From a virus: a DNA stretch of 36,765 nucleotides. Shown here one piece after another: positions 1 through 36,765 of the stretch. Under the pieces are notes generated by a model, which had not been told where the DNA came from, did not search any database, and was given only the letters and a program-made list of their open reading frames with translations. Where the stretch lies: positions 1 to 36,765 of the IMG/VR virus record IMGVR_UViG_3300003324_001329; one strand, written 5' to 3'. The position numbers and the translations under genes were made by a program. Each line of letters opens with the position of its first letter. The stretch's first letter is position 1.

Positions 1-687
1 CAACGCGAGCAGGAATTAACCGCCTATTTCAACGGCACGCATTACGTCACCAATGGTGGCGAGACCTACGAGGCGTTGTGTGCGGATTTGCGCCACCAAT
101 TAACCTTCCACGGCAAAAGCTACCGCATTGAGGATTTGGCTATCCCGCACATCGTCTGGCAAAAACATCTCCGCCCGGAAGGCGATCAAACCTATTTCGA
201 ATTATTAAATTCCATGCAGCAGGCGGGTATTCCGATTCCCCTGGCGACCATGGCGATGGCCGGCGGCTTGGACGTGTACACCATCCTCAATAGTGCCGAT
301 GAAGATGTGCGGTTGCGCAAACAGGTGGAAAAATATAAAGAACGCATCGCCGAATTTACCCAGCAACAGGGTGGCGATGAACAGGAACAGGAAACCAACG
401 CCCGATTAATCGAGGCCGCGGCCGCGCGCTTTGGCGTCAAGCGGCCGAAAGGATTATTGAACCGCGAATACGATGATCGCTTGCAGCCGCATTATTTCGA
501 CAAGGCCGGACGGCGCAAGTTGACTTCGGCCAAGGGCCGGCAGCAATTGCACGCGAAGATTAATAAAAATCTGGCCGCCTCGATGGCGCGGGTGGCAACG
601 CAGGAAAACCGTAAATTGAAGCGGGAGTGGGAAAAGCGCGGCAATCGCCGCTTGCTGGTTCACGCCAAGTACGGGGTGGTGAAATAA
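1..687 (+). CDS. Probable portal protein, C-terminal part (5' truncated by window edge)
   Basis: The frame is open from base 1, so the real start lies outside the window; the TTG at 76 is internal. The 228 visible residues have a segment around residues 43-85 reading IPHIVWQKHLRPEGD and then GIPIPLATMAMAGGLD, followed by a charged coiled-coil-like stretch and a basic C-terminus. An IP.(I/V).W block followed by a G-(V/I)-P-I-P helix and a coiled tail matches what I remember of the C-terminal part of portal proteins of large myovirus-like phages. A portal gene here also fits the order portal, cargo, prohead protease, scaffold, capsid seen to the right. No catalytic motif is present. It could instead be another virion structural protein; the portal call is a family-memory inference. 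Confidence 0.45.
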   Translation, partial: QREQELTAYFNGTHYVTNGGETYEALCADLRHQLTFHGKSYRIEDLAIPHIVWQKHLRPEGDQTYFELLNSMQQAGIPIPLATMAMAGGLDVYTILNSADEDVRLRKQVEKYKERIAEFTQQQGGDEQEQETNARLIEAAAARFGVKRPKGLLNREYDDRLQPHYFDKAGRRKLTSAKGRQQLHAKINKNLAASMARVATQENRKLKREWEKRGNRRLLVHAKYGVVK

Positions 688-707
688 TAACCACGGGAGA
701 TTAGCCG

Positions 708-896
708 ATGACAAGAAAAGAATTTGCCGCTCTGCGACCGGGTGATATCGTGCGCGCTGAATCCGGTCAGGTATTTATCGTTGCCGCCAATTACGGCGAA
801 CGAGTAACGGCAGTAATTACGGCTGATTTAACCAATCCCGATGAATGGGAGGTAGTGGCGTCGCGCAATTCCTACGGTGATAATAATGCCGGTTGA
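708..896 (+). CDS. Small conserved-type hypothetical protein, SH3/KOW-like beta fold possible
   Basis: The protein has 62 residues and starts at an ATG preceded by GGGAGA. The core, residues 4-35, reads as short beta strands (FAALRPGDIVRAESGQVFIV, then ERVTAVITADL), the pattern of a small SH3 or KOW-type barrel in which a PGD-turn precedes a valine-rich strand. It has no cysteine cluster, signal peptide or membrane segment. Its last 11 bases (886-896) overlap the start of the next gene, whose leader codons ATGCCGGTTGATCG supply this gene's Ala-Gly-stop. The function is unknown. Confidence 0.7.
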   Translation: MTRKEFAALRPGDIVRAESGQVFIVAANYGERVTAVITADLTNPDEWEVVASRNSYGDNNAG

Positions 897-1548
897 TCGG
901 CGATTGTGGGTGTTTGCCGCCGCCCGGCCGCCAAAATATTATCCAATCAAATTCGACGCCTACGTGGCGGCGTTGCGTAAAATGCCGCCAGCCGACCGGA
1001 AGTTTTTGTTTGATGATTTTCTCGATGCGGCGGATCGCTGGGCCTACGGTATATTTGCCTACGCCAAGGATGACAAGAAATATTATCATCATCTGTTGCG
1101 TGGCCTGACCATCTTGCAGGAACATGGTTTAATTAAACCGCCCGCCGGAAAAATGCAGCTTTATCGTGGTCTGCGGTTGGCGCAACCGTATCCGGTCGGC
1201 ACGGTGTTGCGCAACACTGCCCGGCAGCCAATGCAATCTTTCACCTACAGCCTCAAGTGGGCGAAAGATTTCAGCGATAGTTACAAAATCCAGGGGAAAA
1301 TTCGCTACGGCTGCATCGTTCGCGCTGAAATATTGCCGCAGTATTATCTTGGCGATCTGCGTCATATCCGCGATGTATTTCGTCACGCTGAAAAACTGCG
1401 GGTTAATTCTCCGTGGTCAAAGCAAATTCCCGCCGATCTTTCCGCCCGCGCGGTAGTGATGACCGCCCGTGGCATTGAAATATTTGCCGCCTTGCCACCG
1501 AATTATCCCATGGTTGTTGTAATCGCCAGCACAGGATTAAGCAAATGA
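886..1548 (+). CDS. Leader-bearing protein with ADP-ribosyltransferase-like (R-S-E type) features
   Basis: I chose the ATG at 886, not the in-frame GTG at 877, because it starts the shared leader MPVDRRLWVFAA. The protein is 220 residues. After the leader comes a helical region, residues 25-85. Then LYRGLRL (Arg94) and QSFTYSLKWAKDFS (residues 117-130) match the first two blocks of R-S-E ADP-ribosyltransferases: an R-G pair, then an S-(F)-T strand and a helix with A..F. A possible catalytic Glu is E198 in ARGIEIF near the end, but the usual E/Q-x-E pair is not clean, so activity is uncertain. The shared leader and the position beside the portal suggest a virion-packaged, injected effector like T4 Alt; that is inference. 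The gene overlaps the next by 4 bp (ATGA). Confidence 0.6.
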   Translation: MPVDRRLWVFAAARPPKYYPIKFDAYVAALRKMPPADRKFLFDDFLDAADRWAYGIFAYAKDDKKYYHHLLRGLTILQEHGLIKPPAGKMQLYRGLRLAQPYPVGTVLRNTARQPMQSFTYSLKWAKDFSDSYKIQGKIRYGCIVRAEILPQYYLGDLRHIRDVFRHAEKLRVNSPWSKQIPADLSARAVVMTARGIEIFAALPPNYPMVVVIASTGLSK

Positions 1549-2402
1549 ATTATATAAATCGCCGCTTGGCGGTGTTTGCCAGAAAATCGATTGAATTACC
1601 CGAGGATGTTATCGCGGCGTTTGAAAAACTCGGTGCCGACCAGCGCGGCAAGCCGGAATATCGCATGTTGGACGTGCAGAAAATCGCCGGCGGCGGAGTA
1701 TTAAGCCCGCTGGTTGAGCATCTTGGCGATATCACCCATCGCATGAGCCACATGGCGCGCTGGGGCAACGTCATGGGGGCGGAGAAGGTATTAAAAACCC
1801 TGCGCTGGCTGAATAACCGCTACGGTTTTGAGCGGGAATATAGGGAGAATGTGAAAAACAACGCCAGATATGATGGTGTCGATCCAGAAGAATTGCAGCA
1901 GGAGATTTCCGCTGCCCTACGCAATTACGCCGCTGCCCATGCCAAGCTGGTGGTATATAATCGCGCGCAATGGCTGGCGCGTGAGGCAGCAGTCGCGGTG
2001 GGAATGGAAAATTTCGACAAGGCACGAGAATATTTAACCGAATTGGCCAAATGGGCCAACAACGAAAACACCTTCACCCGGCAAGCGTTGAAATTCACCC
2101 GCGACAGCGAAGGCAGATTAAAACCCTACGAGCCGAAAACCGGGCGAAAATTGCCCGCTGCGGCAGCCGCCAGCTATCCCAACAAGCTGACCATTGAATT
2201 AAGCCAGTGGGAAAATCTACGGGGATTACTTGATTTCTGGCGCTACGTTAAGGACACTGCCAACAGCGGGCACAGTTTTTCTATCGAGGCGGATCGCGAC
2301 AGCGAAAATTCACCGCCGAAGGCCAAAGTTTTCGTTGATGGCGACGGCAGTGACCACGTTGGTAGGATTTTCCTCAACGATAAAGATGTCAGCCGGGGAT
2401 AA
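1545..2402 (+). CDS. Leader-bearing hypothetical protein
   Basis: The protein has 285 residues. The ATG overlaps the upstream TGA (ATGA), indicating translational coupling. The N-terminus MNYINRRLAVFARKS carries the shared leader with one extra residue before the Arg pair. The body is mostly helical and charged: residues 60-190 look alpha-helical with no catalytic signature, residues 190-225 form a Lys/Glu-rich linker, and the C-terminus is D/S-rich (RDSENSPPKAKVFVDGDGSD). It has no membrane segment or cysteine cluster. I do not recognise a family. As a leader carrier it probably shares the fate of its neighbours, likely packaging into the head. Confidence 0.7.
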   Translation: MNYINRRLAVFARKSIELPEDVIAAFEKLGADQRGKPEYRMLDVQKIAGGGVLSPLVEHLGDITHRMSHMARWGNVMGAEKVLKTLRWLNNRYGFEREYRENVKNNARYDGVDPEELQQEISAALRNYAAAHAKLVVYNRAQWLAREAAVAVGMENFDKAREYLTELAKWANNENTFTRQALKFTRDSEGRLKPYEPKTGRKLPAAAAASYPNKLTIELSQWENLRGLLDFWRYVKDTANSGHSFSIEADRDSENSPPKAKVFVDGDGSDHVGRIFLNDKDVSRG

Positions 2403-2407
2403 TTAAA

Positions 2408-3889
2408 ATGTCAGTACCGGGACGTTTAGCACTATTCATTCCAACTGTGCCTGAGCGTTTATTTTTTCTGCTGCAAGCTGCCATGGCGGATGATTTGGCA
2501 GCCAAGTTGGCAGATAAATTGCAGCACCGCTGGCAGCAGGACGCCCACGCGCATATTTTTCAAACGCAAATAGATGCCCAACCCGGCGATGCTCCGCTGG
2601 TGCGTCTAGTTAATTATATTGCCAGTTTTGACCCGACGAAAAAATCTTACGGCCGCTGGCTAGCCGGGCTGTATGCCAACGGCGGTATTCGTTATTTGGA
2701 AGATTTACCGCGCGCTCGTGCTGCCCTGCAATTGTTCGATAAATATAAAACTCGCATCGCACAAAAGGATATCCAGCAATATAAATCCCTGACCGATCTG
2801 GAAGCGGTGGTTGAACCGTTCAGCCAGACGGGCAAGGGTGAAGTATCCAACAAGGATCAGGAACCGCGGTTTTATGCCAGCAAGCAGGCTATATTGCTGC
2901 ACAACGATGATACGATTAAAATCGTGCAACCGCGCTCCAAGGAGGCATCGAAATTCTTCGGGACCAATACTAAATGGTGTACGGCGGCTCGCGATGATAA
3001 GCAGAATATGTTCGATGATTATACCGAAAACGGTAAATTATATTACATCCTGTTGAAAAAGCAGAACCAGCGTTTCGCGGTGCTGGAAACCAAGGCTAAC
3101 CGGAGGCAAATGCCGAGAATTGAGATATTCAACGAACAAGACAAAACCATCACAGTAAAACAATTGCTGCGGCAGCACCCGGAGGCTCTCAAATACATTC
3201 CGTTGAACCCTGGATTATTGGCTGCTACCAAAAAATTCCAAGGTCAATCTTTAACTCCCGCAGAAACCAAGGCTTATCGGCGGGAAATTGACCGGGCAAC
3301 AAAACTCAGCGAAAATCCAGGAGAATACAATGGCCCTGCTTATGGGCGTTTTGTCCTCAAATATGGCGAGGAAGCAGATATTTCACGACTATCGGATCAC
3401 ACAATTGAAAAATATGCCGCCGCCACTCTCGATTGGCCTACTCTGAAACGCTTATTGGGTAGTGGTAAAAAATCCGCAATCGAGGGCGGTTTAGAGAATC
3501 GCGCTTTCTGGAAACAAACCGCCAAAATGTTTTATCAACACCGTGATCCAGAAATCAGAAGATTAGTAGCCGCACGTCCAGTTAATAAGGCGATAGTGGA
3601 AAAATTTCTGCATGATCCGGACGCCGAAGTGCGTTTGCTGGCCGTGACGAATAACGAAGGTAAGATTAAACCCAGTGCTATGGTCCATTTATTATCCGAT
3701 CCTGATCCGCGTGTACGGCGGCGGCTAACTCGCGTCAATAAAAAAATGGCGCAGCAATTGCTACAGGATAGCGATGCCAAAGTACGGGAATCTGCGCAGG
3801 AGGCTGTACATTATTTCAGCAAACGATGGGGGAATGAATTAGCTGACGAACGCTGGCAGAGATTTAAGGAATATGGGGACAGATTTTGA
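2408..3889 (+). CDS. Leader-bearing KWCT-domain protein with C-terminal HEAT-like repeats
   Basis: The protein has 493 residues. The N-terminus MSVPGRLALFI is a weaker form of the shared leader (GRL for RRL). Residues about 175-240 hold FFGTNTKWCTAARD (KWCTA at 189-193) followed by LYYILLKK and a strand; this WCTA plus Y-[YF]-I pattern recurs in phage proteins of unknown function. Residues about 375-485 hold short repeats of the type DPEIRRLVAAR, DPDAEVRLLAV, DPDPRVRRRLT and DSDAKVRESAQ, which look like HEAT/Armadillo-type repeats with a D-P/S-D-xx-V-R signature and suggest a protein-binding arm. Base composition is visibly more AT-rich than in the flanking genes. Cys191 could be catalytic or structural; nothing decides which. 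Confidence 0.7.
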   Translation: MSVPGRLALFIPTVPERLFFLLQAAMADDLAAKLADKLQHRWQQDAHAHIFQTQIDAQPGDAPLVRLVNYIASFDPTKKSYGRWLAGLYANGGIRYLEDLPRARAALQLFDKYKTRIAQKDIQQYKSLTDLEAVVEPFSQTGKGEVSNKDQEPRFYASKQAILLHNDDTIKIVQPRSKEASKFFGTNTKWCTAARDDKQNMFDDYTENGKLYYILLKKQNQRFAVLETKANRRQMPRIEIFNEQDKTITVKQLLRQHPEALKYIPLNPGLLAATKKFQGQSLTPAETKAYRREIDRATKLSENPGEYNGPAYGRFVLKYGEEADISRLSDHTIEKYAAATLDWPTLKRLLGSGKKSAIEGGLENRAFWKQTAKMFYQHRDPEIRRLVAARPVNKAIVEKFLHDPDAEVRLLAVTNNEGKIKPSAMVHLLSDPDPRVRRRLTRVNKKMAQQLLQDSDAKVRESAQEAVHYFSKRWGNELADERWQRFKEYGDRF

Positions 3890-3919
3890 TAAAGATTAAA
3901 TAATATTGGAGGTAATTAA

Positions 3920-4129
3920 ATGCCATCTCCGCAAGGCCAGATCGGGCGTCCGCGCACCGTGGTATTGAAGCAAGGTCCGCGCTTTTGGTCGTGCAAGGAA
4001 AAAGAATTGCATCGGATCACCGCGATTTTGCAACTCACCGGCCAGCCGCCGGATTTAAGTCGTTGCTGGGGTGTCAGGCCATTAGCCGAGAAACCCCGCC
4101 ACAAGCCGGTATTATCCTTGGAGGATTAA
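3920..4129 (+). CDS. Small basic hypothetical protein
   Basis: The protein has 69 residues and starts at an ATG with a strong TTGGAGGT ribosome-binding site. It is rich in Arg, Lys and Pro. It has two cysteines (Cys25 in FWSCKEKE and Cys49 in SRCWGVRP) that do not form a recognisable zinc motif. There is no leader. It ends 3 bp before the ATG of the next gene, and its last codons (TTGGAGGATTAA) contain the GGAGG ribosome-binding site of that gene. I do not recognise a family. Confidence 0.6.
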   Translation: MPSPQGQIGRPRTVVLKQGPRFWSCKEKELHRITAILQLTGQPPDLSRCWGVRPLAEKPRHKPVLSLED

Positions 4130-4132
4130 TTG

Positions 4133-5164
4133 ATGCACATCGCCCGCCGGTTGGACGTATTTGCCCGGCGTTTGCCCGGTGCCAAGCCAGGGAAATTCTG
4201 GCACGGTACCACCAGCAAGTTGCTGCGCTCGATTCAGGTCAACGGGCTTGATCCGAGCAAGATTAAATTCGGCATTTGGCAAACCGATGAAAGGGAGCCG
4301 ACCAGTTATTTTCAGCAGTCGTTTATATCCTTCGGCGGGATTTATTATGCCCGCAGCTTTCTTACCTCATTGAATTACGCCGATAATGCGGCGGAAAAAT
4401 TCGGCGGCAATCCACTGATGATCCTGGTGCAATTGCAGGAAATGTCCAGCGAGGCGGATGAAGATACCCTACCGCTGTGGCAGGTATTTCTTAAATACAA
4501 CGGCATTAAGCAGACGGAGAATAATAAACTGCGCGGTGTGCAGATGTACGAATTAATCCAGGCGGTCAATCCGCGCAATCAGGAAGATCGCGATTTCCTG
4601 CAATTCAGCATCAACGCCTACCGCTACGATTTGCTGGAAAAGGTGGATATCACCAAGGAGCAAATCCAGCAAAAGCCATATTATAATAAACTGATGGAAT
4701 TGATCGGCAAATATTATATCGCGGCCTGCTGGCGGGTGATCGCCCACTCGCGGGAATTATTGGATAAAGAGCCAACCGCACAAGGCTTGGAAGTTCCCTC
4801 GATTGCCGAGGCGGAAGCGAATTATCGGCAAGCGGCGGATCAAGTGCTGCGTTTGCTTGGCGATGAAATTCGCCGCAGTTTATTAGACAGCGACCGGACT
4901 GCTCCCGAACGCACCTTGCGCATGTTGCAGCCGGTCGGCTTCCGTGGGCGCAATAAAATCATCGGCATTTATGAATTGGTCGATTATAAAAAACTAGGAA
5001 TGCGGTTTCGGGGCCGCCGCGGCAATCGGCCACGGGTGATCGTGCATTATGGCGTGCCAGTGGAATTTACCCAGCAGCCGTTGGATTACGCTCCGTTGAC
5101 CGGCAATTATCTGACCAATTCGCCGTACCGCTGGATCAGCCGCGATGGCGAGGCGCTGAATTGA
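4133..5164 (+). CDS. Leader-bearing PARP-like (H-Y-E) ADP-ribosyltransferase
   Basis: I chose the ATG at 4133 over the adjacent TTG at 4130 because a GGAGG lies at the right distance. The protein has 343 residues and begins MHIARRLDVFARR. Residues 22-48 read KFWHGTTSKLLRSIQVNGLD and residues 68-84 read FGGIYYARSFLTSLNYAD. These closely follow the PARP-type signature of LWHGS...GL followed by G.GIYFA...S...NY. The putative triad is His24, Tyr71 or Tyr72, and Glu281 in IIGIYEL, with a long helical insertion between. A paralogue at 12784-13932 conserves all three blocks. The expected activity is mono-ADP-ribosylation of a host target from NAD+. The leader suggests delivery from the virion, as for T4 Alt. 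The KptA-like clade is an alternative within the same fold. Confidence 0.72.
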   Translation: MHIARRLDVFARRLPGAKPGKFWHGTTSKLLRSIQVNGLDPSKIKFGIWQTDEREPTSYFQQSFISFGGIYYARSFLTSLNYADNAAEKFGGNPLMILVQLQEMSSEADEDTLPLWQVFLKYNGIKQTENNKLRGVQMYELIQAVNPRNQEDRDFLQFSINAYRYDLLEKVDITKEQIQQKPYYNKLMELIGKYYIAACWRVIAHSRELLDKEPTAQGLEVPSIAEAEANYRQAADQVLRLLGDEIRRSLLDSDRTAPERTLRMLQPVGFRGRNKIIGIYELVDYKKLGMRFRGRRGNRPRVIVHYGVPVEFTQQPLDYAPLTGNYLTNSPYRWISRDGEALN

Positions 5165-5174
5165 AAGGCAACCG

Positions 5175-5693
5175 ATGACTATTCAGCGGCGCTTGGGATT
5201 ATTCATGGCTTCCATCCATGACCGTGAACACGCGGAAGCCATGCGCCAGACCGGATTTTGGGGCAAAGAGGCGGCCGGTTGTTTATTCATGGCCAAGGAC
5301 ACCAAAAGATTATTAATCGCCCATCGCAGTGACGATATACGAATTGTCGCTGAACCGGGCAGTTGGGGTACTTGGGGTGGGGCACTTGATCCCGGCGAGA
5401 CACCACAGACGGCCATCATTCGCGAAGTGCAGGAAGAATCCGGTTATAATAAGCCGTTGCAATTAATTCCGCTGTACGTATTCCAGGCCAAGCGCGACGG
5501 CCAAGTGGTTTTTCAATACCACAATTTTCTCGCCGTAGTGCCGAGCGAGTTTATTCCCACGCTGGATCGTGAAACCCAAGGCTACGCTTGGGTTAAATTC
5601 GGCGATTGGCCGCAGCCGTTGCATCCCGGCTTGCAGACCTTGCTGGCTGATGCGGCCAGCGTCCAGAAAATTCGCCACGCCATGCGCGACTAA
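5175..5693 (+). CDS. Leader-bearing Nudix hydrolase
   Basis: The protein has 172 residues. It begins with a leader variant, MTIQRRLGLFMAS. A textbook Nudix box (G-x5-E-x7-R-E-U-x-E-E-x-G-U) runs from Gly69 to Tyr91, with PGETPQTAIIREVQEESG at its core; Glu84, Glu87 and Glu88 are the expected metal ligands. Strands before it (AAGCLFMAKDTKRLLIAHRS) and after it (LQLIPLYVFQAK) complete the usual fold. Nudix enzymes hydrolyse nucleoside diphosphates linked to another group, such as NADH, ADP-ribose, NTPs or capped RNA; the substrate cannot be read from sequence. It stands beside an ADP-ribosyltransferase-like gene, so ADP-ribose or NAD chemistry is attractive but inferred. It is the last leader gene before the polysaccharide cassette. 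Confidence 0.85.
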   Translation: MTIQRRLGLFMASIHDREHAEAMRQTGFWGKEAAGCLFMAKDTKRLLIAHRSDDIRIVAEPGSWGTWGGALDPGETPQTAIIREVQEESGYNKPLQLIPLYVFQAKRDGQVVFQYHNFLAVVPSEFIPTLDRETQGYAWVKFGDWPQPLHPGLQTLLADAASVQKIRHAMRD

Positions 5694-5942
5694 TTTTTTC
5701 CTGGTCCGGGAATTTACCACCAGCGGTCGATGGTTAAATCGGCCGCGCCAAACAGATACGGCAACGAATCTGTTACCTCTCCCCTGCAATAGCCAATAAA
5801 CCGCCTGCTGCGGCTCTGACCGTTTATATCGGCGTGTACCAGCAAGATTGTTTGGTTACGCGCTCGCGATGAGAATGGTTGGAAACTGTGGTAAACTACT
5901 TGTGAGCTACCCACCTGCTCCATGACTTAGGAAAAACCCTGC
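5694..5942 (+). promoter_or_regulatory. Intergenic region before polysaccharide cassette; weak candidate extended -10
   Basis: This 249-bp gap is the longest on the + strand of the left half and separates the leader block from the leader-less cassette, so a promoter is expected here. The best candidate is TGTGGTAAACT (TGTGG then TAAACT at 5892-5897), an extended -10-like element without a convincing -35. The same 9-mer GGTAAACTA occurs in another intergenic stretch at 26495-26503. A minus-strand frame covers part of the gap (5714-5923) but shows no family features or credible ribosome-binding site. No terminator hairpin with a T-run was seen. Confidence 0.25.
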
Positions 5943-7244
5943 ATGAACAATGACGCCGAGAATATCTTGGCTGGCCTGGACGGCCGCCAAGATTTCCGAT
6001 ATTTTCCATTTCCTAGCGTGCCGGAAGATTTGAAAATATCAGGTTGGCGACCTACCGGGGAAATAACGCAGGCCGACGCGGTTATCGTCACGGAAGATAT
6101 TCGCGCTCAACAATCCAAGTTCGATAATTATCTGCCCAATCATCTGATCCCGGTGGTCAGTGTGTGCGGCGTCGGCGCCTACTGGTACGATGCCGTGCTG
6201 GATTATCGCACGGAAAATCGCGCCATGCTGGCTACTTTTTCCCTCATTGATGAAATCGTCTCGCGCATCGCACAACTGCATTCCAACATCCGCCACAGCA
6301 ACATTGCCGAGGATTTATTATTGGCGCGGCTGTTCACCCGCGAACGCACCTTAGCCGCCGAATATTTCCCGCAAGATAAACAGGTGATCCGTTATCCGCT
6401 GGCTGGGCGCTTGCACGAGCCATTGGTGCTGGCCAATAAACTGACCGAACAGGCGCAATTGACCCGCAATTTTTTCGATAAACTGCACGTCTGCACCAAT
6501 TGCCAGGGAATGCGGTTTAATATCCGCGAGGAATGCGTCACTTGCCGTTCGGCGGATATCGTCGAGGAACCGATTATCCACCATTTCAAGTGCAGCCATC
6601 AGGCGCGGCAAAGCGCCTTTCGTACTGTGGAAAAATTCCAGTGTCCGAAATGCGGCGAAGCCTTGCGCCACATCGGTCTCGATTACGATAAGCCGGGGAT
6701 TTTGATCGTCTGCAACAGTTGCCAGCACATGACCGATGCCTGCGCGGTCGGTTTCCGTTGCATGGATTGCGATGGAAAATTCGACAGCCAAACGGTGCCA
6801 ACCCGCACCTGGTACAATTATGAATTATCCGCCCGTGGCGTGCAAACCGTACTGCACGGGGCACCAACCTCGGAGCGGTATTTAATTCCGGAGAGTTTCC
6901 GCGCGCTGATCCGTCATAGTTTGCGCGAGGATGACACCTTCAAAACTCCGTTCACCGTGTTGCGCTTGCATTTTGCGCGGAAGAATTATCCCGACGCCTT
7001 GCTGTGGCATCGGTTGAAAAATTTGCTGGCCGATTGCATCCACTCCGGCTTGCGCCCGGTGGATGTGATGTGCGAGGCTGGCGATGAATTTTATCTGCTG
7101 TTGCCGCGCGCCAATACCCGCGAAGCCAATAAGCGCGTGCTGGATATTCAGCAACGCATGACCGAGGTATTGCAGCACGATCCGCAAATGCGTGCCGACG
7201 TGCTGGACCGCGCCGCCATCCTGCAATTAATCAATCAGGAATAA
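5943..7244 (+). CDS. TackOD1 zinc-ribbon protein with C-terminal AGDEF (degenerate GGDEF-like) domain
   Basis: The protein has 433 residues and no leader. Residues 180-280 hold a series of CxxC knuckles: C184/C187, C198/C201, C217, C234/C237, C257/C260 and C273/C276. The phrase CPKCGEALRHIGLDYDKPG is typical of the TackOD1 output domain. Residues 335-412 read as a GGDEF-like fold ending in CEAGDEFYLLLPRANTREAN (AGDEF at 379-383), in the place of the diguanylate cyclase signature. AGDEF variants are known to be active in some cyclases, but the rest of the domain is divergent, so it may only bind nucleotide. The next two genes are a glycosyltransferase and an HlyD-like protein, so this is probably the regulatory or sensor subunit of the synthase. 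It is cytosolic, with no membrane segment. Confidence 0.75.
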   Translation: MNNDAENILAGLDGRQDFRYFPFPSVPEDLKISGWRPTGEITQADAVIVTEDIRAQQSKFDNYLPNHLIPVVSVCGVGAYWYDAVLDYRTENRAMLATFSLIDEIVSRIAQLHSNIRHSNIAEDLLLARLFTRERTLAAEYFPQDKQVIRYPLAGRLHEPLVLANKLTEQAQLTRNFFDKLHVCTNCQGMRFNIREECVTCRSADIVEEPIIHHFKCSHQARQSAFRTVEKFQCPKCGEALRHIGLDYDKPGILIVCNSCQHMTDACAVGFRCMDCDGKFDSQTVPTRTWYNYELSARGVQTVLHGAPTSERYLIPESFRALIRHSLREDDTFKTPFTVLRLHFARKNYPDALLWHRLKNLLADCIHSGLRPVDVMCEAGDEFYLLLPRANTREANKRVLDIQQRMTEVLQHDPQMRADVLDRAAILQLINQE

Positions 7245-7250
7245 CCACCG

Positions 7251-8606
7251 ATGAAATACCTGATGCTGGCGCTGACTTCCTTCGTCGGGATGGTGGCGAT
7301 TTTCGTCATGCTGCGCGGCCTCGATCTCACCGAGTCCTTCACCTTATTATTCCAGATGGATATTCCCACCATCTTGTCGATGTTCTGGTATCTGGTGGCG
7401 TTTGAAATACCGCGCTATTCGATGGCGTTTGTCGCGGTGACGATTATCACCTTCAGCCGGCAATTGCGCAAAACCGAAATCGTTCCCGGCTACGCGCAAA
7501 ACCTGAAAATCAGTTGCGTGATTGCCGGGCACAATGAGGCGGAATCGCTGGAAAAATGCCTGCGCTCATTGGATGAACAAACCCGCCGGCCGGATGAAAT
7601 AATCGTCGTTGATGACGGCTCCACCGACGGGATGCGCGAAGTGCTGGCGCGATTAATTCGCGACGGCCGCATCACCCAGGGTTTTTGCAACCAAGTCCGC
7701 TGCGGCAAGGCGGCGGCGTGCAATCTCGGGATGAATGTCGCCACCGGCGATATAATAATCAATCTCGATGCCGATTGCAGCTACGATTACGATGCCATCG
7801 AATTATTGGTGCAACCGTTTGCCGATCCCAAGGTCGGCTCCACTTGTGGCAACATCGGAGTAAGGAACAGCCATGACACCTGTATTACCTCCTGGCAAGC
7901 GGTGGAATATCTGGTCTCGATATCCTTGGGTAAGCGGGTGCTGGATTTTCTCGATCTGGTAGTTTGTTCCTCCGGTGCCTTTGGCGCATTTAGAGCGGAA
8001 GCCATCCGGCAAGTGGGGATTAATGAACCCGGCCCCGGTGAGGATTTTGATATGACCATGCGGCTGCGCCGGTCGGGGTGGAAAATTCGCTTCGTCGGTG
8101 AGTCCTGGTGCATGACCGATGTGCCTAATTCGCCGCGGGGAATTATCAATCAGCGCCGGCGCTGGGATCGCGACACCATCCGCATCCGGATGCGCAAATT
8201 CAAGGATGTGTTTTATTTCTGGAAAAAGGAATGGAACACCAAAGAGACCTTGGAGCAGATTGATTTTATTATCTTCAACCTGATTGTCACCATGACGTTT
8301 CCGGTGTATTTGGCCTGGCTATTTTACACCTTCGGTGACGCGGCGTGGTTATTGTTGATCGCGGTGGCCTTGGTCTATATGTGCCTGGACGTAATGGCAT
8401 TTTTATTGGGCTTTATCGTCACCCGCCGGCGCACTCGCCCCAGCACATTATCGCTGGTGATGTTTGCCCTGACCTTCGGGTTATATAATGGCTACTTCAT
8501 GCGCGGGGTACGGATTTATGCCTACCTGGAAGAAATGTTATTCCTCCGCTCGTACCGCGATTCCTACGTGCCACAAAGGGTGCTGAAAATAGCTTCGATG
8601 TACTGA
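7251..8606 (+). CDS. Processive family-2 glycosyltransferase (polysaccharide synthase), membrane protein
   Basis: The protein has 451 residues. The N-terminus has two hydrophobic segments (about 3-22 and 42-68). The GT2 catalytic domain spans about 86-310 with all hallmark motifs: VVDDGS (119-124), DAD (173-175), GEDFD (263-267) and QRRRW (301-305, the QxxRW signature of processive synthases such as cellulose, hyaluronan and poly-GlcNAc synthases). Three further membrane segments lie at about 337-360, 364-390 and 397-415. It should polymerise a nucleotide sugar and extrude the chain across the inner membrane. The sugar cannot be assigned from sequence. It is 6 bp downstream of the TackOD1 gene and just upstream of an HlyD-like gene, as expected for a regulated synthase operon. 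There is no PilZ domain in the protein. Confidence 0.9.
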   Translation: MKYLMLALTSFVGMVAIFVMLRGLDLTESFTLLFQMDIPTILSMFWYLVAFEIPRYSMAFVAVTIITFSRQLRKTEIVPGYAQNLKISCVIAGHNEAESLEKCLRSLDEQTRRPDEIIVVDDGSTDGMREVLARLIRDGRITQGFCNQVRCGKAAACNLGMNVATGDIIINLDADCSYDYDAIELLVQPFADPKVGSTCGNIGVRNSHDTCITSWQAVEYLVSISLGKRVLDFLDLVVCSSGAFGAFRAEAIRQVGINEPGPGEDFDMTMRLRRSGWKIRFVGESWCMTDVPNSPRGIINQRRRWDRDTIRIRMRKFKDVFYFWKKEWNTKETLEQIDFIIFNLIVTMTFPVYLAWLFYTFGDAAWLLLIAVALVYMCLDVMAFLLGFIVTRRRTRPSTLSLVMFALTFGLYNGYFMRGVRIYAYLEEMLFLRSYRDSYVPQRVLKIASMY

Positions 8607-8639
8607 GGGAAACTCACCAACAGAAGGAAACCAGCCAAT

Positions 8640-9770
8640 ATGGCGATTAGACAAATCAAACACCGCACGCTGGCGGATAACTTCGCCAACGATGTGCGCG
8701 CTTCCAGACGCAAATGGGGCCGCTACATTTATATGTTGCTGGTGCTGGGGGTGGCGGTTTATCTCGGGCAATTATTTGCCGGGCCGTATATTTGGCTCGA
8801 TGCCGGCGGCTTGGTGGCGGCGGATCGCGTGGTAGTCAGTCCGGCCAACGAGGCGCAAGTGGTCGGCGTCTTGGTTAATGCCGGCGAGCGGGTGAAAAAA
8901 GGCCAATTGCTCGGCTACGTGCATTCCGCCATCACCACGCAAAATCTGGCCGATCTGCGCACCCGCTACGCCGATGCGGCGGCTAAGGTAGCGGCGTTGA
9001 ATATTCAATTGAATGTGGCCAATTCGGTGGAGCGATTGGCGCAAGATCGGCAGAAAATTGCGCGGGAAAATTACACCAAATTGGTCGCCAACCGTGGGTT
9101 TGCCACCGATTTAACCGTGCAAGCCTCGATGCAGCAACTTTATGATGCGGAATTGCAAGTCGCCACCTACCGCGCCCAGCGCGATGCCGCCAGCAAACAA
9201 TTGGCGATATTAAACGCCACATTATCCGACGCGCAGGAAGCGATTGATAGCATTCAGCAGCGATATTCCGAAGGCAAGATTTACGCCGATGACGATGGCA
9301 TTATTGGCGCGCAATTGGCGCAAAAGGGCGATGTATTAAAGCCCGGTGATTTATTCGTCGAGATGTACGTCGGCCAGCCGTACGTGCTGGGCTATCTGGA
9401 AACCAATACCCTGTACAAGATTAATCCCGGCGATCAGGTGAATATCAACAGCGGTTTTCGCGCCACGCTTGGCGTCGTGACCGAAGTGCGCCCGATTGCC
9501 GTGCAATTGCCGCCGGAATTTCAACGCACTTTCCGCCCGCGCGGTCGCGGACAAGTGGTTAAAATCGAGATGACCGAGGCGGATTTTCCCCTGTCAACCA
9601 AGGTGCAAATCAGTTCCGATAATTATCTGCCGCCGGAATGGCGGCAGCGGTTGGCAGAATATTGGCCGGGCTGGCAGCCGGTGCAACACCGGGTCACGGC
9701 TTGGTTGCAGCAGGCCGAAACGCAACTGACCACCTGGGTCGGTTGGGCACGGGCAAGGTTAAATGGCTAG
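8640..9770 (+). CDS. HlyD/Alg44-like membrane fusion protein
   Basis: The protein has 376 residues. A single N-terminal membrane anchor lies at about 29-46. A first half-lipoyl motif is at about 62-95 (RVVVSPANEAQVVGVLVNAG, then ERVKKGQLLG). A coiled-coil hairpin of alternating Ala/Gln/Leu heptads spans about 100-215. The second lipoyl half is at about 218-250 (DDDGIIGAQLAQKGDVLKPG), and a beta-barrel follows to about 330. This is the standard periplasmic adaptor architecture. Next to a processive GT2 it most likely bridges the synthase to an outer-membrane exit or guides the polymer through the periplasm, as Alg44 and related proteins do. No outer-membrane factor is encoded nearby, so a host partner would be needed. 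It has no capsid-type leader. Confidence 0.85.
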   Translation: MAIRQIKHRTLADNFANDVRASRRKWGRYIYMLLVLGVAVYLGQLFAGPYIWLDAGGLVAADRVVVSPANEAQVVGVLVNAGERVKKGQLLGYVHSAITTQNLADLRTRYADAAAKVAALNIQLNVANSVERLAQDRQKIARENYTKLVANRGFATDLTVQASMQQLYDAELQVATYRAQRDAASKQLAILNATLSDAQEAIDSIQQRYSEGKIYADDDGIIGAQLAQKGDVLKPGDLFVEMYVGQPYVLGYLETNTLYKINPGDQVNINSGFRATLGVVTEVRPIAVQLPPEFQRTFRPRGRGQVVKIEMTEADFPLSTKVQISSDNYLPPEWRQRLAEYWPGWQPVQHRVTAWLQQAETQLTTWVGWARARLNG

Positions 9771-9789
9771 GCAATGGAGGGTTTTTATT

Positions 9790-11094
9790 ATGGCCAGTGC
9801 AATTATTATCGTCAATGCGTTCGGCACCGCCGGCACGCAATTCAGTGTGGATGTGGATGGCTTGGTCCTCGGCTCCAAGGTATTGACGCCAACTCCGGCG
9901 GATTTTACCTTCGTTACTGACGTTGCCGATATCACGCAACCGCACCTTGTCACCACCACGGTTATCAGCCGTGGCGAGATGACATTAAGTAGCCTGACGA
10001 TTAATGGCAATCTGCAAACCAGCAGCGGGCCAATTAAACTGGTGGCGGCTAATTCCGTCACCGCCCCGGCCAGTGCTTTTGCCACCAAACCGCCGACCTT
10101 GCCGGCAGCATTTCCCGCCAAAGGCACCCGTGGCATGTGGGTGTGGACTACGGCGAATATATTAAATAACGCTACGGAATTTAATATTTTCGTCAATGAA
10201 GTGCTGCGCTCGGGCTGCACCTACGTCTACCTGTACCTGACCGCTGGACAAATCAACCAATACACCGCGCAACTGCGGCGGTTAATTCGCCTGTTGCATG
10301 ACAACGGTGTATTGGCTTATTCCATGGAAGGCTGGCGTGGGTATTTTTCCGACGCCTCCGGCCCGAATGGATTATATGCTGCGGTCAGCGGCACGGTCAG
10401 TTATAATGCCAAGGTGGTAGCGGAGGAAAGATTTGTCGGCTTCATGTCGGACATGGAGCCGCAGGATGGCCAGGGCGATGGGTTGAATTTATTCCACAAC
10501 GGGATCAGGCAATCGGCACTGTCCACAGCGCAATTGGCCGACCGCAATAGATTAATGGCCGACTGGCTGGCGATTTCCAAGCACATGAGCGATATTGCAC
10601 ATCAGGGTGGTATTCGCATGGCCGCAGCCATGCCATCCTGGACCGACAATTATTATGGCGAGCCGGTACTCGGTACCATGCCGGATGGCCGGCGCGATGA
10701 CGTTACGCATTTTTTCATGGAAATGCTCGATGATTATGCGGTGATGTCATATAATACCAACCCGAGCAATATCGCCAATCGGGTGCTGGGCAAACTACAG
10801 TACGCCAATAAACTGCCCAAGCCGCCACGGGTATTTGCCGGCATCGAAACCCACACTGGCGTCGGCTCCGGGATTTCCTACGGCGACACCGGCACGAAAA
10901 ATAACAAAACGGCGGTGGTGACGGATTTGAATACCTTGTTTGGTATTCTCGATGCCAATCCGACTTTCGCTGGGGTTAATATCCACGATTGGGAAGGCTG
11001 GCGCGATTTATCGCCCAAGGCGAGCAATTCCGCCCCGGCCCCGGTGCTACCGCAGCATTCCGGCAGTACGCCGGTGTGCGGCTGGTGGCCGTAA
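9790..11094 (+). CDS. Glycoside-hydrolase-like TIM-barrel protein with N-terminal carbohydrate-binding-like module
   Basis: I chose the ATG at 9790 because GGAGG sits 9 bp upstream; an in-frame ATG at 9763 overlaps the previous gene. The protein has 434 residues. Residues 1-75 are beta-rich (IIIVNAFGTAG, DVDVDGLVLG-like strands, PADFTFVTDV), resembling calcium-dependent carbohydrate-binding modules. From about 105 (GTRGMWVWTT) it reads as a TIM barrel with strands ending in YLYLTAG, YSMEGWRG, GFMSDMEPQ, GIRMAAAMPSW, YAVMSYNT, VFAGIETHTG and GVNIHDWEGW. Acidic residues in SDMEP and AGIET sit where barrel hydrolases place catalytic groups. There is no classical signal peptide. It probably trims or releases the polymer made by the neighbouring synthase. 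I cannot name the exact GH family. Confidence 0.65.
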   Translation: MASAIIIVNAFGTAGTQFSVDVDGLVLGSKVLTPTPADFTFVTDVADITQPHLVTTTVISRGEMTLSSLTINGNLQTSSGPIKLVAANSVTAPASAFATKPPTLPAAFPAKGTRGMWVWTTANILNNATEFNIFVNEVLRSGCTYVYLYLTAGQINQYTAQLRRLIRLLHDNGVLAYSMEGWRGYFSDASGPNGLYAAVSGTVSYNAKVVAEERFVGFMSDMEPQDGQGDGLNLFHNGIRQSALSTAQLADRNRLMADWLAISKHMSDIAHQGGIRMAAAMPSWTDNYYGEPVLGTMPDGRRDDVTHFFMEMLDDYAVMSYNTNPSNIANRVLGKLQYANKLPKPPRVFAGIETHTGVGSGISYGDTGTKNNKTAVVTDLNTLFGILDANPTFAGVNIHDWEGWRDLSPKASNSAPAPVLPQHSGSTPVCGWWP

Positions 11095-11128
11095 AAAATA
11101 AACGACTGCTGACTTAGGAGCGATAAAA

Positions 11129-11980
11129 ATGCGTGTGTTAATAACCGGCGCCGAAGGTTACATCGGCCGGGTGGTGATGGCTACCCTGCGCGAGAGGTTT
11201 AATAGCAATCTGCGGCTGGAGACCGCAGATTTGCGTCGCGGGCAGGATATCGGGAGTATTTCCCAACAATATTATGATTGTCTGGTGCATCTGGCTGCCT
11301 TCGTGCGGGTGGGCGAGGGCGAGGAATTACCCACCCGCTATTACAATAATAATTGCACCAAATATATCAAGCTGTTGCAGCAAAACCAATTCCGCCGGAT
11401 CATTTATATTTCCTCGGCCGCGATCTACGGCAAAAACTCCATCTGTCCGCCCAACGTCTACGGCTCTACCAAACTGGACGGGGAGTTTATTACCGCCCGC
11501 GCACGGGTGCCGAATTTAATTCTCCGCCTGGGCAACCCCATCGGCATGATGGACTATCATCAGCCGATTATCCGCGAGATGATGACTTCGCCGTACGCTT
11601 CGGTGGCGATGAAACTGGCGGAAGCGGCGATCAGTAATAAAACCTTCCACATCCACCGCAACCCGCGTATGACCAGGGATTTTTTCTATGTCGCGCATCT
11701 GGCGGAATTTATCAGTGAGGCGATTTTTTCCTGCCAAACCGGCACCTTTGACGTTGGCTCCGGCCAACCGGTGCCGGTCAACGACCTGTTGGAAAAATGT
11801 TGTACCCGGCTGGGAATTAACTATGACTACATCGAGCCGCCGGCGGGTTACACTGACAACAACTACCGCAACGCCGAATTGTTGGTCCGCCGGGCACCGA
11901 ATGGCTACGATGATTTTTGCGAAGTGTTCAACGACTACATCGTAAACTGCCAAGCGGTATTGACCAGTAGCGCGAAATAA
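11129..11980 (+). CDS. NAD(P)-dependent sugar epimerase/dehydratase (extended SDR)
   Basis: The protein has 283 residues. The N-terminal Rossmann motif ITGAEGYIG (GxxGxxG, residues 7-13) binds NAD. HLAAFV (54-59) matches the HLAA block, IIYISSAAIYG (91-101) carries the catalytic Ser/Thr strand, and YGSTK (Tyr111, Lys115) is the YxxxK catalytic pair of extended short-chain dehydrogenases such as UDP-glucose 4-epimerase. NLILRLGNPIG and FDVGSGQPVPVNDLL complete the family pattern. It is shorter than the usual 310-340 residues but looks intact. It should supply a nucleotide sugar for the synthase at 7251-8606 and closes the polysaccharide cassette. Lys/Arg details do not let me assign the sugar. 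Confidence 0.85.
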   Translation: MRVLITGAEGYIGRVVMATLRERFNSNLRLETADLRRGQDIGSISQQYYDCLVHLAAFVRVGEGEELPTRYYNNNCTKYIKLLQQNQFRRIIYISSAAIYGKNSICPPNVYGSTKLDGEFITARARVPNLILRLGNPIGMMDYHQPIIREMMTSPYASVAMKLAEAAISNKTFHIHRNPRMTRDFFYVAHLAEFISEAIFSCQTGTFDVGSGQPVPVNDLLEKCCTRLGINYDYIEPPAGYTDNNYRNAELLVRRAPNGYDDFCEVFNDYIVNCQAVLTSSAK

Positions 11981-12019
11981 CCTACCACGCAGTTCGCACA
12001 AAACAGTGAGGAAAAACCG

Positions 12020-12232
12020 ATGGACACCAATCGCGAAACCATCCCGCAGGCGATCTACGTCTACGCTGGCGAGCAATTAAATCAAATCCTGTTCACCGCT
12101 TGCACGCTGGATGCTGCGAAGGAAAGTCTGCAAGCCACGGTGGATAAATGGGAAAGCCAAGACCAGGAAATTCACCACGGCATTCGCAACGGCAAGCCGG
12201 TCTATCGCATCCGCTGCGTCGATCTGGCTTAA
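12020..12232 (+). CDS. Small hypothetical protein
   Basis: The protein has 70 residues, with an ATG preceded by GTGAGGAAA. It looks like a compact alpha/beta protein: IYVYAGEQL, then a helix DAAKESLQATVDKWES, then a strand pair KPVYRIRCVD. It has two cysteines and no zinc pattern. It lacks the shared leader and lies between the epimerase and the hairpin at 12250-12288, so it marks the right boundary of the leader-less cassette. I do not recognise a family. Confidence 0.6.
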   Translation: MDTNRETIPQAIYVYAGEQLNQILFTACTLDAAKESLQATVDKWESQDQEIHHGIRNGKPVYRIRCVDLA

Positions 12233-12249
12233 TCTGGACGAAATTTCTC

Positions 12250-12288
12250 GGGCAATTGCAATTTAGGGAGTTCCGTTTGCAATTGCCC
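12250..12288 (+). other. Perfect 12-bp inverted repeat (RNA hairpin) at cassette boundary
   Basis: GGGCAATTGCAA (12250-12261) and its exact complement TTGCAATTGCCC (12277-12288) flank a 15-base loop. The loop contains AGGGAG, a Shine-Dalgarno-like string, but it lies more than 30 bases before the next ATG (12302), too far to serve that gene directly. No T-run follows (the next bases are TTGAGATT), so it is not a canonical intrinsic terminator. It may stabilise or process the transcript, or act as a weak terminator closing the cassette. Confidence 0.6.
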
Positions 12289-12301
12289 TTGAGATTAAAC
12301 C

Positions 12302-12787
12302 ATGCCAATTGTCCGCCGCCTCGCCATATTTGCCTACGATGACGAGGAAGATGACGCAGAGAAAGAAAAATACGCGCATCTGCCGGATTCCTCCCATATC
12401 GAACAATTAAAACCGCAACTCGCCAAGGTCGGGCAAAAGGTGTACGATGCCTGGGTAGTGAACGAGGATGGCTATGATACCAGAGCCGGTTATGGTGGCG
12501 TGTGCAATTTAATTGCTCATAAAATGGTTGACTTGTTGCGCAGCCATAAAATTCCCTGCTCTCTGGTTTCCGCCTGGGACGAAATACATACCTCGGTGGT
12601 AGCGCAATGCCGCGATGGTATATTTTCGGTAGATATTCCTTGGCGTCTGTACGAGCGTGTCGATGGTTACGATTGGATTAAGCTGCCGAACATTAAATTC
12701 ACTCCAAATTTTGTCACCATTCATAAAATCGACAGCGATCCGGCGCGAATGGCCCGCTACGTCGAGGAATGGGAGGACGACCGATGA
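12302..12787 (+). CDS. Leader-bearing papain/transglutaminase-like protein (C-H-D triad)
   Basis: The protein has 161 residues. It begins with the leader MPIVRRLAIFAY, followed by an acidic linker (DDEEDDAEKEK). Then YGGVCNLIAHKMVDLLRSH places Cys68 at the start of a helix, IHTSVVAQ gives His96 at the start of a strand, and IFSVDIPW gives Asp111 one strand later. This Cys, His, Asp order and spacing matches the minimal transglutaminase or papain-like core. It could cleave or cross-link host protein, or deamidate Gln. I cannot assign a named family. The gene ends in an ATGA overlap with the PARP-like gene, so the two are translationally coupled. The first ATG has no strong ribosome-binding site. 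Confidence 0.6.
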   Translation: MPIVRRLAIFAYDDEEDDAEKEKYAHLPDSSHIEQLKPQLAKVGQKVYDAWVVNEDGYDTRAGYGGVCNLIAHKMVDLLRSHKIPCSLVSAWDEIHTSVVAQCRDGIFSVDIPWRLYERVDGYDWIKLPNIKFTPNFVTIHKIDSDPARMARYVEEWEDDR

Positions 12788-13932
12788 CAATTATCCGCCG
12801 CTTGGAGGTTTTTGCTCGGCCACGGGTAGCGCCGGGAATTTTCTGGCACGGCACTTCGAGCAAATTCCTCCGCTCGATCATGCTGCATGGTCTCAATCCC
12901 AGCAAGATTAAAGAAGGCAATTGGCTGGTCGATCCCAACGTCAATCAGATTAATCCATCGAAAGTTTCCTACGGCGGAATTTATTACGCGAAATCCGCCT
13001 ACACCGCGCACACCTACGCCTCGCAAATCTGCCAGAAAGATAAATCCGGCGCCTCGCATCCATTATTAATCGCGGTGCAACTGGCCGAACAAAGCGCCTT
13101 GCCGGATGAAGATCGCACCGATTTTAATCCATTGGTGCTGGAAATGCTCGGGCGCAGCGAAATCACGGCAGCGGAAGTTTTGGTGCGGATTTTATTACGC
13201 ACCGAACGGCGCTGGTACGGCGGGCAATATTCCTGGCGTGATACCGTGCAGCAGTTCCGGGATTTAATCTTCAAGCGGCTGCAAATCACCCCAGCCGATA
13301 TCACCAAGCGCAAGGATAGTGCGAAATTCCTTGGCGCGATTGACGCGCTATTGTTGGCCGGAGCGCGGCGTTATCTGGCGCACGTCCAAGCCACTCGCAA
13401 ATCCTACGAGAACGGCTATTATTATATCAAGCGGGCGTTGCGCGATTGGGCACCGAAATTGGAACAAAAATGGGCGTACGAAACCCCGGATGGCTACCGC
13501 GACGTGCGGTTGCCGGTTAAATTTCGCCTGCCATCACCCCAGCAAGCCGAGCAGGATTTCATTAGATCGGCCGATCATCTGAACAAAATGGTAAAGAATT
13601 ACGTCCGTCGCAAGCAACTCGGCGACGACGGTTTCTGGCGTGATAATCGCACGCTCCGGATATTGGATAAGGTCGGTTTTCGCGGCCGCAATAAGATTAT
13701 CTGCATCATGGAGTGGCCGGATGAAAACGGCTGGCACAATAAAGACCGCAAAGGCTACACCTTAATCCGCGTGCATTACGGCAAAGTGCCAGCGGAATTT
13801 CTACCGGTATGGCGCGATAGATGGAGCGAAACCATGCCGGTGATTTTTGAGGATAAAAACGGCAAGCGATTGTCGGTGGACGATCCGAAGGGCCGGCTGG
13901 ATTATACCGTGGTTGGCCGATTAACTGTGTAG
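12784..13932 (+). CDS. Leader-bearing PARP-like (H-Y-E) ADP-ribosyltransferase, paralogue of 4133-5164
   Basis: I chose the ATG at 12784 because it overlaps the upstream stop (ATGA) with GGGAGG just upstream, and because it starts the leader MTIIRRLEVFARP. The protein has 382 residues. It shares with the 4133 protein the blocks FWHGTSSKFLRSI..HGLNPSK (His22), YGGIYYAKSAYTAHTYAS (Tyr67/68) and VGFRGRNKIICIME (Glu310), plus the following (V/L)(I/R)VHYG..PAEF-like strands. The H, Y and E positions fit the PARP-type triad. The central helical insert (about 110-290) is longer and diverged, which suggests different targets for the two copies. The predicted role is NAD+-dependent modification of host proteins or nucleic acid after injection. 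Confidence 0.72.
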   Translation: MTIIRRLEVFARPRVAPGIFWHGTSSKFLRSIMLHGLNPSKIKEGNWLVDPNVNQINPSKVSYGGIYYAKSAYTAHTYASQICQKDKSGASHPLLIAVQLAEQSALPDEDRTDFNPLVLEMLGRSEITAAEVLVRILLRTERRWYGGQYSWRDTVQQFRDLIFKRLQITPADITKRKDSAKFLGAIDALLLAGARRYLAHVQATRKSYENGYYYIKRALRDWAPKLEQKWAYETPDGYRDVRLPVKFRLPSPQQAEQDFIRSADHLNKMVKNYVRRKQLGDDGFWRDNRTLRILDKVGFRGRNKIICIMEWPDENGWHNKDRKGYTLIRVHYGKVPAEFLPVWRDRWSETMPVIFEDKNGKRLSVDDPKGRLDYTVVGRLTV

Positions 13933-13942
13933 GAGAAATAAA

Positions 13943-14128
13943 ATGCCGGAAATCCGCAAGCATCCGCATTGGATCATGGGTTATCAGGCGGCGATGGCCG
14001 ATCAGCCGAATACCCCGCCGGATAACGTGGACAAAGGCGAGTGGACCGCTGGCTACGTCGTGGGCAGCCGCGACAAGCGGGATAATCAATTGATGGAAGA
14101 ATTTAAGAAAATCAACGGAGGCGATTGA
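13943..14128 (+). CDS. Small hypothetical protein, faintly RMF/CrpP-like pattern
   Basis: The protein has 61 residues, with a good AGGAGA ribosome-binding site and no leader. The sequence HPHWIMGYQAAMAD, then DKGEWTAGYVVGSRDKRDN, has two W..GY helices separated by a short Pro/Asn loop. Ribosome modulation factor and its phage or plasmid relatives have a comparable GYxAG...W..GW.....D+ layout, but the match here is loose and the cysteine of RMF is absent. The stop overlaps the next ATG by one base (TGATG). Confidence 0.6.
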   Translation: MPEIRKHPHWIMGYQAAMADQPNTPPDNVDKGEWTAGYVVGSRDKRDNQLMEEFKKINGGD

Positions 14129-14571
14129 TGCCAATCAGCCGGCTATTAGCCGCATTCGCCGCTGGCATTGAATTGCGTGGCGATGATGAGCGCCAAGCCT
14201 GGGATATTTATTTCGACGACATTAAAATCGGCCGAACCTATTTGCCCAATCCGCCGGAGGGTTATCGCGGCAAGCCACCGTTCATCGACGGCATTAAACT
14301 GGAACCAGCGTTTCAGAATAAGGGCTACGCCAGTCAGATTTACGCTGCCGTTGAACAAAAAATCGGCCGGCAATTATTGCCCAGCCCGCTCGGCTTATCG
14401 CCACAGGCCACGAGAATGTGGCAAAAACGCTTGCAGCATTTATCGCCGCGGCAGATAAAAGCCACGCTGGATGAAGCCTATAAAATCGGACGGATGTACG
14501 GGTTGCGGCCGCAGAGCATTATTGATCGCTTCAAGCCCTTGTCCGCCACGTGGCAGCCGCCGGAGGAATAA
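14128..14571 (+). CDS. Leader-bearing GNAT-like acetyltransferase
   Basis: I chose the ATG at 14128 (TGATG overlap) over the TTG at 14125. The protein has 147 residues. The leader is variant, MPISRLLAAFAAG (RLL for RRL). Residues 24-38 form strands (AWDIYFDDIKIGRTYL). IDGIKLEPAFQNKGYASQIY (53-72) resembles GNAT motif A: a beta-4 strand with L-x-P, then Q-x-x-G-x-A and the pyrophosphate-binding helix. PLGLSPQATRMWQKR (87-101) matches the motif B region where a tyrosine or tryptophan helix ends the core. GNAT enzymes transfer acetyl from acetyl-CoA to amines. The Q/R-x-x-G-x-G/A loop is present but not ideal, so the call is probable, not certain. Confidence 0.6.
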   Translation: MPISRLLAAFAAGIELRGDDERQAWDIYFDDIKIGRTYLPNPPEGYRGKPPFIDGIKLEPAFQNKGYASQIYAAVEQKIGRQLLPSPLGLSPQATRMWQKRLQHLSPRQIKATLDEAYKIGRMYGLRPQSIIDRFKPLSATWQPPEE

Positions 14572-14572
14572 T

Positions 14573-14962
14573 ATGCCTATCAACCGCCGGCTGGTAATAT
14601 TTGCCGCATTTACCCCGAAAACTTATTATGATATCGGCCACTACGCGGGGCCGCAAAATCGGGTGTGGTACATCAGCAAAAACGGCCGATTTTCCAGCCG
14701 CCCGATGCTGACGAAAAATGTAGTGCATCAGGTCAAGGAAGGCGATTATTTAGCGGTTGGACGAATTGATGGCGACCATGCGGCGATCAGCGTACGCCAC
14801 GTATATGTTACCCAGCCGGACGGGCGGCAAATCCCGCAACCGATTTCGCCGCTGGATTGGCGACGAATTATTCGCCTGTTGCAGCGGCAATATCCTGGCT
14901 ACGCCATCTGGTATTTCGGTGACGGCTACGCCCGTCCGCAACGCATGGATGGCGAAGATTAA
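14573..14962 (+). CDS. Leader-bearing hypothetical protein
   Basis: The protein has 129 residues. The start ATG at 14573 follows GGAGGAATAAT and begins the consensus leader MPINRRLVIFAAF. The body is beta-rich (RVWYISKNGRFSS, HQVKEGDYLAVGRID, ISVRHVYVTQPDG), followed by a helix DWRRIIRLLQRQYPG and the terminal strand AIWYFGDGYARP. There are no catalytic signatures or cysteines. I do not recognise a family. A palindromic CCGGTCACTGACCGG lies just after the stop (14965-14979); no T-run follows it. Confidence 0.65.
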   Translation: MPINRRLVIFAAFTPKTYYDIGHYAGPQNRVWYISKNGRFSSRPMLTKNVVHQVKEGDYLAVGRIDGDHAAISVRHVYVTQPDGRQIPQPISPLDWRRIIRLLQRQYPGYAIWYFGDGYARPQRMDGED

Positions 14963-15016
14963 TTCCGGTCACTGACCGGCAAAAAATATCGGGGGATTAC
15001 CAAGGGAGAGAGGACA

Positions 15017-15322
15017 ATGCCGTGGATTAATCGTTGGCCATTTTGGCAGCGCGATCCAGTCTATCCGCCGAATTATCCACCCGCCAATCAACCCGGTATC
15101 ACGATAAATACCGGCGTGCCCAGCCCGCCCACGGTGGGAATGCGACCGGGCGGGGTACCCGATGAAACACCGAACGTAATTCCACCCGGCAGCCCGCCGC
15201 CGCCCGATCCGTATCCGCGCGAGCCGTACGTGCCGCTTTATCGCGATCCGGCTTATATAATTGTCGGGGCGTTAATCATCGTCCTGGTGGTGGTGATTTG
15301 TTTTTGGTTGTTTTATGTTTGA
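15017..15322 (+). CDS. Proline-rich, C-terminally anchored membrane protein
   Basis: The protein has 101 residues, with a GGGAGAGAGGACA ribosome-binding region. Residues 14-76 are extremely Pro-rich (PPNYPPAN, PPGSPPPPDPYPREPYVP), forming an extended arm. Residues 80-101 form one hydrophobic segment ending at the C-terminus (IIVGALIIVLVVVICFWLFY), typical of a tail-anchored inner-membrane protein. Its last 8 bases overlap the next membrane-protein gene. A host-membrane role such as lysis accessory or envelope binding is possible, but no holin or spanin signature is clear. Confidence 0.65.
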   Translation: MPWINRWPFWQRDPVYPPNYPPANQPGITINTGVPSPPTVGMRPGGVPDETPNVIPPGSPPPPDPYPREPYVPLYRDPAYIIVGALIIVLVVVICFWLFYV

Positions 15323-15545
15323 GTGCTGGACGCGCAGCGGGTGGCTGGGAGTTAATCTGTATGATCTTCCAGCGATGACTACCCGCCGCGCCAATCGGCT
15401 AACCGCCATCAGCGCCATGCTGTACGGGATATTATTCATGGCATTTCTGCCGTTTGGCGATACCCGCAGCAAAGTTATCATCGTCATCGGCAGCGGCGTC
15501 ATCGCCGGAGTCAATTTGGCGATATTATTATTACGGAGAGATTAG
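15315..15545 (+). CDS. Small two-segment membrane protein
   Basis: The protein has 76 residues. Two hydrophobic segments lie at about 30-46 and 53-73, separated by a short charged turn (FGDTRSK), and the C-terminus is LLLRRD. Start choice is uncertain: the ATG at 15315 overlaps the previous gene by 8 bp without a clear ribosome-binding site, and an in-frame ATG at 15375 (MTTRRANRL) would give a 56-residue hairpin protein. Two short transmembrane helices with a charged tail fit a holin-like or accessory membrane protein, but size and topology are the only evidence. Confidence 0.55.
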   Translation: MFECWTRSGWLGVNLYDLPAMTTRRANRLTAISAMLYGILFMAFLPFGDTRSKVIIVIGSGVIAGVNLAILLLRRD

Positions 15546-15947
15546 ATGGCAAAAAAGCGTGCGCCGGCCAAGCGGTCATCCGCCAAGCAATTGCTGCATT
15601 CGCATCCAACCCAGGTTGGCGAATATCAGCAAAATCTGGCGAATCTGGAAAAAATCGGCCAGTTGCACCGCATCCAGGCGCAGCACCATCGCAATGCGGC
15701 GAAATTGCATCTGGAACAATCTGCCGCCTTGGCGCGGTTAAAACCCACGCATCCGGGGGCTGAACAATATTTGCGGCAAACCGAACGCCTAGCCAAGCAG
15801 CATTTGGTCGCAGCCGGCTTGCACGATGCTCGATTATTCCGCACGAGAGAAACTGCGCAGCGGCAAATCGAGCGGATGCGGGCGCTGCAAAATCCACAGA
15901 AAATGCTGCGCCCGAAACTAGCCAAACCGCGGCAGCGGCGGAGATAA
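15546..15947 (+). CDS. Basic coiled-coil hypothetical protein
   Basis: The protein has 133 residues, starts directly after the previous stop, and has CGGAGAGA upstream. It is strongly basic at both ends (MAKKRAPAKRSSAK and KPRQRRR). The centre is one long helix with regular Leu/Ala heptads and many Gln/His (residues 25-115). This composition suits nucleic-acid binding or a structural rod. There is no leader, cysteine or membrane segment. I do not recognise a family. Confidence 0.6.
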   Translation: MAKKRAPAKRSSAKQLLHSHPTQVGEYQQNLANLEKIGQLHRIQAQHHRNAAKLHLEQSAALARLKPTHPGAEQYLRQTERLAKQHLVAAGLHDARLFRTRETAQRQIERMRALQNPQKMLRPKLAKPRQRRR

Positions 15948-15951
15948 TAAA

Positions 15952-16962
15952 ATGCCGATTGCCCGTCGCTTGGGGATTTTCGCTGCGCGTAGTGCGCCGT
16001 TATATCATTGGATGGACCGGCGCAAGGCGCAGCGGGTATTTAAGAACGATGCGTTGAAAGCCTTGTATCAACGCCCTGGCCTCGGGCGGGGTATCAGTCT
16101 GACGCGCAATTCGCATTATAATCAGGATTGGGACGCCAGCGGCGATCAATCCATTCGCCTGACGCTCAATCAGGAAAAATTGGCGCAGCGGCACAAAATC
16201 CTGCCAATTGATGCGGAATTTTGGCGCTACACCAAAACCGGCAAGTTAAAACCCGGCGAGAAGTACGATCCGGAAATTATCCCAGCCGACCGCAGCAAGG
16301 AATGGCACAGCAATCCGGGCGGACAATTTGCCGAAGAATTTCTCATCGGCAGCATCACGCCACTGCACAATTATCTCACCGAGATTTATTATCGCCACGG
16401 CGGCCATGACGATGAAACCTTCCTGCGGGCGCTGGCGCGCTACGTGAAAAAGTGGCAAATCCCGTTGGTGGTTAATCCCAGCAGTGGTAGCTGGAAATAT
16501 TATGCCGAACAATTCCCCACTGCCCGCGTGGTGCCGCATCAGCATAGCTACGATGCGCCGTTCCGTCCGCTGCGACAAACTGCGGCGGCACGGATGAACG
16601 AGGCGGCGTGGAATGAATTATCCTACGCCCAGCAAAAAGCCTACAAGGCCAAGCATCCGACTAGCAAATGGCGCATTAATAAAATGTCGCCGGAACAGAC
16701 CAAGCGGTATTTACAGACCATCAAGCAAACTTTCCGATCCTATCATAAAGCGCAGCGTGGGAAGGAATATAAAGATTTCATCGGCCGCCCGACCCAGATT
16801 GGCGATGCCGAACATGATCGTCGCACCAATTTTAATATTTGGCGTAGCAGCATTAAACGCGCCTTGCAGCGCGGCGACAAGGTGCCCAATTACGTGCGCC
16901 AGGATTATATCGTGCGCACGAAACTTTATGAAAAGCACAGCAACAAAGCCTACGAGGTTTAA
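15952..16962 (+). CDS. Leader-bearing protein with a GISLTR-type phage domain, possibly ART-like
   Basis: The protein has 336 residues. The leader is MPIARRLGIFAARS. Residues 17-55 read LYHWMDRRKAQRVF, then GLGRGISLTRN, and residues 67-90 read IRLTLNQEKLAQRHKI.PID. QFAEEFLIGSITPL (125-138) follows. This order (LYH...A..I/V, G.SLTR, a strand with L..EKL, then an E-E-x-hydrophobic-x-G-x-I-x-P-L block) recurs in many phage proteins of unknown function. Its shape resembles ADP-ribosyltransferase-like folds, with Glu128/129 as possible catalytic residues, but this is not established. The C-terminal 130 residues form a separate Lys/Arg/Tyr-rich helical domain, possibly nucleic-acid binding. Confidence 0.6.
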   Translation: MPIARRLGIFAARSAPLYHWMDRRKAQRVFKNDALKALYQRPGLGRGISLTRNSHYNQDWDASGDQSIRLTLNQEKLAQRHKILPIDAEFWRYTKTGKLKPGEKYDPEIIPADRSKEWHSNPGGQFAEEFLIGSITPLHNYLTEIYYRHGGHDDETFLRALARYVKKWQIPLVVNPSSGSWKYYAEQFPTARVVPHQHSYDAPFRPLRQTAAARMNEAAWNELSYAQQKAYKAKHPTSKWRINKMSPEQTKRYLQTIKQTFRSYHKAQRGKEYKDFIGRPTQIGDAEHDRRTNFNIWRSSIKRALQRGDKVPNYVRQDYIVRTKLYEKHSNKAYEV

Positions 16963-16964
16963 TT

Positions 16965-17720
16965 ATGTCGATTGATCGCCGCCTTACCGTCTTTGCCGAT
17001 GATCTCAGCCGCACCTTGCCGTTCGAGCAGCAATTAAAATCGCTCGGTTTCATAACCCGCGTCATTGAGCCGGAGGAAACCGGGGCTGGCAAGGACACCA
17101 ATTCGGATTTATTCGAAGTGGTGCAGGGCTACCGGGATTATTTGGCAGTGGAGGTTTTTCTGCACGCCAGCGGCAAGAATTACGTCACCATCGGCGCCTA
17201 TGAGAGTTTTGCCTTCCAGGTGGATAATTGGTCGCGGTTATTGGTGCAAATACGCAGCAACCGCGCGGTAAAGTTACCGGATATCCTGGCAATCCTGCGC
17301 GAATTGCTACCCCAGGCCAATGCCAAAGAGGAATTGATCGATCAACTGAATGGCCTCAATCAACGGCTGCATTGGCTGAAAATGGAAAAAGGCCGCAGCA
17401 CGGTGCTGCACGCCAATGCCGCCCGACCGGGGGAGATTATTCTCGATCAGTTGGGCGGCAATAAATTCTACGCCATGGTTGGCCCGAAGAATATTGTGTG
17501 GACCAAAAATGGCGTACAATTCGATATTTCCAGTCGGCTGAACAAGTTAAAAGCCAACCGCATCACCATTGAGATTGATCGCACTACCGACGAATATATT
17601 ATCCGCGCCTGGAAACAGCGTGGACTGGATATTAAACAAATCGGTGAAACCAAAGGGATACAAGCAGCGCAATTACGTGCAGCTTTTTCCCGTCTGACCG
17701 GAATGGATACGCATTTATGA
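16965..17720 (+). CDS. Leader-bearing protein with a recurrent LGGNKF-type phage domain
   Basis: The protein has 251 residues. The leader is MSIDRRLTVFADD. Residues 15-125 form an unrecognised alpha/beta domain (QQLKSLGFITRVIEP, then YLAVEVFLHASGKNYVTIGA). Residues about 155-251 begin EIILDQLGGNKFYAMVGPKN and continue with VQFDISSRLNKLKANRITIE, a Tyr-rich strand, and a helix ending in LRAAFSRLTGMDTHL. The same LGGN(K/R)F.AM.G.KN...N.V.I.L...F...TG..T.L pattern occurs in many phage and mobile-element proteins as a small domain of unknown function. Its fusion here to the leader suggests that it too is delivered or packaged. It overlaps the next gene by ATGA. Confidence 0.65.
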   Translation: MSIDRRLTVFADDLSRTLPFEQQLKSLGFITRVIEPEETGAGKDTNSDLFEVVQGYRDYLAVEVFLHASGKNYVTIGAYESFAFQVDNWSRLLVQIRSNRAVKLPDILAILRELLPQANAKEELIDQLNGLNQRLHWLKMEKGRSTVLHANAARPGEIILDQLGGNKFYAMVGPKNIVWTKNGVQFDISSRLNKLKANRITIEIDRTTDEYIIRAWKQRGLDIKQIGETKGIQAAQLRAAFSRLTGMDTHL

Positions 17721-18136
17721 GGTTTAATCTGCACCGTTGGCTGGCGCGACTGCCGATGACCGAACGCCGCTGGAAAGCGATGAATTATATGGAGCAGCGG
17801 GGTTATCTGGATCGGCGCGACGTTGATCTACAGCAAAAATTTCGCCCCACGGTGGATGAAGCGCAGTGGTGGCGCTGGCATCGGCATATCTTGCAATTGA
17901 CCTTCGAGGATTATCACCGGCGGTGCCTGGGCAATCTCCGCTACATGGTGCCGCAGGATCGGTATTATCGGGTGCGGGAGACGGCTACCGACCGCCACGC
18001 CAGTTATCGCCGCTGGTGCAATCATCTGCAACTGGCGCTGGATAATGACCGCTGCCAGGAAATTCACCCCAAAGCCTTGCTGGATTATTATGATAAAATG
18101 AACCAGCGGTATTTGGAGCAAATCTATGCCGATTGA
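17717..18136 (+). CDS. Basic/aromatic hypothetical protein
   Basis: The protein has 139 residues, and its ATG overlaps the upstream TGA. It is rich in Arg, Trp, Tyr and His (WWRWHRHILQLTFEDYHRR, YRVRETATDRHASYRRWCNH). It is probably all-helical and may bind nucleic acid. The N-terminus MRFNLHRWLARLPM resembles the leader only in having basic and hydrophobic residues, so I do not count it as a leader. Its last 11 bases are the first 11 bases of the next leader gene. Confidence 0.65.
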   Translation: MRFNLHRWLARLPMTERRWKAMNYMEQRGYLDRRDVDLQQKFRPTVDEAQWWRWHRHILQLTFEDYHRRCLGNLRYMVPQDRYYRVRETATDRHASYRRWCNHLQLALDNDRCQEIHPKALLDYYDKMNQRYLEQIYAD

Positions 18137-18479
18137 ACGCCGGCTGGCGGTATTTTCCGCCGCGGATCGGGCAGATTATCTGGAAAATTTCTTCGCCAAG
18201 CTGGCGCAGTTGGGGTTTATTCTCGACACCAAAAGCGGCCCCGGCTGGTGGCTGCTGCGCACTGATTTAACCTTGGCGACCCGCATTGTGCAGACCATTA
18301 TCGCGCAATTAAAAAAGCACGGCTATCGGGTGACAACCGAGCGCCGCTCCGGTGGCGATTATTCCATGTTGCAGGCGCCGGGAATGCCGACCATTCAGAT
18401 CGAATGGAGTGACGCACAATTATCCAAGCTATTGGCTAGCCGGCAGGTGACGATCCGAATTTGGGGCGGCGATTTTTGA
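18126..18479 (+). CDS. Leader-bearing hypothetical protein
   Basis: The protein has 117 residues and starts with MPIERRLAVFSAADRA. It overlaps the upstream gene by exactly 11 bp. The body looks alpha/beta: a helix (YLENFFAKLAQLGF), strands (WWLLRTDLT), a helix (RIVQTIIAQLKKHGYRV) and terminal strands (IQIEWSD, QVTIRIWGGDF). It has no cysteines or catalytic motif. The family is not recognised. The compact helix-strand alternation suggests a small single domain tagged by the leader. Confidence 0.65.
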   Translation: MPIERRLAVFSAADRADYLENFFAKLAQLGFILDTKSGPGWWLLRTDLTLATRIVQTIIAQLKKHGYRVTTERRSGGDYSMLQAPGMPTIQIEWSDAQLSKLLASRQVTIRIWGGDF

Positions 18480-18488
18480 GAGGGTAGG

Positions 18489-18818
18489 ATGATTATTCAG
18501 CGGTTGCAGATTTTTCTCGCCAATGAAAAACGCGGTCGCGGGCGACCACGCAAGCACAATCCATTGTGGAAGGCGGAAAAAATCGGCGATTTAGTGGTTA
18601 ATCGCTTCACCGCCGATATCAACGGCGATCCGATTGACGGACGGGAAACCCGCGGTGCGCAATCAGCCAAGAGTGCGGCACAACAGGCCGCTATCCACGC
18701 CGAAACCGGGGAGATAATTCGCATTGCCGACCAGCAAACCAACAAAATGACCTACTGGAAGAAAATCGGCGGTGTCACTGGCGTCTGGCAAGTGGATAAA
18801 AACGGTCGGGATATATGA
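18489..18818 (+). CDS. Leader-bearing AT-hook protein
   Basis: The protein has 109 residues. The leader is shortened and variant (MIIQRLQIFLANE). It is followed at once by KRGRGRPRKHN (14-24), a classical AT-hook with an R-G-R-P-R-K core that binds the minor groove of AT-rich DNA. The rest is polar and lacks a known fold (ETRGAQSAKSAAQQAAIHAE, then MTYWKKIGGVTGVWQVDKNG). A leader plus a DNA-binding hook suggests a protein packaged with, or acting on, DNA. The gene overlaps the next by ATGA. Confidence 0.65.
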   Translation: MIIQRLQIFLANEKRGRGRPRKHNPLWKAEKIGDLVVNRFTADINGDPIDGRETRGAQSAKSAAQQAAIHAETGEIIRIADQQTNKMTYWKKIGGVTGVWQVDKNGRDI

Positions 18819-19036
18819 GCGAGAAAAAAGTTGTCGTCTTGCCTTGCCCACATTGCAACGGGGATACGCTGAAATTGCGCGCCTACGGCGATGCACAAAT
18901 CGCCGGTCCAGGCTGGACCGTGATGTGCGAGAATTGCTTGCACATGGCGCGATTAAAACAATGGAACAGCCGCGCCTCATTCTGGCGGCGGGTATTTCCA
19001 TCCTGGTACGCCAAGGAATTTAACCTGTCGGAATGA
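18815..19036 (+). CDS. Lar-like zinc-ribbon protein
   Basis: The protein has 73 residues, with the ATG overlapping the upstream TGA. The pattern PCPHCNG (Cys11, Cys14), GPGWTVMCENCLHMA (Cys38, Cys41) and WNSR (50-53) matches the Lar/restriction-alleviation-like zinc ribbon family common in phages: PCPxCGG, then W.V.C..C, then A...WN.R. Lar of the Rac prophage modulates type I restriction. Most relatives are untested, so the function here is open. It has no leader, unlike its upstream partner. Confidence 0.65.
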   Translation: MSEKKVVVLPCPHCNGDTLKLRAYGDAQIAGPGWTVMCENCLHMARLKQWNSRASFWRRVFPSWYAKEFNLSE

Positions 19037-19055
19037 TTGAATATAAGGATTCATA

Positions 19056-19445
19056 ATGATTGCGCGGCGGTTGCAGGCATTTGCTGCTCGTAAAAAATCC
19101 TCGCCAGCGGCGCAATTTATTGCCGCGGCTACCGCACGTTGCCCGCGTTGCGATTTCGAGCGGGTGGATGATTCCACCGTATTTCTGTTTTGGCTGCAAG
19201 GCAGCGGTGGCGTGGTGCCCTACCTGGTCAATTTAGCCGATCAATTAAAGGTCACTCTGACCTTGGTGGTAGAGATTTACAGCGCCAATCATGGCGGTAG
19301 GCTGGTGCCTTATTATCAGCGCCATGGATTTACCATCGTTGATTCCGAATTTCCAAAAAATACCGATTTCAGCAAATTGCGGCCGCGCCGGGATGGTGAA
19401 GCTCGCGGCATGGTAGAAATGCACCGTACACCCCGTGGAGGTTAA
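19056..19445 (+). CDS. Leader-bearing hypothetical protein, possible GNAT-like C-terminal half
   Basis: The protein has 129 residues. The leader lacks one residue (MIARRLQAFAARKK). One cysteine pair (CPRC, 29-32) is not matched by a second. Residues 53-100 read VVPYLVNLADQLKVTLTLVVEI, then GRLVPYYQRHGFTIVDSEFP. A strand L.L.V followed by L..YY...GF is the closing block of GNAT acetyltransferases, but motif A (Q/RxxGxG/A) is missing, so the domain would be partial or non-catalytic. It ends 1 bp before the lipoprotein gene. Confidence 0.55.
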   Translation: MIARRLQAFAARKKSSPAAQFIAAATARCPRCDFERVDDSTVFLFWLQGSGGVVPYLVNLADQLKVTLTLVVEIYSANHGGRLVPYYQRHGFTIVDSEFPKNTDFSKLRPRRDGEARGMVEMHRTPRGG

Positions 19446-19446
19446 A

Positions 19447-19872
19447 ATGCGTCGTGAATTAATCCTCGGGCTCAGCGCCTTGGCTTTGGTCGGTTGCGCC
19501 AATATGCTGGGCCAGTCAGGGGTAAATAATCCCGCTGGTCAACAGCGGCAATTAACCGCCGCCGATTGGCAACAGCAAGCCATCGCGGCCATGCTGACGC
19601 AATATTCCGCTGCGGTCGGCGCGCAACTGGATTATATGAACCGCGGCACACCAAGTAAGGCCGCTACCGCAGCGATGGAAAATTCCCGCAAGGAAGCCTA
19701 TGCAGCAATTCAAGCGGCGCGCCAGCAACCGGAAAGTGGTAGTTTACGCGCCACCGCCTCGGCCAAATTGCAGGCATATTCCAACGTGGTGACATCGCGC
19801 ACCGGCGATCCGCTGAATGGCCGGGCGGTGGAGCGATTTAATTCGGCTGGTAAACCCGAACTGATGGAGTAG
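19447..19872 (+). CDS. Small lipoprotein
   Basis: I chose the ATG at 19447, which has GTGGAGG upstream; an in-frame GTG at 19435 overlaps that site. The protein has 141 residues. The N-terminus MRRELILGLSALALVGCANM is a type II signal peptide with lipobox L-V-G-C, so Cys17 should be lipidated. Asn19 at +2 does not match the classical Asp inner-membrane retention signal, so outer-membrane sorting is likely. The mature part is Ala/Gln-rich and helical. A phage lipoprotein could act in superinfection exclusion or as an outer-membrane spanin, but no inner-membrane partner is clearly paired with it. Confidence 0.7.
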   Translation: MRRELILGLSALALVGCANMLGQSGVNNPAGQQRQLTAADWQQQAIAAMLTQYSAAVGAQLDYMNRGTPSKAATAAMENSRKEAYAAIQAARQQPESGSLRATASAKLQAYSNVVTSRTGDPLNGRAVERFNSAGKPELME

Positions 19873-19875
19873 ATT

Positions 19876-20094
19876 ATGAGTGGCACCCTCACCGCTTTAT
19901 TAACCGTGGTCGGCATGGCCGAGACCCTGCTGCCGGAAATCGCCGGCTTGCAGCCGATGGTGGAAAAAGCCATCAGCGGCAATCCGCTGGATAATTCGGA
20001 AGTGGAAAATCTCAACAACATGGCGCAGATATTGAATACCATGTGCGAGCAAAAGGCGGCGGAAATCGCCGCCCGGCCGGACCCGCAAGCCTGA
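19876..20094 (+). CDS. Small helical hypothetical protein
   Basis: The protein has 72 residues. It starts 3 bp after the lipoprotein stop, with GGAG upstream. The sequence LTALLTVVGMAETLLPEIAG forms a hydrophobic helix too polar for a clear membrane segment, followed by an amphipathic helix (SEVENLNNMAQILNTMCEQK). It has one cysteine. The family is not recognised. It may be co-expressed with the lipoprotein. Confidence 0.6.
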   Translation: MSGTLTALLTVVGMAETLLPEIAGLQPMVEKAISGNPLDNSEVENLNNMAQILNTMCEQKAAEIAARPDPQA

Positions 20095-20118
20095 ACCCAA
20101 CTTATCCCCGAAATGGAG

Positions 20119-20147
20119 CGGGCAGCGGATTTAATTACCGCTGCCCG
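20119..20147 (+). terminator. Intrinsic-terminator-like hairpin
   Basis: CGGGCAGCGG (20119-20128) pairs perfectly with CCGCTGCCCG (20138-20147) across a 9-base AT loop, and TTAAATTT follows. The stem is GC-rich and strong, but the tail is only partly T, so termination may be partial. The next ATG (20156) begins 8 bases after the stem and has no Shine-Dalgarno of its own. Confidence 0.5.
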
Positions 20148-20155
20148 TTAAATTT

Positions 20156-20569
20156 ATGTCAACCACCTTTGAGGCGATATTTTCTCGTTTCACGCATTGG
20201 TGCGCCGAGCAGTACGGCAAGCCGCAATCTTTTATCGGCGCTTGCTGCGTCGTTGTGCTGTGGGCCGCCACCGGGCCATTTTTGCAGTTTTCCGACACTT
20301 GGCAGTTGATTATCAACACCGGCACCACGATTTTAACCTGGCTGGCGATGTTTCTATTGCAGAACACGCAAAATCGCGACACTTCCGCCATCAACGCCAA
20401 GCTGGATGCGCTGATTCTGGCCGATCCAAAAATCTCCAACCAATATATTCACCTGGAAGGCTTGACCGAAAGCGAAATCCAGCAGGTGCGACAGTATATC
20501 AACCAATTCCGCGAACGGGAGGTTGAATTTACCGCTGGCGATAATTTAGGCGGCAAGCACGCAGGATAA
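20156..20569 (+). CDS. Low-affinity iron permease family-like membrane protein
   Basis: The protein has 137 residues. It has two membrane segments (about 24-41 and 48-69) with the characteristic stretch VLWAATGPFLQFSDTWQLII, then NTGTTILTWLAMFLLQNTQN and RDTSAINAKLDALI. These are the core signatures of the PF04120-type family (WA.TGP.F.FSDTWQL.INT.TTI.TFL..F.LQ..QNRD..A...KLDELI). Bacterial members are small inner-membrane proteins of uncertain transport activity. On a phage it is unusual. The start lacks a ribosome-binding site because it follows the hairpin at 20119-20147. Confidence 0.8.
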   Translation: MSTTFEAIFSRFTHWCAEQYGKPQSFIGACCVVVLWAATGPFLQFSDTWQLIINTGTTILTWLAMFLLQNTQNRDTSAINAKLDALILADPKISNQYIHLEGLTESEIQQVRQYINQFREREVEFTAGDNLGGKHAG

Positions 20570-20603
20570 TTCAGGAGTGCTGGTAACGTAGGAGAACCGT
20601 GTC

Positions 20604-20768
20604 ATGGGTTTGATTATCATACTGCTGATCCTAATCATATTGTTCGGCGGGGGTGGCTTTTGGGGCTATCGCACCTATGGTCCGTGGGGCGGCGGCATTC
20701 CGCTGATTTTGTTAATCCTCATTCTGTTTTTTCTGTTCGGACCATGGGCCGGTTATCGCCACTTCTGA
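20604..20768 (+). CDS. Very small Gly/Leu-rich membrane protein (DUF3309-like type)
   Basis: The protein has 54 residues, with GTAGGAGAACC upstream of the ATG. Two hydrophobic stretches (MGLIIILLILIILF and IPLILLILILFFLF) flank a Gly/Tyr/Trp loop (GGGGFWGYRTYGPWGGG). Bacterial miniature membrane proteins of the DUF3309 kind look like this. It overlaps the next gene by 25 bp in another frame. The function is unknown. Confidence 0.65.
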   Translation: MGLIIILLILIILFGGGGFWGYRTYGPWGGGIPLILLILILFFLFGPWAGYRHF

Positions 20769-21418
20769 ACCGGCTGCATTTTCTGCGCCCGCACTGGCCG
20801 ACTTTTATCGGCCTGTTGCCCTGGCTGCTGGCGTTGCTGGCATGGAGTGATTATCGCGACAGCCAGCAAACCACCTTTGTCACCAACGATTTAATCTACA
20901 GTCGCTTGACCGATATACTACAGGAATTGCCCGACGCTGGTGCGGCGCGGATGAACGTGATTAATACCCGGCATTATTGGGGGCTGGCGGATCGCATCCA
21001 TGATTTAACTTTCACCATCACCCACACCGTCAACAATGAAAGCCGGCTGCCGCGCATCACCTGGAATAATGAGCCGGGTATTCCTTTAAGCCGCTGGCAA
21101 CCCTACATCAGCGATTTGCTGCGTCAGCAATGTTCCATCCTGTACCGTCACGCAGAAAATGCCACGCCGGAAATCAATCAACGCTTCGATGAATTTGGCC
21201 TGTGGGGCTACATCGTCTGCCCGGTGATGGACAGCGATTATCATTTGCTGGGCGCGGTATTTGTCAACTGGCCGGCAGGCAGCGGGCCGACCGACGCCGA
21301 GCATATAGATTATGCCGCCAAGGTGGTGCGCCGGGCCGCCAACCGCATCGCGCTTTATTTGCAATTGCAGCGGGCGGAGGAAAATCTGTGGTGGCGTAGC
21401 TGGTGGCGGAGGGATTAA
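20744..21418 (+). CDS. Membrane-anchored protein with GAF-like C-terminal domain
   Basis: I chose the ATG at 20744, because the long in-frame extension upstream (from about 20660) overlaps the preceding gene in an unnatural reading. The protein has 224 residues. One N-terminal membrane segment lies at about 20-34 (TFIGLLPWLLALLAW). The remainder would be periplasmic or cytosolic: a helix-rich stretch, then LWGYIVCPVMDSDYHLLGAV and FVNWP, which resembles the strand-turn-strand end of a GAF-type sensor fold, followed by a helix (DYAAKVVRRAANRIALYLQL). No ligand residues can be named. The stop shares one base with the next ATG (TAATG). Confidence 0.6.
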   Translation: MGRLSPLLNRLHFLRPHWPTFIGLLPWLLALLAWSDYRDSQQTTFVTNDLIYSRLTDILQELPDAGAARMNVINTRHYWGLADRIHDLTFTITHTVNNESRLPRITWNNEPGIPLSRWQPYISDLLRQQCSILYRHAENATPEINQRFDEFGLWGYIVCPVMDSDYHLLGAVFVNWPAGSGPTDAEHIDYAAKVVRRAANRIALYLQLQRAEENLWWRSWWRRD

Positions 21419-21885
21419 TGTCAGTACCGCGTCGATTGACTGTATTTGCCGCTTTGACGGCGCGCAGTCGCAAGCAATATATTTTAACCCCCGAACAAGC
21501 GGAAAAATTCATCAAAGCGCCCGGCACGCGCGGGGCTACCTTGGCGGAAACCTCCGGGCCGCGTTATCAGGATATTTATTATTACAATCAACGCCCCTAT
21601 ATGAGCAGCCAGCCGCGTGCGGCGGTACATAAATTGCTCGGCGGCGAGCCGGAAAGTCTTATCAGCGAAGTCAGCCGCAGCAACCGGCAGATATTCAAGG
21701 ATTTAACCCCGGAGGAATTTATCAAGTTGCGTGGTCTCAAAACCACCCGCGAAGCCAAACCGGCGGAAATCAACGGCCCGGATTATCAGCATTTATTTTA
21801 TCGGCCGGGCAGCAAGCCGACGCCTTTCACCGTCGGTGGCGCGTACTCGCTGGAACAAGTGTTACGTTTGCTAGGAAGAAAATAA
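21418..21885 (+). CDS. Leader-bearing protein with an internal duplication
   Basis: The protein has 155 residues. It starts MSVPRRLTVFAALTAR at a TAATG overlap with GGCGGAGGGA upstream. Two related halves follow. The first is about residues 22-75: ILTPEQAEKFIK, then AETSGPRYQDIYYYN and VHKLLG. The second is about residues 97-153: DLTPEEFIKLRG, then AEINGPDYQHLFY and VLRLLG. Each half has LTPE, AE..GP.YQ..(Y/F)Y and a final LLG. The family is unknown. The next gene starts on the base after its stop. Confidence 0.65.
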   Translation: MSVPRRLTVFAALTARSRKQYILTPEQAEKFIKAPGTRGATLAETSGPRYQDIYYYNQRPYMSSQPRAAVHKLLGGEPESLISEVSRSNRQIFKDLTPEEFIKLRGLKTTREAKPAEINGPDYQHLFYRPGSKPTPFTVGGAYSLEQVLRLLGRK

Positions 21886-22122
21886 ATGTCCTGGCCAATT
21901 ACCTCGGAACAAATCAACCGCGCGGTAGAAACCCTGCGCGATGCCGGGCTGGATGTTGCTACGCAGCGGCGGCTGGATGAATGGAATAACCTCCGGCTGC
22001 AAGTATTATTGCAGCAAGCCGGCGGCAATCAGGACAAGATCAGAAAAATCCTCAAAGGCTTGCATCTGGATACCTTGGGCCGGCTGGGATTGGTGCATCA
22101 GGAGCAATATAATGCCGATTAA
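21886..22122 (+). CDS. Small helical hypothetical protein
   Basis: The protein has 78 residues. It is all helix by inspection (ITSEQINRAVETLRDAG, TQRRLDEWNNLRLQVLLQQAG, NQDKIRKILKGLHLDTLG). It has no leader at its N-terminus. The final residues YNAD and the stop are encoded by the start of the next leader gene in another frame, an 11-bp overlap. Function is unknown. Confidence 0.6.
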   Translation: MSWPITSEQINRAVETLRDAGLDVATQRRLDEWNNLRLQVLLQQAGGNQDKIRKILKGLHLDTLGRLGLVHQEQYNAD

Positions 22123-22654
22123 TCGTCGTTTACAAATATTCGCTGCCGGAGAATTGAAGCCGTGGATGCAGCAGCCCGGCGAATCGACGCAAGATTATCT
22201 GGCCCGCTCCAAGCGCGAACAAGAGGAATTTCTCAAGCGATCCAGCGATGCGGTCAACCAGTACCGGCAAGAGGAATCCAGCCGCAAGGAACGTGCCGGC
22301 AAGCAGGATAATGCTGCGGTGCGTACGGCATTAAAACCGTTTCTCGATCCGTTGAAAAAACTCGGTTTCACCGTGGCGTACGATGCCAAGAGCGGCATTG
22401 AGGCGGAATACGTGCTGAATAATAAAAGCAAAAAATTCACCGGCTCGGCCTTGCTATGGGCACGCTCGACCGGCGGCGATCTCTCCGGCTCATTATTAAT
22501 CGAGTGGGAAGCCGGCAGCAAGCACGGGAAAATTGCCCAGAAATCGTTGGACGCCGATACGCTGGAAGATTTAACCGCCAACGTCAAGCGGCAAATCAAA
22601 ATCCTGCAAGATGCGCCCACGCAATTGCAAGCCGCGTTGAAAAAACTGAAGTAG
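22112..22654 (+). CDS. Leader-bearing hypothetical protein
   Basis: I chose the ATG at 22112, preceded by AGGAGCAATATA, which begins the consensus leader MPINRRLQIFAAG. The protein has 180 residues. Residues 25-75 are a highly charged coiled-coil (SKREQEEFLKRSSDAVNQYR). The second half is alpha/beta (LKPFLDPLKKLGFTVAYDAK, SGSLLIEWEAG, LTANVKRQIKILQDA). It resembles the 18126 protein in its helix-LGF-strand element. The family is unknown. Confidence 0.65.
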   Translation: MPINRRLQIFAAGELKPWMQQPGESTQDYLARSKREQEEFLKRSSDAVNQYRQEESSRKERAGKQDNAAVRTALKPFLDPLKKLGFTVAYDAKSGIEAEYVLNNKSKKFTGSALLWARSTGGDLSGSLLIEWEAGSKHGKIAQKSLDADTLEDLTANVKRQIKILQDAPTQLQAALKKLK

Positions 22655-22666
22655 GAATATTTAACC

Positions 22667-22927
22667 ATGGCGGTTGCACGCCGGCTGCAAATTTATGCGG
22701 CGAAAAAGCCCGCCCGCGCCGACGATGATAATCCAAAGCCAGAATTTTGGATCGCCCACGGCAAGCGGGAGGTTATTCCCACCATGCTGCGGATAAAAGG
22801 CTTGGCCGAGGATGCGGTGGATGCCTTGCGCGGAGCGGCGGATGATATTTTTCCCGACGTAGCCCGAGATCGTGCCGAAACCATCGTTGATATCGTCAAA
22901 CGCTGGCAGGCGGAAAACAGCAAGTAG
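22667..22927 (+). CDS. Leader-bearing small protein, last of the leader block
   Basis: The protein has 86 residues. The leader is MAVARRLQIYAAKKPAR, with Tyr replacing the usual Phe. A short basic linker is followed by an acidic helical domain (AEDAVDALRGAADDIFPDVA, RDRAETIVDIVKRWQ). Function is unknown. It lies 11 bp before the prohead protease gene, so leader cargo and the presumed processing enzyme are adjacent and probably on one transcript. Confidence 0.65.
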   Translation: MAVARRLQIYAAKKPARADDDNPKPEFWIAHGKREVIPTMLRIKGLAEDAVDALRGAADDIFPDVARDRAETIVDIVKRWQAENSK

Positions 22928-22938
22928 GAGAATTTAAT

Positions 22939-23679
22939 ATGATCGAGCGCCCGTACCAAGCCACTGCCGATGCGCTGGGTTCCACGCCGCTGGAATTTTA
23001 CTCGTTAGAGCAACAACGCAGCCGATTAATCCTCTCCAGTACGGTGGATTTGAAGGACGCGGTGAAGGACGTGCTGGAAGGGGTGCCGCATTGGCTGCCG
23101 ATGGCTTCGGAAGTGATGGGGATTTCGCCGGATATCAAGGATTATATTTTATCGCCGGTGATTTCCATGCCGTCAGACTTGCCGAACCGGAATCAGCAGG
23201 CATTTCCGTTCACCGAATTAACCCGCTGGACGGTGGACCGCGGAATGCCGATGTACAAAACCTGGAACGGGATGCCGGTACATCAGGAGCATGTCAATAA
23301 AGACCCAACCATCGCCAAGGGAATTATTCTCTCCACCCTGATGCGGCCGATGACCAACACCGCCGGCAACATCTGGAAGGTGATTAAACTGGCGGCAGTG
23401 GATCGCAACCGCGATGCGGTGCTGGCGAATGATATTCTCACCCGCAAGTTAAATTCCTGGTCGATGGGAGCGTTTGCCCGAGATTATTCCTGCTCGATTT
23501 GCGGTTATTATTTATCCAAGGGCGGTTGCGAGCATATCGAACATGGCAAGCCGCAATTCCGCACCTACGCCAATAAGCTGGCCTATTACAATGTTTCCGA
23601 TCCGGTCGGCTTCGAATTATCCGTGGTATCCAGCCCGGCATTTTATTCCGCCAAGGATATGCAGTTCTTTATGCTGTGA
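22939..23679 (+). CDS. Prohead (head maturation) protease with cysteine-cluster insertion
   Basis: The protein has 246 residues, with TAGGAGAA upstream. NGMPVHQEHVN (110-120) carries the catalytic His (His115 or His118), and KLNSWSMGAFARDYSC (170-185) carries the nucleophilic Ser (Ser173 or Ser175) in the W-S-M-G box. Right after it, CSICGYYLSKGGCEHI (185-200) is the Cys/His cluster seen in prohead proteases of many large phages, and VGFELSVVSSPAFYSA (223-238) is the usual closing strand (F.E.SVV..PA...A). It processes scaffold, capsid and tagged internal proteins during head maturation. Its position just after the leader block and before the scaffold and capsid genes supports this role. It carries no leader itself. 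Confidence 0.8.
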   Translation: MIERPYQATADALGSTPLEFYSLEQQRSRLILSSTVDLKDAVKDVLEGVPHWLPMASEVMGISPDIKDYILSPVISMPSDLPNRNQQAFPFTELTRWTVDRGMPMYKTWNGMPVHQEHVNKDPTIAKGIILSTLMRPMTNTAGNIWKVIKLAAVDRNRDAVLANDILTRKLNSWSMGAFARDYSCSICGYYLSKGGCEHIEHGKPQFRTYANKLAYYNVSDPVGFELSVVSSPAFYSAKDMQFFML

Positions 23680-23691
23680 GGAATTTTCCCG

Positions 23692-24789
23692 ATGATTAAC
23701 AGCGCCGTAGCAAACGAGTGGATGGATTACCGCGAGGAATCTACGGCGCGGCTGCGGCAATTGCTGGCCGGGGCGCCGTACGCGCCCAATCTCTCCGACT
23801 GCGTGATGGTCAGCGACGTGGAATGCCAAGTCGAATACAACGCCGATATTAAAAACATGAAGCCGGATGTGCTGCGGCAAGTCGGCGCGGCGATGTGTGC
23901 AAATTTATTCCAATTGACCGGCGTGGTATTTTATCTCGCCAATGCCATCATCACCGACCAGCGGGTATTGATTTATTTTCGCGCCAACATTGATGCAGTG
24001 CTGCACGCTACCGCCCCACCACCGGATACCGGTGATGACGACAACGATGATAATCCGCCGCCGGGGGATGACGACAACAACGATAATAATAATCCGCCAC
24101 CACCGGTGGAATTTAGCCCAAAATCGGTCAGCATCAACGATGCCGGGGCGTTGTTCCACGCCGGGCCGTTGAATAGTTTATTAGCCTCGCCCAGCGGCGT
24201 ATTATCCTGGTGGCAGCGCGGCACGGGACCGAGCCTGGGCACCGGCGGGACCTTCTTTTTTCTCAATAACAACAGCATCAACACCCACGTCTACGATAGC
24301 CAAATCGGGCTGCGGCTGCAATCCGCCGACGGTAATTCGGTATTATTCCGCGCCCTGGAAAGTGATCCCACCCTGGATGATAGCTGGCACCATATTATAT
24401 TCAGTTGGAACACCGCTACTTCCCGGCTGCAATTATTCATCGACGGCATCGCGATAGCTACCAGCGAATTTAGCGGCGACAGTTTTTCTACCCTGGATTT
24501 GGACAGCAATTGGGTCGTCGGTGGGATTGCTGGCAACATCGCTGAATTATATTTTATCGCCGATGTGGATATCGATTTAACTGACCCAGCCAATCTGGCC
24601 AAGTTCATCAGCGCCAGCAAGCCGGCGGATTTGGACGCCGCTGGCTTTGGCACCGCCCACATTTATCTGTCGCAACGCGGTGAGGGTAGCAGCGAATTTA
24701 TTACCAATCGCGGCAGCGGCGGTGATTTTACCCTAATCGACAGCAGCGGCTTGACCATAAGCAGCGACAGCATTGTGCTGCCGCCGTGA
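23692..24789 (+). CDS. Virion-type protein with D/N-P linker and LamG-like domain (copy 1)
   Basis: The protein has 365 residues. Residues about 5-100 form a domain shared with the next protein (WMDYREESTARLRQLLAGAP, then NLSDCVMVSDVECQVEYN). Residues about 105-140 are a low-complexity linker of Asp, Asn and Pro. Residues 145-365 form a concanavalin/LamG-type beta sandwich, marked by GVLSWWQRG, the diagnostic SWHHIIFSWNTATSRLQLFI, DG and a strand AELYFIADVDIDL. LamG domains bind glycans or proteins, which suits a head decoration or receptor-binding role. It has no cargo leader. Confidence 0.7.
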   Translation: MINSAVANEWMDYREESTARLRQLLAGAPYAPNLSDCVMVSDVECQVEYNADIKNMKPDVLRQVGAAMCANLFQLTGVVFYLANAIITDQRVLIYFRANIDAVLHATAPPPDTGDDDNDDNPPPGDDDNNDNNNPPPPVEFSPKSVSINDAGALFHAGPLNSLLASPSGVLSWWQRGTGPSLGTGGTFFFLNNNSINTHVYDSQIGLRLQSADGNSVLFRALESDPTLDDSWHHIIFSWNTATSRLQLFIDGIAIATSEFSGDSFSTLDLDSNWVVGGIAGNIAELYFIADVDIDLTDPANLAKFISASKPADLDAAGFGTAHIYLSQRGEGSSEFITNRGSGGDFTLIDSSGLTISSDSIVLPP

Positions 24790-24818
24790 ATTTTTAATCC
24801 AGCGAAAGGAAATCTACC

Positions 24819-25862
24819 ATGTTTCTCGGCCATTGGACCGCCTTCACCCGGCAAATGCACCAGCAGCAAGCCAGCGAAAAATTGCGCCAAGCGGTTTCTG
24901 GTGCCAGCTACGCGCGGAATTTATCCGACGTGTACATGATGAACGACAATGAATGTCTGGTGGAATATCACAGCAACACCGTAGCCACCGCCGATACCAT
25001 GCGGGTGGTGGCGGAAACCATCCGCGCTGATTTATCCGATATCACCGGGATAAATTTCACCGTGGTCAACATGCTCGGCTCCATGGCCGGGATTGATATC
25101 ACCTTCCACGCCGCGTTGCAGGATATATTGGATATCGTCATCACCCCGCCGGAGGTGGTGCCGGCGAATTTCGCCGTTGGCGTCAACATGAACGGCGGAT
25201 TATTATTGCACGCCGGCACCATCGCTGCCATGAGTGCAGCCACTACCGGTATTTTATCCTTCTGGCACAAGGCGCCCAGCGACGGCAGCTACAATTATTT
25301 TTACGTCGTCACCAACGGCAGCGGCAATCTGCAAGCCTACCACGACGAAACCTCAACTTACATAAATTTCGGCGGTTCGCCGTCTACCCGCTTCAACCAT
25401 GCCGGGGCCGGTAATCACCTCGACGATCTGTGGCACCATTATTTATTCTCCTGGAATTTGGGCGGTGGTGGTAGTGCCCGCGTAGCGGTGGATGGCACCT
25501 TATTATCCGCCATGACGAAAATAAATGGCGGCGGTGGCATCACTTCCTTGAACGCTTCGGCCGCGGTTAATTGGGCGTTGTGCCGCGCCACCGGCGTTTA
25601 CGCGGAAATTTATATGGCAGTCGGCGCGACGCTGGATTTAACCAACGCGGATAATATCGCCTTGTTCATCGCCGATGGCCAGCCGGTCAATCTGGACGAC
25701 GCCATCACTGCGACCGATTTGCCAGCGCCGGACATTTATCTATCGCAGCGCAGCGAGGATGATGTAACTGAGTTCACCACCAACAAAGGCAGTGCAGGGA
25801 ATTTCACCGTCTCCGGTGGCACCGGGTTGACGGTGGAGGATGCCGGCAGCATCAGCGTGTAA
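24819..25862 (+). CDS. Virion-type LamG-like protein (copy 2, tandem paralogue)
   Basis: The protein has 347 residues and AAAGGAAA upstream. It shares the N-terminal domain of the preceding protein (EKLRQAVSGASYARNLSD, then ECLVEYHSN) but lacks the long D/N linker, joining the LamG-like domain by ITPPEVVPANF. The sandwich shows GILSFWHKAP, DDLWHHYLFSWNLGG, VAVDG and AEIYMAVGATLDLTNADNIA, with DIYLSQRSEDDVTEFTTNKG near the end, all matched in copy 1. It arose by tandem duplication with divergence of the lectin surface. It is likely virion-associated; receptor or surface glycan binding is inferred. Confidence 0.7.
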   Translation: MFLGHWTAFTRQMHQQQASEKLRQAVSGASYARNLSDVYMMNDNECLVEYHSNTVATADTMRVVAETIRADLSDITGINFTVVNMLGSMAGIDITFHAALQDILDIVITPPEVVPANFAVGVNMNGGLLLHAGTIAAMSAATTGILSFWHKAPSDGSYNYFYVVTNGSGNLQAYHDETSTYINFGGSPSTRFNHAGAGNHLDDLWHHYLFSWNLGGGGSARVAVDGTLLSAMTKINGGGGITSLNASAAVNWALCRATGVYAEIYMAVGATLDLTNADNIALFIADGQPVNLDDAITATDLPAPDIYLSQRSEDDVTEFTTNKGSAGNFTVSGGTGLTVEDAGSISV

Positions 25863-25926
25863 AATGTGCTGGCAACGGGGGCGGAAATAATTTTGTTTAT
25901 TCTGGATTAAAAAAGGTGATGTAATC

Positions 25927-26478
25927 ATGTTCATGTTTAATCGTGCCGCCCTCATGGCCCGCACTTTTGCCTTGACCGAGGCGCTGCAATCGCATCTCGC
26001 CGCGGCTTCCGCCGACCAAACCAACACCACGACAATTACCGCCGATGCGGCGGCCGACGACACCACGCTGGAATTAGATTCGGTCGATGATATTTTTCCC
26101 GGCGCCAAACTGGCCGGCACCGGTCTGGCGGATAATACCACCGTCACCGCAGTTAATCGCTCAACCAACGTGGTGACGCTGGATCAAGGCATCACCGATG
26201 ATATTGCTGCGGCCGACGAAGTGGAGGTAACAATTACCTCCGCCTTGGCTGGGATGAATTTTTCTCTCAGCAACGTCACCGCGATCAGTTTAACCCAGGC
26301 GATTATCGGCCTGCGGTTTCCCGGCGGCAATCTGAGCGGCACCGCCTTGCGCAATTTTGCCGAAGCGATTGCGGCGGAACAAAATGGCGTGGAAAGCCGC
26401 ACCTGGACGGTATTATCTGCCGTATCCGGCGGGCAAAGCATCATTGTGGAATTTCTCGTCGATACCACCGGGCTGTAA
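25927..26478 (+). CDS. Beta-rich virion-type hypothetical protein
   Basis: The protein has 183 residues, with AAAGGTGATG upstream. A short basic helix at the N-terminus (FMFNRAALMARTFALTEALQ) is followed by Thr/Asp/Val-rich strands (TTTITADAAADDTTLELDSV, TVTAVNRSTNVVTLDQ, VEVTITSALAG) of the kind found in phage structural beta domains. The C-terminal part has a helix (LRNFAEAIAAEQNG) and a final strand. It lies between the lectin-like pair and the SprT-like gene. The family is unknown. Confidence 0.6.
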   Translation: MFMFNRAALMARTFALTEALQSHLAAASADQTNTTTITADAAADDTTLELDSVDDIFPGAKLAGTGLADNTTVTAVNRSTNVVTLDQGITDDIAAADEVEVTITSALAGMNFSLSNVTAISLTQAIIGLRFPGGNLSGTALRNFAEAIAAEQNGVESRTWTVLSAVSGGQSIIVEFLVDTTGL

Positions 26479-26525
26479 TTCAGTCAGCAGCCAGGGTAAA
26501 CTAGACGGGACAGTGGAGTAGTTAA

Positions 26526-26834
26526 ATGCCAAACGCCGGGCAGCCGATTGCCGATCAATTGCAAACTGCGCTGCACGGCGCTCTGGTCAAGGCGCGCAGC
26601 CTGAAAGATTTCCAGGCGGAATTGTATTCGCTGAGTTTCACCGGGGGCGATAATTGGTGGGCGGTGTTACGATTAATCCCGCGGCGCCAGCGCGAAGTAC
26701 CATTGACCAGCGAAAATATCGGTGCCATCGCCAAGGAATTATCCCACCTGATCCACCATCCGGTCAAATTCCGGCAATTCATGCTGGGAAAAAATATCCG
26801 GCTGGTGTTTGCCATTCAATATCAACAGCGGTGA
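26526..26834 (+). CDS. Small hypothetical protein
   Basis: The protein has 102 residues, with GTGGAGTAG upstream of the ATG. It is an alpha/beta protein by inspection: a helix (IADQLQTALHGALVKARSLK), strands (AELYSLSF, WWAVLRLIPRRQ), a helix (ENIGAIAKELSHLIHHP) and a final strand (IRLVFAIQYQQ). It has no cysteines, leader or membrane segment. Function is unknown. Upstream (26495-26503) lies the 9-mer GGTAAACTA also seen before the polysaccharide cassette. Confidence 0.6.
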   Translation: MPNAGQPIADQLQTALHGALVKARSLKDFQAELYSLSFTGGDNWWAVLRLIPRRQREVPLTSENIGAIAKELSHLIHHPVKFRQFMLGKNIRLVFAIQYQQR

Positions 26835-26844
26835 GAATAATAAA

Positions 26845-27837
26845 ATGTTTGTCGGCGCCAGAGTTGCGTACACCCTGAGCGGCAGTTCTCGCCTCGGCGT
26901 GGTGACGAAATTGGGCAGTTCGGTGTACGTGCAATTCGACGGTACCGACCGCGCCTTGCCGATCAACCCGAGTTATCTGCAACTGGTGAATTATTGGCGG
27001 GACCGGCGCAAGGAAATCCCCGCTTCGGAATTGAAATTCTATCCGAAAAACACCGAAGCCCTGGATATTTTTCGCTCCAAGCAAGCGATTAACTTCGGCA
27101 TTTCCACCATTCGCGGCATCTGGCATTGGGCCAATCTGCACGTATTTAATAGCCGGTTGCAGGAGCCGGCTTTCGCCATTTCCGCGCAGAAACTCAAATA
27201 CGGTTTTTATCAATTGAAGCGCGGCCAGCGGGTCGGCACCCTGACCCTGACCGAACGCAACCACAGCATGTACGAATTATTTGCCACGCAATTGCACGAA
27301 ATGGTGCATCAATATAACTTCGAGATCGACTGGCTGCAAGAGCGGAATTTTAATCCCAACGTCGAGGGCAGCCACGGGCATACTTTTCTGCAATGGATTC
27401 CCAAGGTCAAGGCTGTCACTGGCATCACCATCACCGTCAAGGGTGATCCAAACAGCGATGATACCGAATTTGCCGATACCAAGGATGAATTGACCACCAA
27501 GCCATTTATTTTTGCCCTGATTAATCTGAACAACAATCCGCATTTGCCGGCCCGTTGGGTCGGCTACACCATGGCCAATGAGCGGGAATTATCCACCTTC
27601 ACCGCCAAGGCGCGGCAAACCCTGCGCAGCACCGGGGCAGAAGATACCTCGGTCTACGCTGGATTATCCAAGCTCAAGCGGGTGCAGGGGGAATTTAATT
27701 CCACGCAAAAGGGCAATTTCAACCCGAAGGCAATTAAAACCCTACCGTCGGCGGCAGTGGTGCGGTTGGCGGTGGAAACCGGAGAACCGGTGGAGGGCTG
27801 GAAACTGCCGAAACTGAATATCCTGCCGAAAGAATAA
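26845..27837 (+). CDS. KOW/SH3-like plus SprT-like zinc metalloprotease
   Basis: I chose the ATG at 26845 because the in-frame codons before it overlap the previous gene. The protein has 330 residues. Residues 1-48 form an SH3/KOW-like barrel (GARVAYTLSGSSRLGVVTKL, then VYVQFDG). The zincin signature LHEMVHQYNF is at 150-159 (His151, Glu152, His155), and the third ligand is His177 or His179 in SHGHTFLQW. The HExxH then (S/G)HG..F..W order is that of SprT-like proteases, which in cells cleave DNA-crosslinked protein. The C-terminal about 120 residues are basic and unrecognised. The target in the phage cycle is unknown. Confidence 0.78.
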   Translation: MFVGARVAYTLSGSSRLGVVTKLGSSVYVQFDGTDRALPINPSYLQLVNYWRDRRKEIPASELKFYPKNTEALDIFRSKQAINFGISTIRGIWHWANLHVFNSRLQEPAFAISAQKLKYGFYQLKRGQRVGTLTLTERNHSMYELFATQLHEMVHQYNFEIDWLQERNFNPNVEGSHGHTFLQWIPKVKAVTGITITVKGDPNSDDTEFADTKDELTTKPFIFALINLNNNPHLPARWVGYTMANERELSTFTAKARQTLRSTGAEDTSVYAGLSKLKRVQGEFNSTQKGNFNPKAIKTLPSAAVVRLAVETGEPVEGWKLPKLNILPKE

Positions 27838-27876
27838 TCTTTTCTCGCTGAGATTTTTTACCAAGGAATTGCCGTC

Positions 27877-29997
27877 ATGGACCCGCAGTACCCCACCGCT
27901 GTCTCGCGTTTGCACGGATTAACCGCTGTGGGGCACGGCGGGCATTCCTCCAAGTTATTATTGCAATTGATGCAGCGAGTGGCGGATTTACGCAAGACCG
28001 AACGCAAGGCGGTGAAAGAGCGCCGCGATGCCACCATCGCCCCGGCCGAGCATCCGCATATCCCCAACGCCTTGAAGAATATTCCCTCAGAAGATACCGC
28101 CACCGAGGCGATGCTCAATGAGCAAATCGGTGAGGCGATGGCGCGCATGGAGCAACAATTAGTTGCCGACATGCAGAATTATATCCAGCAAACCCAGCGC
28201 GATGAAAAATGGGAAACCGGCCTGGGCAATCTGGAATACATCGCGCGGGATTTGGTCTGGCGCAAGAGCCTGGAAACCACCGCCTACGAGAAAAATCAAT
28301 TAACCGCGCTGATTAAGCTCTTGACCTTTTTCGCCCTGCTGATTAATACCAACGAAGTGCCGCCGGCCCTGGTGAACAAGGTGGCGGATTGGTACGAGAC
28401 GGTGCAGGGATTATTTGACGAACTAGCGGTGCAAAAACGTCCACGCCCGGTGTTCGATCCGGCCCGCTACCATTTGCGGCCGGGGCGGAAATTATCCGCC
28501 GAGCAAATGGAGCAATTGGTCGAGAATATGAAAATCGGCCGCAAGGCGCTGTACCGTGATCCCAAGGTGCAGCGCAATTTTTCCAAATCCGCCGCCTACA
28601 ATAATACCATGGCCAGTCTGTTGCGGGATTTATTCAGTTATCTCAATTCCGCCAGCGGGCCGGCATTTGATCGAATTAAAAAGAATGTCCACGCTTTAGG
28701 TGACGCCGATCTTAATCGGTTATTGGTGCCGGAATTTCAGGGCGACGTGGAAAACGAAGGGCAAAAGCTGGCGGAATTGGTGCAAAAGCACGGCGGCAAG
28801 GGCATGGCCCTGACCGTCGAACAGGCCAAGCGGTTGCAAGAGAGCCGACCCAGCGATTATGCGGAATATAATAAACAACGCCTATTGGTGCGTAACATCG
28901 TCAAGACCGAGATGCGGCGGATGGTGCGGCAATCCGGCGCGAAGTTAATGTCGGCGGCGGAGATTAAAAAGCAATTGGAAGGTCGCGGCTTGCCGTCGGA
29001 TATTATTCCCGCCGGATTTGAGAAAGGCGGGCAATATGACGAAGAAGGCAATATGTACACCAAGGATGGGGTGCGGTTCGGCACCAACGTCGCTGGTGGC
29101 AAGTTAACCTGGACTGGCAATGCCGGCGAAGGCAACGAGGCAATTGCGATTTATGAAGTCTCCACCCGCGATACACCGCTGCGCATTCAGAGTTTCCATC
29201 ACGTCAAGGTCGGCTTACAGGAAAAGAAATACGCCGACACCGATCATAACGTGGCAAATATTAAAAAATTCATGGCGGAATGGCTGAAAGATAGCCAGGA
29301 TAAAGACCCGACACGGAAAATGTTGGGGATGCTCAGTCTGATTTTATATTATACCAGCATCCGGGTCGGGGGCGGTGTCACCAAAGGCGAGACCACTTAT
29401 GGCTTAACCAAGTTGCAGGCCGGGCATGTTAAAACCCGCACGCTGCCCAGCGGCGACACGGCGGTTATTCTCGATTTCGTTGGCAAGTCCGGAGTGCATC
29501 ACCAACTCAGCATCAAGCCGGATGATAAAATCAAGCAGCACGTAATTGATTTTATCTTGCAGCAGCGCGAGGGCAAAAGCCGCCGCGATCCATTGTGGAC
29601 GATTGGCAATCGCACCCGGCCGATTTCTTCTGGCACAATAAACAATTATTTGGATGCGATGGGCTGGGCTGGTTCGGCCAAGACTTTCCGCAACGTGCGC
29701 GGCAGTCGCATGATGAGCAAAATCTTGGCTAAGGCACCGGAGAATTTCCGCGATAAGAAAAGCGCCACCGATTTTATGGAAAATTCGCTCAAGCAAATCG
29801 GTGAAGCCCTCGGCCATAAGCGCACCACCAAGGAAGGCAAGACCGAAGCCACCTGGCAAACCGCCGCCAAGGCGTATATTAATCCGCAATTAATTCTGGA
29901 TTTTTTCCACAAACATAATGTGCATCCGCTGCCGAAGTGGGCGGAAAAATTGACGGTGGAAGCTGACGAGGATGCGGCTGACGACAACGAAGAATAA
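27877..29997 (+). CDS. Large protein with type IB topoisomerase-like catalytic core
   Basis: The protein has 706 residues. The first about 300 residues are helical and unrecognised (KLLLQLMQRVADLRKTERKA). Residues 375-450 match the N-terminal region of topoisomerase IB-like proteins. The catalytic pieces are in order: SIRVGGG (Arg496), YGLTKLQAGHVK (508-519), FVGKSGVHHQLSIK (Lys537), KTFRNVRGSR (Arg605) and AYINPQLILDFF (Tyr667). GKSGVxH and the FR.....A/S motif favour topoisomerase IB over tyrosine recombinases. The enzyme would relax supercoils through a 3'-phosphotyrosine link. Its place among virion genes suggests that it could be packaged or act in DNA packaging or ejection; that is inferred. 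The C-terminus is acidic. Confidence 0.75.
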   Translation: MDPQYPTAVSRLHGLTAVGHGGHSSKLLLQLMQRVADLRKTERKAVKERRDATIAPAEHPHIPNALKNIPSEDTATEAMLNEQIGEAMARMEQQLVADMQNYIQQTQRDEKWETGLGNLEYIARDLVWRKSLETTAYEKNQLTALIKLLTFFALLINTNEVPPALVNKVADWYETVQGLFDELAVQKRPRPVFDPARYHLRPGRKLSAEQMEQLVENMKIGRKALYRDPKVQRNFSKSAAYNNTMASLLRDLFSYLNSASGPAFDRIKKNVHALGDADLNRLLVPEFQGDVENEGQKLAELVQKHGGKGMALTVEQAKRLQESRPSDYAEYNKQRLLVRNIVKTEMRRMVRQSGAKLMSAAEIKKQLEGRGLPSDIIPAGFEKGGQYDEEGNMYTKDGVRFGTNVAGGKLTWTGNAGEGNEAIAIYEVSTRDTPLRIQSFHHVKVGLQEKKYADTDHNVANIKKFMAEWLKDSQDKDPTRKMLGMLSLILYYTSIRVGGGVTKGETTYGLTKLQAGHVKTRTLPSGDTAVILDFVGKSGVHHQLSIKPDDKIKQHVIDFILQQREGKSRRDPLWTIGNRTRPISSGTINNYLDAMGWAGSAKTFRNVRGSRMMSKILAKAPENFRDKKSATDFMENSLKQIGEALGHKRTTKEGKTEATWQTAAKAYINPQLILDFFHKHNVHPLPKWAEKLTVEADEDAADDNEE

Positions 29998-30024
29998 TTT
30001 AGCCGGTCGCAGGGAGATTTAACT

Positions 30025-30393
30025 ATGGCGCACAACCAACCTACTCCGATTTCTTCGGCGCGGTTATCCGCCAATCCGCCGCTACCGAAGCAGGCGATGC
30101 GGGCGGATGACCAAGTGCCGCTGGTCAGTTTTCAGGGCTTGGCGCATTATCAACGAGTCACCGGCCGGGTGCCGCTGCGGCTGAACATCAGCAGTTCGCG
30201 GCTGGTTAAATCGGTGTTGCTGGCGGTGGACGGCAAGCCCGTCGCGGAATTAAATGGCGCCCCGTGGGAAGCGGTGTGGGACAGCAGTTCCGCCGAATTT
30301 GGCTGGCACATGATTACCGCACGGGTGGTGGATAATCAAGGTTTGAGCAATTTTTGCACCATCAATGTGATGACGGAGCGGCCGCGACTCTAA
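30025..30393 (+). CDS. Ig-like domain protein
   Basis: The protein has 122 residues, with AGGGAGATTTAA upstream. The N-terminal 40 residues are flexible. Residues 48-118 form one bacterial Ig-like beta sandwich: GRVPLRLNISSSRLVKSVLL, AVDGKPVAEL, WEAVWDSSSAEFGWHMITAR, VVDNQGL. The W-D-(T/S) then G.H.(I/L)....D..G pattern is typical of such domains. They occur on phage heads and tails as weak surface-binding decorations. It is the last gene before the intrinsic terminator. Confidence 0.7.
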   Translation: MAHNQPTPISSARLSANPPLPKQAMRADDQVPLVSFQGLAHYQRVTGRVPLRLNISSSRLVKSVLLAVDGKPVAELNGAPWEAVWDSSSAEFGWHMITARVVDNQGLSNFCTINVMTERPRL

Positions 30394-30462
30394 TTTATTT
30401 TTGGATAGCGGAGCATGGGATCGCAAGGCTGTCCGAGTCGTTTCCTCACATAAACTTGGCAA

Positions 30463-30502
30463 GGGCGGCTGCTGAAAGTTCCGTTGCAGCCGCCCCTTTT
30501 TT
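30463..30502 (+). terminator. Rho-independent terminator between convergent operons
   Basis: GGGCGGCTGC (30463-30472) pairs perfectly with GCAGCCGCCC (30486-30495) across a 13-base loop, followed by C and six Ts (30497-30502). It lies 70 bp after the Ig-like gene and 14 bp before the end of the minus-strand operon, so it should end the + strand transcript. On the minus strand no T-run follows the stem, so it is probably one-directional. Confidence 0.85.
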
Positions 30503-30515
30503 GTCTGCGATTAAC

Positions 30516-30827
30516 CTATTTCTTTTTCTTCCGCCGCTGATGCGGTTTTTTCTTCCGGGTTTTGTTGCCGTACGGCCCCCACACGTGTTTATTGTGCCAG
30601 CGGATAAATGCCTTGAGGAAATTTACGTCCGCCCCGGTCGCTTCATCGATCAGTTTATCTATCGGACTACGGGCCGGTACCCAGGCAACGCCGGTATCCT
30701 CGGTAAATGCCTGCATTATTTCCGGTTTACCCAAGGCAAACCGAATTGAGCCGAGCCATGCCGGGGTGACATATTCCGGCGTGTCCTTCGGGCGCAGTTT
30801 ATTGATATCGAACGGCTTGTCAGCCAT
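30516..30827 (-). CDS. Small basic hypothetical protein, last gene of minus-strand operon
   Basis: I chose the ATG at 30827 (MADKPFDINKLRPKD); upstream in-frame codons lie inside the preceding gene. The protein has 103 residues. The body is polar (YVTPAWLGSIRFALGKPEIM, DKLIDEATGADVNFLKAFIR). It ends in a strongly basic tail of about 15 residues (KTRKKKPHQRRKKKK), which suggests nucleic-acid contact. Its start overlaps the end of the upstream gene by 8 bp. No family is recognised. Confidence 0.6.
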   Translation of the reverse strand: MADKPFDINKLRPKDTPEYVTPAWLGSIRFALGKPEIMQAFTEDTGVAWVPARSPIDKLIDEATGADVNFLKAFIRWHNKHVWGPYGNKTRKKKPHQRRKKKK

Positions 30828-31083
30828 TTTTCTTCCACAATTCAGCCGCCCGCTGCAATTGTTCACTGGCGGTCCAGGGTTTTTTCGCTTGCTGATAAAC
30901 TAAATCCACCGCTTCGGCGTCGGTGGTACTTTCGCCTTTCAGCCAGCGACCCGACGGATGGATGAACAGCCAAAAGGTGTAGAGTTTACCGTCCAAATGA
31001 TAATCATTGTGGACAGCGACGCGCCAATTCTCCGCGCGCAATTCCCGCAACTGGCGGATAAACAATTCTTCCGATAGAGTCAT
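30820..31083 (-). CDS. Small hypothetical protein, paralogue of 31080-31325
   Basis: I chose the ATG at 31083, which overlaps the upstream stop in an ATGA. The protein has 87 residues. The order is helix, strand (NWRVAVHNDYHLDGKLYTFW), LFIHPSGRWLKG, T.AEAVDLVYQQA. The same order of W-(R/T)-VA-(V/L)-H, then L.(I/L)H.SG.W, then T.(A/T)EA is found in its upstream neighbour, so the two are a tandem duplication. Function is unknown. Confidence 0.65.
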   Translation of the reverse strand: MTLSEELFIRQLRELRAENWRVAVHNDYHLDGKLYTFWLFIHPSGRWLKGESTTDAEAVDLVYQQAKKPWTASEQLQRAAELWKKNG

Positions 31084-31325
31084 TTTTCCCTCGCTGCGGC
31101 CATTAAACCTTCGGCCAATTCCACTAGCGGTTGCCGCGCCTTTAAGGCATCGGCCAGATTTTCCAGCGCCTCGGTTTCGCTCTGCCCGCTGGCTTGCACC
31201 CACACCCCGCTGCGATGCAACAATAAATATTTGACATAGCGATAAGTGGCTTTGCGTGGTTGGGTTTCATGCAACGCCACCGTCCAGCCATTTTTCAGCG
31301 CGTGTTGCAGGATTTGCTGGGGCAA
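31080..31325 (-). CDS. Small hypothetical protein with TTG start
   Basis: The protein has 81 residues. The start codon is TTG at 31325, directly after the upstream stop (TAATTG), with CAGGAGAAATAA as a strong ribosome-binding site 7-8 bases before it. No in-frame ATG fits. The body shows NGWTVALHE, YVKYLLLHRSGVWVQASG, and SETEALENLADALKARQP, paralogous to the 30820-31083 protein. It probably forms a small strand-helix unit. Function is unknown. Confidence 0.62.
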   Translation of the reverse strand: MPQQILQHALKNGWTVALHETQPRKATYRYVKYLLLHRSGVWVQASGQSETEALENLADALKARQPLVELAEGLMAAAREK

Positions 31326-32042
31326 TTATTTCTCCTGTTGCCATTTCTGCTGTTCCGCTATTGCTTCGGCAATGCCGGCTTGCCAATCCGGTTTGGCCGG
31401 CATTTTACCATAAATATAATCGAAAATGTGCTGGGGAATAATGTGCATTCGCTTGTGGTTGAGCAGATAATTGATTTCTGCCTCGCGCTGGCGCACCGCT
31501 TGTGCTTCCGGGCCAGAAAAAACTGCGGTGCCGCTGCCCCCGCCGAGCGGATGCGCGCCGGAGAGGTATTCCACCGTCAGCATATTCATATTATCTTTGC
31601 CGTCCGGCATTTTGGAGCCAGGAAAGAAATTCGCCACCATGCCGGGGATTCGTGGATGCGGCACTGATTCGCTATCCGCTTCGCTGGCCGATTTGATTAT
31701 CGTCGGTACTCCGTTGCCCAGGCGCAGTTTTAATAAATTCGCCAGGACTCTCACCGCCGGCAGCCGGGTAAGTGGGAACGAGGCGATGTACCAATCCAAT
31801 TCCTGCCAGTTGATATTGTGCAGGGTGAATAAATTCGCCTGTTTAGTGCCGGGCCGGTACCAATAATTCTCCAATGCCGCCAGAAAACTAATCACCCCAG
31901 GGCGAATTTCCATCATCACCAGATGCGCCTTGGTCGGATCGGTGACGCGGGCTTGATAATCCGCATCATTGGATATTTCCACCAGTCCATGTGGAAAATT
32001 CACCCGCTTGTGGTACCACTGATAAATTTCATCCTCATTCAT
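31326..32042 (-). CDS. Hypothetical protein, largest of minus-strand operon
   Basis: The protein has 238 residues, with AGGAAGGATGATGGCAG upstream of its ATG. It appears globular alpha/beta (LVEISNDADYQARVTDP, HLVMMEIRPGVISFLAALEN, WQELDWYIASFPLTRLPAVR), then a Gly/Ser loop (GAHPLGGGSGTAVFSGP) and C-terminal helices (REAEINYLLNHKRMHIIP). It has no cysteines, metal motif or membrane segment. I do not recognise a family. Confidence 0.65.
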   Translation of the reverse strand: MNEDEIYQWYHKRVNFPHGLVEISNDADYQARVTDPTKAHLVMMEIRPGVISFLAALENYWYRPGTKQANLFTLHNINWQELDWYIASFPLTRLPAVRVLANLLKLRLGNGVPTIIKSASEADSESVPHPRIPGMVANFFPGSKMPDGKDNMNMLTVEYLSGAHPLGGGSGTAVFSGPEAQAVRQREAEINYLLNHKRMHIIPQHIFDYIYGKMPAKPDWQAGIAEAIAEQQKWQQEK

Positions 32043-32057
32043 CTGCCATCATCCTTC

Positions 32058-32315
32058 CTATTGAACATTTATCTGCTCGTTGATCCATTCAAGAGCCATA
32101 TTATAGTTATGGTTATGGGTATTCGGAACTTCGCCAGACCACACCAAATCAGCAGCAATTAAATCATCGTTATCCAGGTAGCGATAGAGTCCGGTTTTAC
32201 GAATTTTCTTAAATGCCCATCCACCATTGATAACCAAATAGTGTCCAGATTCTAGTTTTTCGCACCATATAAGGACGTGTTTTTGTCCCTTAATTGCAAA
32301 TCCGTATTCCATCAT
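32058..32315 (-). CDS. Small hypothetical protein, AT-rich
   Basis: The protein has 85 residues. It starts at ATG 32315 or the next codon, ATG 32312; the first overlaps the upstream stop by one base (TAATG). It shows strands and Trp-rich segments (HVLIWCEKLESGHYLVINGG, WAFKKIRKTGLYRYLDNDD). Base composition is clearly more AT-rich than the neighbouring genes, which suggests separate origin. Function is unknown. Confidence 0.62.
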   Translation of the reverse strand: MMEYGFAIKGQKHVLIWCEKLESGHYLVINGGWAFKKIRKTGLYRYLDNDDLIAADLVWSGEVPNTHNHNYNMALEWINEQINVQ

Positions 32316-32761
32316 TAACTCCGCTTATGGGTAGCAGCAATTGCGGCTTTAAGTATTTTACTGTCGTTGGATACCTTAATGCGGCTTTCCGCCTGGAAGG
32401 CAGCGAATGCGCCTTCGACAGCCACACCCACGATCAGCACATCGCGTGGCGAATAATCCCCGACGCTGAGTAGGGTGCGATAGATTTTGCGTGCCTCTTT
32501 CCAGGCATCGCGGATTTTTCGCGGCCCCAGGAAACCGAGTTTTTGCAGCATGAATGGCTGCCGCTTAGAGCGCCACAGCAATAATAATTCGTAGCGCGCG
32601 GTGTTTTTATTAATCCGTACCACCTTGGGGATCACCCGTGGCTTGTCGCCGCCCTGGTACAGCTTGGGATCGATGCCGGCGGCATTTTTAACTACCTTTT
32701 TAGTGCGGCTTTTTTCTGGCTCTTGCCGACGGGTTTTTGATTGTACAGCGTTTTTAGGCAT
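32315..32761 (-). CDS. Basic hypothetical protein
   Basis: The protein has 148 residues. The first 30 residues are strongly basic (KTRRQEPEKSRTKKVVKN). The rest is helical and hydrophobic in places (YELLLLWRSKRQPFMLQKLG, DVLIVGVAVEGAFAAFQAES) but not membrane-like. The gene start lies inside the 3' end of the upstream gene in another frame, a 70-bp overlap. The family is not recognised. Confidence 0.6.
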   Translation of the reverse strand: MPKNAVQSKTRRQEPEKSRTKKVVKNAAGIDPKLYQGGDKPRVIPKVVRINKNTARYELLLLWRSKRQPFMLQKLGFLGPRKIRDAWKEARKIYRTLLSVGDYSPRDVLIVGVAVEGAFAAFQAESRIKVSNDSKILKAAIAATHKRS

Positions 32762-33069
32762 ATCTCACCCCCGAAATATTCATTGAACGGTTGCTGCAAG
32801 TGCGACCAACAGACGGTTTTAATCCGCAATCGCTCGCGCCGCTGGCGCCAGATTATCAACTCGTAGCCGTGGCGGCTGATTTTCAGCAGCACTTTTTGCC
32901 CGCGTTTGCGAAACCGCCAATAACTGCGCTGGAACACCCACGGGCATTTATTCACCCGATAATCTTTCGTCCATTTATCCGCCCGATGAAAACCGAGCCG
33001 GCGCAGTTGCCGGCAGTACGGCCATAGATCGGAGCGGCGCATTTCGGCACGGGTTAATTCAGCTTGCAT
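32692..33069 (-). CDS. Arg/Trp-rich hypothetical protein, first gene of minus-strand operon
   Basis: I chose the ATG at 33069 because GGAGGCAAGACC sits just upstream and because it is 27 bases downstream of the predicted transcription start; the longer frame would cross the promoter. The protein has 125 residues, very basic and aromatic (LWPYCRQLRRLGFHRADKWT, VFQRSYWRFRKRGQKVLLKI, ELIIWRQRRERLRIK). It is likely a small beta-rich nucleic-acid or ribosome-binding protein; no family is known to me. Its 3' end overlaps the next gene by 70 bp. Confidence 0.6.
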   Translation of the reverse strand: MQAELTRAEMRRSDLWPYCRQLRRLGFHRADKWTKDYRVNKCPWVFQRSYWRFRKRGQKVLLKISRHGYELIIWRQRRERLRIKTVCWSHLQQPFNEYFGGEICLKTLYNQKPVGKSQKKAALKR

Positions 33070-33102
33070 GGTCTTGCCTCCGCATGGATTACCTCCCAAG
33101 CC

Positions 33103-33131
33103 AGTGTAAACCCATACTCGCCTCCTGTCAA
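33103..33131 (-). promoter_or_regulatory. Sigma-70-like promoter of the minus-strand operon
   Basis: Read on the minus strand, a perfect TTGACA (33131 down to 33126) is separated by exactly 17 bases from TACACT (33108 down to 33103), which matches the -10 consensus at four of six positions, including T1, A2 and T6. Transcription would start near 33096. The ribosome-binding site and ATG of the first gene lie about 27 bases downstream. It is a host-polymerase-type promoter, so the operon may be expressed early. Confidence 0.75.
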
Positions 33132-33403
33132 GCCGGAGTGCCTGGGGTACTGCCAAGCCGTTGCGCAATCTTATCTATCCTGGGTGGAGTTGACATACCT
33201 CCAAGGCTACTTTACCGGATTATTTTCGGATTATTTCCGGCCGATGCCACCATTCTATCCCACACGGTTGGTGGGTTTTTCGCTTGTCAGGGATTTAATC
33301 AATAATTTGCTTTTGTTCCCGCCTAATTTTGGTAAATTCCCGGCAATTTCGCAGGAGAGCGGAGCCAATAATGCGCTACATCACCCCATTGGAGCAAGGA
33401 TAA
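33132..33403 (+). promoter_or_regulatory. Divergent intergenic region upstream of scaffold and capsid genes
   Basis: This stretch has no convincing gene of normal length. It contains TTGACA at 33190-33195 on the + strand without a good -10 at 17 bases; a weak hairpin CCCAC/GTGGG (33259-33263 with 33271-33275) followed by five Ts; a TTTGGTAAATT element (33328-33338) resembling an extended -10; and a possible 10-codon leader peptide (33371-33403) ending one base before the scaffold ATG. A late promoter for the capsid operon is expected here, but the exact site is not clear. Confidence 0.4.
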
Positions 33404-35203
33404 ATGCGAAACCGACCGAAGATTTGTGTCGCCATTGATCGCGACGCCCCCAACAAGGCGATGATTAATGTCGGGTATTATAAATGCCCGCAGACCGGCC
33501 GCCGGCTGGCGGTTAATCATACCCTGGCGCCTTTTTCTCCGTTCAGCGGCCGCAACCTCAAGCAGATTGCCAAGCAAATCGTGCCGCTGCCGGTGAAGGA
33601 AATTCGCACCGATTTGGTGCCGGCGGGTATTTGCTCGACCTGTGAGGGTCAGCATTATATGTACGCCAGCGATGCGCGGGCATTGAATAACAAGCGCATC
33701 CACTGCACCATCTGCAACAGCAAATTCCGCGTGCGCGCCGACGATGCCGCCCTGGCCGAGCGGATGGCGGCGGAAAATGATAAGCGGCCGCCGGCGCAAT
33801 TCCCCGAGCATGACAGCGACGACCGCGCCCAGCGTGATTTCGGCGACGAGGATAATTCCAGCGACGAGGATAATTCCTTCGCTGATCCCGATGCTGAACA
33901 GCAGCAGCCGGAGGAAAATCCCAAGCGGCGCCAGCAAGCGCAGGAAAATTCCAAGCGCCGGCAAAATCCGCAGGATAATCCGGACGGCAATCGGGACAAT
34001 AACCGCAACCGGCGAGCCGAACGCGGTGAGCCGGATCGGCAGCGGCAGAATAATAAGCAGCCGGCGCTGGCGGCGGCGGACGACAACGACGATAATAACA
34101 ACGACGACGAAAACGAGGATTTCGCCGCCGACAACGATGACAACAACGACGATTTCGCCACTGGCAACGATAACAACAATAATAATGACGACGCCAGCAT
34201 TCAGGAAACGCCAACTCCGGCACCGGGTATCACCCCCGCCCCGGACGCACCCTTGGCGCAACCGACCGGCGAAAATGCCCCGGTGACGGATAATGCCACC
34301 GGCGATGACGATAATAATAACGACGACAACAACGATGACGATGAAAACGAGGACGAAGATATCGGTACCTCGGAAATCGTCTCGGCCAAGGCCCGCCGCG
34401 TCAAGGTTAATGCCTTCGCCCGCGCTGGTGGCCTCACTGGCAAGTCGGTGCATTTCGTGCAAGTGCATCCGCGCCTGGGATTAATCCTCGCTGACGATCA
34501 GCCGGTGATTAAACTCGACGCCGACAAGGCCGGGGAAAACGAAAAGCTGTTCGCTGACGGCGATGATTTATCCCGCGCGGTGCAGGCGATTATCGACGCG
34601 GAGGAAAATCCCCAGCCGGAGCATTTCGCCAAGCTCGGCGGCGAGGCGATTGAATATGATGTGCCCGTCGCGGACGCGATCAAGCAGCGGATTAATGACG
34701 GGGTGGAAGCCGTCACCGCGGCCTACCGCGAGCAGCGCGATAATCTCAACGACGAAATGCGCGCCTGTATTTCCATCGCCGCATTAATCGTGCATAAGGG
34801 CATGGACAAGGATTTATCCAACCCGCTACGTGATGCCTTCGTCGGCGCCTTGACCAAGGTTAATGTGCGCAATCCGGAAAATCTGGTGGACGCGGTGTTT
34901 GCCGAAGCCTCGGAACCGTACATCAAGACGGTGCTGGCCAAGGCGAATGATTTACTCGCCAAGCCGCTGGAAGCCCGCAACGAAATCGCTCGCTTCGCCG
35001 AACGCGCCACCTATCAGGCCAGCGCCAGCAGCGATAATAACGAGCACGCGGAAAAATTCGCCCGCGCCAGCGTGCCGTTATCCACTGCCGCCGATGCCAC
35101 CCCACCGGTGAATAATCCGCCACCGGCGCGGCATTTGCCGGCCACCGCGGCAGCGGCGCAAACCCCCTCGGTGCGGCACTTCCGCGAATTGCTGCGTCGT
35201 TAA
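33404..35203 (+). CDS. Acidic low-complexity scaffold/prohead-core-like protein with N-terminal zinc-finger-like segment
   Basis: The protein has 599 residues, with TTGGAGCAAGGATAA upstream. Residues 29-110 include YYKCPQTGRR, then ICSTCEGQHYMY and IHCTICNSKFRV, a CxxC...CxxC pair typical of a zinc ribbon. Residues about 130-330 are an extreme Asp/Asn/Glu low-complexity region with Arg/Gln interludes (for example DDNDDNNNDDENEDF). Residues about 335-600 are an ordered helical domain ending in FRELLRR. High acidity, length, low complexity and a position two genes before the capsid gene suggest a scaffold or prohead-core protein, degraded by the protease at 22939. NAFARAGG near 345 could be a cleavage site; that is speculative. 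Confidence 0.55.
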   Translation: MRNRPKICVAIDRDAPNKAMINVGYYKCPQTGRRLAVNHTLAPFSPFSGRNLKQIAKQIVPLPVKEIRTDLVPAGICSTCEGQHYMYASDARALNNKRIHCTICNSKFRVRADDAALAERMAAENDKRPPAQFPEHDSDDRAQRDFGDEDNSSDEDNSFADPDAEQQQPEENPKRRQQAQENSKRRQNPQDNPDGNRDNNRNRRAERGEPDRQRQNNKQPALAAADDNDDNNNDDENEDFAADNDDNNDDFATGNDNNNNNDDASIQETPTPAPGITPAPDAPLAQPTGENAPVTDNATGDDDNNNDDNNDDDENEDEDIGTSEIVSAKARRVKVNAFARAGGLTGKSVHFVQVHPRLGLILADDQPVIKLDADKAGENEKLFADGDDLSRAVQAIIDAEENPQPEHFAKLGGEAIEYDVPVADAIKQRINDGVEAVTAAYREQRDNLNDEMRACISIAALIVHKGMDKDLSNPLRDAFVGALTKVNVRNPENLVDAVFAEASEPYIKTVLAKANDLLAKPLEARNEIARFAERATYQASASSDNNEHAEKFARASVPLSTAADATPPVNNPPPARHLPATAAAAQTPSVRHFRELLRR

Positions 35204-35259
35204 TTCCAACCAGGAAATTTCCTTAACCCTCGGAATTTCCACCCAGGAGTAATTAAACC

Positions 35260-35970
35260 ATGATGTCAGTTTCTCGCTCCCGCTGGCTGGGCATTGATTC
35301 GTGGGCCGGACAGCCGCTTTATTCGCTGGCCCCGGCCATCGAGGAAGGCATGGCGCTGTGTGCGGTGATGGAAAACGGTTTTTCCTGCGCCACGATTTTA
35401 TCCAGCCCCGGCAGCTCGGATATTTTCCTCGGCTTCGCCTACAACTATTACACCCGCCCGACGCAACTGATAGCGGTGGAAACTTTCACCGTGCCGGCCA
35501 GCCCTGGCCCCTACACCATCACCCTGTCGAACACGCCGCTTAATCCGACGACCGGGGTGCTGGTCAAGGATGCGTCGAATAACGTATTCCCGTACGACTC
35601 CACCCCGGACGGCACCGATTATAATATCAGCGGCACCACGCTGACGTTTAATGCGGCGGACGCCGGGAAGGTGGTGACGGTGACGTACGCTTATTCACCG
35701 TCGGCGGCGCAAATCCAATATGCCTTCGGTGATGCGTTCGCCAACGCTTCCGCCTCGGCTGTTACCGGCACCATCGGATTAATTCGCCGTGGCCTGATTT
35801 ACACCACGAATTTCGATCCGGTGCAGGATTATCTGACCAATCCGACCCTGCGGGTGCAGGCCAACGGCATGGTCGGCGTCGGCGGCTCGGGTCCGCTGGT
35901 CAACGGCTACGTCTACGAAGTACCGTCGGCGGATAATCCGTACCTCGGTATTAACTTCTCCGCGGCGTAA
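35260..35970 (+). CDS. Beta-rich head decoration/stabilising-type protein
   Basis: The protein has 236 residues, with CCAGGAGTAATTAA upstream; ATG 35263 is an alternative second codon. The order is a short N-terminal strand region (AGQPLYSLAPAIEEGMALCA), then a Gly/Ser/Thr-rich beta segment (TFTVPASPGPYTITLSNTPL, TTGVLVKDAS, GKVVTVTYAYS), then a C-terminal segment (TNPTLRVQANGMVGVGGSGP). It is wedged between the scaffold-like and capsid genes, where head decoration, capsid-stabilising or minor head proteins usually sit. No family is named. It lacks a cargo leader. Confidence 0.6.
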   Translation: MMSVSRSRWLGIDSWAGQPLYSLAPAIEEGMALCAVMENGFSCATILSSPGSSDIFLGFAYNYYTRPTQLIAVETFTVPASPGPYTITLSNTPLNPTTGVLVKDASNNVFPYDSTPDGTDYNISGTTLTFNAADAGKVVTVTYAYSPSAAQIQYAFGDAFANASASAVTGTIGLIRRGLIYTTNFDPVQDYLTNPTLRVQANGMVGVGGSGPLVNGYVYEVPSADNPYLGINFSAA

Positions 35971-36001
35971 TTCCCTACTCCGGAAAATCCCACCAAGTCA
36001 C

Positions 36002-36026
36002 GGCCGGCTGAATAAAAACGCCGGCC
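36002..36026 (+). other. GC-rich hairpin in the leader of the capsid gene
   Basis: GGCCGGC (36002-36008) pairs with GCCGGCC (36020-36026) over an 11-base A-rich loop, then TCTT. It lies 19 bases before the capsid ATG (36046), just upstream of its ribosome-binding site (ATGGAGAAC). The short T-run makes it at most a weak terminator. It may be an mRNA stabiliser or a processing point that raises capsid message. Confidence 0.5.
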
Positions 36027-36045
36027 TCTTATGGAGAACAATTAA

Positions 36046-36765
36046 ATGCACGGCATCACTTTGCGTAATCCGCAGGCGCGGCCCCAGGGCATTCACCCGA
36101 CGGAAATGAAGCTGCGCAACGGCCAGGGTTCTTATCTGGTCGGCCGCGGCGGCGAGATTAATGCCAACGACAAGCGGGAATTGCTGCAAAATATCGCGGA
36201 ATTTTTCAACGCCATGTCGCGTGGCGAAGTACGCGCGTCCACCGGTGAGGACAGCGAACTCGACCGGCAGGCCGCCAAGCGCGAGCGCAAGGAAGCATTA
36301 ACTGCCGCTTATTACGAACAAGGCGGCCGCAGTTTCCAGGATATCGGCGTGGCTATCGGCGCGGAAATTTATGAAACCGCCAACCGCGACGGTTTCATGC
36401 GCCGGTTCCTCATGCGCGCCGACGTGGCGCAAGGCTCGGTGCCGCGCATTCGCTTCACCTGGAAAACCCAATTCGCCGTGGCGGCATCGTCGGCGACGCA
36501 AATTCAGCCGCTCATGGTCCGGTCGCGGTTTTTAATGCCGCCGGAATTTTATATCGAGGATTACGTGATGATCGAGGAGCGGGAAATTTCCCAATCCTCC
36601 GGCGATATTCTGGAAGAAAAGCTCCTGGAAGGCCAGGAAGCGATCATGGTGCAGGAGGATAAAATCTGGAAGCGGCTGGTGGACGCGCTGGTGGGCGCGG
36701 GCAATCAGCAGGTTAATATCATCGGCTCGTTTACCCCGGCAGCACTACAGGTGATGCGCAGCCAG
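36046..36765 (+). CDS. Major capsid protein, N-terminal 240 residues (3' end beyond window)
   Basis: The start ATG at 36046 follows TATGGAGAACAATTAA. Residues 1-60 form a helical N-arm-like region (EINANDKRELLQNIAEFFNA). Then AYYEQGGRSFQDIGVAIGAE (102-121) and a helix are followed by the strand GSVPRIRFTWKTQFAV, the long beta segment (SRFLMPPEFYIEDYVMIEER) and the spine-type helix (LLEGQEAIMVQEDKIWKRLV). This order fits HK97-fold capsid proteins of large phages, whose N-arm may be a cleaved propeptide. The scaffold-like and decoration-like genes upstream support it. The frame is open to the last base of the window. Confidence 0.7.
   Translation, partial: MHGITLRNPQARPQGIHPTEMKLRNGQGSYLVGRGGEINANDKRELLQNIAEFFNAMSRGEVRASTGEDSELDRQAAKRERKEALTAAYYEQGGRSFQDIGVAIGAEIYETANRDGFMRRFLMRADVAQGSVPRIRFTWKTQFAVAASSATQIQPLMVRSRFLMPPEFYIEDYVMIEEREISQSSGDILEEKLLEGQEAIMVQEDKIWKRLVDALVGAGNQQVNIIGSFTPAALQVMRSQ

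Follow-up and report, generated by a model that had tools for sequence, protein, structure and literature searches.

A Bosea/Stappia-like exopolysaccharide operon resident in a T4-like phage, with a possible role in coating the infected cell

In the present study, we found on a T4-like phage a module of five genes for which, from its sequence, the best reading is a four-gene operon that was captured and joined by a phage gene and that has long been resident in the phage. The window, that is the whole stretch of DNA that was analysed, comprises the first 36,765 bases of the record IMGVR_UViG_3300003324_001329, which is 97,738 bp long. The reading that we favor, at a probability of roughly 0.6, is that an exopolysaccharide operon of the Bosea/Stappia type (genes 1-4) was captured long ago, that it now stands together with a phage-type epimerase and that its polymer re-coats the infected cell. 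The identity of the genes, the donor clade and the residence in the phage are held with strong confidence. Our confidence is weak as to which polymer is made, whether the module is expressed, what benefit it brings and what gene 4 does, and these points, like the coating itself, are what we infer from the genes. The module and the short sequences at its edges are arranged as follows:

5929..5938, + strand: 10-bp AGGAAAAACC, ribosome-binding-site-like, left module edge
5943..7244, + strand: gene 1, TackOD1 protein (Pfam PF18551, AF2, Foldseek)
7251..8606, + strand: gene 2, membrane GT2 processive polysaccharide synthase (family models, motifs, orthologues)
8640..9770, + strand: gene 3, HlyD-type periplasmic adaptor (NCBIfam HlyD, orthologues, TM segment)
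9763..11094 (likely start 9790), + strand: gene 4, TIM-barrel protein, putative clan GH-A-like glycosidase (Stappia homologues, AF2, Foldseek)
11129..11980, + strand: gene 5, NAD-dependent nucleotide-sugar epimerase, GalE-like (Pfam Epimerase, Rhizobium-phage matches)
12009..12018, + strand: second copy of the 10-bp AGGAAAAACC, right module edge, ahead of a 70-aa ORF at 12020

As an earlier note on this DNA had described, the five open reading frames follow each other on the same strand with short spacers or overlaps. None of them carries the leader of the surrounding genes, and the module splits the block of leader-bearing genes, again in agreement with that description. In the whole record this leader (MxIxRRLxxFA) was found in 13 ORFs, all within 877-21885 and on both sides of the module. 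The product of one leader-bearing neighbour gene was weakly PARP-like. The earlier note had called the module complete, which is too strong because it contains no gene for an outer-membrane channel. No convincing long direct repeats were found as insertion marks, just the 10-bp sequence at both edges; its two + strand copies, one per edge, are the only ones in the entire record, and the sequence looks like a ribosome-binding site. Scans for promoters and terminators gave nothing beyond chance.

Gene 1 matched the Pfam TackOD1 model PF18551 with 160.4 bits (cut-off 32, E 5e-47), and the Cys and His columns of the CxxC/HxxC zinc pattern were invariant across 29 aligned proteins including that of the phage. 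In the AF2 model (pLDDT 89), an alpha/beta N-terminus was followed by a zinc-ribbon middle and a C-terminal GGDEF fold, and in Foldseek the C-terminus matched GGDEF domains at 9e-5, with PelD among the matches. The N-terminal alpha/beta domain may be a receiver-like remnant; full response-regulator forms of the TackOD1 protein are present in Roseibium and Palleronia. The gene had been described as a TackOD1/AGDEF regulator, of which the TackOD1 part is firmly supported by the Pfam score and the AGDEF part is not upheld, the motif being one residue out of register against the closest relatives (D-TVARH-DNGVL of Stappia is aligned with D-VMCEA-GDEFY of the phage). Since this motif is shifted by one and the metal-site aspartates of the first strand are missing, no cyclase activity is expected, and a diguanylate cyclase was rejected even with a fold that is still GGDEF-like. 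The RxxD motif, which is the c-di-GMP site in PelD-type receptors, reads RPVD in the phage and RPVD or REVD in Stappia and Bosea. Across the family no more than about 19 of 80 proteins have it, and gene 1 would be a candidate c-di-GMP sensor. Presumably gene 1 is a regulator or partner of the synthase; the function of the TackOD1 domain has been described as obscure (PMC5847659).

Gene 2 encodes a GT2 protein of 451 aa, for which the nearest named models (PgaC/IcaA, NodC and the XrtG-associated synthases) all scored below their cut-offs. Membership of PgaC/IcaA (TIGR03937) was rejected at 138.5 bits against an equivalog cut-off of 422.3. The four motifs are intact (DDGS at 121, DAD at 173, GED at 263 and QRRRW at 301) and by hydropathy the GT domain is flanked at either end by TM segments, which bears out the earlier reading of a processive GT2 with all motifs. 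The protein is 52-56% identical to its Bosea and Stappia orthologues, and among phages only partial matches were obtained, to the GT2 nucleotide-binding part (phrog_841, residues 86-190). Gene 3 matched the NCBIfam HlyD model at 4e-9, has a single N-terminal TM segment (30-48) and shares about 39-43% identity with the Stappia and Bosea orthologues. It had been proposed as an HlyD/Alg44-like adaptor; the HlyD half of this proposal is retained and the Alg44 half is not, as gene 3 is without PilZ or any other Pfam family, and membership of the alginate Alg8/Alg44 system was likewise rejected.

For gene 4, domain and family profile searches gave no family match. Its AlphaFold model, which was built on three sequences and is unreliable at the N-terminus, contains an eight-stranded beta/alpha barrel at 122-408, and the best Foldseek matches were GH1, GH113 and GH5. 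In the layout of clan GH-A, strands 4 and 7 of the (beta/alpha)8 fold each have a glutamate at their end, and in gene 4 both E232 (beta4) and E362 (beta7) are invariant in the phage and Stappia and retained in a Paenibacillus relative. Judged by sequence and model, gene 4 is a putative clan GH-A-like glycosidase. Hydrolysis is uncertain because farther relatives, including those beside other TackOD1 genes, have lost one or both of these putative catalytic glutamates. The earlier note had seen here a TIM-barrel hydrolase with a lectin-like domain; the barrel is recovered in the model, and the lectin-like part is corrected to a region resembling CBM60, which scored 13.8 bits against an Azospirillum CBM60 profile (best of 2000 shuffles, 8.1) with no match to the Pfam family (PF16841). 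Gene 4 is 40% identical to the Stappia indica and S. taiwanensis proteins encoded directly after HlyD, and these homologues have an N-terminal signal peptide where the phage protein has the CBM60-like domain. The best start was ATG 9790, with GGAGGG about 8 nt upstream. Gene 4 thus probably begins there, without a classical signal peptide, and its secretion by Sec is doubtful because the best ribosome-binding site matches this start.

The fifth gene had been called a sugar epimerase, and this was confirmed by the Pfam Epimerase match (4e-14) and by both motifs, GAEGYIG and YGSTK. Its best matches were in Rhizobium phages (35-39%), one of them adjoining gyrase genes, and by sequence similarity it is assigned to a phage epimerase lineage. 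Because the epimerase is closest to those of Rhizobium phages, the five genes were not transferred as one block; the idea of an inserted cassette remains valid for the captured polysaccharide synthesis and export genes.

To locate the donor, the GT2 alignment was scanned against species genomes of bacteria and archaea, about 85,000 in all. This gave 79 loci, and at about 75 of them TackOD1, GT2 and HlyD were found in this order, nearly all in alphaproteobacteria. On plasmids of Phyllobacterium, Aminobacter, Methylocystis, Roseibium and Palleronia, the homologues of genes 1 and 2 are adjacent and a gene 3 homologue (HlyD-type or hypothetical) is next, and a Rhodobacteraceae plasmid carries TackOD1-GT2-HlyD-GalE. 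The closest loci belong to Bosea and Stappia, where TackOD1 is 33-36% identical to phage gene 1. In separate trees of the three core genes, the phage grouped with eight bacteria, 5 Bosea and 3 Stappia, at supports of 100, 0.985 and 0.98, the branching order inside this clade not being settled by the three trees. Since this placement recurs in each of the three trees, we conclude that the operon was acquired in one piece. A search of bacteria for the same five-gene order, as suggested earlier, recovered genes 1-4 in the same order in S. indica and S. taiwanensis, and all five in one block were not found. The gene 4 homologue is rare (2 of 87 genomes of the Stappia family; 1 of 398 of the order, S. 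indica itself). TackOD1 was found in 8 of the 87 Stappia-family genomes and 9 of 385 sampled alphaproteobacteria. In this unbiased sample, five of the nine TackOD1 genes adjoin this GT2 and two others adjoin a distant gene 4 homologue (hhalign 97%, E 6e-11). The alphaproteobacterial TackOD1-GT2-HlyD operon is apparently uncharacterised.

The record is a T4-like myovirus, a large tailed phage, with genes for a tail sheath, tape measure, clamp loader, UvsX-like recombinase, SbcC-like nuclease subunit and RNR. The closest relatives of the tail sheath are in Rhizobium phages (37% identity) and the topoisomerase is kin to those of large Rhizobium, Pseudomonas and Xanthomonas phages. The host is probably alphaproteobacterial, and the linear record is probably a fragment. 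There are no tRNA genes in the record, and the leader-bearing neighbourhood fits with host takeover. An IMG/VR search with the tail sheath gave no close relative, and none of the phage was found, with or without the module. None of 50,697 phage genomes gave a match to TackOD1, HlyD or gene 4. The pattern-based IMG/VR scans with genes 1 and 4 were empty, the single-protein scans of viral contigs with genes 1 and 2 gave nothing, and the alignment scans of viral contigs gave GT2 nucleotide-binding-domain matches only, with no TackOD1 and no TIM barrel. Hence no other phage in the searched collections carries the module.

With a single record and core genes of bacterial origin, the module might be a passenger, either host DNA that was taken up and now serves no function or a chimera made during assembly. 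Fusion with bacterial DNA was also the objection raised by the earlier note itself, and it is disfavoured because the GC (0.53-0.56) and codon usage of the module are typical of phage genes, while the bacterial copies have a GC of about 0.62 and a GC3 of about 0.77. A recent transfer or a chimera would be expected to look bacterial, so the phage-like GC, GC3 and codon usage count against both, and the chimera was rejected on codon usage. Furthermore, every motif has been preserved although the genes have diverged deeply from their bacterial counterparts, there are no internal stops and leader-bearing phage genes are present on both flanks, so that we consider the passenger explanation improbable.

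The most likely role of the module, as judged from its genes and by analogy, would be the making of a polymer on infected cells. In the proposed mechanism, a T4-like phage would have captured genes 1-4 as a unit from a Bosea/Stappia-like bacterium and added a phage-type epimerase. The GT2 would polymerise a host-supplied nucleotide sugar, which the epimerase may supply or shift, and would move the chain over the inner membrane; from there the HlyD-type adaptor would guide it across the periplasm into an outer-membrane channel provided by the host, and the synthase itself would be switched or scaffolded by the TackOD1 protein. The resulting coat would alter phage adsorption, clumping or adhesion, with superinfection exclusion or adhesion as the presumed benefit, and gene 4 may stay cytoplasmic and cut the polymer once lysis releases its protein. 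An extended version, in which an early coat under TackOD1 control blocks rivals or holds the cell and the matching carbohydrate-binding hydrolase, which builds up inside for want of a signal peptide and is freed at lysis, releases the progeny, seems to us rather unlikely. If true, TackOD1 would turn out to regulate polysaccharide synthases.

Sugar enzymes are found in many T4-like phages, and an epimerase of this phage family lies beside gyrase genes; the synthase might accordingly serve to decorate the virion or the DNA with glycans, with no polymer exported. A TM-bearing GT2 co-inherited with an HlyD adaptor has no evident part to play in decoration within the cytoplasm, however, and of all the readings we give this one the least credence. 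A stronger candidate, which we hold tentatively as a minority view, is that the polymer serves adhesion or biofilm, so that infected cells clump or stick and the progeny stay near new hosts, instead of excluding rivals. The bacterial operon is of a biofilm-type synthase class, with GT2 and HlyD adaptor as in bgsBA (PMC9495663), and clumping has been put forward as one purpose of chlorovirus hyaluronan (PMC5408694), but if the lytic cycle is fast there would be little time to gain from a biofilm. Here a phage carries a whole synthase with adaptor and regulator, in parallel to the hyaluronan and chitin synthases of algal viruses, and what viruses gain by coating the cells that they infect would become testable in genetically tractable bacteria. 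In addition, the conserved pairing with GT2 gives the TackOD1 domain a concrete role to test, and the module points to a patchy exopolysaccharide operon of alphaproteobacteria.

Among known systems, the alphaproteobacterial operon (Bosea, Stappia, Phyllobacterium, Brucella and others) has the same three genes in the same order and strand as the phage; the phage version differs in being phage-borne, in the added epimerase and in a GC lowered to the phage value. Phages alter host surface sugars, as in gtr serotype conversion. O-antigen conversion by gtrAB and other phage GT2s share with the module a phage-borne GT2 altering the host surface, but GtrB is not a polymer synthase, there is no adaptor and only the GT2 nucleotide-binding part matches. 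The pSymB arabinose-polysaccharide region gave weak matches only. The nearest characterised layout is bgsBA of Sinorhizobium meliloti and Rhizobium etli, a two-gene operon for mixed-linkage beta-glucan (PMC9495663, PMC5567048), which likewise pairs a GT2 synthase with an HlyD-type partner. In bgsBA, HlyD precedes GT2 and there is no TackOD1, whereas in the phage GT2 precedes HlyD. BgsA has 669 aa and a C-terminal tail for c-di-GMP binding, which is absent from the phage GT2, and the two are 24% identical in the GT domain only; on size, missing tail and this identity, BgsA/BgsB membership was rejected. By analogy, the nearest functional precedent would be the chlorovirus hyaluronan and chitin synthases (PBCV-1 A098R, CVK2 CHS), which coat infected algae and inhibit the attachment of other viruses, the hyaluronan having no measurable plaque phenotype (PMC5408694). 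These belong to a eukaryotic virus and a separate capture event, with no adaptor or TackOD1 regulator described (PMC5408694). Like the module, they are virus-encoded processive GT2 enzymes with accessory sugar genes, and the phage enzyme would likewise coat the infected cell.

The N-terminal leader MxIxRRLxxFA, which resembles a signal for packaging or injection, is common to 13 ORFs at 877-21885 of the window and was absent from the rest of the record when the whole record was scanned. Leader-bearing ORFs around the polysaccharide module, and the repeat at both module edges, include:

4130-5164: PARP/ADP-ribosyltransferase-like leader ORF, apparent first paralogue, no Pfam match
5175-5693: NUDIX leader ORF
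5929-5938 and 12009-12018, + strand: two exact copies of the 10-bp repeat AGGAAAAACC
12769-13932: PARP/ADP-ribosyltransferase-like leader ORF, apparent second paralogue, weak Pfam match

No further + strand copies of the repeat were found in the record; it could serve in ribosome binding or be a scar left by the capture.

Outside the window, domain matches identified another carbohydrate enzyme:

Record 69686-72310 (12921-15545 of L003, a stretch of the phage record): 874-aa GH5/esterase protein

This protein has an apparent signal peptide and a GH5 endoglucanase domain (PDB matches CelE2, 1e-21; E1 endocellulase, 7e-21). It also contains an esterase domain (2e-14) and one repeat present twice, and its closest matches in a plasmid search were Azospirillum GH5/CBM60 proteins. 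This gives the phage a second polysaccharide-active enzyme.

In two alphaproteobacterial genomes (loci L157 and L159), the TackOD1 gene is preceded by a signal-peptide TIM-barrel protein, a distant relative of phage gene 4, and in L157 it is followed by a PIG-L-like deacetylase; this is a further uncharacterised sugar locus that includes TackOD1. The TackOD1-GT2 pairing reaches Gammaproteobacteria, since a TackOD1-GGDEF protein adjoins a distant GT2 on plasmids of Aeromonas caviae (L014) and Photobacterium (L015).
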